A model generated the notes under the pieces. The model ran no database searches. It saw only the letters and a program-made list of their open reading frames with translations, and had not been told where the DNA came from. Made by a program: the position numbers and the translations under genes. A stretch of DNA of 64,000 bases from Arenimonas caeni (GTDB taxonomy: Bacteria > Pseudomonadota > Gammaproteobacteria > Xanthomonadales > Xanthomonadaceae), in assembly GCF_003024235.1 (NCBI RefSeq), contig NZ_KZ679084.1, positions 124,001 through 188,000 on the forward strand. The letters are read 5' to 3'. Below, one piece after another: positions 1 through 64,000 of the stretch (the first letter of the stretch is position 1; every line of letters starts with the position of its first letter).

Positions 1-521
1 CCGGCGACGAAGCGGCCGATGATCTGGCCGTTGGCCGGCCAGCGCCAGGCGCCGGCGATGCCGCTGGTGGCCGGCGGCGTCGGCGGCGGCGGCGTCGTGG
101 CGCGGCCGGGCGTCGTGGCCGGCGTCGTGGCCGCAGGACGGGCCGGGGGTGTCGTCGCGGGCGTGCCGGACGGCGTCGGTGCCGGTCGCGCCGGGGGCAT
201 GCCGGTGACGCTGCCGCCGCTGGTGGCGGCGACCCGCTGGCCGCCGCGCAGCTTCAGGCGCTGCCCCGGGTAGATCGTGTAGGGCGCGCGGATGCCGTTC
301 CAGCCGGCCACCTCGCGGTAGTCCAGGCCGTGCCGGAAGGCGATGCCGTAGAGGGTGTCGCCCCGCCGCACCACGTAGCTGCCGTCGCGCGGCACTTCCA
401 CGCTGGCCGGGCGCGGCGCCGGGCGGGCGCCCTCGCGCTTGACCACGCGCGAATGCCCGCAGGCGGCCACCAGGGCAAGTAGCAGCACGGCGACGCCGGC
501 GCGGGTGAACCAGGCCTTCAT
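1..521 (-). CDS. nlpD: NlpD-like LysM/M23 lipoprotein (partial, C-terminus outside window)
   Basis: Envelope lipoprotein of the NlpD/EnvC group, which activates division amidases in the periplasm. I translated it directly; it opens with an ATG at 521 and runs off the left edge. Residues 1-21 are a lipoprotein signal peptide with lipobox LVAAC (Cys21). A LysM peptidoglycan-binding domain spans about 48-91 (YVVRRGDTLYGIAFRHG, then YPGQRLKL). A Pro/Ala/Thr-rich linker follows. The last visible residues, WRWPANGQIIGRF, are the usual entry into the M23 (LytM) domain, so about half of the protein is missing. Its ATG overlaps the pcm stop by one base (TGATG), so it is translated with surE and pcm. 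In many gammaproteobacteria rpoS follows nlpD; that would lie outside the window. Confidence 0.9.
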   Translation of the reverse strand, partial: MKAWFTRAGVAVLLLALVAACGHSRVVKREGARPAPRPASVEVPRDGSYVVRRGDTLYGIAFRHGLDYREVAGWNGIRAPYTIYPGQRLKLRGGQRVAATSGGSVTGMPPARPAPTPSGTPATTPPARPAATTPATTPGRATTPPPPTPPATSGIAGAWRWPANGQIIGRFVA

Positions 522-1198
522 CACAGCGTTCCCGGCAGCAGCGGCACGAAGACGACGGCGCCCAGGTCTTCCTGCAAGAACTGGCCGTCCAGGCGCCGGA
601 TGCGCAGCAGGCGCTGGCCCGAAGGGCCGCCGACCGGGGCCACGAGCGTGCCGCCCTCCTCGAGCTGGGCGAGCAGGGCCGGCTCGATCGCCGCCGCGCC
701 GGCGGTGACGATGATGCCGCCGAAGGGCGCGTACTCGGGCCAGCCGGCGCGACCGTCGTCGTGGCGGGTGCGCACGTTCAGACCCTGGTGCCGGAAGCGG
801 CGGCGGGCGATGCGCAGCAGTTCCTCGATGCGCTCGACGCTGTAGGTTTCCAGCCCCAGCGTGGCCAGCACCGAAGCCTGGTAGCCCGAGCCGGTGCCGA
901 CTTCGAGCACCCGGGCCGGCAGGCCATGTTCAACCAGCGCCTCGGTCATGCGCGCCACCACCCAGGGCTGGGAGATGGTCTGGCCGTTGCCGATCGGCAG
1001 CGCGGTGTCCTCGTAGGCACGGCTGGCCAGGGCCTCGTCGATGAACAGGTGCCGCGGCACGGTGCGCATGGCGGTGAGCACGCGCTCGTCGACGATGCCG
1101 CCTTCCTTGCGCAGCCGCTCGACCATGCGGTCGCGGGCGCGCTGCGAGGTCATGCCCAGGCCCTTGGCCTCGGGCTGTATCCGGTAACGGGGCATCAT
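521..1198 (-). CDS. pcm: Protein-L-isoaspartate O-methyltransferase
   Basis: Repairs isoaspartyl residues in aged proteins by SAM-dependent methylation in the cytoplasm. The 225-residue product carries the Pcm signatures: the N-terminal helix [13 protein letters not shown], the motif [13 protein letters not shown], and the SAM-binding loop [15 protein letters not shown]. Two ATG codons lie side by side at 1198 and 1195. I took the first; both overlap the surE stop, so translational coupling holds either way. A longer in-frame extension upstream lies inside surE in another frame and is rejected. The surE-pcm-nlpD order is typical of gammaproteobacteria and suggests a shared stationary-phase maintenance role. 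Family assignment is secure. Confidence 0.95.
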
Positions 1199-1974
1199 GG
1201 CTTGGCTTTCATTCCTTCGCCCAGGCCGCCGACCCAGCTGGCGACCTTGTCCAGCGCCTGGTAGCGCGTGAGGTCGACGTGGATGGGCGTGATCGAAACG
1301 CAGCCGGTGCGCACCGCGTGGAAGTCGGTGCCCGGGCCGGCGTCCTGCTCCGGACCGGCCGGGCCGATCCACCACATCGGCCGGCCGCGCGGGTCGAACT
1401 GCTCGATGCAGGGCTCGGCGCGGTGGCGATGGCCCAGGCGCGTGACTTCGTAGCCGCGCAGCTCGTCCCAGGGCAGGTCGGGCACGTTGACGTTGAGGAT
1501 GGTGTCGGCCGGCAGCGGGTCGACCAGCAGGCGCGCGGTGATCTCGAGCGCGGCGCGGGCGGCGGTGTCGTAGTGGCGGCCGGAATGCTCGTCGGTGACC
1601 AGGGACATCGCGATCGCCGGATGGCCCAGGAACCGGCCTTCCATCGCCGCGGCCACGGTGCCCGAATAGATGACGTCGTCGCCGAGGTTGGCGGCGGTGT
1701 TGATGCCCGAGAGCACGATGTCCGGGTCGCGCTCGAGCAGGCCGGTCAGCGCCAGGTGCACGCAGTCGGTGGGCGTGCCGGCCACGCGCCAGACCCGCTC
1801 GCCCAGCGACTTGACCCGGATCGGCCGGTCGAGCGTGAGGGAATTGCTGGCCCCGGAACGGTCGCGGTCGGGCGCGACCACCGTCACCTCGTGGCCGGCG
1901 GCGCGCAGCGCCTCGGCCAGGACGCGGATGCCGGGGGCCTCCACGCCATCGTCATTGCTTACCAGTACGCGCAT
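1195..1974 (-). CDS. surE: 5'/3'-nucleotidase SurE
   Basis: Metal-dependent nucleoside monophosphate phosphatase, linked in this family to stationary-phase survival. The 259-residue protein begins with the metal-site motif [10 protein letters not shown] (Asp8, Asp9). It continues with the SurE blocks [21 protein letters not shown] and the metal-coordinating Asn region [20 protein letters not shown]. Length and motif order match the family. It is the first gene of the minus-strand surE-pcm-nlpD unit and is divergent from the Smr gene, with 78 bases between them that must hold both promoters. I could not pick out convincing -35 and -10 elements there. Confidence 0.97.
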
Positions 1975-2052
1975 CAGGGATCTCGCGGGAAGGACCCCAT
2001 GATAGCGGAAGCGACAACCCCGGTTTCACCCGTGCTGCGGTAGGCTTCCGGC

Positions 2053-2637
2053 ATGGCAAGACGAAAGGCCCCCGACACGCAGGTCAGCGAGGACGACGCC
2101 GCCCTGTTCCGGGAGGCGATCGGCGAAGTGCGCCCCTTGCCTGCCCCGCCGCCGCCGCCCGAGCGTCCGCGGCCGCCCCCGAAGCCGCGCATGCGTGCGC
2201 TCGACGAAGCCGAGGCGCTGGCGCAATCGCGCAGCGCCGGCTGGTTCGAAGCCACCATCGACGCCGCCGAAGCCCTGGCCTGGCGGCGCGACGAAGTCCC
2301 CGAGAAGGTGCTCAAGGCGCTCAGGCGCGGCCAGTACAGCGTCGGCGCCGAACTCGACCTGCACCAGCTGCGCGCGCCCGAGGCCGAGCGCTGGCTGCGC
2401 GTGTTCCTGGCCGAGGCCCGCGCCGAAGGCCAGGCCTGCGTGCGCATCATCCACGGCAAGGGCCACCGCGCCGCCGCCGGCGGTTCGGTGCTCAAGGCGC
2501 TGGTCGACCGCATGCTGCGCCAGCGCGCGGACGTGCTGGCCTACGCCTCCGCGCCGGAAGCGATGGGTGGAACCGGTGCGGTGCTGGTGCTGCTCGCCCG
2601 CCGGCGGCCTGGCGCGCTGCAGCCGCCCGGCGCCTGA
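2053..2637 (+). CDS. Smr-domain protein (putative nuclease)
   Basis: Contains a C-terminal Smr (small MutS-related) domain, a fold with DNA- or RNA-nicking activity in characterised members. In 194 residues, the first 45 are acidic then proline-rich (a PPPPPERPRPPPKP tract). A helical connector follows, and the Smr core begins near residue 102 with ELDLHQLRAPEAERWLRVFL and continues to VRIIHGKGHR. Smr proteins usually have DLHG; here Gly is Gln, while the HGKG motif is intact. The start at 2053 lies 78 bases from the divergent surE start. Smr genes beside truD/surE are usual in this lineage. The substrate cannot be told from sequence. Confidence 0.85.
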   Translation: MARRKAPDTQVSEDDAALFREAIGEVRPLPAPPPPPERPRPPPKPRMRALDEAEALAQSRSAGWFEATIDAAEALAWRRDEVPEKVLKALRRGQYSVGAELDLHQLRAPEAERWLRVFLAEARAEGQACVRIIHGKGHRAAAGGSVLKALVDRMLRQRADVLAYASAPEAMGGTGAVLVLLARRRPGALQPPGA

Positions 2638-2639
2638 GT

Positions 2640-2834
2640 TCAGTCTTCGATGCGCTCGTTGGGCGGGTTGACCCAGAACACGCGCACGCCGCGCTTGTAG
2701 GCGACGTACTCGACCGCGCTGATGTAATCGGTGTCGTAGTGGCTTTCGGCGCTTACGCGGGTCTCGGACGTGCCGGCACAGGCGGCGGGCAGGACCAGGA
2801 CGGCCAGGAGCAGGCACTTGCGGGTGACATTCAT
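2640..2834 (-). CDS. Small lipoprotein of unknown function
   Basis: A 64-residue predicted lipoprotein. The signal peptide MNVTRKCLLLAVLVLPAAC ends in lipobox LPAAC. The mature part is about 45 residues and ends NPPNERIED. I chose the ATG at 2834 because GGAGGT lies 4-9 bases upstream. The in-frame ATG at 2846 would swallow that ribosome-binding site and add MEVV before the signal peptide. The gene lies tail to tail with the Smr gene, 2 bases apart, and 39 bases downstream of the truD stop on the same strand. I do not recognise a family; the mature part holds several Tyr and charged residues and no further Cys. Confidence 0.7.
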   Translation of the reverse strand: MNVTRKCLLLAVLVLPAACAGTSETRVSAESHYDTDYISAVEYVAYKRGVRVFWVNPPNERIED

Positions 2835-2873
2835 GACGACCTCCAAGGGCAGCAGGAATACCGCCAGGCCAGC

Positions 2874-3926
2874 CTACTCCTGCGGCTGGGCCGCACAAGT
2901 GCCGCCGCGGGAGCCGTCCCTCGCCTCGCCCAGCTCGGCCAGCAGGCCGGTGGCATAGGCGCCCGGCGGCAGCTCGAAGCGCAGGGCCAGCTCGCCCGGC
3001 GCCGGCCAGTCCCAGGCCAGGTCGCCGACGCGCACGCGCAGGGCCCGCCGCTCCTGCTTCAGGCCCGCGGCCTCCAGCCCGGCGCGGATGTCCGCGTAGG
3101 GCTCCACCGCCGCCAGTTCGAGTTCGCGGGTGGCGCCGGCGCTGCGCAGCTCGCCCCGGCCCCAGAGCGGGCCGGTCGGGTGGATGTCGAGGCGCGCGGC
3201 GCGGGCCGCCAGTTCCGGCGTGGCCGGCTCGGGGCCGAACACGCTCTGGCTGCCATCGAGCATCCAGACCTCGCCCTCGCGCCCGCTGGCCCAGTCGCCG
3301 GCCCGCACGCGCCCGGCCAGCACGGCGTTGAACAGCGCCGAACGCGCCGCCGACAGGTAGATCGAACGCTTGTCCCGGTGCACGCGGGCACCGGCGAACA
3401 TGCGCCGGGCGGCATCGACGTTGTCGCCGTCGCGGCCGAATCGCTGTTCGCCGAAATAGTTCGGAAGGCCGCCCGTGGCGATGGCCTGCAGGCGCGCATC
3501 GATGGCGGCCGGGTCGCCTTCGACCTCGCGCAGGCGCAGGCTGAAGCGGTTGCCGCGCAGCGCGCCGCGGGGCAGCTTGCGCTGGTGCCAGGCGCTGTCG
3601 AGCACGCGCAGCTCCATGGCCTCCAGCGCCGCCGGGTCCGGTGCCACGCGTTTGGGCAGGTGCACCGTGAAACGCTGGCGGGTGACGGCGTGGCGGTCCT
3701 TGAGCCCCGCGTAGCTCACGCCATGTTCGGCGATGCCGGCCCAGCGGGCCAGGCAGCGGGCGGCGTGCACGGTGTTCATGCCCCGCTTTTCGATCGTCAG
3801 CAGCAGGTGCTCGCCTTCGCCCGAGGCTTCGAAACCCGGCAGCTCCTCGACGATGAAGTCCTCGGGCGCGGCGCGGAACACCGCCCGCAGCACCGGGCCA
3901 CCGTGGCCGCCGGGCAGTTCGCTCAC
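2874..3926 (-). CDS. truD: tRNA pseudouridine(13) synthase TruD
   Basis: Converts U13 of tRNA-Glu to pseudouridine. The 350-residue product has the catalytic motif [12 protein letters not shown], with the nucleophile Asp near residue 77. It also has the TruD blocks [16 protein letters not shown] and [16 protein letters not shown]. The N-terminal [14 protein letters not shown] is the standard beginning. I chose the GTG at 3926, which overlaps the ispF stop as GTGA and gives the usual length. The open frame upstream is an out-of-frame shadow of ispF. It is the last gene of the ispD-ispF-truD coupled set. The C-terminal tail after the last conserved block is Gly/Arg-rich and ends AAQPQE. Confidence 0.95.
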
Positions 3927-4405
3927 GCGCGCACCAGCAGGGCCACGGCCATCGCCGCCAGGCCTTCGCCGCGGCCGGTGAAGCCCAGCTTCTCGGACGT
4001 GGTGGCCTTGACGCTGACCGCGTCCAGGCCGATGCCGAGGTCTTCGGCCAGGTTGGCGCGCATCGCCGGCGCGTGCGCCGCCACCTTGGGCCGTTCGCAG
4101 ACGACCGTGACGTCGACGTTGCCGGCGCGCCAGCCGCGGCCGGCCAGCAGCGCGCGGCAGTGGCGCAGGAAATGCCGGCTGTCGCAATCCTTCCAGCGCG
4201 GGTCGCTGGGCGGGAAGTGCACGCCGATGTCGCCCAGCGCCAGCGCGCCGAGCAGCGCGTCGCACAGCGCGTGGATCACCACGTCGCCGTCGGAGTGCGC
4301 CAGCACGCCGCGCTCGTGCGCGATGCGCACGCCGCCGAGCACGACATGGTCGCCCTCGCCGAACGCATGCACGTCGTAGCCCTGCCCCACTCGGATGTCG
4401 GTCAT
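3923..4405 (-). CDS. ispF: 2-C-methyl-D-erythritol 2,4-cyclodiphosphate synthase
   Basis: Fifth step of the MEP isoprenoid pathway: cyclises CDP-methylerythritol 2-phosphate with loss of CMP. At 160 residues it matches the family. The Zn-binding DVH motif is at residues 11-13 ([10 protein letters not shown]). [19 protein letters not shown] holds the third Zn-ligand His, and the C-terminal [18 protein letters not shown] is the signature block. The ATG at 4405 overlaps the ispD stop (ATGA) and the stop overlaps the truD GTG, so the three are translationally coupled. IspD and IspF are separate proteins here, not the fused form of some proteobacteria. Confidence 0.97.
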
Positions 4406-5097
4406 GTTCTCTCGCTGCTTCGGGACAGGATGAATTCGGCCAGGGCGAGGTCGGCGGGCGTCGTGATCTTGAGGTTGTCCTCGCGGCCCTCGACCAGGCG
4501 CGGCTTCAGGCCCAGCCGCTCCATCGCCATCGCCTCGTCGGTGACCGCGGCGCCGGCGCGGCGGGCCGCCTCGAGCGCGCGGGTGAGGCCGCCGCGGCGG
4601 AACAGCTGCGGGGTCAGCGCGCGCCACAGCGACTCGCGCGGTTCGGTGGCCTGGCTGTGGCCCTGGTCGTCGGCGCGCTTGAGCGTGTCGCGCACCGGCG
4701 CGGCCAGCAGCGCACCCACCGGGTCGGCCTGGCCGAGCTCGAGCAGGCGCGCGAGGTCGTCGCGGTGCAGGCAGGGGCGCGCGGCGTCGTGCACCAGCAC
4801 CCACTGCTGCTCGTCGAGGCTGGCCGGCAGCGCATGCAGGGCCGCCAGCACCGAATCGGCGCGTTCGGCGCCGCCGGTGCAGGTGAGCACCGGCTTGCCG
4901 CCCACTTCGCGCCAGCCCGGCCAGTCGTCGTCGCCGGGCGCCAGCGCCACCACCGCGCCATCGACGCCGGGGTGGTCGAGCACCGCCCGCAGGCTGTGTT
5001 CGATCACCAGGCGGCCGGCCAGGGCCAGGTACTGCTTGGGCAGCGGCGCGCCGAAGCGCGTGCCGCGGCCCGCGGCCGGAACGACCGCCCAGGTCAC
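4402..5097 (-). CDS. ispD: 2-C-methyl-D-erythritol 4-phosphate cytidylyltransferase
   Basis: Third step of the MEP pathway: transfers CMP from CTP to methylerythritol 4-phosphate. The 231-residue protein carries the CTP-binding motif [16 protein letters not shown] near the N-terminus, then [10 protein letters not shown] and the C-terminal [11 protein letters not shown] and [13 protein letters not shown] blocks. It starts at a GTG (5097) that overlaps the ftsB stop as GTGA; this is the only start that keeps the first strand TWAVVPAAG. Direct coupling to ftsB upstream and ispF downstream is the common gammaproteobacterial arrangement. Confidence 0.96.
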
Positions 5098-5408
5098 TGG
5101 CGCCGTTCCTCGCGGGCCGGCGCCGGCGGCGCCGGCTCGACCACGCGGTAGAAGGTTTCGCCCGGCTTGATCATGCCCAGCTCGCTGCGGGCGCGGTCCT
5201 CGACCGCCGCCTCGCCCGACTTGAGGTCGTCGACCTCGGCCGACAGCGCGTCGTTGCGAAGCTGCAGGCGGGCGTTCTCGCGCCGCTGCTCATCCACCCT
5301 GGCTTCGAGCTGGCGCACCTCGCCCAGGCTGCCGCCACCCCACCAGAGCTTGGCCTGCAGGCCCGCGAGGGCCAGCAGCAGCACGGCGGGGATCAGCCAG
5401 CGGCGCAA
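5094..5408 (-). CDS. ftsB: Cell division protein FtsB (TTG start)
   Basis: Bitopic inner-membrane protein of the FtsQBL divisome subcomplex. It has 104 residues, with one N-terminal membrane segment (about 4-20, [15 protein letters not shown]) and then a coiled coil (about 30-66). The FtsB block [21 protein letters not shown] follows, and the tail is Pro/Ala-rich. The only in-frame start before the membrane segment is TTG at 5408, 9 bases after the enolase stop. There is no clear Shine-Dalgarno, so translation probably relies on reinitiation after eno. The eno-ftsB-ispD order is conserved in related genomes. Family and context agree; the start codon is the uncertain part. Confidence 0.92.
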
Positions 5409-5417
5409 GGGCCAGGC

Positions 5418-9629
<4,212 letters not shown>

Positions 9630-9639
9630 TCAGCCACTT

Positions 9640-9669
9640 GCGCCCGCCCGCCGGGCGGCGGACGGGCGC
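9640..9669 (-). terminator. Hairpin after the globin gene
   Basis: Two 13-base arms (9640-9652 and 9657-9669) pair with one mismatch around a GGGC loop, six bases past the globin stop. The stem is almost all G and C. No T run follows on the minus strand, so it is a possible Rho-independent-like or mRNA-protecting hairpin rather than a textbook terminator. It would separate globin transcription from pyrG. Confidence 0.4.
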
Positions 9670-9675
9670 CGCGCC

Positions 9676-10080
9676 TCAGTGGCGCTGGCTGAAGGTCTGG
9701 ATGACGGCCGACATGCCCTCGCGCCAGCGGCGCTCGAGGGCCGGGGTGAACTGGGGGTCGGTTTCGGCCACGGCCTTGACCAGGCTGTCGACCCAATAGG
9801 GATAGAGCGCAGGATCGACCGGGGTACGGCCGCTGCGCGCGTGCACGTCGGCCATCTGCTCGATGCCCCGCTTCACCAGCCCGCCGCCGGCCGCATGCGA
9901 AATGGCCATGCTGATGCCCCGGCGCAGCGCCAGGCGCTGCTTCTGGAAGTCGGTGGCGGCGAACATGGGCCCGATGGCGGGGTGGCTTGCGAGGAATATT
10001 TCGTAGAAGCGCTCGATGAAGTCCTTGCCGCGCAGGCATCGCCCGTAACTCTGCTGCAGATCGTCGAAATTATCGGCCAT
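9676..10080 (-). CDS. Single-domain globin
   Basis: A 134-residue haem protein of the bacterial globin superfamily, length of a single-domain globin with no reductase or sensor module. The N-terminal helix SYGRCLRGKDFIERFYEIFL and the CD region PAIGPMFAATDFQKQRLALR are typical. The likely proximal His is in MADVHARSG near residue 80. The C-terminal helix EGMSAVIQTFSQRH closes the fold. I chose the ATG at 10080; the upstream in-frame extension is low-complexity and overlaps the divergent parE control region. Oxygen, NO or sensing roles cannot be separated by sequence. It is divergent from parE, with 202 bases between them. Confidence 0.82.
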   Translation of the reverse strand: MADNFDDLQQSYGRCLRGKDFIERFYEIFLASHPAIGPMFAATDFQKQRLALRRGISMAISHAAGGGLVKRGIEQMADVHARSGRTPVDPALYPYWVDSLVKAVAETDPQFTPALERRWREGMSAVIQTFSQRH

Positions 10081-10282
10081 GGCGCCCCCGGGGCATTGCT
10101 GATGATCCCTCCACGGTATCCGCTGGCCCGGCGAGGCGGCGGCCGCCGCTCCTGATCCATGACGCAACACACATTCCCGCCAGCGGCAACACCGGGCCGC
10201 GCACAGGGACGCCGCGCCCGGCGCCGCTGCTATCCTTGCCGCCCGAGGGCGCAGGACCGCGCCGACAAGACCCCGCAGGCCA

Positions 10283-12172
10283 ATGAACACCCGCTACAAC
10301 GCCGCCGACATCGAAGTCCTCTCGGGCCTGGACCCGGTCAAGCGCCGCCCGGGCATGTACACCGACACCACCCGGCCCAACCACCTGGCCCAGGAAGTGA
10401 TCGACAACTCGGTGGACGAGGCCCTCGGCGGGCACGCGAAGCTGGTGGAGGTGACGGTCCACGCCGACGGCAGCGTGGAGGTGTCCGACGACGGCCGCGG
10501 CATGCCGGTGGACGTGCACCCCGAGGAGGGCATCCCGGGCGTCGAGCTGATCCTCACCCGCCTGCATGCCGGCGGCAAGTTCAGCGGCAAGAACTACACC
10601 TTCTCCGGCGGCCTGCACGGCGTGGGCGTGAGCGTGGTGAACGCGCTTTCGAAGAAGGTCGAGGTGTTCATCAGGCGCGAGGGCCAGGAACACCGCATGG
10701 AGTTCCGCGACGGCGACCGGGCCTCGTCCCTGGAGGTCGTGGGCACCGTCGGCAAGCGCAACACCGGCACCCGCCTGCGCTTCTGGCCGGACCCGAAGTA
10801 TTTCGACAGCCCGAAGATCGCCCTGCGGCCGCTGCGGCACCTGCTGCGCGCCAAGGCCGTGCTCTGCCCGGGCCTGACCGTGCGCCTGCACGACGCCAGC
10901 ACCGGCGAGAGCCACGAGTGGTGCTACCAGGACGGCCTGCGCGACTACCTGCTGGGCGAACTGCAGGGCCGCGAGCTGCTGCCGGCCGAGCTGTTCGTCG
11001 GCCACCTGTCCAAGGACACCGAGGTGGCCGACTGGGCCGTGGCCTGGGTGCCCGAGGGCGAGCTGGTGCAGGAAAGCTACGTCAACCTCATCCCCACCGC
11101 CCAGCACGGCACCCACGTGAACGGCCTGCGCAGCGGCTTCACCGACGCGCTGCGCGAGTTCTGCGACTTCCGCAACCTGCTGCCGCGCGGCGTGAAGCTC
11201 GCCCCCGAGGACGTCTGGGACCGGGTCAGCTTCGTGCTGAGCCTGAAGATGACCGACCCGCAGTTCAGCGGCCAGACCAAGGAACGCCTGAGCTCGCGCC
11301 AGGCCGCGGCCTTCGTCGAGGGCGCGGCGCACGACGCGTTTTCACTTTGGCTCAACCAGCACGTTGAGCTGGGCACCCAGATCGCCCAGCTGGCCATCGA
11401 CCGCGCCGCCGCCCGGCTCAAGTCCGAGAAGCAGGTGGTGCGCAAGAAGGTCACCCAGGGACCGGCCCTGCCCGGCAAGCTGGCCGACTGCATCAGCCAG
11501 GACCTGGGCCGCACCGAGCTGTTCCTGGTCGAGGGCGACTCGGCCGGCGGCAGCGCCAAGCAGGCCCGCGACAAGGATTTCCAGGCCATCCTGCCGCTGC
11601 GCGGCAAGATCCTGAATACCTGGGAGGTCGAATCCGGCGGCGTGCTGGCCTCGAACGAGGTGCACGACCTGGCCGTGGCCATCGGCTGCGACCCCGGTGT
11701 GCAGGACATCGGCGGCCTGCGCTACGGGAAAGTGATCATCCTGGCCGACGCCGATTCCGACGGCCTGCACATCGCCACCCTGCTCTCGGCCCTGTTCCTG
11801 CGCCACTTCCCGGCCCTGGTGCGGGCTGGCCACGTGTTCGTGGCCATGCCGCCGCTTTTCCGCGTGGACGTGGGCAAGCAGGTGTTCTACGCCCTGGACG
11901 AGGAAGAGAAGCGCCTGCTGCTCGACCGGATCGAGCGCGAGAAGATCCGCGGCCAGGTCAGCGTCACCCGCTTCAAGGGCCTGGGCGAGATGAACCCGGC
12001 CCAGTTGCGCGAGTCCACCATCCACCCCGACACCCGCCGCCTGGTTCAGCTGACGGTGGACGACGCCGAGGCCACCCGCGGCCTGATGGACCTGCTGCTG
12101 GCCAAGAAGCGCGCCGGCGACCGCAAGGCCTGGCTGGAAGCCAAGGGCGACCTGGCTTCGCTCGAGGTCTGA
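10283..12172 (+). CDS. parE: DNA topoisomerase IV subunit B
   Basis: ATPase subunit of the chromosome-decatenating topoisomerase IV. In 629 residues it shows the GHKL ATP-binding motifs ([37 protein letters not shown]), the transducer domain, and the TOPRIM domain with [12 protein letters not shown] and [10 protein letters not shown]. It ends with the [12 protein letters not shown] block. The length (about 630, not 800) and sequence favour ParE over GyrB. Monocistronic as seen here: globin is divergent upstream, and a roughly 395-base regulatory gap follows. A possible -10 (TATCCT, 10231-10236) lies 46 bases upstream of the ATG. Confidence 0.97.
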
Positions 12173-12181
12173 GCCCCGACC

Positions 12182-12202
12182 GGCCCCGCCCCGGCGGGGG
12201 CC
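12182..12202 (+). terminator. Candidate terminator hairpin after parE
   Basis: GGCCCC at 12182-12187 pairs with GGGGCC at 12197-12202, with further partial pairing inside, ten bases after the parE stop. There is no T run, so the call is weak. It would isolate parE from the fibre operon, which has its own promoter. Confidence 0.35.
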
Positions 12203-12277
12203 GCGTTGCCCCGGCGGGAGACCGCGACGGCCGGTGACCGGCGTCGCCAACCCATGAAACTGTGACCGGCCGCCCGG

Positions 12278-12302
12278 AAATGTGACGCATCGCGTCACAT
12301 TT
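12278..12302. promoter_or_regulatory. 25-bp perfect palindrome (operator candidate)
   Basis: Arms AAATGTGACGC (12278-12288) and GCGTCACATTT (12292-12302) are exact reverse complements around ATC. It contains TGTGA and TCACA half-sites, but 9 bases apart instead of the 6 of a CRP site, so it may bind a different dimer. It lies about 160-185 bases upstream of the likely transcription start, a usual distance for a sigma-54 enhancer. A third TGTGA half-site lies exactly 20 bases upstream at 12261. Confidence 0.6.
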
Positions 12303-12388
12303 GTCCGCTGCTGCGCCCCCGAATCCTGCCGTTCGTCGGCCGGATGGCCGGCGTCTGCCCCGGCTTGCGTGTCGGCCGGCCCCCGAAT

Positions 12389-12408
12389 ACTGTGAACCTG
12401 TTCACATT
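12389..12408. promoter_or_regulatory. CRP/Clp-type binding site
   Basis: TGTGA (12391-12395), six bases, then TCACA (12402-12406): an exact match to the CRP consensus core with the correct spacing and an AT-leaning 3' flank. Its centre is about 66 bases upstream of the start predicted from the sigma-54 promoter. In Lysobacterales the CRP homologue Clp recognises the same core. Clp itself is not in this window, so the regulator is inferred. Confidence 0.65.
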
Positions 12409-12437
12409 TGTCGCCGGATCATGACGCCGTGAACGGG

Positions 12438-12455
12438 TTGGCACGCTTCCTGCAT
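12438..12455 (+). promoter_or_regulatory. Sigma-54 (RpoN) type -24/-12 promoter
   Basis: TTGGCACG at 12438-12445, four bases, then CTGCAT. The invariant GG (12440-12441) and GC (12452-12453) are separated by exactly 10 bases, and the only departure from TTGGCACG-N4-TTGCA is one T to C at the -12 element. Predicted start is near 12465, giving a leader of about 100 bases to the ATG at 12568. Such a promoter needs an enhancer-binding activator; the upstream palindrome is a candidate site for it. Confidence 0.7.
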
Positions 12456-12567
12456 ACAGCCCACCGAGCCCGCAGTTTGCGAGCCCCCGGTCGGTGATCC
12501 GGCCCGGAATGTCGACCCAACAATCCCAGTCGTTTCACCTTCAGCAAACCCAAAGGAAACCAACACC

Positions 12568-13137
12568 ATGAACACTGTCCGTAGCATCCGAGGCCTCGCC
12601 CTCACCGGCGTGGCGGCCCTCGGCCTGATCGCGATGACCCCGGCCCTGGCCGAATCCGACTTCGTCACCGGCGGCGGCGCGCTCTCCGCGAATGCCGACC
12701 TGGACTTCGAGGTCATCATCCCGCGCTTCATCAGCTTCCGCGTGGGCAGCACCGGCGGCACCGAGGACCTGGTGCAGTTCAACGTGGCCGCGGCCGACGT
12801 CGGCGTCAGCGGCCCGGTTTCGCGCTCCAATGCCTCGGGCGCGCCGATCAACGTGGCCCTTCGCAGCAATGTCGGCAACGTGAACCTGTCGGCGGCCGGC
12901 TCGGGCGCGGGCCTTGTCAGCGGCGGCAACACGATTGCCTGGTCGCAGATCAATGGCACGAGCGACAATGCGGCCAACCTGCCGGTCCCGGCGATCGGCG
13001 CGGCGGCCACTCCGCTCACCGCCACCAACGGCGTGATCAACGAGTCCGCCAACTGGACCTTCACCTACGCCAACAGCGCGCTCGTCAGCGCCGGTACCTA
13101 TACCGGCACCGTGACCTACACCGCCTCGGCCCCGTAA
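12568..13137 (+). CDS. Secreted beta-rich subunit 1 (probable major fibre subunit)
   Basis: A 189-residue exported protein with a clear Sec signal peptide (about 1-28, cut after MTPALA). The mature part is Gly/Ala/Asn/Ser-rich, has no Cys, and looks all-beta, with short alternating strands. It ends in an amphipathic strand, AGTYTGTVTYTASAP, of the kind seen at the C-terminus of pilin-like beta-sandwich subunits. AAAGGAAA sits about 10 bases before the ATG. It is the first gene behind the sigma-54 promoter and is followed by a strong stem-loop, both fitting a major subunit made in excess. I cannot assign it to a named pilin family; SCPU-type pilins are the nearest analogy. Confidence 0.7.
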   Translation: MNTVRSIRGLALTGVAALGLIAMTPALAESDFVTGGGALSANADLDFEVIIPRFISFRVGSTGGTEDLVQFNVAAADVGVSGPVSRSNASGAPINVALRSNVGNVNLSAAGSGAGLVSGGNTIAWSQINGTSDNAANLPVPAIGAAATPLTATNGVINESANWTFTYANSALVSAGTYTGTVTYTASAP

Positions 13138-13156
13138 GGCCGGCTGTCGCTGGAGC

Positions 13157-13185
13157 CCGGAACCGGCCCCTCGGGCCGGTTCCGG
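13157..13185 (+). promoter_or_regulatory. 13-bp mRNA stem-loop between subunit genes
   Basis: Perfect 13-base arms (13157-13169 and 13173-13185) around the triloop CTC, 20 bases after the subunit 1 stop and 17 bases before the next ATG. Most of the stem is GC and no T run follows. In known fimbrial operons, a stem-loop after the major pilin gene protects the upstream mRNA or reduces read-through, raising major over minor subunit. That role is inferred here. Confidence 0.65.
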
Positions 13186-13202
13186 CGCAACGGAATCCAC
13201 TG

Positions 13203-13865
13203 ATGCCCTTCGCCGCCTCCCACCGGTTCGCCATGCTCGTTGCGCTCGCGCTGCTTCCGCAGCTGGCGTCTGCGTACGACGTGAACATCGCCGCCCGCGA
13301 TCCGCGCGCGGTGTACCTGCGAGTGGGCGACGGCGTCATGATCAACGGCCCTTACAGCCGTACCCCATCGATCTTCAATCCCACCTTCCCGACGCCGGGC
13401 GTCGGCGGGAACGTGCCCCTCGTCCGGGCGACCGTCCCGGCAAACCAGGTGGGAAACAACACGTCGATCCTGATGACAACCCCCGGGAACCCGCGCACGA
13501 CCAGCGACTGGGACAACTTCCAGTTCTGCAATTCCGGCCAGGTCTATGTCGGCGGCTTCTACCGGGCCACGAACGCAAGCACCGGCAACACAGCGCGGCT
13601 GACCTACAGCGCCCCGGCGTTCCTGACGAACGAAAACAACCAGACCATACCCATTTCGCAGATCAGCTGGACCACCAGCGGAAATGGCGACGTCGGCGCA
13701 CAGCCCTTCGGTGCGGGCACCTTCAGCGCCGGCAGCACCCAGCTGACCACCATCTCGCGCAACCAGTGGCGCGAGACCTGCATGACGTTCCGCTATGCCA
13801 ACCAGAACCTGGTTGCCTCGGGAACCTATACCGCCACCGTCACCTTTACGCTCTCCCAGCCATGA
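13203..13865 (+). CDS. Secreted beta-rich subunit 2 (probable minor or tip subunit)
   Basis: A 220-residue exported protein. The signal peptide spans about 1-24 (LPQLASA then YDVN). The mature part is beta-rich with two Cys (FQFCNSG and RETCMTF), probably one disulfide, and has Tyr- and Asn-rich stretches. It ends SGTYTATVTFTLSQP, closely matching the terminal strand of subunit 1, so the two are paralogous at least there. It lies 65 bases downstream of subunit 1, after the stem-loop. The larger size and disulfide suit a minor, tip or adhesin role, but no binding domain is recognisable. Confidence 0.65.
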   Translation: MPFAASHRFAMLVALALLPQLASAYDVNIAARDPRAVYLRVGDGVMINGPYSRTPSIFNPTFPTPGVGGNVPLVRATVPANQVGNNTSILMTTPGNPRTTSDWDNFQFCNSGQVYVGGFYRATNASTGNTARLTYSAPAFLTNENNQTIPISQISWTTSGNGDVGAQPFGAGTFSAGSTQLTTISRNQWRETCMTFRYANQNLVASGTYTATVTFTLSQP

Positions 13866-14335
13866 ACCGCAATCTCTGGGGCATGCTCCTGCTATCGGTC
13901 GCCCTCCTCACCGCGGCAAAAGGCGCCGGCGCCCAGGCCATTCGCGTGGACGACAGCCAGAGCCAGGTGCTCGGCAGCACGCTCCGGCTCAAATGGGACC
14001 AGGCCGCCCCTCGGGACGGTCGCGCAGGCACATTGTCCGGATCAATCACCGTGCTGGTGCGTCTTGATGTCCGCGCCTGGCGCGGCCGGAACGCACGCAT
14101 CTACCAGACGTTGCCCGCCCAGGCGGGGGCGGACGTGCTTGCGCATTGGACCAGCCAGGGCGTCCTGCTGCCGGGACAGATGCGAAGCGGTGAGCGCGCT
14201 CTGGTGTATGCGGGCCCCATTACTTCCGACTTCCTTCAAGACACGTTCCGCCTGACGATCCGGGCGAACGGGGACACGCTCGAACGAGCGGAGCGCCTTG
14301 ACTTCGGCTTCGAGATCGAACCGGAGGCCATGTGA
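13862..14335 (+). CDS. Third secreted beta-rich protein of the fibre operon
   Basis: A 157-residue protein with a signal peptide (about 1-24, ending AAKGAGA). The mature 130 residues are predicted mostly beta, with no Cys: SGSITVLVRLDVRAWRGR, then ALVYAGPI, DTFRLTIRANGD and LDFGFEIEPEAM. Start ATG 13862 overlaps the subunit 2 stop (ATGA); longer in-frame starts lie inside subunit 2 and lack a signal peptide. I do not recognise the family. It could be a minor subunit, anchor or assembly factor. Base composition here is noticeably less GC-rich than in flanking housekeeping genes. Confidence 0.65.
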   Translation: MNRNLWGMLLLSVALLTAAKGAGAQAIRVDDSQSQVLGSTLRLKWDQAAPRDGRAGTLSGSITVLVRLDVRAWRGRNARIYQTLPAQAGADVLAHWTSQGVLLPGQMRSGERALVYAGPITSDFLQDTFRLTIRANGDTLERAERLDFGFEIEPEAM

Positions 14336-15120
14336 TGAAGCGCGTTGATCTCCTGGCCGCAGTGGCTCTGCTGGCATCCATGACGGGTAATGCCTGGGCC
14401 CAAGGCTTCGATGCCCTGGTATTGCCGCCCAGGTTTGAAGACTCCGCCCGGCAAGGCAACGTCTATCGCAATGTCATCGAGATCCAGAGCGCTTCGCCCA
14501 GCCCCACGCGGTTCAACATCCGTACGGCCGACTGGGTGCTCGATGCCAACGGCGATGCCGTGTTCGACTACAAACTGGCCCCCGACAGCTGCCGCCCATG
14601 GGTCGGATTGGAGGCCACTGAAGCCTTGGTGGAGGCCAATGGTCGAAAGCGCCTTCGCTTTGAGGTTGCAGTTCCCGCGGATGCCCCGTCCGGCCAATGC
14701 CGATTCGCGATCATGGTCGAAGGCCAGCCCCAGACCACGGAAGCGGGCATGTCGGTCGCTGGCCGCATCGGCATCATTGTCTACCTGACGATCGGCGACG
14801 GCGCCGCCCGCCTCGCAATCACCGATATCCGCGTCGAATCAATCGAGGGCCGCGAGTTGCCGGTCGTGAGCGTCCGCAATGACGGCAATGCGCATGGCCG
14901 GCTCCAGGGGTTTGTTGCGGGCCTCGACGCCGAGGGACGTCGCTGGACCCTGATTCCCGTTTCACACCCCGTTCTCCCGGGAGTGACTCGCCAGATCCCG
15001 CTGGAACCAATCCCCGACGAAGATTCGGGTCCGGCTGCCCTCGCATTCCCGATTCAACTGCGCGGCCAACTCGACTGGGGTGGCCAGCGCATCCCGGTCG
15101 AGGGTACGGCCAACCGATGA
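14335..15120 (+). CDS. PapD-like periplasmic chaperone
   Basis: A 261-residue exported protein with the build of a two-domain immunoglobulin-like pilus chaperone. The signal peptide is about 1-22 (ending NAWA). Domain 1 has the conserved pattern LPPRFEDSARQGNVYRNVIE, then RFNIRTADWVLDANGD and RFEVAVPADAPSGQCRFAI. A second beta domain starts near residue 160 and runs to GQRIPVEGTANR. GGAGG at 14323-14327 is 7 bases before the ATG at 14335; a GTG three bases earlier is possible but too close to it. It lies between the subunits and the barrel gene, as chaperones do in chaperone-usher operons. Confident of fold class, less so of clade. Confidence 0.65.
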   Translation: MKRVDLLAAVALLASMTGNAWAQGFDALVLPPRFEDSARQGNVYRNVIEIQSASPSPTRFNIRTADWVLDANGDAVFDYKLAPDSCRPWVGLEATEALVEANGRKRLRFEVAVPADAPSGQCRFAIMVEGQPQTTEAGMSVAGRIGIIVYLTIGDGAARLAITDIRVESIEGRELPVVSVRNDGNAHGRLQGFVAGLDAEGRRWTLIPVSHPVLPGVTRQIPLEPIPDEDSGPAALAFPIQLRGQLDWGGQRIPVEGTANR

Positions 15121-17090
15121 GCCTGCCGCCCAATCGGCCGTTGGCGGCCGGAATCTCCCTCATCCTCCTTACCTGCGGCGTGGCATCCCAGGCGTTGGCA
15201 TGGGATGAGCCGCCGGAAGAGCCTGCCTACCAGGACCGCATCATCGACCCCGACAAGCTGGCGCCGTTGCCGCCGGATGACGATGAGCAGTTCGACGCCT
15301 CGGGCTTGCCACGCAGTTGGCGCCTGGAGGTCTTGACCAGCCAGATCAAACGTGGCGACGAAAAATTCAGCGAGTCGGGCTTCAGCTTCGGCGGACTTTG
15401 GGAAACCGCGGACTGGGGCAGCTTTTCGCTCGACGCTACCGCATTCCAGAGCGACCAAGGCCGCAACGGCGGCAGCCGCTGGATCGGCACCGCGACGATC
15501 TGGCAGCGAAACCTGCGCTTCGATGGTGGCTGGCGCGTCGACAACGGACTTGGCGTACTCAACACGCCCCTGACGCCACTGCAGCGCGACCAATACCGCT
15601 TCTTCCTCCCCAGCGCACCCTTCTCGGGTCTCGTGAGCCAGTGGGAGAACACGGAGGATGAAAGGCGATTCTTCGCTGGCTTCGGCCAGGCGGGCGTATT
15701 TTCCGGCGCCCGCGTGGTTGGTTTTGACCAGGCCGAGGGCCAGGTGGGAACGCTCGGCTCCCAGTGGCGGTGGTCACCCGACTGGACCGGCGCCCTTGCC
15801 GTGCTCGCCACGGATGGCAGGATCGTGCCCGACGAACTGGGGTCTGGCCAGTACCAGGATGGTCGAACCGAGGCAGCGGTCTTCAGCACGGGCTGGGCGG
15901 GAACCCAGGATGAAGCGAAACTCCACCTGCACTCCAGCCGTGGATACCTGGGCGACGCTTTTGGCGCCTGGACCGACATCGAATCCCGGCGTGGCCGCTA
16001 CACGTACAACTACGGAGCGTTCAGGCTCGAGCCCGGGCTGGCCTGGGGTGCCTTGCCCATCAACAACGACGCGCAGGGCCTGCACTTCCGCACCAACTAC
16101 CGGCATCCGCGATGGACTTGGTCGGTGGGCATCGACCAGATCCAGTCGGTAAGTGGGAACAGCTTCGAGGGCACCTACGCCAACGCATTCCTGCGCTACC
16201 AGGCACGAGCCAACCTCGGCGTGGGCGGCAGCCTGAACGTGCGCCGCTCCGAGACCGACACCGATTTTTCCACGCGCTGGTTCGCAGATCGCCGTGCCCG
16301 CTGGGGCATTACGCGGATCCAACTCGACCAGGCCCATACCAGCGAACGTGATGATTGGCAGATCACCCTCGACCAGGACCTGCCGATGCAAACCGGCTCG
16401 CGACTGACAGTATCGGGCAGCATTGCCGTCGAGGACCAGGACGGCGTTGGCAGGACCGACACGTTCACGCTGGCAGCGCTCGGAGGAATCGAGCTGACGG
16501 ATCGGATCAGCCTGGATGGCAACCTGCGCTGGATCAGGGGAAACGGCCCGAACGCCTACCGTGGCACCGATCTGAACCTGAGCCTGAATTGGCGACTGGC
16601 GAGCAACTGGTGGCTTACCGCCACTGCCTACAACAATCGCGGCGAGCAACGCTCGCCGTTCCAGCTCGACCCCTTGGCGCCACCGGATGTCTTCGTCGGG
16701 ATCCCGCGCGAGCGTTCGATCTTCCTCAGCCTGCGTTACCAGCGGCAGGCCGGATCCTCGGCCGTGGTGCTCGGAGGAATGCCCGGCACGGCGGCCGGCA
16801 ACATCAGGGGAAGCGTCTTCCTCGACGAGAACGGCGATGGAATCCGCTCGGCCGCGGAACTGCCTGCCGTGAACGTCACGGTCATCCTCGACGGCCGCTA
16901 CTCGGTTCGCACCGACAGCCAGGGCGAATTCGAGTTCCCGCGCGTCGCGGTCGGCGCGCACACCATCGAAGTGGTGCCCGACAACCTGCCGCTGCCCTGG
17001 TTCCTCGACGAGCAGGCCGACCGCCGCGCGGTCGAGGTGCAGGTGCGCGACACGGTCCGCGTCGACATCGGCGCGCGGAGGCAGCGATGA
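15117..17090 (+). CDS. Usher-like outer-membrane beta-barrel with C-terminal SdrD-B-like domain
   Basis: A 657-residue exported protein. The signal peptide is about 1-28 (ASQALA then WDEPPEE), followed by an acidic Pro-rich stretch (29-58). About 500 residues of alternating aromatic/polar beta strands follow, typical of an outer-membrane barrel (e.g. LSLNWRLASNWWLTATAYNN, then RSIFLSLRYQRQ). Residues about 560-657 form a separate domain beginning IRGSVFLDENGDGIRSAAEL, the Ca-binding-like SdrD-B or carboxypeptidase-regulatory signature. Its ATG overlaps the chaperone stop. It is shorter than classical ushers (about 800) and I see no standard usher motifs, so it is either a divergent CS1-like usher or a different pore. 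Its last 150 bases are much more GC-rich than the rest. Confidence 0.65.
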   Translation: MSLPPNRPLAAGISLILLTCGVASQALAWDEPPEEPAYQDRIIDPDKLAPLPPDDDEQFDASGLPRSWRLEVLTSQIKRGDEKFSESGFSFGGLWETADWGSFSLDATAFQSDQGRNGGSRWIGTATIWQRNLRFDGGWRVDNGLGVLNTPLTPLQRDQYRFFLPSAPFSGLVSQWENTEDERRFFAGFGQAGVFSGARVVGFDQAEGQVGTLGSQWRWSPDWTGALAVLATDGRIVPDELGSGQYQDGRTEAAVFSTGWAGTQDEAKLHLHSSRGYLGDAFGAWTDIESRRGRYTYNYGAFRLEPGLAWGALPINNDAQGLHFRTNYRHPRWTWSVGIDQIQSVSGNSFEGTYANAFLRYQARANLGVGGSLNVRRSETDTDFSTRWFADRRARWGITRIQLDQAHTSERDDWQITLDQDLPMQTGSRLTVSGSIAVEDQDGVGRTDTFTLAALGGIELTDRISLDGNLRWIRGNGPNAYRGTDLNLSLNWRLASNWWLTATAYNNRGEQRSPFQLDPLAPPDVFVGIPRERSIFLSLRYQRQAGSSAVVLGGMPGTAAGNIRGSVFLDENGDGIRSAAELPAVNVTVILDGRYSVRTDSQGEFEFPRVAVGAHTIEVVPDNLPLPWFLDEQADRRAVEVQVRDTVRVDIGARRQR

Positions 17091-17392
17091 ACCTGCGCAC
17101 CGCCCCGCGACCGAAGGGCATCGTGCTGCGGCTGATGGTGCTGGTCACCGCGGCCACGCTGGCGGTCTTCCTGCAGGCCGGCGCCGGCGCCTCGCAGGGC
17201 ACCGGGCAGCCCGAACCCGTTGAACGCAGCGTGCCCGACCGCGCCGGGGAAGCCACCGGTGCCTGCGGCGCGCCGGCCGAACCAGCGGCGGCGCTGAACC
17301 ACCCTGCCCTGTTGGCTGCCGCTCAGCCCAGCGCCGCTTCCAGCAGCCTGGCCAGCAGCGACTGCAGCCGCGACGCCAGCGCCGGCTCGTAG
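17087..17392 (+). CDS. Small membrane-anchored or secreted protein ending the fibre operon
   Basis: A 101-residue frame whose ATG overlaps the barrel stop (ATGA). A basic N-terminus precedes one hydrophobic segment (about 12-32, IVLRLMVLVTAATLAVFLQA), then a Gly/Pro/Ala/Ser-rich tail with two Cys. The last 70 bases run opposite to the 3' end of hutG, which is unusual and lowers confidence in the exact end. Coupling to the barrel gene and the signal-like start support a real gene, perhaps an assembly accessory. No family recognised. Confidence 0.5.
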   Translation: MNLRTAPRPKGIVLRLMVLVTAATLAVFLQAGAGASQGTGQPEPVERSVPDRAGEATGACGAPAEPAAALNHPALLAAAQPSAASSSLASSDCSRDASAGS

Positions 17393-18102
17393 CGCACCGC
17401 GGCCTCGTCCATGTAGCAGCACTGGGCGATCTCGAGCTGGATCGCCTCGACGCCCTGCGCCGGCTGGCCGTAGTGGCGCGTGATGTGGCCGCCCTTGAAG
17501 CGCCCGTTCGCCACCCAGGTGTAGTCGTCCTGCCCGGCCAGCACGGCCTCGAGCCGGGCCTGCGTGGCCGGCGCGCAGCTGGCGCCGGCGGCGGTGCCGA
17601 GGTTGAGGTCGGGCAGCCGGCCCTCGAACAGGAAAGGCACCACGCTGCGGATCGAATGCCCTTCCCAGAGCACGGCGCGGCCGTGGGCGGCGCGCAGGCG
17701 CGCCAGTTCGCCGGCCAGCGCGTCGTGGTAGGGGCGCCAGTAGCGCTGCACGCGCGCCTGCACCTCGTCGGGCGCCGGCGCCTGCCCGGGCAGGTAGATC
17801 GGCTCGCCGTCGAAGCCAGTGGCCGGGCACAGGCCGGTGGTGTTCTGGCCCGGATAAAGCGAAACATCGTCCGGCGGACGGTTGAGGTCGACCACGTAGC
17901 GCGAGTAGCGCGGCACCAGCACCGAGGCACCGGCCGCGCGCGCGAAGTCGTAGAGGCGGCTGACGAACCAGTCGGTGTCGGGAACGGCGCGGGCGGCGCC
18001 GGTGAGCCGCGCGGCGATGTCGTCGGGCAGCGCGGTGCCGTCGTGCGGCAGGCTCACCAGCAGCGGCAGCCGGCCCGTGTGCAGGGTGAAGACGTCAGGC
18101 AT
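17323..18102 (-). CDS. hutG: N-formylglutamate amidohydrolase
   Basis: Final step of one histidine-degradation route: hydrolyses N-formylglutamate to glutamate and formate. The 259-residue protein has the family blocks LLVSLPHDGTALPDD, DTDWFVSRLYDFA, SRYVVDLNRPPDD, LCPATGFDGEPIYLPG, and WEGHSIRSVVPFLFEGRLPD followed by NLGTAAGASC. The His and Asp positions expected of the Zn site are present. Its 3' end overlaps the tail of the small fibre-operon gene on the other strand. It sits 10 bases downstream of the DadA-like gene, probably one transcript. hutU is about 45 kb away; hutH and hutI are not in the window. Confidence 0.93.
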   Translation of the reverse strand: MPDVFTLHTGRLPLLVSLPHDGTALPDDIAARLTGAARAVPDTDWFVSRLYDFARAAGASVLVPRYSRYVVDLNRPPDDVSLYPGQNTTGLCPATGFDGEPIYLPGQAPAPDEVQARVQRYWRPYHDALAGELARLRAAHGRAVLWEGHSIRSVVPFLFEGRLPDLNLGTAAGASCAPATQARLEAVLAGQDDYTWVANGRFKGGHITRHYGQPAQGVEAIQLEIAQCCYMDEAAVRYEPALASRLQSLLARLLEAALG

Positions 18103-18111
18103 GCCGCCAGT

Positions 18112-19365
18112 CTAGCCGGCCAGGCGCGCCGGCGAGTACGGGGCCGGGTCGATCGCCGGCGCGCGGCCGGTCATCAGGTCGGCGAGCAGTCGGCCGGTGC
18201 CGGCGCTCATGCCCATGCCCATCATGCCGTGGCCGGTGGCCAGGAACAGGTTGTTGTAGCCCGGCGCGCGACCCAGCAGCGGCAGGTCGTCGTAGACCAT
18301 CGGCCGCCAGCCGCACCACTGCTCGCGCTTGACCGGCCCCGCCGGCTCACGCAGGTAGTCGGCGGCGCCACGCTCGAGCGCGGCGAGCCGGCGCGGGTTG
18401 AGGCTGTCGTCGAAACCGCTGAACTCCATGGTGCTGCCAAGCCGGAAACCGTCGGCCCAGGTGGTGACGCAGACGCTGCGCTCCTTGAGCACCAGCGGCC
18501 GGCGCGGCACGGTGCCCGGGCGGTCGTAGGTGATCGAATAGCCCTTGCCCGGCTGGATCGGGATCGGCAGGCCGAGGTTGTCGGCGAACCGCGCCGACCA
18601 GGCGCCCATGGCCAGCAGCACGCGCGCGCCGCTGCGCCTGCCCTCGCTGGTCTGCACCACCTCGACGCCGTTGCGGCCACGCTCGAAACCGTCGACCCGC
18701 ACGCCTTCCTCGATCACGCCGCCCGCCTCGCGCACGATGCGCGCCAGCCCGGCGGTGTAGCGGTCGGGGCGCAGCTGGGCGTCGCCGGGGAAATGGATGG
18801 CGCCGGCCAGGCCGGGCCGGAGCGCGGGTTCGTCCGCGGCCAGCGCGGCGCCGTCGAGCACCCGCGCCGGGATGCCCAGCTCGGCCAGCAGCGGCAGCTC
18901 GCGCTGGTGGTGCTCGAGCGCGCGTGCGCCGCGGAAGACGTAATGCAGGCCCGCCGCCTCGAAGCCGCAGTCCAGGCCCTGGCCGTAGACCAGGTCCTCC
19001 ACCAGGGCACGCGAGTACTTGAGCAATGCGCCCTTGGCCAGGCCGCTGGCGCGCCAGTCGCGCGCGTTGCAGCGGCCGGCGACGCGGGCCAGCCAGCGCA
19101 TCAGCGCCGGATCCCAGCGCGGCCGGATGTACAGCGGCGCGGACGGGCTGAGCATCCAGGCCAGGCCGCGGCCCACCATGCCCGGCGCCGCCAGCGGCGC
19201 GGCGTGGCTGGGCGTGAGCGTGCCGCAGTTGCCCCAGGAACTGCCGCCGCCGACCTTGCCGGCCTCGAGCACGCGCACCGAACGGCCTTCGGCCAGCAGG
19301 TAATGGGCGCAGGCCAGGCCGATCACGCCTCCGCCCAGCACCAGCACATCCGCATCATGGCTCAT
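18112..19365 (-). CDS. FAD-dependent amino-acid dehydrogenase, DadA family
   Basis: A 417-residue FAD enzyme of the DAO/DadA superfamily. The N-terminal Rossmann motif VLVLGGGVIGLACAHYLLAEG binds FAD. GGSSWGNCGTLTPSHAAPLA is the DadA-type second motif, and the C-terminal GWRPMVYDDLPLLGRAPGYN with FLATGHGMMGMGMSAGTG closes the FAD site. Likely oxidises a D-amino acid or a hydroxyproline-type imino acid, passing electrons to the membrane chain. Substrate cannot be fixed because there is no racemase neighbour. It lies just upstream of hutG on the same strand (10-base gap), suggesting an amino-acid catabolism pair. Confidence 0.82.
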   Translation of the reverse strand: MSHDADVLVLGGGVIGLACAHYLLAEGRSVRVLEAGKVGGGSSWGNCGTLTPSHAAPLAAPGMVGRGLAWMLSPSAPLYIRPRWDPALMRWLARVAGRCNARDWRASGLAKGALLKYSRALVEDLVYGQGLDCGFEAAGLHYVFRGARALEHHQRELPLLAELGIPARVLDGAALAADEPALRPGLAGAIHFPGDAQLRPDRYTAGLARIVREAGGVIEEGVRVDGFERGRNGVEVVQTSEGRRSGARVLLAMGAWSARFADNLGLPIPIQPGKGYSITYDRPGTVPRRPLVLKERSVCVTTWADGFRLGSTMEFSGFDDSLNPRRLAALERGAADYLREPAGPVKREQWCGWRPMVYDDLPLLGRAPGYNNLFLATGHGMMGMGMSAGTGRLLADLMTGRAPAIDPAPYSPARLAG

Positions 19366-19407
19366 GCGCGGCAGTTTACCCGGCGGGCGGGGCGGCTGGG
19401 GGCCGGA

Positions 19408-20658
19408 TCAGCGCCGCATCGGCGGCGGCTGCAGGTAGGTCGCTGCCCGCCACAGCCATTCCATCGGGCCGAAGCGGAAACGCGCCAGCCACCAGTGGCT
19501 CAGCAGCACCTGCAGGCCGAACAGGGCCAGCACGAACAGCGGCTGCCAGGCCCGGGGCAGTTGCTCGAAATACCCGAGGCCGTAGCCGTAGAAGATCGTG
19601 GTGCAGACCACCGACTGCATCAGGTAGTTGGTCAGGGCCATGCGCCCGGCCGGCGCCAGCAGGCCCAGGAACCGTCCCAGGACCGGCGACTGCAGCCCGC
19701 GCACGAACCAGGCCAGGTAGGCCAGGGCCATCACGGCGCCGCCAAGCATCTGCAGCGCCTGCGCCGTCGACGAGACCAGGTCCAGCCGGCCGAAATCCAT
19801 GGTCGGCAGCATCGCGTAGGCGCCCAGCACCATCGCCAGGCCCAGCCCCAGGCCGCCCCAGCGCAGCCGGGCGAACAGTCGCGCGTGTTCTTCGGGGCGG
19901 GCGATGGCGCCGCTGCGGGTGAACCAGGCGCCCACCAGGAACAGGCCGAGGATGAAGGCGCCGAAGACGAAGACGTAACCGATCATCCCGAGGAAATCAT
20001 CGACGCGCTGGGCCGTGGCCTCGGCGTAGGTGCCGCTGCCGTAGGCGAGGCGCTGGGCCTCGATGATGCCGGCGGTGTGCTCGGCCTGCTGGGCCATGGC
20101 CTGGTCGAAACTGGCGCGCGCCTCGTCCGGAAGCGCCTGCATGGCGGTTCCCAACAGCCCCATCAACAGGATGAAGGCCGCCGGCAGCAGCATGAGGCCG
20201 ACGCCCCACTTGGGCAGGCGCGACTGCGGCGTGCCGCGGAAGCACAGGCCCAGCAGCAGGCCCATCAGCGCGTACGTCACCAGGATGTCGCCCGGCCAGA
20301 CCAGCAGGGCGTGCGCCAGGCCGATGAGCAGCAGCACGCCCACGCGCCGCAGGTACAGCCCGAGGAAGGGCCGGCCGGCCTCCCCGGCGCGCCTGAGCAT
20401 CACCGCGAAGCCCATGCCGAAGAGCATGGAGAACAGCGGGAAGAACTTGCCCTGCACGCCTAGGTAGATCGCGGCGTCCATCCAGCGGTCGCCACCCTGC
20501 AGGGCGGCGTCCACGCCGGTCATCGAGAGCATGAGCGGGCCGACCATGCCCTCGATGTTCATCAGCAGGATGCCCAGCAGGGCGAAGCCGCGCAGGGCAT
20601 CGAGCGCATGGATGCGGTCGGCGCCCGCGACGGGGGTGAGCAGGGAATCTTGGTTCAT
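19408..20658 (-). CDS. DUF418 multi-pass membrane protein
   Basis: A 416-residue integral membrane protein with about nine or ten hydrophobic segments. It has the DUF418 family opening RIHALDALRGFALLGILLMN and the C-terminal domain with GRMALTNYLMQSVVCTTIFYG and PMEWLWRAATY. Members resemble acyltransferase-3 or YeiB-type transporters; function is not established. The ATG at 20658 fits the usual N-terminus; a longer frame upstream is the out-of-frame slyD region. It lies 50 bases downstream of slyD on the same strand, possibly co-transcribed. Confidence 0.85.
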   Translation of the reverse strand: MNQDSLLTPVAGADRIHALDALRGFALLGILLMNIEGMVGPLMLSMTGVDAALQGGDRWMDAAIYLGVQGKFFPLFSMLFGMGFAVMLRRAGEAGRPFLGLYLRRVGVLLLIGLAHALLVWPGDILVTYALMGLLLGLCFRGTPQSRLPKWGVGLMLLPAAFILLMGLLGTAMQALPDEARASFDQAMAQQAEHTAGIIEAQRLAYGSGTYAEATAQRVDDFLGMIGYVFVFGAFILGLFLVGAWFTRSGAIARPEEHARLFARLRWGGLGLGLAMVLGAYAMLPTMDFGRLDLVSSTAQALQMLGGAVMALAYLAWFVRGLQSPVLGRFLGLLAPAGRMALTNYLMQSVVCTTIFYGYGLGYFEQLPRAWQPLFVLALFGLQVLLSHWWLARFRFGPMEWLWRAATYLQPPPMRR

Positions 20659-20708
20659 GGCGAAGGGCCTCCCCGCCCCGTCGTCGCTCCGGCCGGGATC
20701 GGCCGGGG

Positions 20709-21188
20709 TCAGTGCTGCACGCCGCCGTCGCCGTGCACGTGGCCGTGCTCGATCTCGACGGCCTCGGCCTCGCGCACGCCGACGATCTCGACGTCGAAGA
20801 CCAGGGTCTTGCCGGCCATCGGATGGTTGAGGTCCACGTCCACCACGGTGGCGCCGACCTTGGCCACGGTGACCGCGCGCGGACCCATCGAGGTCTCGAG
20901 CACCACCTGCTGGCCGCGCACCAGGCGGACGTTGCGGAAATGCTTCTTGGGCACGCGCTGCACGAAGTTCTCGCGGCGCTCGCCGTAGGCCTGCTCCGGC
21001 GCGACGGTGACCTCGAAGCGGTCGCCCTCGGCCTTGTCGATCATCGCGGCCTCGAGGCCCGGGATGATGTTGCCGTGGCCGACCAGGATGGCGAGCGCCT
21101 CGCGTTCGCGCGAGGACTCGACGGGCGGCTGGCCCGGCTCGGACACGGTGTAATGGAAACGCACGACGGAGTTGTTCTGGATCTTCAT
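20709..21188 (-). CDS. slyD: SlyD-like FKBP-type peptidyl-prolyl isomerase
   Basis: Cytoplasmic prolyl isomerase and chaperone of 159 residues. The FKBP half-domain carries VRFHYTVSEPGQPPVES and ILVGHGNIIPGLEAAMIDK. An IF (insert-in-flap) chaperone domain follows (EQAYGERRENFVQRVPKKHF), and then the return to FKBP with VVDVDLNHPMAGKTLVFDV. The tail EIEHGHVHGDGGVQH has four His and probably binds Ni or Zn, as the longer SlyD tail does in E. coli. It is divergent from the NlpC/P60 gene, 57 bases apart. Confidence 0.93.
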   Translation of the reverse strand: MKIQNNSVVRFHYTVSEPGQPPVESSREREALAILVGHGNIIPGLEAAMIDKAEGDRFEVTVAPEQAYGERRENFVQRVPKKHFRNVRLVRGQQVVLETSMGPRAVTVAKVGATVVDVDLNHPMAGKTLVFDVEIVGVREAEAVEIEHGHVHGDGGVQH

Positions 21189-21245
21189 GGGGAACCTGGC
21201 TGGGGCCGGTGACGCGACCGGCGGGGATGGGGCACACTGGGGCCC

Positions 21246-21800
21246 GTGAAAGCGAGCGCGCATTATCCCGGCCCCACCTGCCCGGCGCCAGTTCCGGGCC
21301 TGGCCTGGCTTCCCCTGCTGTTTGCCGTGCTGCTGCTGTCGGCCTGCGGCTCGGCGCCCAAGCGCGGCGCGACGCCGGCGGCGGGCGGCGTGCAGGTGGT
21401 GGACGTGGCCCCTGCCGACCCGATCCGCGCCAACGACGTGCTCATGCGCGCGCTCGGCCTGGTCGGCACGCCGTACCGCTACGGCGGCAACACCCCGTCC
21501 GGCGGCTTCGACTGCAGCGGCCTGGTCGGCTACGTCTTCCTCGACGCCGCCCGCGTCTACCTGCCGCGCACCACCGGCGAGATCGCCCGCTACAAGGCCA
21601 GCGTGCCGCCGCGCGACCGCCTGGCGCCGGGCGACCTGGTGCTGTTCGGCGACAAGGGCGCGGTCTTCCACGTGGGCATCTACGTCGGCGAGGGCCGCTT
21701 CGTGCACGCGCCCAGCACCGGCGGCACGGTGCGGCTCGACCGCCTCGACGGCCCCTACTGGAGCCGGCACTACGCCGGCGCCCGCCGCATCCTCGACTAG
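21246..21800 (+). CDS. NlpC/P60 peptidoglycan endopeptidase lipoprotein
   Basis: A 184-residue predicted lipoprotein cysteine peptidase. A long signal region ends LLFAVLLLSAC (lipobox LSAC, about residue 34). The NlpC/P60 domain has the catalytic Cys in GGFDCSGLVGYVF, the catalytic His in VFHVGIYVGEGRFVHAPS, and the RYGGNTPSGG turn. It probably cleaves the stem-peptide bond in murein. It starts at GTG 21246 with no strong Shine-Dalgarno. It ends in TAG that shares the four bases CTAG with the stop of the convergent DUF454 gene. Confidence 0.9.
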   Translation: MKASAHYPGPTCPAPVPGLAWLPLLFAVLLLSACGSAPKRGATPAAGGVQVVDVAPADPIRANDVLMRALGLVGTPYRYGGNTPSGGFDCSGLVGYVFLDAARVYLPRTTGEIARYKASVPPRDRLAPGDLVLFGDKGAVFHVGIYVGEGRFVHAPSTGGTVRLDRLDGPYWSRHYAGARRILD

Positions 21801-22192
21801 GCCTCCGGGCGGCGCAGCGGCGGCTCGGGCCGCCGCCAGAGCCAGGTGCCGGTGATCGCCATGATCGCGGTGCCGATGCCGGCCATCCACCACTTCGGCG
21901 CGGTGGCGAACATGATCACGGCGCTGAGCGCCATCATGCCCGTCGCCCACCACTTCGCCCGCCGGGTCACGGCGCCCGTGGCCTGCCACTCGCGGATCAT
22001 CGGCCCGAAGCTGCGGTGCGCCAGCATCCAGGCGTGCAGGCGCTTGGAGCCGCGCGCGGCGGCGTAGGCGGCCAGCAGCACGAAGGGCGTGGTCGGCAGG
22101 CCCGGCAGGAACACGCCGAGGATGCCCAGGCCCAGGGCCACGTTGGCCAGCAGCAGCCACATCCAGCGCTTGACATGGTGGACGGCTCCCAT
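21797..22192 (-). CDS. DUF454 (YbaN-like) membrane protein
   Basis: A 131-residue inner-membrane protein with the DUF454 signature ALGLGILGVFLPGLPTTPFVLLAAYAAARGSKRLHAWML near the N-terminus and three or four membrane segments. The family has unknown function. Start ATG 22192 gives the family-standard length; the longer open frame overlaps the upstream gene. It lies 13 bases downstream of the DUF1232 gene on the same strand, so they probably form a pair. Its stop shares CTAG with the NlpC/P60 stop. Confidence 0.88.
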   Translation of the reverse strand: MGAVHHVKRWMWLLLANVALGLGILGVFLPGLPTTPFVLLAAYAAARGSKRLHAWMLAHRSFGPMIREWQATGAVTRRAKWWATGMMALSAVIMFATAPKWWMAGIGTAIMAITGTWLWRRPEPPLRRPEA

Positions 22193-22205
22193 GCCTGGCC
22201 GCGGC

Positions 22206-22754
22206 TCAGGCGGCGGAACCGGCGCCGACGCGGGCCACGGCCTCGCGCACGGCGCGTCGCCGCATGCGGGCGTGCAATTGGTCGCGCCGGCGCGCCAGCT
22301 CGCGCGCCAGTCCGATGCGCCCGGCCTCGTCGACGGCCTCGCCCAGCGCGGCGCGGGCGGCACGGAAGTCGTCGTAGGCGGCCACCACGTGGCGGATCTG
22401 GCGCAGCAGCAGCTCGAGCATGATCGCGTCGTCGAGCAGGCCGATCACCTCCACCTCGTCCGGGATCATGTCCTCGGGATCGCTGAAGTAGGCCAGCAGC
22501 TTCAGCACCTCGGCCCGCTCCGGCTGCGGCAGCGCCCAGGCCTCGTCCTCGAGCATCTCCACCAGCCCCGCCACCTGCAGCAGGCGCCGGCGGATGTAGC
22601 CCGGCGCGCATTCGATCGGCAGGGTCCGGAGCGCATGGCGGGCCGCCTCGACGATGTCGGCGTCGTCGGCGCAGGCCACCCGGCGCTCGGCGCGGGCCAG
22701 GGCCTCGTGGAAGCGCTCGATGTCGCCGGGCTCGAGTTCGAAGCTGATCTTCAT
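22206..22754 (-). CDS. DUF1232 (YkvA-like) domain protein
   Basis: A 182-residue protein, mainly helical, with the DUF1232 core LKLLAYFSDPEDMIPDEVEVIGLLDDAIMLELLL at about 85-118. The domain is widespread and functionally unknown. The N-terminal 80 residues (FELEPGDIERFHEALARA on) and the basic C-terminus, rich in Arg, are additional. There is no signal peptide. Divergent from rhlE, with 290 bases between, and followed closely by the DUF454 gene. Confidence 0.8.
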   Translation of the reverse strand: MKISFELEPGDIERFHEALARAERRVACADDADIVEAARHALRTLPIECAPGYIRRRLLQVAGLVEMLEDEAWALPQPERAEVLKLLAYFSDPEDMIPDEVEVIGLLDDAIMLELLLRQIRHVVAAYDDFRAARAALGEAVDEAGRIGLARELARRRDQLHARMRRRAVREAVARVGAGSAA

Positions 22755-23044
22755 GCCAACATCCTACGCCAGCCTGAACGCGACGTTCACATGCCGGAAG
22801 CCCCGGGATGGCCCCGGAGGCGCGCATAGCGTAGAGTTCGCGGCGTTTGCTGCACCGGCTGTCCGTTTTCCCCCGGTATGCCCCGCCGCCAGGCCCGAGC
22901 CCCGCTCCGGTCCTGCGCCAGGCCCCACTCCGCACGCCTTTCGTTGCGCAAACTCGTCCGGCCATGATGGCCCGGCGCAAAAAACAGAAGCAGGACTCGC
23001 AGCGCGGTTTCAGGGAACGCTCCGGGTTACACCACGGAGCAATC

Positions 23045-24367
23045 ATGAATTTCGAATCCCTTGGGCTCGCGCCCGAGCTCGTCCGCGCGATGGCGGACGT
23101 CGGCTACACCACCCCCACCCCGATCCAGGCCGAGGCGATCCCGCTGGCGCTGGCCGGCCACGACCTGATGGGCGGCGCCCAGACCGGCACCGGCAAGACC
23201 GCGGCGTTCGCGCTGCCCGTGCTGCACCGCCTGGCCAAGGCCGGCCCGATGCGCGGTCCGCGCAAGCCGCGGGCGCTGGTGCTCACCCCCACCCGCGAGC
23301 TGGCCGTGCAGGTCAACGACAGCCTGCGCAGCTACGGCAAGCACCTGCGCATGAACACCGCCACCGTCTACGGCGGCGTCGGCATGCAGCCGCAGATCGA
23401 AGCCCTGCGCCGCGGCGTCGACGTGCTGGTGGCCTGCCCGGGCCGCCTGCTCGACCACCTCCAGCAGCGCAGCGCCGACCTTTCGCAGATCGAAGTGCTG
23501 GTGCTCGACGAAGCCGACCGCATGCTCGACATGGGCTTCCTGCCGGCCATCAAGCGCGTGCTTTCGCACCTGCCCAAGGCCCGCCAGACCATGCTGTTCT
23601 CGGCCACCTTCGAGGACAGCATCAAGAAGCTGGCGCTGGAGTTGCTCAAGGACCCGCGCCAGGTGCAGGTGACGCCGGTCAACGCCACCGCCGCCTCGGT
23701 CAGCCATGTCGTCCACCCAGTGGACACCTCGCGCAAGCGCGACCTGCTGATCGACATCCTCAGCCGGCGCCACCAGGACCAGATCCTGGTGTTCGGCCGC
23801 ACCAAGCATGGCTGCAACCGCCTGGCCGAGCAGATCGAGAAGTCGGGCATCCCGGCCGTCGCCATCCATGGCAACAAGAGCCAGGCCCAGCGCCTGAAGG
23901 CCCTGCGCGACTTCAAGTCGGGCGAGGCGCGCGTGCTCGTGGCCACCGACGTGGCCGCGCGCGGCCTGGACATCCCGCTGCTGCCGCTGGTGATCAACTT
24001 CGACCTGCCGATGGTGGCCGAGGACTACGTGCACCGCATCGGCCGCACCGGCCGCGCCGGCGCCAGCGGCGAAGCGGTGTCGCTGGTGGCCCCGGACGAA
24101 GGCGGCCTGCTGCGCGCGATCCAGCGCCTGCTCAAGGCCGACATCGCCATGAAGGAAGTCGAGGGTTACGTGCCCAGCACGGGCATCCGCATGGGCAACG
24201 ACAACGCCTCGCGCGGTCGCCCGTCCGGCCAGCGCCCGCCGCGTCGCGACGGTGCCGCCCCGCGTGGTCGCGGTCCGCGCGGCGGTGGTGATCGCCACGC
24301 CCACGCCGGCCCCAAGGGCCACGGCCCGCGCGGCGGCGGCGAGCGCCGGCAGCGCGCCGCCGACTGA
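23045..24367 (+). CDS. rhlE: ATP-dependent RNA helicase RhlE
   Basis: DEAD-box helicase of 440 residues acting in RNA remodelling and ribosome assembly. Motifs in order: Q motif (GYTTPTPIQAEAIP), I (AQTGTGKT), Ia (TPTRELA), II (DEAD), III (SAT), V (VATDVAARGLDI), VI (HRIGRTGRAG). The C-terminal tail (about 390-440) is Arg/Gly/Pro-rich with RGG-like repeats, usual for RhlE. I chose the ATG at 23045, which gives the standard MNFESLGL start after CGGAGC. An ATG at 22964 would add 27 basic residues (MMARRKKQKQ) and cannot be excluded. It ends just before the 41-bp inverted repeat. Confidence 0.95.
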   Translation: MNFESLGLAPELVRAMADVGYTTPTPIQAEAIPLALAGHDLMGGAQTGTGKTAAFALPVLHRLAKAGPMRGPRKPRALVLTPTRELAVQVNDSLRSYGKHLRMNTATVYGGVGMQPQIEALRRGVDVLVACPGRLLDHLQQRSADLSQIEVLVLDEADRMLDMGFLPAIKRVLSHLPKARQTMLFSATFEDSIKKLALELLKDPRQVQVTPVNATAASVSHVVHPVDTSRKRDLLIDILSRRHQDQILVFGRTKHGCNRLAEQIEKSGIPAVAIHGNKSQAQRLKALRDFKSGEARVLVATDVAARGLDIPLLPLVINFDLPMVAEDYVHRIGRTGRAGASGEAVSLVAPDEGGLLRAIQRLLKADIAMKEVEGYVPSTGIRMGNDNASRGRPSGQRPPRRDGAAPRGRGPRGGGDRHAHAGPKGHGPRGGGERRQRAAD

Positions 24368-24396
24368 CAAACCGGCCCCGGGGACGAACCACCCCC

Positions 24397-24481
24397 GGGG
24401 ACGGGTGCAATAAAGAAGGGGGTCAGGTTCACTTAAGTGCCTTAAGTGAACCTGACCCCCTTCTTTATTGCACCCGTCCCC
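24397..24481. repeat. Perfect 41-bp inverted repeat (REP/MITE-like palindrome)
   Basis: Arms 24397-24437 and 24441-24481 are exact reverse complements around the 3-base loop TGC. The core is AT-rich (GCAATAAAGAAGGGGGTCAG, then GTTCACTTAAG), unlike its surroundings. It sits between the convergent ends of rhlE and the M16 gene, the classic location of REP elements, and may also act as a bidirectional terminator. An incomplete copy of the outer CCCCGGGGACG lies at 24376-24387. Each arm read outward encodes a GTG-initiated open frame, which can produce false genes. Confidence 0.9.
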
Positions 24482-24487
24482 TTTGCT

Positions 24488-25900
24488 TCAGTCGGCGAGC
24501 CTGAACTCGCCGTAGGGCTTGAGCTGATCGAGCACCGCCTCGTCGCCGACCACCACGATCGACTGCTGGGCCGGCTGGAAGTACTTGCGGCCCATCGCCT
24601 GCACCTGTTCGGCGGTGACCTCGCGGATGCGCGGCACGTATTCGGCGATGTATTCCGGCGGCAGCCCCAGCAGCCAGTTGCCGGCCAGCGAGCCGGCCAC
24701 CGAACGCTGCAGCTGGTTGGAGATCAGGTAGCTGCCGGCGACGTAGCGTTTGTTCATCTCCAGCTCGGCGGCCGGCACCGGCTCGTTGGCCAGCCGGTTG
24801 AACTCGGCGAAGAACTCCGAGACGGCGGCGCCGGTCACCTCGTTGCGCACGTCGGCGCTCGACACCAGGGCGCCACCGGAGGCCAACCGGCGCTGGCCGA
24901 GTCGCGCGCCGTAGGTGTAACCCTTGTCCTCGCGCAGGTTCTGCATCAGGCGGCTGGAGAAGCTGCCGCCCAGCACCGTGCTGGCCAGCTCCAGCGGCAG
25001 GCTGTCGGGGTGCGTGGCGCGGATGGCCGGGCGGCCGATGCGCACCGTGGACTGCACGCTGCCTTCGCGCTTGAGCAGCACGCGCGTGGGCGCGGCGCCG
25101 TTGCGGGCCATCGCCGTCGGCGCGGGCGGCTCGCCTTCGGCCCGCCAGTCGCCGAAGTGCTGCTTCACCAGCGCCAGCGCTTCGTCTTCGCCGATGCGGC
25201 CGGCAATCACCAGCAGCGCGTTGTCGGGGCGCAGGCGGCGGGCGTGTTCGGCCACCAACGTGTCGCGGTCGACCGCGGCGATGCCGGCTTCGGTGGCCTG
25301 GGTGCGGGCGTAGGGATGGTCGCCGTAGAGCGCGGCGAGCATGGCGCGTTCGGCGCGGAAGCCGGGCTGGGCTTCGGAGGCCTTCAGGCCCTGCAGCGCG
25401 TTGGCCTTGGCCAGGTCGATCTCGGCCTGCGGGAAATTCGGCGTGCGGGCCACCTCGGCCAGCAGCGCCGCCATCTCGGCGGCCTTGGACGGCAGCGAGT
25501 TGGCGTTGATCGCCAGGCCGTCGGTGGCGGCATAACCGCCGATGCCGCCACCCAGGCCCTGGGCCTGCTCGGCGATCTCGCGCGAGTCGCGCGCGGCGGT
25601 GCCTTCGGTGAGCAGGCCGGCCAGCATGGACGCGAAGGCCGGTGTTTCCGGCGCGTCCGCGGCGAGGCCGGCATTGCGGAACACCAGCACGTAATCCACG
25701 CGCGGCACGCCGTCGCGCGGCACGATCCAGACCTGCAGGCCGTTGTCGAGCGTGTGGCGCGCGACCTCGGGCACCGGCAGCGGACGATCGGGCGCGAAGG
25801 GCGGCAGGTCGGCCGGCATCGCCACGGGCGCCGAAGCGAAGGCGGCCGGGGCGAGCGCGGCGGCGACGCACAGGGCGGCCAGGTTCAGTCGAAGGTTCAT
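24488..25900 (-). CDS. M16 metalloprotease, non-catalytic subunit
   Basis: A 470-residue exported M16 (pitrilysin-family) protein. Signal peptide about 1-22. It has two M16 half-domains, but the region where the catalytic HxxEH should lie reads PAFASMLAGLLTEGT, so the Zn ligands are missing. The C-terminal half retains LREDKGYTYGARLG, the Arg/Tyr substrate-binding motif typical of the non-catalytic partner. It starts 4 bases after the stop of the gene encoding the HxxEH-containing subunit, so the two probably form a periplasmic heterodimer. I chose the ATG at 25900 over one 36 bases upstream because it begins the signal peptide directly. Confidence 0.88.
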   Translation of the reverse strand: MNLRLNLAALCVAAALAPAAFASAPVAMPADLPPFAPDRPLPVPEVARHTLDNGLQVWIVPRDGVPRVDYVLVFRNAGLAADAPETPAFASMLAGLLTEGTAARDSREIAEQAQGLGGGIGGYAATDGLAINANSLPSKAAEMAALLAEVARTPNFPQAEIDLAKANALQGLKASEAQPGFRAERAMLAALYGDHPYARTQATEAGIAAVDRDTLVAEHARRLRPDNALLVIAGRIGEDEALALVKQHFGDWRAEGEPPAPTAMARNGAAPTRVLLKREGSVQSTVRIGRPAIRATHPDSLPLELASTVLGGSFSSRLMQNLREDKGYTYGARLGQRRLASGGALVSSADVRNEVTGAAVSEFFAEFNRLANEPVPAAELEMNKRYVAGSYLISNQLQRSVAGSLAGNWLLGLPPEYIAEYVPRIREVTAEQVQAMGRKYFQPAQQSIVVVGDEAVLDQLKPYGEFRLAD

Positions 25901-25904
25901 GGTT

Positions 25905-27287
25905 TCACTCCTGGCCGGCGGCGGTGGCGGCCGCATCGAGCATCGCGGCGGGCTTGCGGTCGATCACGGTGCGGTTTTGCGCCGTGAGGTAGCTGCGCGC
26001 GACGCGCTGCAGGTCTTCGGAGTCGACGGCCTCGATCCAGCCGGGGATCTGGTTGGCCACGGCGGCGTCACCCCAGATCGCCTGCAGGCGCGCGAGCGTG
26101 TCGGCGCGGCCGAGGAAGCTCTCGAGGCCGTTGTTCCAGTCGGCCAGCATCTGGGTCTTGACGCGCGCCAGCTCCTCGTCGCCCACGCCTTCGTCGGCGA
26201 TGCGGGCGATTTCCTCGTCCAGCGCCGCCAGCAGCTGGTCGGCGGTGTACTGCGGCTTGTAGAGTGCGAACAGCGTCAGCAGGGTCGGGCCGTCGAACTC
26301 CCAGGGGCTGGTCAGGCCGAACAGGTACTGGCCGCTGATGGCCATCTCCCGGCCCTTCACCAGGCCCAGGTACATGCGCGAGGCGTCGCCGCCGGCCAGC
26401 ACCTCGGCCAGCACCGCGGTGGGCGCGTGGTCGGGGCTGCCGCGTTCGGCGATCTTCCAGCCCACGGCCAGCGCCGGCACCTGCGCCAGCGCGTCGGGCT
26501 GGGTGATGCGCTTCTCGCCGGTGTTGATCGGCTCGGACACGTCCGGGCGCGCCGGCGTCGGCCGCGCGGCGATGCCGCCGAAGTACTTCTCGGCCAGCGC
26601 GAAGCCTTCCTCCGCCGTCACGTCGCCGGCGATCGAGAGCACGGCGTTGTTCGGGCCGTAGTAGTCGCGGTGGAAAGCCGCGACGTCCTCGACCGTGGCG
26701 CCCTCGAGGTCCTGGAAGCTGCCGTAGCCGTCGTGGTTGTTCTCCCACTTCTGGAAAGCCTGCTGGTTGATGTCGAGCCACATGAAGCCGCCGTAGGGCT
26801 GGTTCTTCACGTTGACCCGGATCTCTTCCTTCACCACGTCCTGCTGGTTGCGCAGGGTGCGCTCGTTGAAGTCGAGCGTGGTCATGCGGTCGGCCTCGAG
26901 CCACAGGATCGGCTCGAGCGCGGACACCGGCGCGACCTCGATGTAATTTGTGAAGTCCGGCCGGGTCGAGCCATTGTTGCGGCCACCGCCGGAGGTGATG
27001 ACCTTGTCGAACACGCCCTCGCCCGCCACCGGCGTGCCCTCGAACATCAGGTGTTCGAACAGGTGCGCGAAGCCGGTGCGGTTGCGCGGCTCCTGGCGCA
27101 TGCCGACCTTGTAGACCACGCTCACGCCCACCACGGGGGCGCTGTCGTCGGGGGAAACGACCACGGTCAGGCCGTTGTCGAGGGTCTTTACCGCCACCGG
27201 GATCTCCCAGCGGTCGGAGGCCTGGACCAGGGCTGGCAGGGCCAGCAGCAGGCCCAGCGAAAGCAGGGGTCGCGAATGCGTCATCAT
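25905..27287 (-). CDS. M16 metalloprotease, catalytic subunit
   Basis: A 460-residue exported M16 Zn-peptidase. The signal peptide (about 1-24) ends ALVQA. The inverted Zn motif HLFEH lies in RTGFAHLFEHLMFEGT, and the downstream Glu ligand is in QQDVVKEEIRVN. The second half (from about 230) is the M16C domain. Start at ATG 27287 (paired with another at 27284); a much longer open frame runs through the EamA gene and is a shadow. First gene of the M16 pair; the partner lacks the Zn site. Substrate unknown. Confidence 0.92.
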   Translation of the reverse strand: MMTHSRPLLSLGLLLALPALVQASDRWEIPVAVKTLDNGLTVVVSPDDSAPVVGVSVVYKVGMRQEPRNRTGFAHLFEHLMFEGTPVAGEGVFDKVITSGGGRNNGSTRPDFTNYIEVAPVSALEPILWLEADRMTTLDFNERTLRNQQDVVKEEIRVNVKNQPYGGFMWLDINQQAFQKWENNHDGYGSFQDLEGATVEDVAAFHRDYYGPNNAVLSIAGDVTAEEGFALAEKYFGGIAARPTPARPDVSEPINTGEKRITQPDALAQVPALAVGWKIAERGSPDHAPTAVLAEVLAGGDASRMYLGLVKGREMAISGQYLFGLTSPWEFDGPTLLTLFALYKPQYTADQLLAALDEEIARIADEGVGDEELARVKTQMLADWNNGLESFLGRADTLARLQAIWGDAAVANQIPGWIEAVDSEDLQRVARSYLTAQNRTVIDRKPAAMLDAAATAAGQE

Positions 27288-27355
27288 CGGCTCGCTCGTG
27301 GCAGGGGACCCCGCGATCCTAACCCGCCCGCCCGGCCCGCCCACCGTGGCGAAGG

Positions 27356-28225
27356 TCACGCCCGGCGGCCACCGCGCACCCCGAGCCAGGCACCGCCCAC
27401 CAGCAGGGCCAGCGCCACCGCCTGGCTCCAGTGCGGCCGCGCCTGCCCGGCCAGCAGCAGCCAGCCGGTGGACAGCAGCGGCGCCGCGTAGGACAGCGTG
27501 CCCAGCGTGGCCAGGTCGCCGCGCTTGGTGCCGATGTCCCAGAGCCAGAAGGCGGCGCCGGTGGGCCCGAGGCCAAGCAGGGCGATCGCCAGCCACTGCG
27601 CCGGCGTCGGCGCCACGCTGGTCTCGACCGCCAGGTGCACCAGCCCGCCCAGCACGGCCACGGCGAGGCAGGCACCGGCCATGGCCTGGCTGGGCACGTC
27701 GCCGAAGCGCCGGTTGAGCACGGAATAAAGGCCCCAGGTGAGCGCGGCGCCGATCGCCGCCGCGTAGCCCAGGGCGTGGCGCGCGTCGAGGTCGAGCCGT
27801 CCGCCGCGGGTGACCAGCAGCACGGCCGCGGCCAGGCCCAGCGCCGTGCCCAGCCACTGGCCGGCGCGCACCCGGCTGCCGCCGAGCAGGGCCGCGAACA
27901 CCACGATCAGCAGTGGCCACAGGTAGTTGAGCAGGTTGGCCTCGACCACCGGCGCGCGCTTGAGCGCGAGGAAGAACAGCGCGTGGTAGCCGAACAGCGC
28001 ACCGATGCACAGCAGCGCGGCCGCGGGCGGCTGGCGCAGCGCGGCCAGGCCCGGACCGCCGGGCCGCAGCAGCAGCGCCGTGCCGGCGACGCCGGCGAAG
28101 CCGAAACCCAGGGCCAGCAGCTGGAACGGCGGGATGCCTTCGGTGGCGGTGGTGAGCACCGCCAGCGTCGACCACAGCAGCACCGCGCCGAAGCCGGCGC
28201 CGGTGGCGCGTGCCCGCGGGCTCAC
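27356..28225 (-). CDS. EamA/DMT-family transporter (YddG-like)
   Basis: A 289-residue membrane protein with ten predicted segments in two EamA repeats, of the drug/metabolite transporter superfamily. The first repeat opens GFGAVLLWSTLAVLTTATEGIPPFQLLALG. The pattern FYHALFFLALKRAPVVEANLLNYLWPL (beginning GYHAL here) resembles aromatic-amino-acid exporters of the YddG type; substrate not proven. It starts at GTG 28225, overlapping the stop of the symporter gene (GTGA), so the two transport genes are coupled. Confidence 0.8.
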   Translation of the reverse strand: MSPRARATGAGFGAVLLWSTLAVLTTATEGIPPFQLLALGFGFAGVAGTALLLRPGGPGLAALRQPPAAALLCIGALFGYHALFFLALKRAPVVEANLLNYLWPLLIVVFAALLGGSRVRAGQWLGTALGLAAAVLLVTRGGRLDLDARHALGYAAAIGAALTWGLYSVLNRRFGDVPSQAMAGACLAVAVLGGLVHLAVETSVAPTPAQWLAIALLGLGPTGAAFWLWDIGTKRGDLATLGTLSYAAPLLSTGWLLLAGQARPHWSQAVALALLVGGAWLGVRGGRRA

Positions 28226-29496
28226 GGCCGGGGGCTCCCCGCCTCGAGCCCGACGTTGCTCGGCGCGGCATCGTAGACGGCCTTGTCCAGCAGCCCGGTC
28301 TCGCGGGCCACCAGCACCGGCACCAGCACCTGGCCGGTGACATTGGTCATCGTGCGCATCATGTCGAGCACGCGGTCGATGGCCAGCAGGTAGCCCAGGC
28401 CCTCGAGCGGCAGGCCGGCGGCGCTCAGCACCACCGTGGCCATCACCACCGCGGTGCCGGGCACGCCGGCGGTGCCGAAGCTGCCGAGCACCGAGGCCAG
28501 CAGGATGGCGAGGTACTGCGCCAGGCTCAGCTCTATGCCGAAGTACTGGGCGATGAACAGCGAGGCCAGCGCCGGATAGATCGCGCCGCAGCCGTCCATC
28601 TTGATGCTCGCGCCCAGCGGCACCGCGAAGGCCGCGTACTCCTGCTTCACGCCGAGGTTGTGCACGGCCGCGCGCAGCGACACCGGCAGCGCGCCGAAGC
28701 TCGACGAGGTGGCGAAGGCCACCTGCATCGCGGGCGCCGCGCCCCGGAAGAACTTCAGCGGGTTCAGGCCGTGCGCCAGCAGCAGGCCGCCATAGACGAA
28801 CACGATGTGCAGGGCGCAGGCGATGAACAGCGCCGCCACGAAACCACCCAGCGGCAGCAGCCGCTCGAAGCCATAGGTGCCCACCAGCGCGGCGATCAGG
28901 CCGAAGGTGCCGATCGGCGTGAACTCAAGCACGAAGCGGGTGACCTGGATCATCGCCTCGCTGGCCTCGCCGGCCAGCGCGCGCAGCTTCGCGGCCTTCC
29001 CGCCCAGCTTCACCAGCGCGAAGCCGAGCAGGCCGGCGAAGAAGATCACCTGCAGGATGCGCCCCTCGGCCAGGGCCTTGAAGGGGTTGGCCGGCACCAC
29101 GTCGAGCAGCACCTGCACCGGGCCGGGCACCTCGCGCACCTGGTGGTCGGCGGCCATGGCCAGGGCCCCCAGGCCCTCGCCCGGCCGCAGCAGCAGGCCG
29201 GTGCCCAGGCCCACCGCGACGGCCAGCGCGGCCGTCACGGCGAACCAGAGGAAGGTGCGCCCGCCCAGCGCGGCGATGGACTTCTGCCCGGCCAGGCCCG
29301 ACACGGCGCTGATGACCGCGAAGAACACCAGCGGCGTGGCGATCATCTTGATCAGGGTGACGTAGAGCGTGCCCAGGGGCTCGAACCAGGTGGCGGCGTC
29401 GGCGCCCAGGGCCCAGCCGGCGAGCGCGCCCAGGGCGAAGCCGGCCAGCACGCGCTGCCAGAAGGGAATGCGGAACCAGGCGGAGGCCAGTGCCAT
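28222..29496 (-). CDS. Dicarboxylate/amino acid:cation symporter (DAACS family)
   Basis: A 424-residue membrane symporter of the GltP/DctA/Glt-Ph fold, importing acidic amino acids or C4-dicarboxylates with Na+ or H+. Signatures: hairpin 1 motif VAFATSSSFGALPVSL, the TM7 block ASIKMDGCGAIYPAL (NMDGT-like), hairpin 2 GTAGVPGTAVVMATVVL, and the TM8 block VLDMMRTMTNVTGQ. Start ATG 29496 has no strong Shine-Dalgarno; an in-frame ATG at 29529 is an alternative. Coupled to the EamA gene downstream, and divergent from the exchanger gene. Confidence 0.9.
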   Translation of the reverse strand: MALASAWFRIPFWQRVLAGFALGALAGWALGADAATWFEPLGTLYVTLIKMIATPLVFFAVISAVSGLAGQKSIAALGGRTFLWFAVTAALAVAVGLGTGLLLRPGEGLGALAMAADHQVREVPGPVQVLLDVVPANPFKALAEGRILQVIFFAGLLGFALVKLGGKAAKLRALAGEASEAMIQVTRFVLEFTPIGTFGLIAALVGTYGFERLLPLGGFVAALFIACALHIVFVYGGLLLAHGLNPLKFFRGAAPAMQVAFATSSSFGALPVSLRAAVHNLGVKQEYAAFAVPLGASIKMDGCGAIYPALASLFIAQYFGIELSLAQYLAILLASVLGSFGTAGVPGTAVVMATVVLSAAGLPLEGLGYLLAIDRVLDMMRTMTNVTGQVLVPVLVARETGLLDKAVYDAAPSNVGLEAGSPRP

Positions 29497-29615
29497 GGGG
29501 AGGGCTGCTCGGGGTCGGCTCCCGACCATAGCCGGCCGCCGGTGGCCGGTCACGCGCTTCGTCACGGGCGGAAACACACCGTTCCGTGATAATGCACGCT
29601 CCTCCCGGAGGTTCC

Positions 29616-30689
29616 ATGACCCTGCTGCTTTTCCTGGCCGGCCTGGCCCTGCTGATCCTCGGCGCCGAACTGATGGTCCGCGGCGCCTCCCGGCTCTCCC
29701 TCTCGCTCGGCATCGCGCCCCTGGTGGTCGGCCTGACCGTGGTGTCCTTCGGCACCAGCGCACCGGAACTGGCGATCTCGGTGAAGTCGGCCCTCGGCGG
29801 CCAGGCCGACCTGGCCCTGGGCAACGTGGTGGGCAGCAACATCTTCAACGTGCTGTTCATCCTGGGCCTGTCGGCGCTGGTGGCGCCGCTGGTGGTCGAC
29901 CGCCAGCTGGTGCGCCAGGACGTACCGATCCTGATCGCGGCGAGCCTGCTGGTCGGCGGCATGGCCTTCGACCGCGACATCTCCCGCGGCGACGGCGCGG
30001 TGCTGGTGCTGCTGCTGGTGGCCTACACGGGCCTGCTCTACTGGTCGAGCCGGCGCGCCGCGCCGGCCGAGCTCGAGGATCCGCTCGTGGTGGGCGCGGA
30101 CTCACCCTGGCTGTCGCGGCTGTGGGTGCAGCTGCTGCTGATCGTCGCGGGCCTGGCGCTGCTGGTGCTGGGCTCGCGCTGGCTGGTGGCCGCCGCCATC
30201 GACATGGCGACCGCCCTGGGCGTGAGCCCGCTGGTCATCGGCCTGACCATCGTCTCGGCCGGCACCTCGCTGCCCGAGGTCGCCACCTCGGTGGTCGCGG
30301 CCGCGCGCGGCGAGCGCGAGATCGCCGTGGGCAACGTCATCGGCAGCTGCATCTTCAACCTGCTGGCGGTGCTGGGCATCAGCGCCCTGGTGGCGCCACA
30401 GGGCCTGGGCGTGCCGGGCGCGCTGCTGGCCTTCGACCTGCCGGTGATGTTCGCGGTGGCGGTGGCGTGCCTGCCGGTGCTGTTCACCGGCCACCGGATC
30501 GGGCGCGCGGAAGGCGCGCTGTTCCTGGCCTACTACGTCTTCTACGTCACCTACCTGGTGCTGTTCGCCCGGGACCATGCGGCCCTGGACGAATTCAGCC
30601 TGGTGATGTCGGTGGTGGTGATCCCGCTCACCGTCTTCACCCTGGTGGTGGTGGCCTGGCGCGAGCTGCGCCCGCGCCACCGGGCCTGA
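29616..30689 (+). CDS. Calcium/sodium antiporter (CaCA family, YrbG-like)
   Basis: A 357-residue cation exchanger with two alpha repeats. Repeat 1 has LTVVSFGTSAPELAISVKSAL and ALGNVVGSNIFNVLFILGL. Repeat 2 has LTIVSAGTSLPEVATSVVAA and AVGNVIGSCIFNLLAVLGI. The acidic Glu of each GTSxPE motif is the cation-binding residue. About ten membrane segments. GGAGG lies five bases before the ATG at 29616, which fixes that start over one 30 bases upstream. Exports Ca2+ or another divalent ion in exchange for Na+ by family; ion choice not shown. Confidence 0.92.
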   Translation: MTLLLFLAGLALLILGAELMVRGASRLSLSLGIAPLVVGLTVVSFGTSAPELAISVKSALGGQADLALGNVVGSNIFNVLFILGLSALVAPLVVDRQLVRQDVPILIAASLLVGGMAFDRDISRGDGAVLVLLLVAYTGLLYWSSRRAAPAELEDPLVVGADSPWLSRLWVQLLLIVAGLALLVLGSRWLVAAAIDMATALGVSPLVIGLTIVSAGTSLPEVATSVVAAARGEREIAVGNVIGSCIFNLLAVLGISALVAPQGLGVPGALLAFDLPVMFAVAVACLPVLFTGHRIGRAEGALFLAYYVFYVTYLVLFARDHAALDEFSLVMSVVVIPLTVFTLVVVAWRELRPRHRA

Positions 30690-30692
30690 GCC

Positions 30693-31115
30693 TCAGAACG
30701 GCTTGAAATAGACCAGCCAGAGCACCGGGATCGCCAGCAGCAGCGGGATCTCGTTGAACCAGCGCAGCGCCGTCGGCGAGGGCAGCGCGGCGCCGGCCAC
30801 CGCGCGCTTGATCCAGCGGCCGGTGAAGACGAAATGCAGCAGCAGCATCACCACCAGCATCAGCTTGGCGTGCACCCAGCCCTGGCCGACGCCCATGCGG
30901 AAGTGCAGCCACAGCGTCAGGCCCAGCAGCAGGGCGATGCCGAACATGACGTGGCCGAAGCGGTACAGGCGCCGTCCCATCAGGCCCAGGCGTTCGCGCA
31001 CGGCCGCGTCGGCGCCGGCTTCGGCGAGGTTGACCAGGATGCGCGGCAGGTAGAACACGCACGCCATCCAGGCGATCACGAACAGCAGGTGGAAGAGCTT
31101 GGTCCACAGGTACAT
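30693..31115 (-). CDS. HemJ/CopD-like membrane protein
   Basis: A 140-residue inner-membrane protein with four segments. The N-terminal YLWTKLFHLLFVIAWMACVFYLPRILVN and the WVHAKLMLVVMLLLHF motif, with its conserved His and Lys, match the HemJ (UPF0093) group, which oxidises protoporphyrinogen IX in many bacteria lacking HemG and HemY. Annotation pipelines often call it a CopD-family protein. It lies 22 bases upstream of the M48 gene on the same strand and ends 3 bases from the convergent antiporter stop. Confidence 0.78.
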   Translation of the reverse strand: MYLWTKLFHLLFVIAWMACVFYLPRILVNLAEAGADAAVRERLGLMGRRLYRFGHVMFGIALLLGLTLWLHFRMGVGQGWVHAKLMLVVMLLLHFVFTGRWIKRAVAGAALPSPTALRWFNEIPLLLAIPVLWLVYFKPF

Positions 31116-31137
31116 CGGTCGGTCGTCCTTGGCCGCG

Positions 31138-31932
31138 TCAGCGGCAGTTGGGCCGCCGGCCCGCGGTGCGGGCCTGGTCGCGGGTGGCCATCAGGCCGGG
31201 GGCCGAGGCGCGCAGCACCTTGATGCGCGCCTCCGGGTCGGGGTGGGTGGAGAGGAAGGCCGGCACCCGGTTGCCGCCGGTGGCGCGCACCATGTTCTCC
31301 CAGACGGTGGCCGCGGCCTGGGGGTCGAAGCCGGCCTGGGCCATGTAGCGCTGGCCCAGCAGGTCGGCCTCGGATTCGTGCCGGCGCGAGAACGGCAGCA
31401 GCACGCCGGCCTGGGCGCCCACGCCCAGCAGGCCCAGCAGTTGCTGGCGCTCGCCGCCGGTGGCGGAGTTGAGCACGTTCAGGGCCGTCTCGGCGGCAAA
31501 TTGCTGCGAGACGCGCTCGGCGGCGTGGCGCGAGACCACGTGGCCGAGCTCGTGGCCGACCACGGCGGCCAGCTGGTCCTGGTCGGTGGCGACCTTGAAC
31601 AGGCCGGTGTGCACGCCGACCTTGCCGCCCGGCAGGGCGAAGGCATTGGGGTTGTCGTCCTGCACCAGGACGACCTCCCAGGCCTTGCCGCGATGCTCCG
31701 GCGGCAGCACCGCCACCAGCGCATCGGTGATGCAGCGCAGCTGGCGCTGGCGGGCCGGGTCCTTGGCCAGCTTGCCGCCGGCCTTGATCTGGTCGAAGGC
31801 GCTGGCGCCCATGCGGTCCATGTCCGCGTCGGAGACCAGGATGAACTGGCTGCGGCCGGTGGGCGCGGTGGCGCAGGCGGCCAGCAGGGCCACCAGGGCC
31901 ATCGGGAGCAGCTTCGAGCACTGGGTTCGCAT
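31138..31932 (-). CDS. M48-family metalloprotease lipoprotein (LoiP/YcaL-like)
   Basis: A 264-residue predicted lipoprotein Zn-peptidase. The signal peptide ends MALVALLAAC (Cys21). The catalytic motif is VVGHELGHVVSRH (HExxH form HELGH), and the third ligand Glu is in RRHESEADLLGQRYM. Family members are periplasmic, attached to the outer membrane, and process or degrade misfolded envelope proteins. The ATG at 31932 is the only start that gives the signal peptide; an enormous open frame continuing upstream is the antisense shadow of deaD. Divergent from deaD. Confidence 0.93.
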   Translation of the reverse strand: MRTQCSKLLPMALVALLAACATAPTGRSQFILVSDADMDRMGASAFDQIKAGGKLAKDPARQRQLRCITDALVAVLPPEHRGKAWEVVLVQDDNPNAFALPGGKVGVHTGLFKVATDQDQLAAVVGHELGHVVSRHAAERVSQQFAAETALNVLNSATGGERQQLLGLLGVGAQAGVLLPFSRRHESEADLLGQRYMAQAGFDPQAAATVWENMVRATGGNRVPAFLSTHPDPEARIKVLRASAPGLMATRDQARTAGRRPNCR

Positions 31933-32028
31933 CGTCGTCCTCCGGCATCGGGTCGGGCGCCCATGATTCCGGCATTGGCCCGGGGCCGCAATACCAAGGC
32001 GGTTCAGGCGCTTGCGTCGCCCTTGCGC

Positions 32029-32034
32029 TACAAT
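32029..32034 (+). promoter_or_regulatory. Candidate -10 element for deaD
   Basis: TACAAT at 32029-32034, preceded by a GC dinucleotide, in the 168-base gap between the divergent M48 and deaD genes. No good -35 at 17 bases. It predicts a start near 32041 and a leader of about 60 bases. Confidence 0.35.
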
Positions 32035-32100
32035 GCGCGGGTCTCCTTCGTGTCCGTGGTGTGCCGGAATGCGAAGCTCCCCGACTCCACCAGGCTTCCC

Positions 32101-33969
<1,869 letters not shown>

Positions 33970-33983
33970 CCCCACGCGCTCCT

Positions 33984-34016
33984 GTAGGAGCGCCTTCAGG
34001 CGCGAAGCACTTTGCT
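33984..34016 (+). repeat. REP-like element, left end
   Basis: GTAGGAGCGCCTTCAGGCGC followed by GAAGCACTTTGCT. It carries the GTAG head typical of REPs mobilised by RAYT transposases, and a 6-bp hairpin GCGCCT/AGGCGC. A second palindrome, GCGCTCCT/AGGAGCGC (33976-33993), overlaps its start. It lies just after deaD. Confidence 0.7.
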
Positions 34017-34495
34017 CGCGCTGACCCTTCCGGCCGGGAAACCACCGGAGTGGCGCCGCCGCGTTGCGTGAGGGGGTATCGCCCGTCGTCTTGCTAAACG
34101 CCATCCTTGGCAGGCCGCTCCCGCGCATCCATGCGCTCTGCGGCATTTGGGCATCCTGCCCGGCACAAACGCCGGTCGCTACGGGCTCCTGCCCTCCGCT
34201 TCGAACCCCCTCACGCAACGCGCCGTCGCTCCGATTGCAGCGGGCGGCCTCCAGGGACACGGCTTGGTGGCGACTCGAAAGAGCCGTGACGCGAGTGACG
34301 GCTGGATGCCTTCCGCTCCTGCTCTCCTCTCGGCCACGACGACAGGTTCGAGGAGGTGCCGTGCGTTCGCCCCGGCCGACCATCGGCGACATGGACGTCG
34401 CCGATGAGACCCCATGGATGGGTTCACGGCGTGTCGGCCGGGGCGAATGCACGGCGCCTCCACTCGCGAAAGCCCCGAGCGGCCGAACCGGACAC

Positions 34496-34524
34496 AGCAA
34501 AAGCTTCGGGCCTGAAGGCCCTCC
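34496..34524 (-). repeat. REP-like element, right end (inverted)
   Basis: Read on the minus strand it is GGAGGGCCTTCAGGCCCGAA then GCTTTTGCT, about 26 of 29 bases identical to the left copy. The two hairpin differences are compensatory (C-G becomes G-C), so the stem is conserved. It lies 15 bases beyond the 3' end of the next minus-strand gene. Confidence 0.65.
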
Positions 34525-34539
34525 AACAGGGGGCGGGGA

Positions 34540-35199
34540 TCAGGGCATGGCGCCGAGGGTTTCGCGCAGCAGGGGCAAGTGCGGGCGCAGGAGGGCGGCG
34601 TTGTGGCGGGCGGCGGCCTGGGCGGTTTCGTCGTCGGGGTCGGGGCCGGTGAAGCCGGGCAGGCCCGGCAGGCCGGCCATGCCGGCGACGTCGCCGGCGC
34701 TGGGCATCGGCACCAGTTGCGACATCGCCGCGATCGACTGCCGGCGGATCCAGGCGTATTCCTCGCGCGACAGCCCCGTTTCGTTGACGCCGGCAGCCTG
34801 GGCCGCGCGCAGTTTCGTGACCGTGCCGGAGAGCTCGCCGTAGGCATTGCCCAGGTCGGCCAGCGAGGGCGCGGTGTCGCCCGAGGCGCGGTCGTTGGCG
34901 GCGTCGCCGGCCTGTTGCGCCAGCCGGGCCAGGTCCGGGCCCATGTCGGCGGCGATGCGCTTTTGCACGCGGATGAAGGCGTCCACCTGCGCCTGGCTCA
35001 TGCGGCCATCGGCGGGCGGGTCGTAGGGCGACTGGTTGGTGATGTCGTTGCCCAGGTCAACGGCGCTGATCCATTCCTTCGCGCCTTCGAGTCCCGCGTT
35101 CCACATCGGGCGAAGCACGAACCACCAGGCTGCCGCCAGGCCGACGATCGCCACCAGCACCACCACCAGGCATCCCGCCAGCACCTTCTTCACGGCCAT
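34540..35199 (-). CDS. Membrane-anchored hypothetical protein
   Basis: A 219-residue protein with one N-terminal membrane segment (about 5-28, VLAGCLVVVLVAIVGLAAAWWFVL) and a helical, Ala/Asp-rich periplasmic part. It includes MSQAQVDAFIRVQKRIAADM and the Gly/Pro-rich GLPGLPGFTGPDPDDE. The Cys in the hydrophobic stretch is followed by many more hydrophobic residues, so an anchor is more likely than a lipobox. I do not recognise the family. Start ATG 35199, 73 bases from the divergent flavoprotein gene. Its 3' end lies 15 bases from the right REP-like repeat. Confidence 0.75.
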   Translation of the reverse strand: MAVKKVLAGCLVVVLVAIVGLAAAWWFVLRPMWNAGLEGAKEWISAVDLGNDITNQSPYDPPADGRMSQAQVDAFIRVQKRIAADMGPDLARLAQQAGDAANDRASGDTAPSLADLGNAYGELSGTVTKLRAAQAAGVNETGLSREEYAWIRRQSIAAMSQLVPMPSAGDVAGMAGLPGLPGFTGPDPDDETAQAAARHNAALLRPHLPLLRETLGAMP

Positions 35200-35272
35200 C
35201 GCCCCGCCCTCGCTGTCATCCGATGGCCCCGAGGATAGTCGCGCCGGCGCGCCAGCGGCTACAGTCGCGCCC

Positions 35273-36451
35273 ATGGAAGACGATGTCCTGGTGATCGGCG
35301 GTGGTGCCGCCGGCCTGATGTGCGCGCTCACCGCCGGCCGGCGCGGCCGGCGCGTGCGCGTCATCGAGCACGCCAACCGCTGCGGCAAGAAGATCCTGAT
35401 GTCGGGCGGCGGCCGCTGCAATTTCACCAATACCGGCACCACGCCGGCGAATTTCCTGTCCGCCAACCCGCACTTCTGCAAGTCGGCGCTGGCGCGTTTC
35501 CGGCCCGAACACTTCATCGCCATGGTCGAGGCGCACGGCATCGGCTACCACGAGAAGGAGCTGGGACAGCTGTTTTGCGACGAATCGTCCAAGCAGATCG
35601 TGGCCATGCTGCTGGCCGAGTGCGCCGAGGCCGGGGTGCGCATCGACACCAACTGCGCAGTCGATGACGTGGCCGCGCTGCCCGGCGGTGGATTCCGGCT
35701 GCGCACCGCCCTGGGCGAGCGGCGCGCCCCATCGCTGGTGGTGGCGACCGGCGGGCTGTCGATCCCGAAGATGGGCGCCACCGGCTTCGGCTACGAGCTG
35801 GCGCGCGCCTTCGGACACGTCGTGCTGCCCACGCGCGCCGGCCTGGTGCCGCTGACGCTCAGCGGCAAGCACCTGGAGCACTATGCCGACCTGGCCGGCG
35901 TGTCCTTCCACGTGTCGGCACGCTGCGGCAAGGCGCGTTTCGACAACGCGATGCTGGTGACGCATCGCGGCCTGAGCGGGCCGGCCATCCTGCAGGTCTC
36001 CTCGTACTGGGAGCCGGGCAAGGAACTGCTGCTCGACCTGCTGCCCGAGCACGAGATCGCCGACTGGCTGCTCGAACGCCAGCGCGAGGAGCCCGCCGCC
36101 GAACTGCGCACGGTGCTCGGCGACGTCTTCCCCAAGCGCTTCGCGCAGCGGCTTTGCGAGGGCTGGTTCACCAGCAAGCCGATGCGCCAGTACACGCATG
36201 GCGAGCTGCCGGCCATCGCCCGCCAGCTGGCGAACTGGCCGATCGTCGCCAGCGGCACCGAGGGCTACCGCACCGCCGAAGTCACCCTGGGCGGCGTGGA
36301 CACCGACGGCCTGTCCTCGACGACGATGGAGTCGAAGCACCAGCCCGGCCTGTATTTCATCGGCGAGGTGGTGGACGTGACCGGCTGGCTGGGCGGCTAC
36401 AACTTCCAGTGGGCCTGGGCCAGCGGCCACGCGGCGGGCACGGCGGCGTGA
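35273..36451 (+). CDS. NAD(P)/FAD-dependent oxidoreductase, HI0933/BaiN family
   Basis: A 392-residue flavoprotein of the HI0933 (YhiN/BaiN-like) family. The dinucleotide motif VLVIGGGAAGLMCALTAGRRG is at the N-terminus. The family signature GKKILMSGGGRCNFTN follows, and the C-terminal FAD block GLYFIGEVVDVTGWLGGYNFQWAWASG closes the site. TAEVTLGGVDTDGLSSTTMESK is also typical. Cellular role of the housekeeping members is unknown. Start ATG 35273. A hairpin with four T residues lies just after the stop. Confidence 0.93.
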   Translation: MEDDVLVIGGGAAGLMCALTAGRRGRRVRVIEHANRCGKKILMSGGGRCNFTNTGTTPANFLSANPHFCKSALARFRPEHFIAMVEAHGIGYHEKELGQLFCDESSKQIVAMLLAECAEAGVRIDTNCAVDDVAALPGGGFRLRTALGERRAPSLVVATGGLSIPKMGATGFGYELARAFGHVVLPTRAGLVPLTLSGKHLEHYADLAGVSFHVSARCGKARFDNAMLVTHRGLSGPAILQVSSYWEPGKELLLDLLPEHEIADWLLERQREEPAAELRTVLGDVFPKRFAQRLCEGWFTSKPMRQYTHGELPAIARQLANWPIVASGTEGYRTAEVTLGGVDTDGLSSTTMESKHQPGLYFIGEVVDVTGWLGGYNFQWAWASGHAAGTAA

Positions 36452-36452
36452 T

Positions 36453-36472
36453 GGCGCCCCGCGGCGCCTTTT
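36453..36472 (+). terminator. Rho-independent terminator after the HI0933-family gene
   Basis: GGCGCC (36453-36458), loop CCGC, GGCGCC (36463-36468), then TTTT. It begins two bases past the stop codon and ends 43 bases before the next gene's ATG, separating the flavoprotein from the vWA operon. Confidence 0.6.
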
Positions 36473-36514
36473 CACGTTAACTTGTCACGACCCGTCGCCA
36501 CCAGGAGCCCGACC

Positions 36515-38584
36515 ATGCCCCGGAAGACCCGCGCCGCGCTGCCCGCGCTCGCCCTGCTCAGCCTTGCCACCGGCCTGGCCCAGGCCGGCGAAAACGCCAT
36601 CATCGTGCTCGACGCCTCGGGCTCGATGTGGGGCCAAATCAACGGCAAGCCCAAGCTCGAGATCGCCCGCGAGACGCTGGCCACCGTGCTGGCCGACGCG
36701 CCCGACGACCTGGCCCTGGGCCTGATGGCCTACGGCCACCGCGAGAAAGGCAACTGCAACGACATCGAGCTCGTGGTGCCGGTGCGCACCGGCAGCGCCG
36801 GCGACATCGCCGAGGCGGCCGCGACGATGAAGTTCCTGGGCATGACGCCGCTGTCGGAAGCGGTCTCGCGCGCCGCCGGCGAGCTGAAGTTCACCGAACA
36901 AAAAGCCACGGTGATCCTGATCACCGACGGCCTGGAAACCTGCAAGGCCGATCCCTGCGCCCTGGGCACCGAGCTCGAGCAATCGGGCGTGGACTTCACC
37001 GCCCACGTGGTGGGTTTCGGCCTGAGCGCGGAGGAAGGCAAGCAGGTGGCCTGCCTGGCCGAAAACACCGGTGGCCGCTACATCGCCGCCAACGACGCCG
37101 ACGGGCTGGCCGCGGCGCTGACCGAGACCGTGGTCGAGGCGCCGCCGCCGGCGCCGCTGCCCGAGGCCAGCCTCGATGCGCCGGCCACGGTGCCGATGTC
37201 GTCGCGGTTCCTGGTCGGCTGGGATGGCCCGGCGCACCAGTACGACGAGGTGCAGGTCTTCGACCCGCGCGACCGCGGTGGCCGCGGCAAGGTCATCGAC
37301 AACCAGCGCGTGCTGGGCGACCGGCGCGCCGACGACCGCCAGGTCGAGCTGGTCGCCCCGGCCAAACCGGGCCAATACCTGCTGCGCTACTACCACGGGG
37401 CGCAGTCGCGCGTCATCGCCACGCGCGAGATCACCGTCACCGAGGCCGATGTCGCGCTGACCGCGCCGGACGAGGTGGCCATCGCCTCGAACATCACGGT
37501 CGGCTGGACCGGCCCGGGCGAACGCTACGACGAGGTGCAGGTGTTCGACCCGGCCGCGCGCGGCGGCCGAGGCCACGTGGTTGACAACAAGCGGGTACTC
37601 GTCGACGGCGACGCCGGCGACAACAAGGTCGTGCTCGTCGCGCCGGCGACGCCGGGCGAGTACCAGCTGCGCTACTGGAACGGCGACAACAGTACCGTTC
37701 TTGCCACCCGTGCCCTGCGCGTGGTCGAGGCCGAAGTCGCGCTGACCGCGCCGGACGAGGTGGCCATCGCCTCGAACATCGTGGTCGGCTGGACCGGCCC
37801 GGGCGCGCGTTACGACGAAGTGCAGGTGTTCGACCCGGCGGCGCGCGGCGGCCGAGGCCACGTGGTGGACAACAAGCGCGTGCTCGACAACGGCGACCCC
37901 GGCAAGCGCGAGGTCGTGCTCGTCGCCCCGGCCAAACCCGGCGACTACCTGCTGCGCTACTGGAACGGCGACAACAACACCGAACTGGCGACGCGGCCGC
38001 TGAAGGTGGTCGCCGCCGAGGTCGCGCTCGAGGCGCCGGCCTTGGTGCCGGCCGCGTCCTACTTCACCGTCGGCTGGACCGGCCCCGGCGCGCGCTACGA
38101 CCACGTGCAGGTGCATGATCCGGACGACCGCGGCGGCCGCGGCAAGGTGATCGACAACCAGCGCGTGCAGTCCGACAAGGGCTTCGACCAGCGCCAGGTT
38201 ACGATGACCGCGCCGGCCCGCCCGGGCCGCTACGAGCTGCGCTACTGGAACGGCGACAACAATGCCGCCCTGCACGTGCAGCCGCTGGAGGTGACCGCGG
38301 TGCAGGTGTCCTTCGACGCCCCGGCGCGCGGCGCCGCCGGCCAGACCATCACCATCGGCTGGACCGGCCCCGGCGCACGCTACGACGAAGTGCAGGTGCA
38401 CGACCCGAACGACCGCGGCGGCCGCGGCAAGGTGCTCGCCAGCCGCCGCCTGCAGTCCGACGCGGGTTACGACCAGCGCAAGGCCAGCCTGAAGCTCCCC
38501 GACGCGCCGGGCACCTACGAACTGCGCTACTGGAACGGCGACAACAGCGCGGTGATGCACGTCCAACCCATCATCGTGGAGTGA
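36515..38584 (+). CDS. Exported von Willebrand A protein with five Ig-like repeats
   Basis: A 689-residue exported protein. Signal peptide about 1-24 (ending GLAQA). A vWA domain (about 26-205) has an intact MIDAS motif DASGS at 33-37, with the Thr in GMTPLS and the Asp in LITDG. Five tandem repeats of 92-96 residues follow (about 218-309, 310-405, 406-501, 502-595, 596-689). Each is built on VGWTGPGARYDEVQVFDP, RGGRG, DNxRVL, APAxPGxYxLRYWNGDN and a closing strand. The repeats are close enough to be recent duplications. AGGAG precedes the ATG at 36515. Likely periplasmic or surface metal-dependent adhesion; no named family recognised for the repeat. Confidence 0.8.
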   Translation: MPRKTRAALPALALLSLATGLAQAGENAIIVLDASGSMWGQINGKPKLEIARETLATVLADAPDDLALGLMAYGHREKGNCNDIELVVPVRTGSAGDIAEAAATMKFLGMTPLSEAVSRAAGELKFTEQKATVILITDGLETCKADPCALGTELEQSGVDFTAHVVGFGLSAEEGKQVACLAENTGGRYIAANDADGLAAALTETVVEAPPPAPLPEASLDAPATVPMSSRFLVGWDGPAHQYDEVQVFDPRDRGGRGKVIDNQRVLGDRRADDRQVELVAPAKPGQYLLRYYHGAQSRVIATREITVTEADVALTAPDEVAIASNITVGWTGPGERYDEVQVFDPAARGGRGHVVDNKRVLVDGDAGDNKVVLVAPATPGEYQLRYWNGDNSTVLATRALRVVEAEVALTAPDEVAIASNIVVGWTGPGARYDEVQVFDPAARGGRGHVVDNKRVLDNGDPGKREVVLVAPAKPGDYLLRYWNGDNNTELATRPLKVVAAEVALEAPALVPAASYFTVGWTGPGARYDHVQVHDPDDRGGRGKVIDNQRVQSDKGFDQRQVTMTAPARPGRYELRYWNGDNNAALHVQPLEVTAVQVSFDAPARGAAGQTITIGWTGPGARYDEVQVHDPNDRGGRGKVLASRRLQSDAGYDQRKASLKLPDAPGTYELRYWNGDNSAVMHVQPIIVE

Positions 38585-38589
38585 GGACC

Positions 38590-39111
38590 ATGCAAGGACA
38601 TCCTCGTTTCGCCGCCCGCCCCGCGCTTTCCCTGGTCACGGCGGGCCTGCTTTTCATGGTTCTGGCGGGCTGCAGCGACGAACCCGGGCCGAACGTCCCG
38701 GACTACGTGTCGCCGAAAGGCAAGGAGACGCTGGAAAGGGCCTGGGCCGAACTCAAGACCTGCGACGACGTCAAGGCGCTGTTGATCTTCAACGAGATCA
38801 TCAATCTCGCCGACCCGCTCGGCTATGCCGCCGGCATGGCGGGGCAGTCCGCGGGCCAGGGGAAACCCGACCTTCCGGTGGACAACGCCTTCGGGGGCGT
38901 GATGAAGATCAACGAGATCTGCTGCCAGAATGTCGACAAGATCATCAGTCTCCACGTGAGCTCCGACGTGTTCGACGGGTGGGCGACGGGGAAGACTTCC
39001 CGCGAAGAGAGCCATTTCTGGCGCAGGCTGTCGCTGGCCGTCAGTTGGGACGGCGGACGATGCAAGCTGCCCGAGCGACTCGATGACGGGATGTCGTGGC
39101 CGTCGGGCTGA
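38590..39111 (+). CDS. Lipoprotein of unknown function
   Basis: A 173-residue predicted lipoprotein. The signal peptide ends LLFMVLAGC (lipobox LAGC), leaving a mature protein of about 145 residues with four more Cys (TCDDVK, ICCQN, RCKLP), so disulfides are likely. It shows helical segments such as ETLERAWAELKTCDDVKALLIFNEIINL. The ATG at 38590 has GGAG 8 bases upstream; a GTG nine bases earlier would overlap the previous stop. It follows the vWA gene by 5 bases and overlaps the next gene by 16, so the three form one transcript. No family recognised. Confidence 0.7.
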   Translation: MQGHPRFAARPALSLVTAGLLFMVLAGCSDEPGPNVPDYVSPKGKETLERAWAELKTCDDVKALLIFNEIINLADPLGYAAGMAGQSAGQGKPDLPVDNAFGGVMKINEICCQNVDKIISLHVSSDVFDGWATGKTSREESHFWRRLSLAVSWDGGRCKLPERLDDGMSWPSG

Positions 39112-40517
39112 GAATCGCCCGCACACGCCTGCTCGATCCGGCGGCCTGGCCCGCCCTGGCGCTCCTGCTGCTGGTTGCGCTGGCCTTCCACCCTGGCTGG
39201 CAGGCCGGACTGCTCTACGACGACTACCGCGTGATCACGGGCGACCCGCGGGCCCGCGACTGGGCCGCGTGGTGGGCCGACGCGCCGCACGGCATCCGCC
39301 CGCTGCTCAAGCTCAGCTTCCTGCTCAACTGGCGCAGCGGGCTCGGTCCGCCCGGGTATTTCGCCGTGAACCTGTTGCTGCACCTGGGCAATACCCTGCT
39401 GCTGTGGCGAATCGGCCGGCTCCTGCTCCCGCGGTTGGCGCCGGACCAGGCCGCGCTGGCGGCGCCGGTGGCCTGGCTGGCGGCGCTGCTGTTCGCGCTG
39501 CATCCGGTCCAGGCCGAGGCGGTGACGTATCTGAGCGGGCGCTCGTCGCCGCTGATGGCCTTGTTCCTGCTCGGCTCGTTCCTGCTCTGGCTGCGGCGCC
39601 CGGGCCACCTGCCGTCGGACATCGCCGCCGGCGTCGCCTTCGCGCTCGCCCTCGCGTCGCGTGAAACCGCGGTCGTACTGCCGGCCGTGATGGCGCTGGT
39701 GCTGTGGCTGTCGCCAGCCCCCCCGCCGAACGGCTGGCGGCTGCCGCTGGCGCTGGCCGCCGTGGTCGCCGCGGCCGCGCTGGCGGTGTTGGCCGGCCAT
39801 CCGGGCTATCGCGCCTTTTTCGCCGGCGCCTTTGCGCATGGTGAGCCACTGACGCACCTGCCCGACGCCGCCCGCGGCCTGCATTACCTCGGGATGCGCT
39901 GGCTCGGCCTGCAGCCGGGCTCGATCGACCCGGTGCTGCCCGTCGATGCGCCTGCCTGGCTGCCGCTGGTCGCACTGGCGGCGCTGGCCTGCTTCGCCGG
40001 CGAGCGCGGCCGGCGACGTCGCCTGGCCTGGCTCGTTTTCGGCCTGGGCTGGGCCCTGCTGCACCTGGCCCCGATGTATTCGCTGGTCCCGCGCGCCGAA
40101 CCGGCCAACGACCGCCACCTCTACCTCGCCGCCTGGGGCCTGGCGCTGCCGCTGGCCTGGGGCCTGTGCCGGCTGGGCGCCGTCGGCGGCTGGCGGCGGG
40201 GCGTGGCCGCGGCCCTGCTCGCCTGCCTGGTCGCGGCGCCAACGAGTGGGCTGCAAGCGCGCCACCGGGTGCTTGGCGATGAAGCGGCGGTATGGACGGA
40301 GGTGGTGCGGCAGGCCCCGGCCCATGCCCGCGGCTGGCACAACCTGGGGCTCGCCCTGCACCGCCGGGGACGACTGCCCGAGGCGCGGACCCACTACTGC
40401 CGGGCCCTGGCGCTGCAGGACAACGCCCGCAGCCGCCTGGCCATGGAGCGCCTGATCCGGGCCGGACAACCCGACTGCGCCGATCCCGCCCCGGCCACCC
40501 CGGCGGCGGGTCTTTAA
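39096..40517 (+). CDS. TMTC-like multi-pass membrane protein with short TPR tail (putative glycosyltransferase)
   Basis: A 473-residue integral membrane protein with about ten segments. The first periplasmic loop holds the acidic pair in LLYDDYRVITGDPR. Later come RPLLKLSFLLNW, FAVNLLLHLGNTLLLW and FALHPVQAEAVTYLSGRSS. This pattern resembles the bacterial relatives of TMTC/DUF1736 O-mannosyltransferases. The C-terminus has one or two TPR units (GWHNLGLALHRRGRLPEARTHYCRALAL). It starts at GTG 39096, overlapping the lipoprotein gene by 16 bases. If it is a glycosyltransferase, the vWA protein or the lipoprotein are natural targets; that is inference. Confidence 0.65.
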   Translation: MAVGLRIARTRLLDPAAWPALALLLLVALAFHPGWQAGLLYDDYRVITGDPRARDWAAWWADAPHGIRPLLKLSFLLNWRSGLGPPGYFAVNLLLHLGNTLLLWRIGRLLLPRLAPDQAALAAPVAWLAALLFALHPVQAEAVTYLSGRSSPLMALFLLGSFLLWLRRPGHLPSDIAAGVAFALALASRETAVVLPAVMALVLWLSPAPPPNGWRLPLALAAVVAAAALAVLAGHPGYRAFFAGAFAHGEPLTHLPDAARGLHYLGMRWLGLQPGSIDPVLPVDAPAWLPLVALAALACFAGERGRRRRLAWLVFGLGWALLHLAPMYSLVPRAEPANDRHLYLAAWGLALPLAWGLCRLGAVGGWRRGVAAALLACLVAAPTSGLQARHRVLGDEAAVWTEVVRQAPAHARGWHNLGLALHRRGRLPEARTHYCRALALQDNARSRLAMERLIRAGQPDCADPAPATPAAGL

Positions 40518-40534
40518 GGCATACTCCGGCATCA

Positions 40535-40555
40535 CATACGCACCGGTATGGTGCG
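40535..40555. promoter_or_regulatory. Overlapping inverted repeats before the acyl-CoA dehydrogenase
   Basis: CATAC-N6-GTATG (40535-40550) overlaps a 6-bp hairpin CGCACC/GGTGCG (40539-40555), 25-45 bases before the ATG at 40580. The dyad is of the size bound by TetR- or LysR-type dimers. It does not match the known FadR or PsrA fatty-acid operators. No regulator gene is adjacent. Confidence 0.4.
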
Positions 40556-40579
40556 CCCGACCGACCGCCGAGAGCCGCC

Positions 40580-42358
<1,779 letters not shown>

Positions 42359-42430
42359 GGATCGGCGGGCCTCGATGCCGGTAAGGCCTCTGGCACACTG
42401 GGGCACCTCCCCGCAGAGCCACGGAAACCC

Positions 42431-42940
42431 ATGCGCAGCCTCCGACACCTGGTGTTCGCCACCGCCCTCGCGCTGCCGCTGGCGGCGTCGGCCCAGCCCG
42501 CCGCGCCTGACGACGCCGAAGTGCGCCAGCAGGCCGAGCGCCTTCTCAATGCCCTGGACATGGACACGCAGTTCACGGCCATGCTCGCCATGACGCTGGA
42601 CATGCAGCTTGAGCAGAAGCCCGAGCTGAACAAGTACCGGCATGTCATGGAGGCCTTCTTCGCCAAGCACATGAGTTATGCGGCGCTGAAGGAATCGCTG
42701 GTGGCCATCTACGCCGAGGAATTCACCGTGGCGGAACTGCGCAAGGCCAGCGAGTTCTACGAGACCGAGGAAGGCCGGAACATCCTCGCCAAGATGCCCC
42801 GCCTGATGCAGCTCGGCGGCGAGCTTGGCCAGCGCCGGGTCGAGGAGAACCTCGACGAGCTCGTGGCCGCCATGCAGGCCGAGGATGCCCGGCTGGAAGC
42901 CGAGGCCGCCGCGACCCAGGGCCCGGCCGCGGGCGAGTAG
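42431..42940 (+). CDS. DUF2059 exported protein
   Basis: A 169-residue exported protein with a signal peptide (about 1-21, ending LAASA) and a helical mature part. It includes YAALKESLVAIYAEEFTVAELRKASEFYETEEGRNILAKMP, the DUF2059 signature. The family is periplasmic with unknown function. Acidic Ala-rich C-terminus. It follows the acyl-CoA dehydrogenase by 72 bases on the same strand, but a functional link is not evident. Confidence 0.85.
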   Translation: MRSLRHLVFATALALPLAASAQPAAPDDAEVRQQAERLLNALDMDTQFTAMLAMTLDMQLEQKPELNKYRHVMEAFFAKHMSYAALKESLVAIYAEEFTVAELRKASEFYETEEGRNILAKMPRLMQLGGELGQRRVEENLDELVAAMQAEDARLEAEAAATQGPAAGE

Positions 42941-42961
42941 CCCGGGCCGGCGGCGGCGCGA

Positions 42962-43534
42962 CTAGCGCCCGAAGAGCCGCCGCCAGCCCTCGGGACCGAG
43001 GGCCCGCAGCGTCTCGATGTTGGTCTCGTAGATGCGTTCGGCCTCCGGGAAGGCCTCCACGGCCTTGTCCACGCTCTCCTCGCGCAGCAGGTGCAGCGTG
43101 GGGAAAGGCGCGCGGTTGCTGTAGTTGCCCATGTCGTCCGGATCGCTGTCGGCGAACTGGTAGTCGGGGTGGAAGCTGGCGACCTGCAGCACGCCCTCCA
43201 GGCCCACCTCCTCCACCGCCGCGTCGGCGATGTCGAGGAAATCGTTGTAGTCGAGGAAGTCGCGCAGCACGAAGGGGTGCATGAGCAGCGTGGTCTCGAC
43301 GTCGCCGGGATCGGACGCCGCCAGCAGCTGCAGTTCGTGCAGCAGGTCCTGCAGCAGGCCCTCCTCGTCGGTCGCCTGGCTGACCACGTAGCGGATCTGC
43401 CGCTTGACGTGCACGGCCTTGGCGAAGGGGCAGAGATTGAGGCCGATCACGGCCTTCTCGAGCCATTCTCGGGTGGCGGCGATCACGGATTCGTCGGTCA
43501 GCGGCTCGTCGCCATGCATCGGGTCGTGGCTCAT
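42962..43534 (-). CDS. DUF1415 family protein
   Basis: A 190-residue cytoplasmic protein of the DUF1415 family: WLEKAVIGLNLCPFAKAVHVKRQIRYVVSQA at the N-terminus, then TTLLMHPFVLRDFLDYNDFLD and QVASFHPDYQFADSDPDDMGNYSNRAPFPTLHLLREES. Function unknown; the conserved Cys in NLCPFAK and the Asp/Asn/His positions suggest an enzyme. It lies 4 bases downstream of the Old Yellow Enzyme gene on the same strand, so likely co-transcribed. Confidence 0.9.
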   Translation of the reverse strand: MSHDPMHGDEPLTDESVIAATREWLEKAVIGLNLCPFAKAVHVKRQIRYVVSQATDEEGLLQDLLHELQLLAASDPGDVETTLLMHPFVLRDFLDYNDFLDIADAAVEEVGLEGVLQVASFHPDYQFADSDPDDMGNYSNRAPFPTLHLLREESVDKAVEAFPEAERIYETNIETLRALGPEGWRRLFGR

Positions 43535-43538
43535 GTCT

Positions 43539-44846
43539 TTACTCCCGGCGCCGCAGCGCGGCGGCCCTGGTCAGGTCGTTCCACCAATAGCGCGCGAACG
43601 AGCGCAGCATGCCGCGGCGCGGCTCGATCGGCCGGGCATCGGCCAGCCGCTCCATCTGCTGGTAGTACCAGCCCTGCGCGCCGAGCACGTTCACCATCTT
43701 GGCCGCCAGCCAGGGGCTGGCCGGCGACAGCCGCCCGCGCGGCCGCAGGTGCAGGCGGTGTTCGAAGGCCGGCAGCTCGTCGATCTCGCGGTCCAGGAGG
43801 CGGCGCGCCACGTCGGGATGCGTGCAGAACGGGCGGCCGATGCCGATCACGTCGGTGTCGCCGCTGGCCAGCGCCGCCTCCATGCCGGCGCGGGTGCGGA
43901 AGCCGCCGGTGACCATCAGCGGCATGGCCGCCACCCGGCGGATCGCCGTGGCGTAGTCGAGGAAATAGGCCTCGCGCACGCGGGTGCTGGCGCGCACTTC
44001 CACCGCGTCCCCATCGCGTCCGCTGATGCCCAGCAGGCGCGGCTGTTCGTAGTTGCCGCCGGAGATCTCCAGCAGGTCCACCGATTCGCCGTTGAGCATC
44101 TGCACCACGCCCAGGCAGTCGGCGTGGCTGAAGCCGCCCTTGCGGAAGTCGTCGGAATTGAGCTTCACCGAGACCGGGAAATCCGGGCCCACGGCCCGGC
44201 GCACCGAGCGCACCACTTCAAGCAGGAAACGCGCGCGGTTGGCCAGCGAGCCGCCCCAGGCATCCGTGCGGCGGTTGGTGACCGGCGAGAGGAAGCTGGA
44301 GATGAGGTAGCCGTGCGCGCCGTGCACCTGCACGCCGGTGAAGCCGGTGTCGCGGGCGATCGCCGCCACCTCGCCGAAGCGCCGGACCAGGGCTTCGATC
44401 TCGTCCTCGCGCAGCGCGCGCGGGCGGGCGTAGTTGCCCATCAGGTCGAGCTGTACGTCCGAGGGCGCCACCGGCCGGCAGGTGACATAGCGCGGCGACT
44501 GCCGGCCGGCGTGCGAAACCTGCATCCACAGGTGGTTGCCGGCGCGGGTGCCGGCGGCGGCCCAGCGGCGCAGGCGGTCGCGGGCCGCGGCGTCGACCGT
44601 GGGCGCGAACGTCGGGTCGATGGCGACGTTGCCCGGCCGCTCGAGCACGCGATGGTCGATCATCACGTTGCCGGTCAGCAGCAGGCCGGCGCCGCCCTCG
44701 CTCCAGGCCTCGTAGAGCCGGTCGAGGCGCTCGGTGGCGCGCAGGCGCGCGTCGCCCAGGCCTTCGGTCATCGCCGCCTTGCACAGGCGGTTCCCCAGGA
44801 TGGCTCCGCAGGGAGGCGGGAACGGCTGGGCCAGGGGATCCGGCAT
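43539..44846 (-). CDS. NADH:flavin oxidoreductase (Old Yellow Enzyme family)
   Basis: A 435-residue FMN TIM-barrel reductase of the OYE family, related to NemA and to the N-terminal domain of 2,4-dienoyl-CoA reductase. Key blocks: GNRLCKAAMTEGLGD, MQVSHAGRQSPRY, GFTGVQVHGAHGYLISSFLSPVTNRR (catalytic His pair and Tyr), WGGSLANRARFLLEVV and IGIGRPFCTHPDV. There is no FeS or second flavin domain. I chose the ATG at 44846 (GGAG seven bases upstream) over the GTG at 44849. Substrate unknown. Coupled with the DUF1415 gene. Confidence 0.9.
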   Translation of the reverse strand: MPDPLAQPFPPPCGAILGNRLCKAAMTEGLGDARLRATERLDRLYEAWSEGGAGLLLTGNVMIDHRVLERPGNVAIDPTFAPTVDAAARDRLRRWAAAGTRAGNHLWMQVSHAGRQSPRYVTCRPVAPSDVQLDLMGNYARPRALREDEIEALVRRFGEVAAIARDTGFTGVQVHGAHGYLISSFLSPVTNRRTDAWGGSLANRARFLLEVVRSVRRAVGPDFPVSVKLNSDDFRKGGFSHADCLGVVQMLNGESVDLLEISGGNYEQPRLLGISGRDGDAVEVRASTRVREAYFLDYATAIRRVAAMPLMVTGGFRTRAGMEAALASGDTDVIGIGRPFCTHPDVARRLLDREIDELPAFEHRLHLRPRGRLSPASPWLAAKMVNVLGAQGWYYQQMERLADARPIEPRRGMLRSFARYWWNDLTRAAALRRRE

Positions 44847-44939
44847 CACGGGGCTCCGGTGTCGCGTTCAGTCCGACACCTTACTGCAAAGCCCGCTGCC
44901 TTCAAGCGGCGACCGGTGCGCCCGGCCGCCGCGCGTGCC

Positions 44940-45851
44940 TCAGTACTGGGCGGTCTTGACCAGCAGGTGCTTGGCCACCAGCGCGTGCACGTGGCCGATG
45001 CCGCGGGCCAGGTGCAGCAGCACGAAGAACAGCAGCACGCCCAGCAGCATCACCAGCAGGGACGAAACCGGCCCGTCGAGCCTGGTGCCCTGCAGGGCGA
45101 AGTCGGCGTCCAGCGGCACGCCCAGGTTCACCAGCAGCGCCAGGAAGCCGCCGACGGCCAGGCCGACCGAAAGCGCGCCCGACACCGAAGCGAGCGTGAA
45201 ATACAGCACGCCCAGCGGCATCATCAGGACCTGGTAGAGCATGGTGCTCCAGGTGCGCGGGTCGGTGAACATGGCGCCGATGCGCTGCAGCAGCGTCTGG
45301 CCGCGCCCCTGGTAAAGCGGCCGGCGCGGCATGCGCTCGCCCAGCAGCCCCTCGACGATGCGGCCCTCGACGAGCGAAAGCAGGCGCACCAGGCCGACGA
45401 ACAGGATCACCACCGGGACGCCGATGATCATCAGCGCCATGCCCGCGGAGAGGCTGAAGCCGGTGATTACGGCCGTGAAGTAGACGATGCCGGTGGCCAG
45501 CGAGAGCAGCATGTAGAACAGCGCCGACCAGGCGCGCGGGTCGGTGGCCACGCCGAAGAAGCGGCCGGCCAGGCTGCTGCGCTCCCGGGCCGGCGGCGTG
45601 CGCAGGGCCTTGTTCACCTGCACTTCGGTATCGCGGTAGATCTCCGCCACTTCGGCGGGCGCACCGTAGCTCGAAGCCACGCTGGCGATCAGTTCGGCCT
45701 CGGCCATGCCGGGGTTGGCGGCAAGCTCCGAGCGCAGGTATTCCTCGGCGTCGTAGAGCGCGTCCTGCACCAGGGCCGGATCGGCGCCGCGCAGGGCCTC
45801 GCGCAACTGGTCGAGGTATTCGGGGATGGAACGCGCAAGCTCGGCGGTCAT
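44940..45851 (-). CDS. Sensor-domain-like multi-pass membrane protein
   Basis: A 303-residue protein. The N-terminal 75 residues are helical and resemble the DUF1700/HAAS region found beside PadR regulators (IPEYLDQLREALRGADPALV). Two similar membrane modules follow, each opening with a matching sequence: FFGVATDPRAWSALFYMLLSLATGIVYFT and GAMFTDPRTWSTMLYQVLMMPLGVLYFT. They resemble the putative sensor domain PF13796 in tandem. Its ATG overlaps the padR stop (ATGA), so this is a regulator plus membrane-protein module. There is no kinase domain, so sensing is inferred only by family. Confidence 0.78.
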   Translation of the reverse strand: MTAELARSIPEYLDQLREALRGADPALVQDALYDAEEYLRSELAANPGMAEAELIASVASSYGAPAEVAEIYRDTEVQVNKALRTPPARERSSLAGRFFGVATDPRAWSALFYMLLSLATGIVYFTAVITGFSLSAGMALMIIGVPVVILFVGLVRLLSLVEGRIVEGLLGERMPRRPLYQGRGQTLLQRIGAMFTDPRTWSTMLYQVLMMPLGVLYFTLASVSGALSVGLAVGGFLALLVNLGVPLDADFALQGTRLDGPVSSLLVMLLGVLLFFVLLHLARGIGHVHALVAKHLLVKTAQY

Positions 45852-46213
45852 TTGAGGTTTCCTTCCAGCACGGAGTCGACACAGTCGCGGGTGGTGCGCC
45901 AGCTGCCGGCCCATTCGGCCAGCACCTGCCTGCCCAGCGTGGTGATGCGGTAGTAGCGGCGCGGCGGGCCGCTGACCGAGGGTTCGACGTGGCTCTCGGC
46001 CAGCCCGGCGGTGCTGAGGTTGCGCAGCACCGGGTAGAGCGCGCTCTGCTTGCCGCCCAGCAGCGGGTCGCCGGTGGCCTCGAGCCGCTTGGCGATCTGG
46101 TAGCCGTACAGCGGCTCGTGCGAGCGCGCCAGCACCGCCAGCAGCACCAGCGACACCGTGCCGGCGCTGAGCTCCTTTTGGAATTTCTTCAGATGGGTTT
46201 CGGTGTCGCCCAT
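45848..46213 (-). CDS. PadR-family transcriptional regulator
   Basis: A 121-residue winged-helix repressor. The PadR core is clear: GTVSLVLLAVLARSHEPLYGYQIAKRLE, then LYPVLRNLSTAGLAESH and RYYRITTLGRQVLAEW. It is transcribed with the sensor-domain membrane protein, an arrangement common for PadR modules that respond to membrane-active stress. A TATGCG-N7-CGCATA dyad lies 22-40 bases upstream of the ATG, a likely autoregulatory operator. Confidence 0.93.
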   Translation of the reverse strand: MGDTETHLKKFQKELSAGTVSLVLLAVLARSHEPLYGYQIAKRLEATGDPLLGGKQSALYPVLRNLSTAGLAESHVEPSVSGPPRRYYRITTLGRQVLAEWAGSWRTTRDCVDSVLEGNLK

Positions 46214-46234
46214 GGCCTGTCCCGGTCTGCCCTA

Positions 46235-46253
46235 TATGCGCTTGTTACGCATA
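46235..46253 (-). promoter_or_regulatory. Candidate PadR operator
   Basis: TATGCG (46235-46240), seven bases, CGCATA (46248-46253), an exact dyad. On the minus strand TTGACT, a good -35, lies just upstream of it, so a bound dimer would cover the promoter spacer and repress its own operon. Not tested against other sites. Confidence 0.5.
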
Positions 46254-46388
46254 GTGTGGAGTCAATAATAGCTGGTCGGCCCCGAACCGTCAGTGCCGCA
46301 AGTCATGGGGTCCGCCGGACGCCCTCCTTGCATCCGACGCGGCCTTGGGTAACGTGGGGGGCACATCCACCCCCCGGAGTCCCCCTCG

Positions 46389-47183
46389 ATGAGCGCCGCG
46401 TCCATGAATGGCCCGATGCCCGTCCTTTTCCTCGGGCACGGCTCGCCCATGAACGCCATCGAGGACAACGCCTGGCGGCGGGGCTGGGAAGCCCTGGGCC
46501 GGCGCCTGCCGCGCCCGAAGGCCATCCTGTGCATCTCGGCGCACTGGGAGACCCAGGGCGTCTACATCGGCTCGGCCGAAAAGCCCGAGACCATCCACGA
46601 CTTCCGCGGCTTCCCCAAGGCCCTGTTCGACGTGCGCTACCCCGCCCCGGGCAGTCCGGCACTGGCGCACCGGGTGGCCGAACTGGTGGACACGCCGCGC
46701 GTGCACCTCGACCCGCACCGCGGGCTCGACCATGGCGTGTGGAGCGTGATCCGCCCGATGTTCCCCGACGCCGACATCCCGGTGGTGCCGCTGAGCCTGT
46801 CGAGCCTGCAGCCCGGCGCCTGGCACTACGACCTGGCGCGCCAGCTCGACCCGCTGCGCGACGAGGGCGTGCTGGTGGTGGGCAGCGGCAACATCGTGCA
46901 CAACCTGCGCTACTGGCGCATGGGCCAGACCGAGCCGCTGGACTGGGCCCAGCGCTTCGACGAGGACATCGCCGAACGAATCGCCGAGGGCCACCACGAA
47001 GGCATGATGGGTTACGAGACCCTGGGCCCCGACGCCCTGCTGGCCATCCCCACGCCCGAGCACTACCTGCCGCTGCTCTACGCGCTGGCACTGCAGCGCG
47101 ATGACGACGCGGTCGAGTTCCTCAACGCCGACGTGGTCGGGCCGATCTCGATGCGCTCGGTGCTGATCGGAATGCCCGCCTGA
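46389..47183 (+). CDS. ygiD: 4,5-DOPA dioxygenase extradiol (YgiD family)
   Basis: A 264-residue class III extradiol dioxygenase related to plant DODA and E. coli YgiD. Metal and catalytic His residues lie in LFLGHGSPMNAI, LCISAHWETQG, GLDHGVWSVIRPMFP and VGSGNIVHNL. The cytoplasmic enzyme opens catechol-type rings; the natural bacterial substrate is uncertain. GGAG lies 9 bases before the ATG, next to a 6-bp GC hairpin (46356-46361 with 46370-46375) that could modulate access. First gene of an operon that runs to about 51.8 kb with mostly overlapping stops and starts. Confidence 0.92.
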   Translation: MSAASMNGPMPVLFLGHGSPMNAIEDNAWRRGWEALGRRLPRPKAILCISAHWETQGVYIGSAEKPETIHDFRGFPKALFDVRYPAPGSPALAHRVAELVDTPRVHLDPHRGLDHGVWSVIRPMFPDADIPVVPLSLSSLQPGAWHYDLARQLDPLRDEGVLVVGSGNIVHNLRYWRMGQTEPLDWAQRFDEDIAERIAEGHHEGMMGYETLGPDALLAIPTPEHYLPLLYALALQRDDDAVEFLNADVVGPISMRSVLIGMPA

Positions 47184-48052
47184 TGGCCGACAACCAGGTT
47201 CTCGTGCTGTTCCTGCCCCTGGCCCTGGCCGTGGTGATGGTCGGGCTGGGCCTGCACCTGACCCCGGCCGACTTCCGCCGCGTGCTTGCCCTGCCCAAGG
47301 CCATGGCCGTGGCCCTGGCGGTGCAGCTGCTGCTGTTGCCGCCGGTGGCCTTCGGCCTGGCGCGCGCCTTCGGCCTGCCCGGCGAACTGGCGCTGGGCCT
47401 GGTGCTGCTGGCTGCGTCGCCGGGCGGCGTCACCGCCAACCTCTTCAGCCACCTGGCGCGCGGCGACGTGGCGCTCAACATCAGCCTCACCGCCATCAAC
47501 AGCCTGCTGGCGCTGGTGACGCTGCCGCTGTGGACGGCGCTGGCGCTGTCGGTCTTCCTCGGCGACGAGGCCAGCGTGCCGCCGCCCACCCGCAAGATCG
47601 TCGAAGTGGCGCTGCTGGTGATCGGCCCGGTGGCGCTGGGCATGGCGCTGCGGGCCTGGCGCCCGGCCCTGGCCGCCGCGGCCGAGAAGCCGGTCCGGCA
47701 CCTGTCCTCGCTGCTGCTGGGCGCGCTGATCGTCATGGCCTTCGCCTCGGAGTGGGATATCGTGCGCGCCTACGCGCCGGTGGTGGGCGTGGCGGCGGTG
47801 CTGTTCAACCTCGCCAGCCTGCTCTCGGGCTATTTCGTGGCGCGCGGCGTGCGCCTGGGCGAACCGCAGGCCATCGCCATCGCCTTCGAGATCGGCATCC
47901 ACAACGGCACGCTGGCCATCTTCATCGCCATCGAGGTGCTGGGCCGCGACCAGGCCTCGATCGCCCCGGCGATCTACGCCCTGAGCATGTACCTCACCGG
48001 CGCGCTGTTCGCCGCCTGGCTGCTGCACCGGCGCAAGGACGCCACGACGTGA
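47183..48052 (+). CDS. Bile acid:sodium symporter family protein (BASS)
   Basis: A 289-residue membrane protein with nine or ten predicted segments. BASS-family motifs: VMVGLGLHLTPADFRRVL, the substrate crossing region AASPGGVTANLFSHLARGDVALNISLTAINSLLA, and FEIGIHNGTLAIFIA. Probably a Na+-coupled transporter of organic anions; substrate unknown. Its ATG overlaps the ygiD stop (TGATG) and its stop overlaps the methyltransferase GTG, so it is translationally coupled on both sides. Confidence 0.9.
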   Translation: MADNQVLVLFLPLALAVVMVGLGLHLTPADFRRVLALPKAMAVALAVQLLLLPPVAFGLARAFGLPGELALGLVLLAASPGGVTANLFSHLARGDVALNISLTAINSLLALVTLPLWTALALSVFLGDEASVPPPTRKIVEVALLVIGPVALGMALRAWRPALAAAAEKPVRHLSSLLLGALIVMAFASEWDIVRAYAPVVGVAAVLFNLASLLSGYFVARGVRLGEPQAIAIAFEIGIHNGTLAIFIAIEVLGRDQASIAPAIYALSMYLTGALFAAWLLHRRKDATT

Positions 48053-48645
48053 ACAAAGTCTACGACCGCAAGTACTTCGACACCTGGTACCGCAAGCGCG
48101 ACCTCGGCGGCGCCGCCGCGCTGGCGCGCAAGGTGGCGCTGGCCGTGGCCGTGGCCGAATACCACCTGGGCCGGCCGCTGAAGTCGGTGCTCGACGTCGG
48201 CTGCGGCGAGGGCGCCTGGCGCGCCCCGCTGCTGAAGCTGCGCCCGAAGCTGCGCTACCTCGGCGTGGACAGCAGCGACTACGCCATCGAACGTTTCGGC
48301 GCCCGCCGCAACCTGCACTGGATGCCCTTCGGCGACCTGGCGGCGCTGCCGCTGTCGGAATCGGTGGACCTGCTGGTGTGCTCGGACGTGATGCACTACC
48401 TGCCCGACGACGAACTGCTGCGCGGCCTGAAGGAGTTCGCGCGCCTGTGCCACGGCGTGGCCTTCCTCGAAGTGTTCGCCGAGGGCGACGAGATCGTCGG
48501 CGACCTGCACGAACTGCACCGGCGCCCGGCGGCCTGGTACCGCAAGGCCTTCGCCCGCGCCGGCTTCACCGCCGCCGGCTCGCACACCTACCTCGCCGCG
48601 CCGCTGGCGGCGCGCGCCACCGCGCTCGAGTTGCCCGGGCGGTGA
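48049..48645 (+). CDS. Class I SAM-dependent methyltransferase
   Basis: A 198-residue methyltransferase. Motif I is [16 protein letters not shown], the acidic motif [13 protein letters not shown], and [13 protein letters not shown] is the post-II block. N-terminal [18 protein letters not shown] is typical of a proteobacterial small-molecule methyltransferase group. Starts at GTG 48049, overlapping the BASS stop as GTGA; the stop overlaps the srkA GTG in the same way. Substrate unknown. Confidence 0.88.
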
Positions 48646-49625
48646 GCGACGCCGGCACCCCTTACGCCAACCTCGACCCCGACCGCATCCTCGACGCCGT
48701 CGAGTCGCTCGGCCTGCACGCCGACGGCCGCGTGCTGGCGCTCAACAGCTACGAGAACCGCGTCTATCGCATCGGCATCGAAGGCGGCGCGCCGCTGGTG
48801 GCCAAGTTCTACCGGCCGGGCCGATGGAGCGACGAGGCCATCGGCGAGGAGCACGCCTTCGCGGCCGAGCTCGCCGCCGCCGACCTGTCGGTGGTCGCGC
48901 CGCTGGCCTTCGGCGGACGTACCCTGCACGCCTTCGGCGGCCACCGCTTCGCGCTCTTCCCGCTGCGCGGCGGCCACGCGCCCGAGCTCGGCGACCGCGA
49001 CACGCTGACCCACCTGGGACGCGTGCTGGGGCGTTTGCACGCGGTGGGCGCTGCCAAACCGTTCGCGCACCGCGGCGAATTGACCATCGAAAGCCACGGC
49101 GAGGACCCGGTGCACTTCCTGCTCGAGGGCGGCTGGCTGCCGCCGGAGCTGGAGCACAACTTCGAGACGCTCGCCGAGTCGCTGCTCGATGCCATGGACG
49201 CCGCCTGGGAGCGCGCCGGCGAGGTCGCCACGCTCCGCCTGCACGGCGACTGCCACCCCGGCAACATCCTGTGGCGCGAGGGCCAGGCGCACTTCGTCGA
49301 CCTCGACGACTGCCTCACCGGCCCGGCCGTGCAGGACCTGTGGATGCTGGCCGGCCGCCGCGAGGACGGGCCGCGCGCCTGGCAGTGGCTGCTCGAGGGT
49401 TACGAGCAGTTCCGAGCCTTCGACCGGCGCGAACTGCACCTGGTCGAGGCGCTGCGCACGCTGCGCCTGCTGCACCACAACGCCTGGATCGCCCGGCGTT
49501 GGTCGGACCCGGCCTTCCCGCCCGCCTTCCCCTGGTTCGAGGCGCCGCGACACTGGGAATCGGTGATCACCCAGATGCAGGAACAGCTCGCCGCCCTGCA
49601 CGAGCCGCCGCCCGACCCACGCTGA
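48642..49625 (+). CDS. srkA: Stress response serine/threonine protein kinase SrkA (YihE)
   Basis: A 327-residue atypical kinase of the aminoglycoside-phosphotransferase fold, linked in E. coli to protection against stress-induced cell death. Blocks: [31 protein letters not shown] (ATP Lys), the catalytic loop [15 protein letters not shown] (HGDxHxxN) and the metal Asp in [19 protein letters not shown]. Starts at GTG 48642, overlapping the methyltransferase stop. Usually next to dsbA in E. coli; here it is in a different context. Confidence 0.94.
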
Positions 49626-49675
49626 GCCGCGCTGCGCTACCCTGCCGCCCACGAATCGAACGCCGAGGACTCCCG

Positions 49676-50605
49676 ATGCCGCTGCGCCCTGCCCTTGCCG
49701 CCTCACTGCTGGCCCTCGTCGCCGCCGCCTGCGCGCATTCACCCGTCGCCGCGCCGGCCAGGGCGCTGACCACGCAGGAAGTGATCGACGCTTCGGCCCC
49801 ATCCGACTGGCGCCAACTCGACCCCGGGCACACGCTTTACCTGCAGCTGCCCTCGGGCATGGTGGTGATCGAGCTGGCGCCGCAGTTCGCGCCCGAACAC
49901 GTGGCCAACATCCAGGCCCTGGCGCGCGGCCACTATTTCGACGGCCTGTCGGTGAACCGTTCGCAGGACAACTTCGTCGTGCAGTGGGGCGACCCGGCCG
50001 GCGACGAGCTGGCGCTGCGACGCCCGCTGGGCGAGGCCCGCGAGAAGCTGCCGGCCGAGTTCTCCCGCCCGGCCCAGGGCCTGGCTTTCCACGCCCTGCC
50101 CGACCCCGACGGCTGGGCGCCGCAGGTCGGCTTCGTCGACGGTTTCGCCGCCGCGCGCGACCCGAAGACCGGCAAGGCCTGGCTCACCCACTGCTACGGC
50201 GCCGTCGGCGCCGGCCGCGCCATGGCGGCCGACTCCAGCAACGGCAGCGAGCTGTACGTGGTGATCGGCCAGTCGCCGCGCCAGCTCGACCTCAACATCA
50301 CCACCGTCGGCCGCGTGGTCGTCGGCATGGAGCGCCTGAGCGTGCTGCCGCGCGGCGGCGGCCCGCTGGGCTTTTACACCGATGCGGGCCAGCGCGTGCC
50401 GATCCTCGCCGCGCGCCTGGCCTCGGACGTGCCGGAAGAGGCGCGCGCCCGCATCGAGGTGATGCGCACCGACACCGCCACCTGGGACGCCTACGTCGAA
50501 TCGCGCCGCAACCGCCGCGACGAGTGGTACGTGCACCCGGCCGGGCACGTGGACGTGTGCAGCCTGTCGGTGCCGGTGCGGCCGATCCCCTCGCCGCAGG
50601 GCTGA
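49676..50605 (+). CDS. Exported cyclophilin-type peptidyl-prolyl isomerase
   Basis: A 309-residue exported protein with an N-terminal signal peptide ([16 protein letters not shown], a weak lipobox). The cyclophilin core covers about 50-240: [45 protein letters not shown], then [11 protein letters not shown] and [10 protein letters not shown]. It carries an insertion of about 70 residues before SELYVV and a C-terminal Arg-rich tail with one Cys. Acts on envelope proteins by family. GAGG precedes the ATG at 49676. It follows srkA by 50 bases and is followed immediately by the GIY-YIG gene. Confidence 0.87.
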
Positions 50606-50851
50606 ATGGCCTGGTTCGTCTACCTGATCGAATGCACCGACGGCAGCGTCTACACCGGCGTGGCCGTGGACGTCGAGCGCCGCTACGCCGAACACGCCGC
50701 CGGCAAGGGCGCGCGCTACACGCGCGCGCATCCGCCGGCGCGGCTGCTGGCCCGCTTCCCCCACCCCGACCGATCGAGCGCGCTCAAGGCCGAACACGCC
50801 ATCAAGCGGCTCAGTGCATCTGAAAAACGCGCCCTCGCCCGCCAGCCATGA
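50606..50851 (+). CDS. GIY-YIG nuclease-domain protein (YhbQ-like)
   Basis: An 81-residue protein made only of a GIY-YIG domain: WFVYLIECTDGSVYTGVAVDVERRYAEHAAGKGARYTR, with conserved Tyr, Arg and the later Glu in ALKAEHAIKRLS. The size matches YhbQ. Members bind and cut DNA; the biological role is unclear. Its ATG immediately follows the PPIase stop with no gap, and its stop overlaps the EamA ATG (ATGA). Confidence 0.9.
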   Translation: MAWFVYLIECTDGSVYTGVAVDVERRYAEHAAGKGARYTRAHPPARLLARFPHPDRSSALKAEHAIKRLSASEKRALARQP

Positions 50852-51774
50852 CACCCACCCGCAAGGCCCACCTGCAGATCCATTTCTGCGTGCTGCTGTG
50901 GGGCTTCACCGCCATCCTCGGCAAGCTCATCACGCTCGGCGCGATGGCGCTGGTGGTCTGGCGCATGGCGCTGGTGACGGCGGCCCTGCTGCTGGTGCCG
51001 CGCGTGTGGCGCGGGCTGCGCGCGCTGCCGCCGCGCCTGTGGGGAATCTACGCGGGCATCGGCGTGCTGGTGGCGCTGCACTGGCTCACCTTCTACGGCG
51101 CGATCAAGCTGGCCAACGCCTCGGTAGCGGTGACCTGCATCGCGCTGGCCACGGTGTTCGTGCCGGTGGTCGAGCCCTGGATCACCGGCCGGCGCTTCGC
51201 GCCGCGCGAGCTGCTGCTGGGCGTGGCGGTGGTGCCGGGCGTGGCGCTGGTGGTGGGCGGCGTGCCCGACGACATGCACCTGGGCATCGTGGTGGGCACG
51301 ATCTCGGCGATCCTGGTGGCCTTCTTCGGCGCGCTCAACAAGCGCTTCGTGCACGAGGCCGACCCGCTCACAGTCACCGGCGTCGAGCTCGGCGCCGGCG
51401 GCCTGGCGCTGGCCCTGCTCACGCCCGTGCTGCCCTGGTTCGGCACGCCCTGGGTGCTGCCTGCGGGCATGGACGTGGTCTGGCTGGGGGTGCTGGCCCT
51501 GGCCTGCACGCTGCTGCCCTTCGCGCTCTCGCTGGTGGCGCTGCGCCACCTGAGCGCGTTCTCGGCCCAGCTGGCGGTGAACCTCGAGCCGGTGTACGCC
51601 ATCGTGCTGGCGATCGTGCTCCTCGGCGAGCAGCGCGAACTGGGCGGCCTGTTCTACCTCGGCGTGGTCGTCATCCTCGCGGGCGTGTTCCTGCACCCGC
51701 TGCTCGCGCCCGGCCCCGCGCACAAGCCCGAGCCGGCCAACCTCGGCACGGCCGAGGCCAAGCGCCTGGACTAG
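50848..51774 (+). CDS. EamA/DMT-family transporter
   Basis: A 308-residue membrane protein with ten segments in two EamA repeats (HFCVLLWGFTAILGKLITLG opens the first; ILVAFFGALNKRFVHEADP opens the second). Near the end is AQLAVNLEPVYAIVLAIVLLGE, a DMT hallmark. Substrate unknown; it is not closely similar to the transporter at 27.4 kb. Last gene of the operon that begins at ygiD. Its TAG stop shares CTAG with the convergent yaeQ stop. Confidence 0.88.
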   Translation: MTPTRKAHLQIHFCVLLWGFTAILGKLITLGAMALVVWRMALVTAALLLVPRVWRGLRALPPRLWGIYAGIGVLVALHWLTFYGAIKLANASVAVTCIALATVFVPVVEPWITGRRFAPRELLLGVAVVPGVALVVGGVPDDMHLGIVVGTISAILVAFFGALNKRFVHEADPLTVTGVELGAGGLALALLTPVLPWFGTPWVLPAGMDVVWLGVLALACTLLPFALSLVALRHLSAFSAQLAVNLEPVYAIVLAIVLLGEQRELGGLFYLGVVVILAGVFLHPLLAPGPAHKPEPANLGTAEAKRLD

Positions 51775-52316
51775 GCGCGGCCGCGACGCAGCCGCGGCGT
51801 GATCTCGAGCGTGCCGGCGGCGTCGACCCACTGCACCACGCCGTCCTGCACCATCACCTGCACGTCCATGCCGCGGGCCAGGCGCGCACCGAGCGCCTTC
51901 GATTCGTCCTGGGCGATGTCGAGCACCACCAGGTTGGCGCAGCGCGCCAGCGCGGCCTCGTTCTTCTCCCACCACAGGTCCGCCGCGCGGCCGCCGTAGG
52001 TGAGCAGCACCACTTCCCCGGCGCGGCCGCAGGCGCGGCGCAGGCGCGACTCATCGGGCTGGCCGAGTTCGATCCACTGCTCGATCGCGCCGGTGAGGTC
52101 CTTGCGCCACAGGTCGGGCTCGTCCTCGGTGCTGATGCCGCGGCCGAAGGCCAGGTATTCGTGCGCGTTCAGCGCGAAGGCGAGCAGGCGCAGCATCACC
52201 CGCTCGTCGGTTTCCGACGGGTGCTGGGCCAGCACCAGTTCGTGGGCGGCGTAGTAGTGCCGGTCCATGTCGCTGACCTGCAGGCTGGCCTTGTGCACGG
52301 TGGACTTCGGGGCCAT
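51771..52316 (-). CDS. yaeQ: YaeQ family protein
   Basis: A 181-residue protein of the YaeQ family, with a PD-(D/E)XK nuclease-like fold and unknown substrate. Signatures: STVHKASLQVSDMDRHYYAAHELVLAQHPSETDERVMLRLLAFAL at the N-terminus, then EPDLWRKDLTGAIEQWIELGQPDESRLRRACGRAGEVVLLTYG. E. coli YaeQ suppresses loss of the RfaH elongation factor when overexpressed. Overlaps the EamA stop tail to tail. Divergent from the response regulator with 125 bases between. Confidence 0.94.
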   Translation of the reverse strand: MAPKSTVHKASLQVSDMDRHYYAAHELVLAQHPSETDERVMLRLLAFALNAHEYLAFGRGISTEDEPDLWRKDLTGAIEQWIELGQPDESRLRRACGRAGEVVLLTYGGRAADLWWEKNEAALARCANLVVLDIAQDESKALGARLARGMDVQVMVQDGVVQWVDAAGTLEITPRLRRGRA

Positions 52317-52441
52317 CGGCGTTCCATCTCGGGGCGGGCACGGCAGCCTGGGCCAAGGCGCCCGCGCTGTCCAGCCCGGCGTTTGCCAGCCGGGGCCGCG
52401 GCGTGGACACTGTGCGACGGGGAAAACCAGGGGGAGTCCGC

Positions 52442-53032
52442 GTGGACGTCTACGAGAAGATCAAGCGCCTGTTCGGCTGGGGCGGCAAGCGGCCGCAGCC
52501 GGCGGCACCGGCAAGCCTGCCCGACGCGGCCCAGGGCAATCCGGCCGGGCCGGAGCGTCGCGGCAAGCCGCGCACCAACGCCCGCAGCGGCACCCGCATG
52601 CTGGTGATCGATGACTCGGCGACCATCGTGGCGCTGCTGGCGCGCATGCTGCGCCAGAACGACTACCACGTGCTCGAGGCGGCCGACGCCGAGCAGGGCC
52701 TGGAGATCGCCCGCACCCAGAGCCCGGAGCTGATCTTCCTGGACATCGTGCTGCCGGGCATGGACGGCTTCGCCGCCCTGCGCCAGCTGCGCCGCGATCC
52801 GTACACGCGCGACATCCCGGTGATCATGATCAGCGGCAACGAGCAGGCCACCGAGCAGTTCTACGTGCACCGCATCGGTGCCGACGACTTCATGAAGAAG
52901 CCGTTCTCGCGCGCCGAGGTGTTCGCGCGCATCGAGCGCCTGCTCGACGCCAACCGGGTGCCCAAGCGCCTGCCGCAGGGCGGTGCCCAGGGCAGCGATG
53001 CCGGCGAGGACGAGGCCGCGGCGGCCTCCTGA
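52442..53032 (+). CDS. Response regulator (single REC domain, PilG/PilH-like)
   Basis: A 196-residue protein. The N-terminal 50 residues are basic and Pro/Ala-rich (VYEKIKRLFGWGGKRP) with no known domain. A REC domain follows (about 53-170) with acidic pair DD at 57-58, phospho-acceptor Asp101 in LIFLDIVLPGMDGF and Lys in DFMKKPFSRAE. Sequence style resembles type IV pilus regulators PilG/PilH, but there are no pil or chemotaxis genes nearby. The start is GTG 52442, just after GGGGGAG. It lies tail to tail with the EAL gene. Confidence 0.85.
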   Translation: MDVYEKIKRLFGWGGKRPQPAAPASLPDAAQGNPAGPERRGKPRTNARSGTRMLVIDDSATIVALLARMLRQNDYHVLEAADAEQGLEIARTQSPELIFLDIVLPGMDGFAALRQLRRDPYTRDIPVIMISGNEQATEQFYVHRIGADDFMKKPFSRAEVFARIERLLDANRVPKRLPQGGAQGSDAGEDEAAAAS

Positions 53033-53047
53033 GCCCGATGCGCGGCC

Positions 53048-54295
53048 TCAGCGGCCGCTGCCCGCCAGTTCGCGGATGAATTCGGACGCCGGCTGCGGCT
53101 TGCCGACCGCCCAGCCCTGAACGAGGTTGCAGCCCAGGTCGCCCAGGGCCTCCAGGGTGTTCTCGTCCTCGACGCCCTCGGCGACCACGCGCATGCCCAT
53201 CTGCCTTGCGAAGGCGATCATGGCCTTGACCATCTGCAGCGATCGCAGGTCGCCGAGCATGCCGGTGACGAAGGACTGGTCGATCTTCATCTCGGTGGCC
53301 GGGAACTGCTTGAGGTAGGCCACCGAGGCATTGCCGACGCCGAAGTCGTCGATCGACACCCGGATGCCGGCGGCGTTGAGCTGCCTGAGCTGGCAGGCGC
53401 CACGCTGGATGTCGGACACGATGGCGGTCTCGGTGACCTCCAGCACCAGATCCTTCGGCTCGACGTCCCAGAGCTTGAGGGCGCCGAGCAGCTGCTCGAC
53501 CAGGCCCCGTTCCGCGAAGGCCTTGGCCGAAAGATTCATCGACACCGGCAGCCGGTGCCCGGCCTCGCGCGCCTGGGCGACGATCTGCAGGCAGGCATTG
53601 GCCGACCAGCGGGTGAACTGGCTGATCATTCCCGAGTTCTCGGCCACGGCGATGAACACGCCCGGGCTGATCGCGCCCTTGGACGGGTGGAACCAGCGTG
53701 CCAGCCCCTCGGCGCCCACCACCTTGCGCTGGCGCACGTCCATGATCGGCTGCAGGTGCATCGCCAGCTGGCCGCCGTTGATGGCCTCGAGCAGCTCGGC
53801 CGCATCGACGCCGTCGGACTGCACCGGCGTGCCGCCCAGCAGCATGTGGTCGGGCACGCGGCGCGCCTCGAGCATGGCCTGCTCCGCCTGGCGGCAAAGC
53901 GACTCGGGGCCGTCGGCGTGCTCGGGATACATCGCCACCCCCACCGCCACTGAGGCCAGCACCGGCTGGCCGGCGGCCTGGATCGGCGTTTCGAACTGGC
54001 GCAGCAGCTTGGCCGCCGCCAGCATGGCGTGGCTGCCGTCCTTCAGGCCCGGCAACACCAGGGCGAAATCGCCGGAGCCCAGCTCGACCAGCTCGTCGCC
54101 CGGCCGCAGCACCTCGCGCACGCGCGCGGCGGCCTGCGACAGCAATTCATCCATGGCCGCGTAGCCCGCGCGGATGCGCAGCTGGCGCAGGCCCTGCATG
54201 CCCAGGCACAGCACGCCCAGCGGCTTGCCGGTGGCCCGGCTCTCCTCGATGTGCGAGGCGAGGCGTTCGGGCAGGCCACCATTGCGCATGATCAT
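53048..54295 (-). CDS. GGDEF(degenerate)-EAL cyclic-di-GMP phosphodiesterase
   Basis: A 415-residue protein with a degenerate GGDEF domain (about 20-150) where the active-site motif is GSGDF (73-77), so cyclase activity is unlikely. A complete EAL domain follows (about 160-410): EGLAR at 196-200, Asn254 in SMNLSAK, EVTE (286-289), DDFGVG (316-321), Lys337 and EGVE (373-376). All residues expected for metal binding and catalysis are visible, so it should hydrolyse cyclic-di-GMP. It lies 13 bases after the HD-GYP gene on the same strand, probably one operon. No membrane segments or sensor domain. Confidence 0.92.
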   Translation of the reverse strand: MIMRNGGLPERLASHIEESRATGKPLGVLCLGMQGLRQLRIRAGYAAMDELLSQAAARVREVLRPGDELVELGSGDFALVLPGLKDGSHAMLAAAKLLRQFETPIQAAGQPVLASVAVGVAMYPEHADGPESLCRQAEQAMLEARRVPDHMLLGGTPVQSDGVDAAELLEAINGGQLAMHLQPIMDVRQRKVVGAEGLARWFHPSKGAISPGVFIAVAENSGMISQFTRWSANACLQIVAQAREAGHRLPVSMNLSAKAFAERGLVEQLLGALKLWDVEPKDLVLEVTETAIVSDIQRGACQLRQLNAAGIRVSIDDFGVGNASVAYLKQFPATEMKIDQSFVTGMLGDLRSLQMVKAMIAFARQMGMRVVAEGVEDENTLEALGDLGCNLVQGWAVGKPQPASEFIRELAGSGR

Positions 54296-54308
54296 CGGCC
54301 TGGCCGCC

Positions 54309-55529
54309 TCAGCCGAGGAACAGCTCGGACGGGTCGAGCCCGTAGGCGCCGGGCTCGAGCGCCTGCACGATCTTGATGCCGCCGTCGGCCATGTCGGCGC
54401 CGTACTGCATCAGGTCGACATCGCGGAAAGGGCTGTAGGGTTTCTTGTCCTGGTCGAGCAGCAGCATCAGCCGGGGGCGCAGCCGGCGCACCTGGTTCTG
54501 CGCCATGACCACGCCGACCTCGCCCGTGCTCAGCTCGACCAGCGAGCCGGTGGGATACACGCCCAGGCACTGCAGGAACTGTTCGACCACCTCGGCCTGG
54601 AACAGCCGGTCGCGGCCGCGGTAGAGCGCCTGCAGCGCGCCGTGGCGCGAGTCGCCGCTGCGGTGCGGACGGTCCGAACGCAGCGCGTCGTAGGTGTCGA
54701 CCACCGCGCCCATGCGGCCGGCCAGCGGGATCTTGTCGCCAGCCAGCCCGTCGGGATAACCGCTGCCGTCATGGCGTTCGTGGTGGCCGGCCACCAGTTC
54801 ACGGGCCCATTTGCCGGTGATGCCGGCCTGGTCGAGGGCTTCCATGCTGCGGCCGACGTGGCCGCGCATCAGCGCCATTGCCTCCGGGTCGAGCTTGCCC
54901 TCGTGGTTGGTCACCTCGGCCGGCACGCCGGCCATGCCGGCGTCGAGCAGGAACCCGCCCGTGGCCAGCTCCACCAGCACCTCGCGCGGCAGCGTCAGGT
55001 GCCGGCCGAACGCCGCCGCCAGCGCGCTGCAGTTCACTGCATGGCTGTAGGCGTAGTCGTCGCGCTTCATCAGTGCCATCAGCCAGAACAGGGCATCGGC
55101 GTTGCGGATCAGGCTTTCGACCATCGGCTCGATGACTTCCTGCACCACGCCCGGCTCAAGCTGCCGGCCGTTCCGGACGTCGTCCGCAATGCGCTCGGCC
55201 AGAGCGCGCAGGTCGGCGTGCGCCTCACGGGCGCGCGGCAGCTCCTCGGTGAGCTCGGCAGTGTTCTGGTATTCCGGGCCCCTCGGCGGGAACACCTTGC
55301 GCGGGCCGGTGCCGATCCGCAGCGACGGCCGGGCAGCGGTGACGCTCTTCTCTACGTCGATGAAGACGCTCGTGCAGTAGGCCGAGAGCAGCTCGATGTC
55401 GTCGTCGCTGGTGATCTCGAAGCCCTGGAAGGAGAAAGGCGTACCGACCCAGTCGCGGTCGAGGCGACTGACGTACATCCCCTTTTCCAGCAGACCCACG
55501 AGCATCTGCCGCTCTTCCAGCACCTTCAC
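54309..55529 (-). CDS. DUF3391/HD-GYP domain protein with degenerate HD motif
   Basis: A 406-residue cytoplasmic protein. An N-terminal DUF3391 domain (about 1-130, KVLEERQMLVGLLEKGMYV) precedes an HD-GYP domain (about 145-320). The GYP signature is intact (HHERHDGSGYPDGL), as are His163, His224 and the downstream D in VVDTYDALRSDRPHR. The HD motif, normally LLHDIGK, reads FLLDAGM: the metal-binding His is Leu195 and the Lys is Met199. Activity may be reduced, altered or lost. It starts at GTG 55529 with GGAGG upstream. Transcribed with the EAL gene. Confidence 0.9.
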   Translation of the reverse strand: MKVLEERQMLVGLLEKGMYVSRLDRDWVGTPFSFQGFEITSDDDIELLSAYCTSVFIDVEKSVTAARPSLRIGTGPRKVFPPRGPEYQNTAELTEELPRAREAHADLRALAERIADDVRNGRQLEPGVVQEVIEPMVESLIRNADALFWLMALMKRDDYAYSHAVNCSALAAAFGRHLTLPREVLVELATGGFLLDAGMAGVPAEVTNHEGKLDPEAMALMRGHVGRSMEALDQAGITGKWARELVAGHHERHDGSGYPDGLAGDKIPLAGRMGAVVDTYDALRSDRPHRSGDSRHGALQALYRGRDRLFQAEVVEQFLQCLGVYPTGSLVELSTGEVGVVMAQNQVRRLRPRLMLLLDQDKKPYSPFRDVDLMQYGADMADGGIKIVQALEPGAYGLDPSELFLG

Positions 55530-55591
55530 CCCATGTCCCTCCGCTTGTGCCGCCTACGTTAGCACGGGAGTCCCCCCGAGACTCCCGCGCC

Positions 55592-57106
55592 ATGTCCAGG
55601 CCCCTGCTCGTTTTCGTCCACGGCTGGTCGGTGACCAGCACCTCCACTTATGGCCAGCTGCCGGCCAGGCTGCGGCGCGAGGCCGGCCGGCGCGGCGGGC
55701 CCGGCCTCGACGTGGCGCACGTGTACCTGGGCCAGTACGTGAGCTTCCGCGACGAGGTCCGGGTCGAGGACATCGCCCGCGCCTTCGAGCATGCCATCGG
55801 GCAGGTGCTGGCCGGGGCCGGGGGGAAGCGGCGCTTCGCCTGCGTCACCCACAGCACCGGCGGGCCGGTGGTGCGCGAATGGCTCGACCGGTACTACGTG
55901 CGCCCCGGGCGTCTGGCCGAGTGCCCGCTCTCGCACCTGGTGATGCTGGCGCCGGCCAACTTCGGCTCGGCCCTGGCCCAGCTCGGCAAGGGCCGGCTGG
56001 CCGGGCTGAAGGCCTGGTTCAACGGCGTCGAGCCCGGCCAGGGCGTGCTCGACTGGCTGGAACTGGCCAGCCCGGAGTCGCTCTCGCTCAACCTGCGCTG
56101 GATCCACGAGTACCCGGCGCTCGGGCTCACCCGCGGCGCCAACCCGGTATTCCCCTTCGTGCTCAGCGGCGACGCCATCGACCGCAAGCTCTACGACCAC
56201 GTCAACGCCTACACCGGCGAGACCGGCGGCGACGGCGTGGTGCGACTGGCGGCGGCCAACCTCAACGCCCGCCACGTCGTGCTCGAGCAGCCGCCGGCGC
56301 CGGCGGGCGAATCGCTGCCCACGGCGCGCAAGCAGCTGCGCAAGCTGGCCCTGCGCGCCAACGTGCGCTCGGCGCGCACGGCCTTCCGCATCCTGCCCGG
56401 GTTGTCGCACAGCGGCACCGACATGGGCATCCTGGCCAGCGTCCGCGACGACGACACGCCGCACCCGACGGTCGAGGCCGTGCTGCGCTGCCTGGCGGTG
56501 CAGGACGAGGCCGGCTACCAGCGCGCCTGCGACGAGTTCGAGGCCGCCAACGCCCTGCACCAGCAGCCCGCGCGCCGGGTCGAGGTGGAGAAGATCCCGG
56601 TGCTGCCCGATCGCCGCTACATCCACGACCCGCATTCGATGCTGGTGGTCCGCCTCCTCGACGACGCCGGCACGCGCCTGGGCGACGTGGACCTGCTGCT
56701 CACCGCCGGCCCGGCGGGCGACCCGAACCAGCTGCCCGAGGGCTTCCTCACCGACCGCCAGGGCAACCGGCGCGCGGCCGGGCACGTCAGCTTCTTCCTC
56801 AACCACGCGGCACTGGCCGGCTGCGAGGCGATCATGGACGAGCGCGGCAGGCAGCTGCGCGGCGAACGCATCGCGCGTCCGCCCTATGGCCTGAAGCTGC
56901 AGCCGCGCGGGCCGGAGAAGCTGGTGGAGCACTGGCCCGCCGAACTGGGCGCGGGGCTGGACGACCTGCTCGGGGTGATCGGGCCGAACCAGACCACGAT
57001 CATCGACATCGTCCTGCACCGCGTCGTGCGCGAGGGCGTGTTCCGCTTCACCCGCAGCCTGGCGCCGCGCAGTTTCAGCAAGGACCCGCCGGGCGGCGCG
57101 ATCTGA
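55592..57106 (+). CDS. Alpha/beta hydrolase (lipase/phospholipase-like) with unknown C-terminal domain
   Basis: A 504-residue protein. The N-terminal half is an alpha/beta hydrolase: LLVFVHGWSVTSTSTYGQL (oxyanion HG), then the nucleophile elbow CVTHSTGGPVVREWLDRYY. The elbow is THSTGG rather than GxSxG, as seen in PGAP1-like and some phospholipase families. His candidates lie near GLSHSGTDMGIL. The C-terminal half (about 310-504) is beta-rich and I do not recognise it. No signal peptide, so it acts in the cytoplasm or is exported by another route. The start ATG 55592 follows 62 bases after the divergent HD-GYP gene. Confidence 0.75.
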   Translation: MSRPLLVFVHGWSVTSTSTYGQLPARLRREAGRRGGPGLDVAHVYLGQYVSFRDEVRVEDIARAFEHAIGQVLAGAGGKRRFACVTHSTGGPVVREWLDRYYVRPGRLAECPLSHLVMLAPANFGSALAQLGKGRLAGLKAWFNGVEPGQGVLDWLELASPESLSLNLRWIHEYPALGLTRGANPVFPFVLSGDAIDRKLYDHVNAYTGETGGDGVVRLAAANLNARHVVLEQPPAPAGESLPTARKQLRKLALRANVRSARTAFRILPGLSHSGTDMGILASVRDDDTPHPTVEAVLRCLAVQDEAGYQRACDEFEAANALHQQPARRVEVEKIPVLPDRRYIHDPHSMLVVRLLDDAGTRLGDVDLLLTAGPAGDPNQLPEGFLTDRQGNRRAAGHVSFFLNHAALAGCEAIMDERGRQLRGERIARPPYGLKLQPRGPEKLVEHWPAELGAGLDDLLGVIGPNQTTIIDIVLHRVVREGVFRFTRSLAPRSFSKDPPGGAI

Positions 57107-57126
57107 CCCCTGACCACCGGCAGGGG
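57107..57126 (+). terminator. Weak terminator-like hairpin
   Basis: CCCCTG (57107-57112) and CAGGGG (57121-57126) pair around an 8-base loop, directly after the hydrolase stop. No T run. A weak call, and the next gene starts 71 bases on. Confidence 0.3.
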
Positions 57127-57196
57127 CCGCTGAACGGAAGTTTCACATAGCCTGCGACAGCATCCGGGATCCCACCGAATCCCGCGAGGTCCCGCC

Positions 57197-58108
57197 ATGG
57201 CCAGCCGCCGAGAGTTCCTGTCCGCCGCCGTCGCCGTCGCCACCGCCGCCGCGCTGCGACCCGCGTTCGCGCTGTCGCCGCCGGTTCCGGCGGGCATGCA
57301 GATGCGGGCGATTCCCTCGACCGGCGAAAAGATCCCGGTCATCGGCATGGGCACCTCGGGCAGTTTCGAAGTCGACCTGGCCGGACGCGAGCCGCTGAAG
57401 GAAGTGCTGCGGCGCTTCGTCGCCGGCGGCGCCAGCGTCATCGACACCTCGCCCAACTACTCCAATGCCGAGGACGTGGTCGGCGACCTGCTGGCCGAAC
57501 TCGGCCTGCGCGACCAGGTCTGGCTGGCCACCAAGCTCGCCGCCGACAACCGCGCCGCCGGCGAGGCCCAGTTCGCCGACTCGCTGCGCCGCCTGCGCAC
57601 CGACCGGGTCGAGCTGCTCGCCGTGCACAACCTGCGCGACTGGCGCACGCAGCTGGCGCTTGCGCGCGAGCTCAAGGCCGAGGGCAAGGTGAAGTACGTG
57701 GGCCTGACCCACTTCCGCGACGAGGCGCACGACGAACTGGCCGACATCGTGGCGGCGGAGAAACCCGACTTCGTGCAGGTCAACTACTCGGTCGGCGCCA
57801 CCCACGCCGAAAAGCGCGTGCTGCCGGTGGCCGCCGACAGCGGCGTGGCGGTGATGGTCAACCGCGCCTTCGACGACGGCCGCCTGTTCGGTCGCGTCGC
57901 CGGCAGGCCGCTGCCCGGCTGGGCCGCCGAGGCCGGCATCAGCAGCTGGGCGCAGGCCTTCCTGCGCTTCGCGCTCAGCCACCCGGCGGTGACCGTGGTG
58001 ATCCCGGCCACCGGCAAGCCCGAGCGCCAGAGCGACAACCTGCTCGCCGGCCGCGGCCCGGCGCTCACCGAGGCCCAGCGCGCCGAACTCGTGGCGATGT
58101 TCCGCTGA
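57197..58108 (+). CDS. Tat-exported aldo/keto reductase
   Basis: A 303-residue AKR-superfamily protein. The N-terminus ASRREFLSAAVAVATAAALRPAFALSP is a twin-arginine signal (SRREFL), so a folded, cofactor-bound enzyme is exported to the periplasm. Core blocks: VIGMGTSGSFEVD, SVIDTSPNYSNAEDVVGDLL (Asp and Tyr), LATKLA (Lys), LAVHNLRDW (His) and the C-terminal nucleotide site VVIPATGKPERQSDN. NADPH is expected as cofactor from the family, which is unusual outside the cytoplasm. Followed at once by the MFS gene. Confidence 0.9.
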   Translation: MASRREFLSAAVAVATAAALRPAFALSPPVPAGMQMRAIPSTGEKIPVIGMGTSGSFEVDLAGREPLKEVLRRFVAGGASVIDTSPNYSNAEDVVGDLLAELGLRDQVWLATKLAADNRAAGEAQFADSLRRLRTDRVELLAVHNLRDWRTQLALARELKAEGKVKYVGLTHFRDEAHDELADIVAAEKPDFVQVNYSVGATHAEKRVLPVAADSGVAVMVNRAFDDGRLFGRVAGRPLPGWAAEAGISSWAQAFLRFALSHPAVTVVIPATGKPERQSDNLLAGRGPALTEAQRAELVAMFR

Positions 58109-58109
58109 C

Positions 58110-59420
58110 ATGGCGGCGGCCGGCCCCTTCCAGCGCCGGCTGTCATCCCTGCTCGGAGTCGATCCGGACGAACTGCCGGCGGTCGCGGCCGGCATGGCCA
58201 TGTTCTTCCTGCTCTTCGCCGGCTACTTCATGCTGCGGCCGGTGCGCGAAACCATGGGCATCGCCGGCGGCGTGCGCAACCTGCAGTGGCTGTTCACCGG
58301 CACCTTCGTCGCCACGCTGGCGGCGATCCCGGTGTTCGGCCTGATCGCCAGCCGCGTCGCGCGCCGGCGCATCCTGCCCTGGACCTACGGCTTCTTCGCC
58401 AGCAACCTGCTGGCCTTCGCCGTGGCCATTTCGATGGCGCCCGAAATCGCCTGGCTGGCGCGCGGCTTCTACATCTGGCTGTCGGTGTTCAACCTGCTGG
58501 CGATCTCGGTGGCCTGGAGCGTGCTGGCCGACCTGATGCCCTCCTCGCAGGCCAAGCGCCTGTTCGCGCTGATCGCGGCCGGCGCCAGCGCCGGCGGCCT
58601 GGTGGGGCCGCTGCTTGGCCTGGTGCTGGTGGGCCGGCTGGGCCACGGCGGGCTGATGGCGCTGGCGACGGTGCTGCTGCTCGGCTCGGCGGCGGCGGCC
58701 ATGTGGCTCCAGCGCTGGCGCGATGCCCGCCCCCTGGATCCGGCCGACGCACCCGCCCGGCGTGCGCCGCTGGGCGGCAACCCCTTCGCCGGCATCGGCA
58801 CCGTGCTGGGCTCGCCCTACCTGCTGGGCATCGCCACCTTCGTGGTGCTGCTGGCGTCGGTGACGACCTTCCTGTACTTCGAGCAGGCGCGCCTGGTCGA
58901 AATGCATTTCCCCGACCCGATCGACCAGACCCGCGTCTTCGGCACGCTCGACGCCGTGGTGCAGACCCTGGCCATCCTCACCCAGCTTTTCCTCACCGGC
59001 CGCATCGTGCGCCGGCTCGGCCTGGTGGTGCTGCTGACGACGGTGCCGGTGGTGATGGTGGGCGGCTTCCTGTGGCTGGCGGTGGCGCCGACCTTCGCCG
59101 TGCTGGCGATCGTGATGGTGACCCGGCGCGCCGGCGAGTACGCACTGGCCCGGCCCGGGCGCGAGATGCTGTTCACCGTCGTCGCGCCGGCGGCCAAGTA
59201 CAAGGCCAAGAACGTCATCGACACCGCCGTCTACCGCGGCGCGGACGCGGTGAGCGGCTGGGTGAAGGCCGGCATCGATGCGCTGGCGTCCAGCCCCGCC
59301 GTGGTGGGCGTGATCGGCGCACTGGTGGCCCTGGCCTGGGCCGGCACCGGCCTCGGGCTGGCCCGGGCGCATGGGCGCCGGGAGGCCGTGGAGACGCCCT
59401 CCGGGGCAGCGCGAGGTTAG
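58110..59420 (+). CDS. MFS transporter related to ADP/ATP translocases
   Basis: A 436-residue membrane protein with about twelve segments. The first half has FFLLFAGYFMLRPVRETMGIAGGVRNLQWLFTGTF, and a later loop SWSVLADLMPSSQAKRLFALIAAGASAGGLVGPLLG (beginning AWSV here), which resemble the Tlc/NTT nucleotide-exchanger relatives often annotated only as MFS. Free-living gammaproteobacteria commonly carry one copy. Substrate unknown. The ATG is one base after the aldo/keto reductase stop, so they are coupled. Confidence 0.82.
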   Translation: MAAAGPFQRRLSSLLGVDPDELPAVAAGMAMFFLLFAGYFMLRPVRETMGIAGGVRNLQWLFTGTFVATLAAIPVFGLIASRVARRRILPWTYGFFASNLLAFAVAISMAPEIAWLARGFYIWLSVFNLLAISVAWSVLADLMPSSQAKRLFALIAAGASAGGLVGPLLGLVLVGRLGHGGLMALATVLLLGSAAAAMWLQRWRDARPLDPADAPARRAPLGGNPFAGIGTVLGSPYLLGIATFVVLLASVTTFLYFEQARLVEMHFPDPIDQTRVFGTLDAVVQTLAILTQLFLTGRIVRRLGLVVLLTTVPVVMVGGFLWLAVAPTFAVLAIVMVTRRAGEYALARPGREMLFTVVAPAAKYKAKNVIDTAVYRGADAVSGWVKAGIDALASSPAVVGVIGALVALAWAGTGLGLARAHGRREAVETPSGAARG

Positions 59421-59782
59421 TGGCAATAACCGCGTAATCCGGACTGTCGCCAGCTTGTCCGGATTCGCTGCATCCGTCCGGCGGGATCCAGCAGATTCAG
59501 GCACTTGCCATGCCCCTGTTAGTGCCTCTTACCTGTCCAGCCCACCTACCGCCCACGGCCTGTCTTGCGGCCCCGCCGGGCGGCATGGTCCAGTGTGGCT
59601 GCCCGCTGTGAAACCAGCCTCGTCGGGATCGCCGGGCACCCAATTTGCAGTCAACCGCCCCCTGGCGTTGACACCCTTTGGCAGGGCATTCGGCTGTTTC
59701 GGGACAGGCGGCCCTGCCTTCTTTTTTGCCCGGCCTCCGGGCCCGCGGCGTAGACTGCGGGCCCGAAACCACGTGGCCACGC
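59421..59782. other. Intergenic region before yaiI
   Basis: A 362-base gap, somewhat less GC-rich than its neighbours. It holds the hairpin at 59436-59465 and TTGACA (59668-59673), a perfect -35 hexamer with no convincing -10 at 16-18 bases. A T-rich stretch lies near 59721. I see no gene, tRNA or recognisable small RNA. It may be a decayed gene or a promoter region for yaiI-ybcJ. Confidence 0.5.
59436..59465 (+). terminator. Hairpin after the MFS gene
   Basis: AATCCGGAC (59436-59444) pairs perfectly with GTCCGGATT (59457-59465) around a 12-base loop, 16 bases past the MFS stop. No T run; it could terminate or stabilise the transcript. Confidence 0.4.
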
Positions 59783-60250
59783 ATGACGATCTGGGTTGAC
59801 GCCGACGCCTGTCCAAACCTCATCAAGGACATCCTTTTCCGCGCCGCCGAGCGCGCGAAGGTGGCGGTGGTGCTGGTGGCCAACAGCTGGATCCGCACCC
59901 CGGGCTCCCGGTTCATCCGCTCGATGCAGGTGGCCGGCGGACCGGACGTGGCCGACGACGCCATCGCCGAGCGCTGCGCCGCCGGCGACCTGGTCGTGAC
60001 CGCCGACATCCCCCTGGCCGCGCGCGCTCTGGACAAGGGCGCGCTGGCCCTCAACCCGCGCGGCGAGCTCTACACCGCCGACTCGATCGCCCAGCGCCTG
60101 TCCATGCGCAATTTCATGGACGAACTGCGCGGGGCCGGCGTCAACACCGGCGGCCCGCCGGCCCTGCACCCGCGCGACGTGCAGGCCTTCGCCAACGCCC
60201 TCGACCGCTGGCTGGCCAAGCGCCTGCCCGACTCCCCGGAGACTGCATGA
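59783..60250 (+). CDS. yaiI: YaiI/YqxD family protein (DUF188, UPF0178)
   Basis: A 155-residue cytoplasmic protein. The DUF188 opening [26 protein letters not shown] is clear, with [41 protein letters not shown] and [16 protein letters not shown] downstream. The domain has a PIN-like arrangement of acidic residues, so a nuclease has been suggested; unproven. Start ATG 59783. The stop overlaps the ybcJ ATG (ATGA). Confidence 0.95.
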
Positions 60251-60468
60251 CTCGCATCGATTTCGAGCTGGACCGCGAGTTCGTCGCACTCAACGACCTG
60301 CTGCGCCTGGCCGGGCTGTGCGATAGCGGCGGCATGGGCAAGGCCATCGTCGCCAGCGGCGAAGTAACGGTGGATGGCGAGGTCGAGCTGCGCAAGACCG
60401 CCAAGATCCGCGCCGGCCAGGTGGTGCGCTGGGGCGACGCCGAGGTCCGCGTCCGCGGCCCCGGCTGA
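60247..60468 (+). CDS. ybcJ: RNA-binding S4-domain protein YbcJ
   Basis: A 73-residue S4-like RNA-binding protein. The whole length is the domain: [50 protein letters not shown]. coli YbcJ has the same size and fold and is thought to bind structured RNA. Coupled to yaiI by an ATGA overlap; its stop is 3 bases from the convergent ABC1-kinase stop. Confidence 0.94.
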
Positions 60469-60471
60469 ACG

Positions 60472-62154
60472 TCAGCGGCCGCCGCCGCTGCGCCAGATCG
60501 TCCAGACCAGCCAGACGCCGCCGATCGCGGCGCCGACGAAGCCGAGCAGTCCGAACACGGGAAGGCCAAGCAGGGTCGGCCCGCCCTCGACTGTCATCAC
60601 GATCGACGAGCCGATGATCAGCGCCGCCACCACGATGCCGACGGTGAGCCGGTTGGCCGAGTGCGCCACCTGGTCGCCGAAGGCCTTGAGCCGCTCGACG
60701 TCGAGGTTGACGTTCATGCGGCCCTGGCGCAGCGCGCGCAGCGTGTGCCGCAGCTGGCCCGGCAGCGAGGACAGCAGTTCGAGCGTGTCGCCGGCGGCGC
60801 GGCGGCCGCGGCGGGCGATGGCGCGCGGCGAGTAGCGCGACAGCATGGCCCGGCGCAGGAAGGGCGCGGCCTCCGACGCCATGTCGAATCCGGGGTCCAG
60901 ACGCCGGCCGACGCCCTCGAGCGTCACCAGCACCTTGACCATCATCGCCAGGTCGGCCGGCAGCACCACGGCGTGCTCGCGCAGCATCGCGGCGATCTCG
61001 GTGAGCATGTTGCCCAGGCGCAGGTCGCCCAGCGGCACGCCGTGGTAGTGGTCGATGAAGGCATCCACTTCCGCCTGCAGCGCCGTTTCGTCCACGCGTT
61101 CGTCGCCGGCCCAGTCGAGCATCACTTCCGCCACCTGGCCGGCGTCACGGCGCACCAGGCCGTCGAAGAGGTCGAGCACCTGGTGCCGGCGCGCCTCCGA
61201 CAGGCGCCCGACCATGCCGAAGTCGAGCAGGGCCAGGCGGTCGCCTTCGAGGCGGATGACGTTGCCCGGGTGCGGATCGGCGTGGAAGAAGCCGTCCTCG
61301 AACAGCATCTTCATGCCGACGCGCGCACCGAGCCGGGCCAGCGACGGCAGGTCGGCGCCGGCGGCGCGAAGTCCGTCCTGGTCGCCCAGCGGGATGCCCT
61401 CGATGAACTGCTGCACGTTCATGCGCTCGCAGGTGTGGTCCCAGTACACCCGCGGCACCACCAGCGCCGCCTCCTCCGCCAGGTTGGCGGCGATGCGCTC
61501 GGCGTGGCGGCACTCGGCGGCCAGGTCGAGCTCGCGCGCCAGCGAGGCCTGTAGCTGGCGCACCAGCGCCTGCGGCTGGTAGCGGCGCAGTTCCGGCGAT
61601 TCGGATTCGAGGATGCGCGCCATCCGCTGCAGCAGGCGCATGTCGGCCTCCACCAGCGGGCGGATGCCGGGGCGGCGCACCTTCACCGCCACCTCGCTGC
61701 CGTCCTTCAGGCGGGCCCGGTAGACCTGGGCGATGGAAGCGGCGGCGATCGGCGTTTCGTCGAACCAGGCGAAGGCCGAGTCGACCGGACCGCCCAGGTC
61801 GTCCTCGAGCTGCCCGCGCACGGCCTCGAAATCCACCGCCGGCACCTGGTTCTGCAGTTTCTCGAATTCGGCGATCCACTCCGGCGCGAACAGGTCGACG
61901 CGGGTGGCCAGCAGCTGGCCGAGCTTGACGAAGCTCGGGCCCATTTCCTCGAAGGCGCGGCGCACGCGCTCGGGCGGGGTGAGCGTGGCCAGCTCGGCCA
62001 CGTGCTCGGAGCGCACCAGCCGCCCGGCCCGCTCGAGCGCGCCGGACAGCCCGACGCGCCGCACCAGGTCGCCGAAGCCGTAGCGCATCAGCACCCGCGC
62101 CACCTCCTGCAGGCGGCCCAAGTCGCGCGCGGCGCCGAGCGTCTCCCAGAGCAC
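60472..62154 (-). CDS. ABC1/AarF-family atypical kinase (UbiB-like)
   Basis: A 560-residue membrane-associated atypical kinase. KxGQ motif in GPSFVKLGQLLATRVDLF (about 75-92), Ala-rich loop AAASIAQVYRA, catalytic DFFHADPHPGNV-type loop (GFFHADPHPGNVIRL), and metal DFG in LLDFGMVGRL. Two C-terminal membrane segments follow (about 500-555). The family includes UbiB, needed for ubiquinone synthesis, but this protein lacks a ubiE-ubiJ neighbour, so it may be a paralogue. Starts at GTG 62154, seven bases after the VOC stop; no ATG gives a complete N-terminus. Confidence 0.88.
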   Translation of the reverse strand: MLWETLGAARDLGRLQEVARVLMRYGFGDLVRRVGLSGALERAGRLVRSEHVAELATLTPPERVRRAFEEMGPSFVKLGQLLATRVDLFAPEWIAEFEKLQNQVPAVDFEAVRGQLEDDLGGPVDSAFAWFDETPIAAASIAQVYRARLKDGSEVAVKVRRPGIRPLVEADMRLLQRMARILESESPELRRYQPQALVRQLQASLARELDLAAECRHAERIAANLAEEAALVVPRVYWDHTCERMNVQQFIEGIPLGDQDGLRAAGADLPSLARLGARVGMKMLFEDGFFHADPHPGNVIRLEGDRLALLDFGMVGRLSEARRHQVLDLFDGLVRRDAGQVAEVMLDWAGDERVDETALQAEVDAFIDHYHGVPLGDLRLGNMLTEIAAMLREHAVVLPADLAMMVKVLVTLEGVGRRLDPGFDMASEAAPFLRRAMLSRYSPRAIARRGRRAAGDTLELLSSLPGQLRHTLRALRQGRMNVNLDVERLKAFGDQVAHSANRLTVGIVVAALIIGSSIVMTVEGGPTLLGLPVFGLLGFVGAAIGGVWLVWTIWRSGGGR

Positions 62155-62161
62155 GGCGCGC

Positions 62162-62533
62162 TCAGTGCCCCATGCAGAAGAAGTTGAGCTTGTTGCCGTC
62201 GGGGTCGCGGAAATAGCCGGCATAGAAGCCCTTGAAGCGCTCGCCGGGCGCGCCCTCGTCGGTGCCGCCGAGTTCGAGCGCCTTCGCGTGCAGCGCATCG
62301 ACCTGGGCCGGCGTGCGCACCGCCAGCGACACCATGGTGCCGTTGCCCGGCGTCGCCTCCTTGCCGTCCCAGGGCCTGATCACGCCGACGCTGGGCGCCT
62401 GCATGTCGGCGCCCCAGGCGACGAAACGCTCGCCCTCCATGATCCGCTTCGCGCCCAGCCCGGCCATCAGCGCGTCGTAGAAGGCACAGGCGCGCGGCAG
62501 GTCGTTGGTGCCGAGGGTGACGTAACCGATCAT
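62162..62533 (-). CDS. VOC (glyoxalase/bleomycin-resistance) family protein
   Basis: A 123-residue single-domain VOC protein. N-terminal IGYVTLGTNDLPRACAFYDALMAGLGAKR and C-terminal GFYAGYFRDPDGNKLNFFCMGH are the two paired beta-alpha-beta motifs. Metal-ligand positions are only partly recognisable, so the reaction is unknown. It lies between hutU (14 bases upstream) and the ABC1 kinase (7 bases downstream) on the same strand. Confidence 0.9.
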   Translation of the reverse strand: MIGYVTLGTNDLPRACAFYDALMAGLGAKRIMEGERFVAWGADMQAPSVGVIRPWDGKEATPGNGTMVSLAVRTPAQVDALHAKALELGGTDEGAPGERFKGFYAGYFRDPDGNKLNFFCMGH

Positions 62534-62547
62534 CGTGTTCTCTCCAG

Positions 62548-64000
62548 TCAAAGCATCGGCAGCTGCAGGCCCTGCTCGCGGGCGCAGGCCTTGGCGATTT
62601 CGTATCCGGCGTCGGCATGGCGCATGACGCCGGTGCCCGGGTCGTTCCACAGCACGCGGCCCAGGCGCGCGGCCGCGGCGTCGGTGCCGTCGGCCACGAT
62701 CACCACGCCGCTGTGCTGGCTGTAGCCCATGCCCACGCCGCCGCCGTGGTGCAGGCTCACCCAGGTGGCGCCGCCGGCAACGTTGAGCATGGCGTTGAGC
62801 AGCGGCCAGTCGGACACGGCGTCGGAGCCGTCGAGCATGGCCTCGGTCTCGCGGTTGGGGCTGGCGACGGAGCCGCTGTCGAGGTGGTCGCGGCCGATCA
62901 CGATCGGCGCACTGACTTCGCCGTTGCGCACCATCTCGTTGAAGGCCAGCGCCAGGCGGTGGCGGTCGCCCAGGCCCACCCAGCAGATGCGCGCCGGCAG
63001 GCCCTGGAAGCTGATGCGCTCGCGCGCCATGTCCAGCCAGCGGTGCAGGTGCGGGTTGTCGGGGATCAGCTCCTTCACCTTGGCGTCGGTCTTGTAGATG
63101 TCCTCCGGGTCGCCGCTCAGGGCCACCCAGCGGAAGGGACCGATGCCGCGGCAGAACAGCGGCCGCACGTAGGCCGGCACGAAGCCCGGGAAGTCGAAGG
63201 CGTCCTCGCAGCCCACGTCGAAGGCCATCTGGCGGATGTTGTTGCCGTAGTCGAAGGTGGGCACGCCCATGTCCTCGAAGTTCAGCATCGCCTCGACGTG
63301 GATGCGCATCGAGTGCTTGGCGGCGCTGATGACCTTCTCGGGGTTGTTCTTCTGCTCGCTGAACCACTCCTCCAGCGTCCAGCCGGCCGGCAGGTAGCCG
63401 TGCAGCGGATCGTGGGCGCTGGTCTGGTCGGTGACGGCGTCGGGGCGCACGCCGCGGCGCACGAGCTCGGGCAGGATCTCGGCGGCGTTGCCCAGCAGCG
63501 CGATCGAGATGGCCTTGCCTTCGGCGGTGTACTTCTCGATGCGCGCGAGGGCGTCGTCGAGGTCGCGCGCCTGCTCGTCCACGTAGCGCGTGCGCAGGCG
63601 CATGTCGATGCGCGACTGCTGGCATTCGATGGTCAGCGAGCAGGCACCGGCCAGCGAGGCCGCCAGCGGCTGCGCGCCGCCCATGCCGCCCAGGCCCGCG
63701 GTGAGGATCCAGCGGCCGGTGAGGTCGCCGCCGTAATGCTGGCGGCCCATTTCGACGAAGGTTTCGTAGGTGCCCTGCACGATGCCCTGCGAACCGATGT
63801 AGATCCAGCTGCCGGCCGTCATCTGGCCGTACATCATCAGGCCCTTGGCATCGAGCTCGTGGAAGTGTTCCCAGGTGGCCCAGTGCGGCACCAGGTTGGA
63901 ATTGGCGATCAGCACGCGCGGCGCGTCCGGATGGGTCGGGAACACGCCCACCGGCTTGCCCGACTGCACCAGCAGGGTCTGGTCGTCGCGCAGGGTGCGC
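62548..64000 (-). CDS. hutU: Urocanate hydratase (partial, N-terminus outside window)
   Basis: Second enzyme of histidine degradation: adds water to urocanate using a tightly bound NAD+. About 483 C-terminal residues are present, so roughly 75 are missing at the right edge. Visible: [44 protein letters not shown], the NAD-binding [30 protein letters not shown] and the active-site Cys block [37 protein letters not shown] is near the end. The frame is open to the edge. hutH and hutI may lie just outside; hutG is 45 kb away in this window. Confidence 0.96.

Follow-up and report, generated by a model that had tools for sequence, protein, structure and literature searches.

Chaperone-usher pili are split into classical, alternative and archaic classes, and in the archaic cupE cluster the gene for the major subunit is followed by those for two further subunits, the chaperone and the usher (both as given in PMC10104325). 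In the WxL/WxLIP clusters of Firmicutes, WxLIP is predicted to put a hairpin strand into the WxL gap (PMC10599100). Here we describe a locus of Arenimonas caeni (GCF_003024235.1, contig NZ_KZ679084.1) within a window of 64,000 nt, the whole stretch of DNA that was analysed, by which all positions are numbered. With a probability of roughly 75%, five of its genes, g1 to g5, form an operon for a divergent, minimal chaperone-usher pathway that is not assigned to any of the three classes. The computations show that the five genes are conserved as a unit, that g4 and g5 resemble archaic-type chaperones and ushers, respectively, at the profile level, and that g1 is modelled with a pilin-like fold; from these we infer export, the exchange of donor strands, the formation of a fibre and any part in adhesion. 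The alternatives weighed below overlap with this reading and the probabilities do not sum to one. A search of open-licence papers, with several sets of terms narrow or loose, found none describing the clade, which is weak evidence of absence.

Layout and conservation of the gene unit

All genes of the block lie on the plus strand. The first, g1 (12568-13137, 189 aa), encodes the predicted major, pilin-like subunit and is conserved; 65 bases separate it from g2 (13203-13865, 220 aa with two Cys), which encodes a second pilin-like subunit. There follow g3 (13862-14335, 157 aa) for a third exported beta-rich protein, proposed as minor subunit from its gene position, g4 (14335-15120, 261 aa from the ATG, with an alternative GTG start at 14332) for a periplasmic chaperone of the PapD superfamily, and g5 (15117-17090, 657 aa) for an usher-like outer-membrane barrel. 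A last ORF, g6, spans 17087-17392 (101 aa). Overlaps of four bases join g2/g3, g4/g5 and g5/g6, and that of g3/g4 measures one or four bases, which bears out, for g2 to g6, the overlapping plus-strand series described by the initial annotation. The six-gene operon that it proposed was narrowed: g1 to g5 (12568-17090) are a real and conserved unit, and g6 was rejected as a sixth member, lying outside that unit, with homologues at 2 of 12 same-genus loci and an overlap of 70 bases with a minus-strand ORF (17323-18102). A promoter and terminator scan of the locus returned no promoter-like and two terminator-like sites, not more than in shuffled sequences, and was uninformative.

A GTDB scan was performed with the chaperone g4, and its best 80 loci were counted. 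Homologues of g3 and of the g5 barrel were found at all 80, the complete set of five genes at 70, and at the remaining ten g4 begins less than 1.8 kb from a contig end. The order g1-g2-g3-g4-g5 was kept at 67/80 loci. Strong g5 homologues were present in 12 of 26 same-genus genomes, with parE upstream of the block at 9/12 same-genus loci, and in further genera the five genes were found as a single unit in different neighbourhoods; g3 went undetected in two rearranged clusters. Environmental carriers of the cluster include Hydrogenophaga pseudoflava, Arenimonas donghaensis and Vulcaniibacterium thermophilum. The unit is beyond chance, and it unites pilin-type subunits, a periplasmic chaperone and an outer-membrane barrel in one operon. 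A plasmid search with g5 gave no match. Distant matches of the barrel within and outside the genus were discarded: the five ORFs checked encode calcineurin-like phosphoesterases, with only the SdrB-like domain in common.

Predicted subunits and chaperone

The terminal strand patterns GTYTGTVTYT and GTYTATVTFT, which the initial annotation had matched to each other, are indeed seen in g1 and g2, and hhalign established the homology of the two proteins (99.9%, P 3.9e-33). Pfam recognised no pilin, and sequence comparison did not place the subunits in any pilin family; for g3 no relative was found by Pfam (window protein), PDB profile or hhalign. When the AF2 model of g1 (pLDDT 94.8) was compared with the PDB by Foldseek, chaperone-usher pilus entries made up 49/50 among the matches listed, where the best E was 1.0e-3 and none fell below 0.001, and the modelled fold thus appears pilin-like. 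An N-terminal extension at residues 39-51 (12682-12720, plus strand) is nearly alternating hydrophobic, with hydrophobic fractions in the g1 alignment of 0.77/0.09/0.94/0.13/0.97/0.03/1.00/0.00/0.99/0.04/0.97/0.54/0.98, and is proposed as the donor strand; one of these residues is assigned as strand in the monomer AF2 model. The SCPU-family subunits with a conserved disulphide that define the archaic class were not found here: SCPU (PF05229) gave no match for g1, g2 or their relatives (1.0-1.5% in profile comparison), and g1, as first reported, has 0 Cys in 189 aa.

Pfam returned no chaperone match for g4. Profile comparison by hhalign with 12 archaic-type PapD_N chaperones, collected by PF00345, gave 97.1% (P 5.9e-11, 225 columns), which ties g4 to the PapD superfamily, in keeping with the chaperone-like protein noticed at first; classical chaperones reached 3.1% and 9.7%. 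A long, hydrophobic and partly alternating strand at residues 137-153 (14743-14793, plus strand) is its proposed donor strand; the alternation spans residues 137-147, broken at G143-R144, and residues 147-151 are hydrophobic throughout. On the models and alignments, the strand patterns of g1 and g4 would be compatible with donor-strand exchange.

The profile of g4 also points in a second direction. After removal of signal peptides, g4 aligned with WxLIP at 89.7% (P 1.8e-6, 231 columns), as a counterpart of the Firmicutes clusters might, and its only PDB profile matches were EfmWxLIP1 chains (E 2.5e-4), the aligned stretch including the proposed donor strand. WxLIP_PGBD (PF06030) gave no match in g4 of the window, which stays below the Pfam cut-off, and none in its own genome at E <= 0.1; 13 of 26 g4 family members matched it at E <= 1, at best with E 4.2e-5. 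In addition, g1 and g2 carry a C-terminal YxxxVTYxxxxP that is reminiscent of the end motif in WxL C-termini. These observations would suit a Gram-negative counterpart of the WxL clusters, in which a WxL-interacting g4 holds g1 and g2 on the g5 barrel as a surface complex and no polymer is made. We consider this very unlikely, since W-x-L is absent from g1, g2 and g3, and the hhalign score of g1 with small WxL proteins fell from 36.5% to 0.5% once signal peptides were removed, so that g1 and g2 were dismissed as WxL domains at the sequence level. Moreover, no C-terminal membrane-helix-like stretch was found in g4, whose last 60 residues have a 19-residue hydropathy maximum of 0.67 (2.2-3.6 in nine of ten WxLIP, 0.67 in the short tenth), the g1 model matches pilus entries, and the unit, unlike those of Firmicutes, includes an outer-membrane barrel. 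A reading of g4 as mainly WxLIP was revised because the archaic-type chaperones score higher, 97.1% against 89.7%.

The usher-like barrel

Ushers are built from an N-terminal domain, a 24-strand barrel, a plug and two C-terminal domains. The initial annotation judged g5 too short for a classical usher and free of usher motifs, and both points hold at 657 aa and with no usher recognised in it by Pfam; nor does this Arenimonas caeni genome contain any Pfam-recognised usher. A 24-strand barrel with plug, which had been named as support, did not emerge. The AF2 model instead predicts a mature N-terminal tail of 37 residues with a conserved Y.D..I (15201-15311, plus strand) at the place of the usher N-terminal domain, followed from mature residue 38 by a barrel of 26 strands (15312-16751, plus strand; E38-51 to E504-517, counted by hand from DSSP elements) into which no plug domain is inserted. 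A conserved loop lies between strands 5 and 6 (15564-15617, plus strand; R.QYRF.LPS in the same genus). The single C-terminal domain (16794-17087, plus strand) is a beta-sandwich that scored 97.9% with SdrB-like metallophosphatase domains and 85.0% with archaic-type usher C-termini. The SdrD-B-like end seen at the outset is present, as a B-repeat-like domain with a DxNxDG loop, though under Pfam cut-offs: in the window g5 SdrD_B reaches 20.2 bits against a curated 29.7, the C-terminal SdrD_B and CarboxypepD_reg-type matches being sub-cut-off, and both families match 68/68 g5 family members at E <= 0.1.

Against 16 archaic-type ushers, full-length g5 scored 94.6% by hhalign (P 7.1e-8, 566 columns) and the barrel alone 34.2%, while five other large barrels serving as negative controls gave at most 4.3% and classical ushers 1.2%. 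With the classical systems (FimC/FimD/FimA, PapD/PapC) the models of g1 and g5 thus share fold-level matches without a profile link. Foldseek placed FimD/PapC chains at ranks 1-13 for the g5 model, with low TM-scores, and the MtrB-type 6r2q_B at rank 14; among the families listed by VIA, the score of the model was highest for MtrB. That score is what speaks for g5 as a large barrel of a common kind, a porin or an MtrB-type conduit, encoded beside secreted beta proteins, with no assembly machine. Such a barrel seems highly improbable in view of the Foldseek ranking, the full-length profile link with its low controls, the absence of any MtrB family match among 68 g5 family members, the different operon partners of MtrB, and the PapD-superfamily chaperone beside the barrel at 80/80 loci found with that chaperone. 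A plain porin, one of two outcomes named beforehand as refuting the initial reading, was not found, though by the structural scores a porin or MtrB-type barrel is possible; the other outcome, that every component would strongly match a clade already characterised, was looked for and not found.

For g4 as for g5 the closest sets are the archaic-type ones, and with g3 assumed to be a subunit, the order subunits-chaperone-usher is identical to that of the archaic pili Csu (Acinetobacter) and CupE (Pseudomonas), with which the locus also shares its pilin-like g1 model. An ordinary archaic system that drifted under Pfam thresholds would look similar, but we regard it as unlikely: PapD_N matches in 22 of 81 genomes of the order all lie above the Pfam cut-off and g4 below, 12/16 archaic-type usher ORFs have 780-821 aa and the other four are longer, compared with 657 aa of g5, the g5 model, when set beside FimD/PapC, is without an N-terminal domain, a plug and the final C-terminal domain, and no SCPU signature is found in the subunits and no Cys in g1.

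Proposed pathway and its meaning

Of the two options initially offered, a divergent chaperone-usher clade or a separate fibre system, the first is supported by profile comparison, structural matches and gene order. In this divergent pathway, exported g1 and g2, and perhaps g3, would each form an incomplete immunoglobulin-like domain in the periplasm, to be completed by the long strand of g4. The g4-subunit complexes would be delivered to g5, a large plug-less outer-membrane barrel that has a short tail at its N-terminus and a single domain at its C-terminus. There the chaperone strand may be displaced by the N-terminal strand of the subunit that comes next, and the fibre may extend outwards. 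A bolder reading, which we put forward tentatively and hold somewhat less probable than its negation, is a fourth chaperone-usher class whose minimal usher lacks the N-terminal recruiting domain, the plug and the second C-terminal domain, and recruits and gates otherwise, perhaps by the conserved tail and strand 5-6 loop of g5; g4 would then be a missing link uniting WxL/WxLIP clusters and chaperone-usher pili as branches of one donor-strand system.

If an usher lacks a plug and has next to no N-terminal domain, it becomes a means of asking which elements of FimD/PapC are indispensable for recruitment, gating and the exchange of strands. Furthermore, genomes without a Pfam-recognised usher may still produce such pili. 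Since profiles link g4 to WxLIP as well as to archaic-type chaperones, two groups that show no mutual match when compared directly (1.2%), its family offers a testable candidate for an evolutionary connection of Gram-negative pili with the WxL surface complexes of Gram-positive bacteria.

Organization and conservation of the g1-g5 unit

Five neighbouring genes on the plus strand, given here as ORFs as read, encode two mutually homologous, predicted pilin-like subunits (g1, 12568-13137, no Cys; g2, 13203-13865, two Cys), a third exported beta-rich protein (g3, 13862-14335), a predicted chaperone (g4, 14335-15120) and an usher-like outer-membrane barrel with an SdrB-like C-terminal domain (g5, 15117-17090). 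They are preceded by an ORF (10283-12172) whose product presumably resembles a ParE-type topoisomerase subunit, and followed by g6 (17087-17392, plus strand), a small ORF with a hydrophobic stretch at its N-terminus that shares 70 bases with the minus-strand ORF at 17323-18102. The 4-base overlaps reported in the initial annotation are present at g2/g3, g4/g5 and g5/g6, while g3 and g4 overlap by 1 or 4 bases. The six-gene operon proposed there was retained for g1-g5; g6 was left out of the unit because its homologues occur in only 2 of the 12 same-genus loci fetched. In 9 of these 12 a homologue of the ParE-like ORF lies in the same locus as the g5 homologue. Strong g5 homologues were found in 12 of 26 same-genus genomes, own genome not counted.

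A scan with a single genome for each GTDB species confirmed 176 g4 relatives. Locus statistics were drawn from the best 80 of these and the loci are therefore selected by g4; they belong to Arenimonas, Lysobacter, Pseudoxanthomonas, Vulcaniibacterium, Hydrogenophaga, Steroidobacteraceae and other MAGs, the last mostly beta- and gammaproteobacterial. Homologues of both g3 and g5 are present in all 80 loci and the complete g1-g5 set in 70; in the 10 loci without g1, the g4 ORF starts less than 1.8 kb from a contig end. With genes sorted by stop codon and hits below 40 bits omitted, the exact order g1-g2-g3-g4-g5 was found in 67 of the 80 loci; in two further loci this order follows a second, divergent cluster, and in one more g1 is doubled. 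Overlaps of 1-8 bases join g2/g3 in 62 of 76 pairs, g3/g4 in 37 of 80 and g4/g5 in 52 of 77. Neighbouring families vary from one locus group to another, thus we take the five genes as the unit. L143 (Hydrogenophaga borbori) and L151 (Burkholderiaceae MAG) each carry the cluster, wholly or for the most part, a second time in divergent form, directly upstream of the first copy.

Distant relatives and altered gene arrangements

Searches with the g4 profile matched 15 of 369 genomes at the class level and 18 of 250 at the order level (6 strongly, 12 weakly), and an enlarged profile matched 10 of 398 at the phylum level (3 strongly). Of 12 more distant class-level loci, four start with g5 (L076, L080, L084, L085), seven have it convergent to the other genes (L075, L077-L079, L081-L083), and in L074 alone it lies collinearly downstream of them. 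In L076, L080 and L085 the cluster is rearranged: it opens with the barrel gene, and a g1-like gene follows the chaperone. A g3 homologue was undetected in L080, L085 and L075 of these 12, the sequence of L075 stopping there.

In another locus (L086:8614-10311), a g4-like chaperone (E 7.5e-20) adjoins a secreted-looking 261-aa protein ending in DVTYTIAIP, and no g5 homologue was detected within the locus; this is possibly a chaperone-subunit pair without an usher. Elsewhere in the phylum, g4-like proteins stand alone (L201:8865-9893 and L202:8714-9562, both minus strand), and neither a subunit nor a barrel gene is apparent in their vicinity. Each adjoins a similar plus-strand gene (L201, 9481-10569; L202, 9688-10407) whose product, judged by eye, resembles a tyrosine-phosphatase-type protein.

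Relationships of the chaperone and barrel

Pfam searches gave no match for g1, g2, g3, g4 or g6 at E ≤ 10, and NCBIfam none for g1-g5. For g5, Pfam returned CarboxypepD_reg, SdrD_B, BiPBP_C and CarbopepD_reg_2, all C-terminal and each under the family cut-off. Scanned singly, all 68 g5 family members matched SdrD_B and CarboxypepD_reg at E ≤ 0.1 and none matched the usher family PF00577. WxLIP_PGBD, a domain named for Gram-positive WxL-interacting proteins (WxLIP), was matched at E ≤ 1 by 13 of 26 g4 family members (best E 4.2e-5) and not by g4 of the window. A profile search of the PDB with g4 hit solely two EfmWxLIP1 sequences (E 2.5e-4 and 2.7e-4).

For hhalign comparisons of the g4 profile (108 sequences) with several sets, all of them small, signal peptides were removed at sites judged by eye or with a simple A-x-A rule. 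The profile aligned with 12 archaic-type chaperones at 97.1% (P 5.9e-11, 225 columns; reversed control 0.4%), a set from a single bacterial order with PF00345 matches of 30-87 bits and two near-identical pairs. "Archaic-type" is our own label: in most operons fetched around such chaperones, which cover all but 3 of the 12, the subunits end like proteins of the archaic pilin family SCPU (PF05229). Against 10 plasmid-borne WxLIP proteins the score was 89.7% (P 1.8e-6, 231 columns; 96.2% with signal peptides retained), against 18 classical-like chaperones 9.7% (reversed 3.2%) and against 7 E. coli PapD-type chaperones 3.1%. Five random g4 subsamples gave 96.5-97.3% against the archaic-type set and 82.6-93.5% against WxLIP; these two sets showed no direct link to each other (hhalign 1.2%). 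On these profile scores we place g4 in the PapD superfamily, nearest to the archaic-type set and between it and WxLIP. On Klebsiella pneumoniae plasmid CP069367.1 (101986-102432), a segment encodes a sequence that shares 59% identity with the WxLIP query from E. faecium. This is odd on a plasmid of a Gram-negative host and could be contamination or transfer.

In an AlphaFold2 prediction described in PMC10599100, a hairpin strand of WxLIP enters a gap in WxL and completes its sandwich, which we take to resemble donor-strand complementation in function. In g4, hydrophobic and other residues alternate from 137 to 147, broken at the invariant G143 and the nearly invariant R144, and every position from 147 to 151 is hydrophobic; the hydrophobic stretch from residue 137 would be the donor strand.

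Comparison with known chaperone-usher systems

The archaic cupE operon, as listed in PMC10104325, codes for a major pilin and two minor ones, followed by the chaperone, the usher and a tip adhesin; up to the usher, g1-g5 equals this order position by position, provided that g3 is a minor subunit. Furthermore, 23 of the 80 loci, 17 of them Hydrogenophaga, carry an additional secreted gene (153-180 aa) behind the unit, at a distance of 49-306 bases (e.g. L122:10894-11418), in the place of the cupE tip adhesin. It has an N-terminal donor-like stretch in common with g1 and a different, WPVQTDLTAL-like C-terminal end; in a search limited to these 23, 18 matched the g1 profile at E ≤ 3e-4. Its product is possibly a tip, cap or anchor.

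We found neither the usher build, as judged against FimD/PapC, nor the SCPU subunit feature, and for this reason g1-g5 is not assigned to the archaic, alternative or classical class. Our data support a divergent chaperone-usher pathway, for which we only infer fibre formation and adhesion and which would presumably work like the systems of those three classes. Since the genome of A. caeni (GCF_003024235.1) holds no PF00577 usher and no PF00345 chaperone at E ≤ 0.001, g1-g5 may be its only chaperone-usher system.
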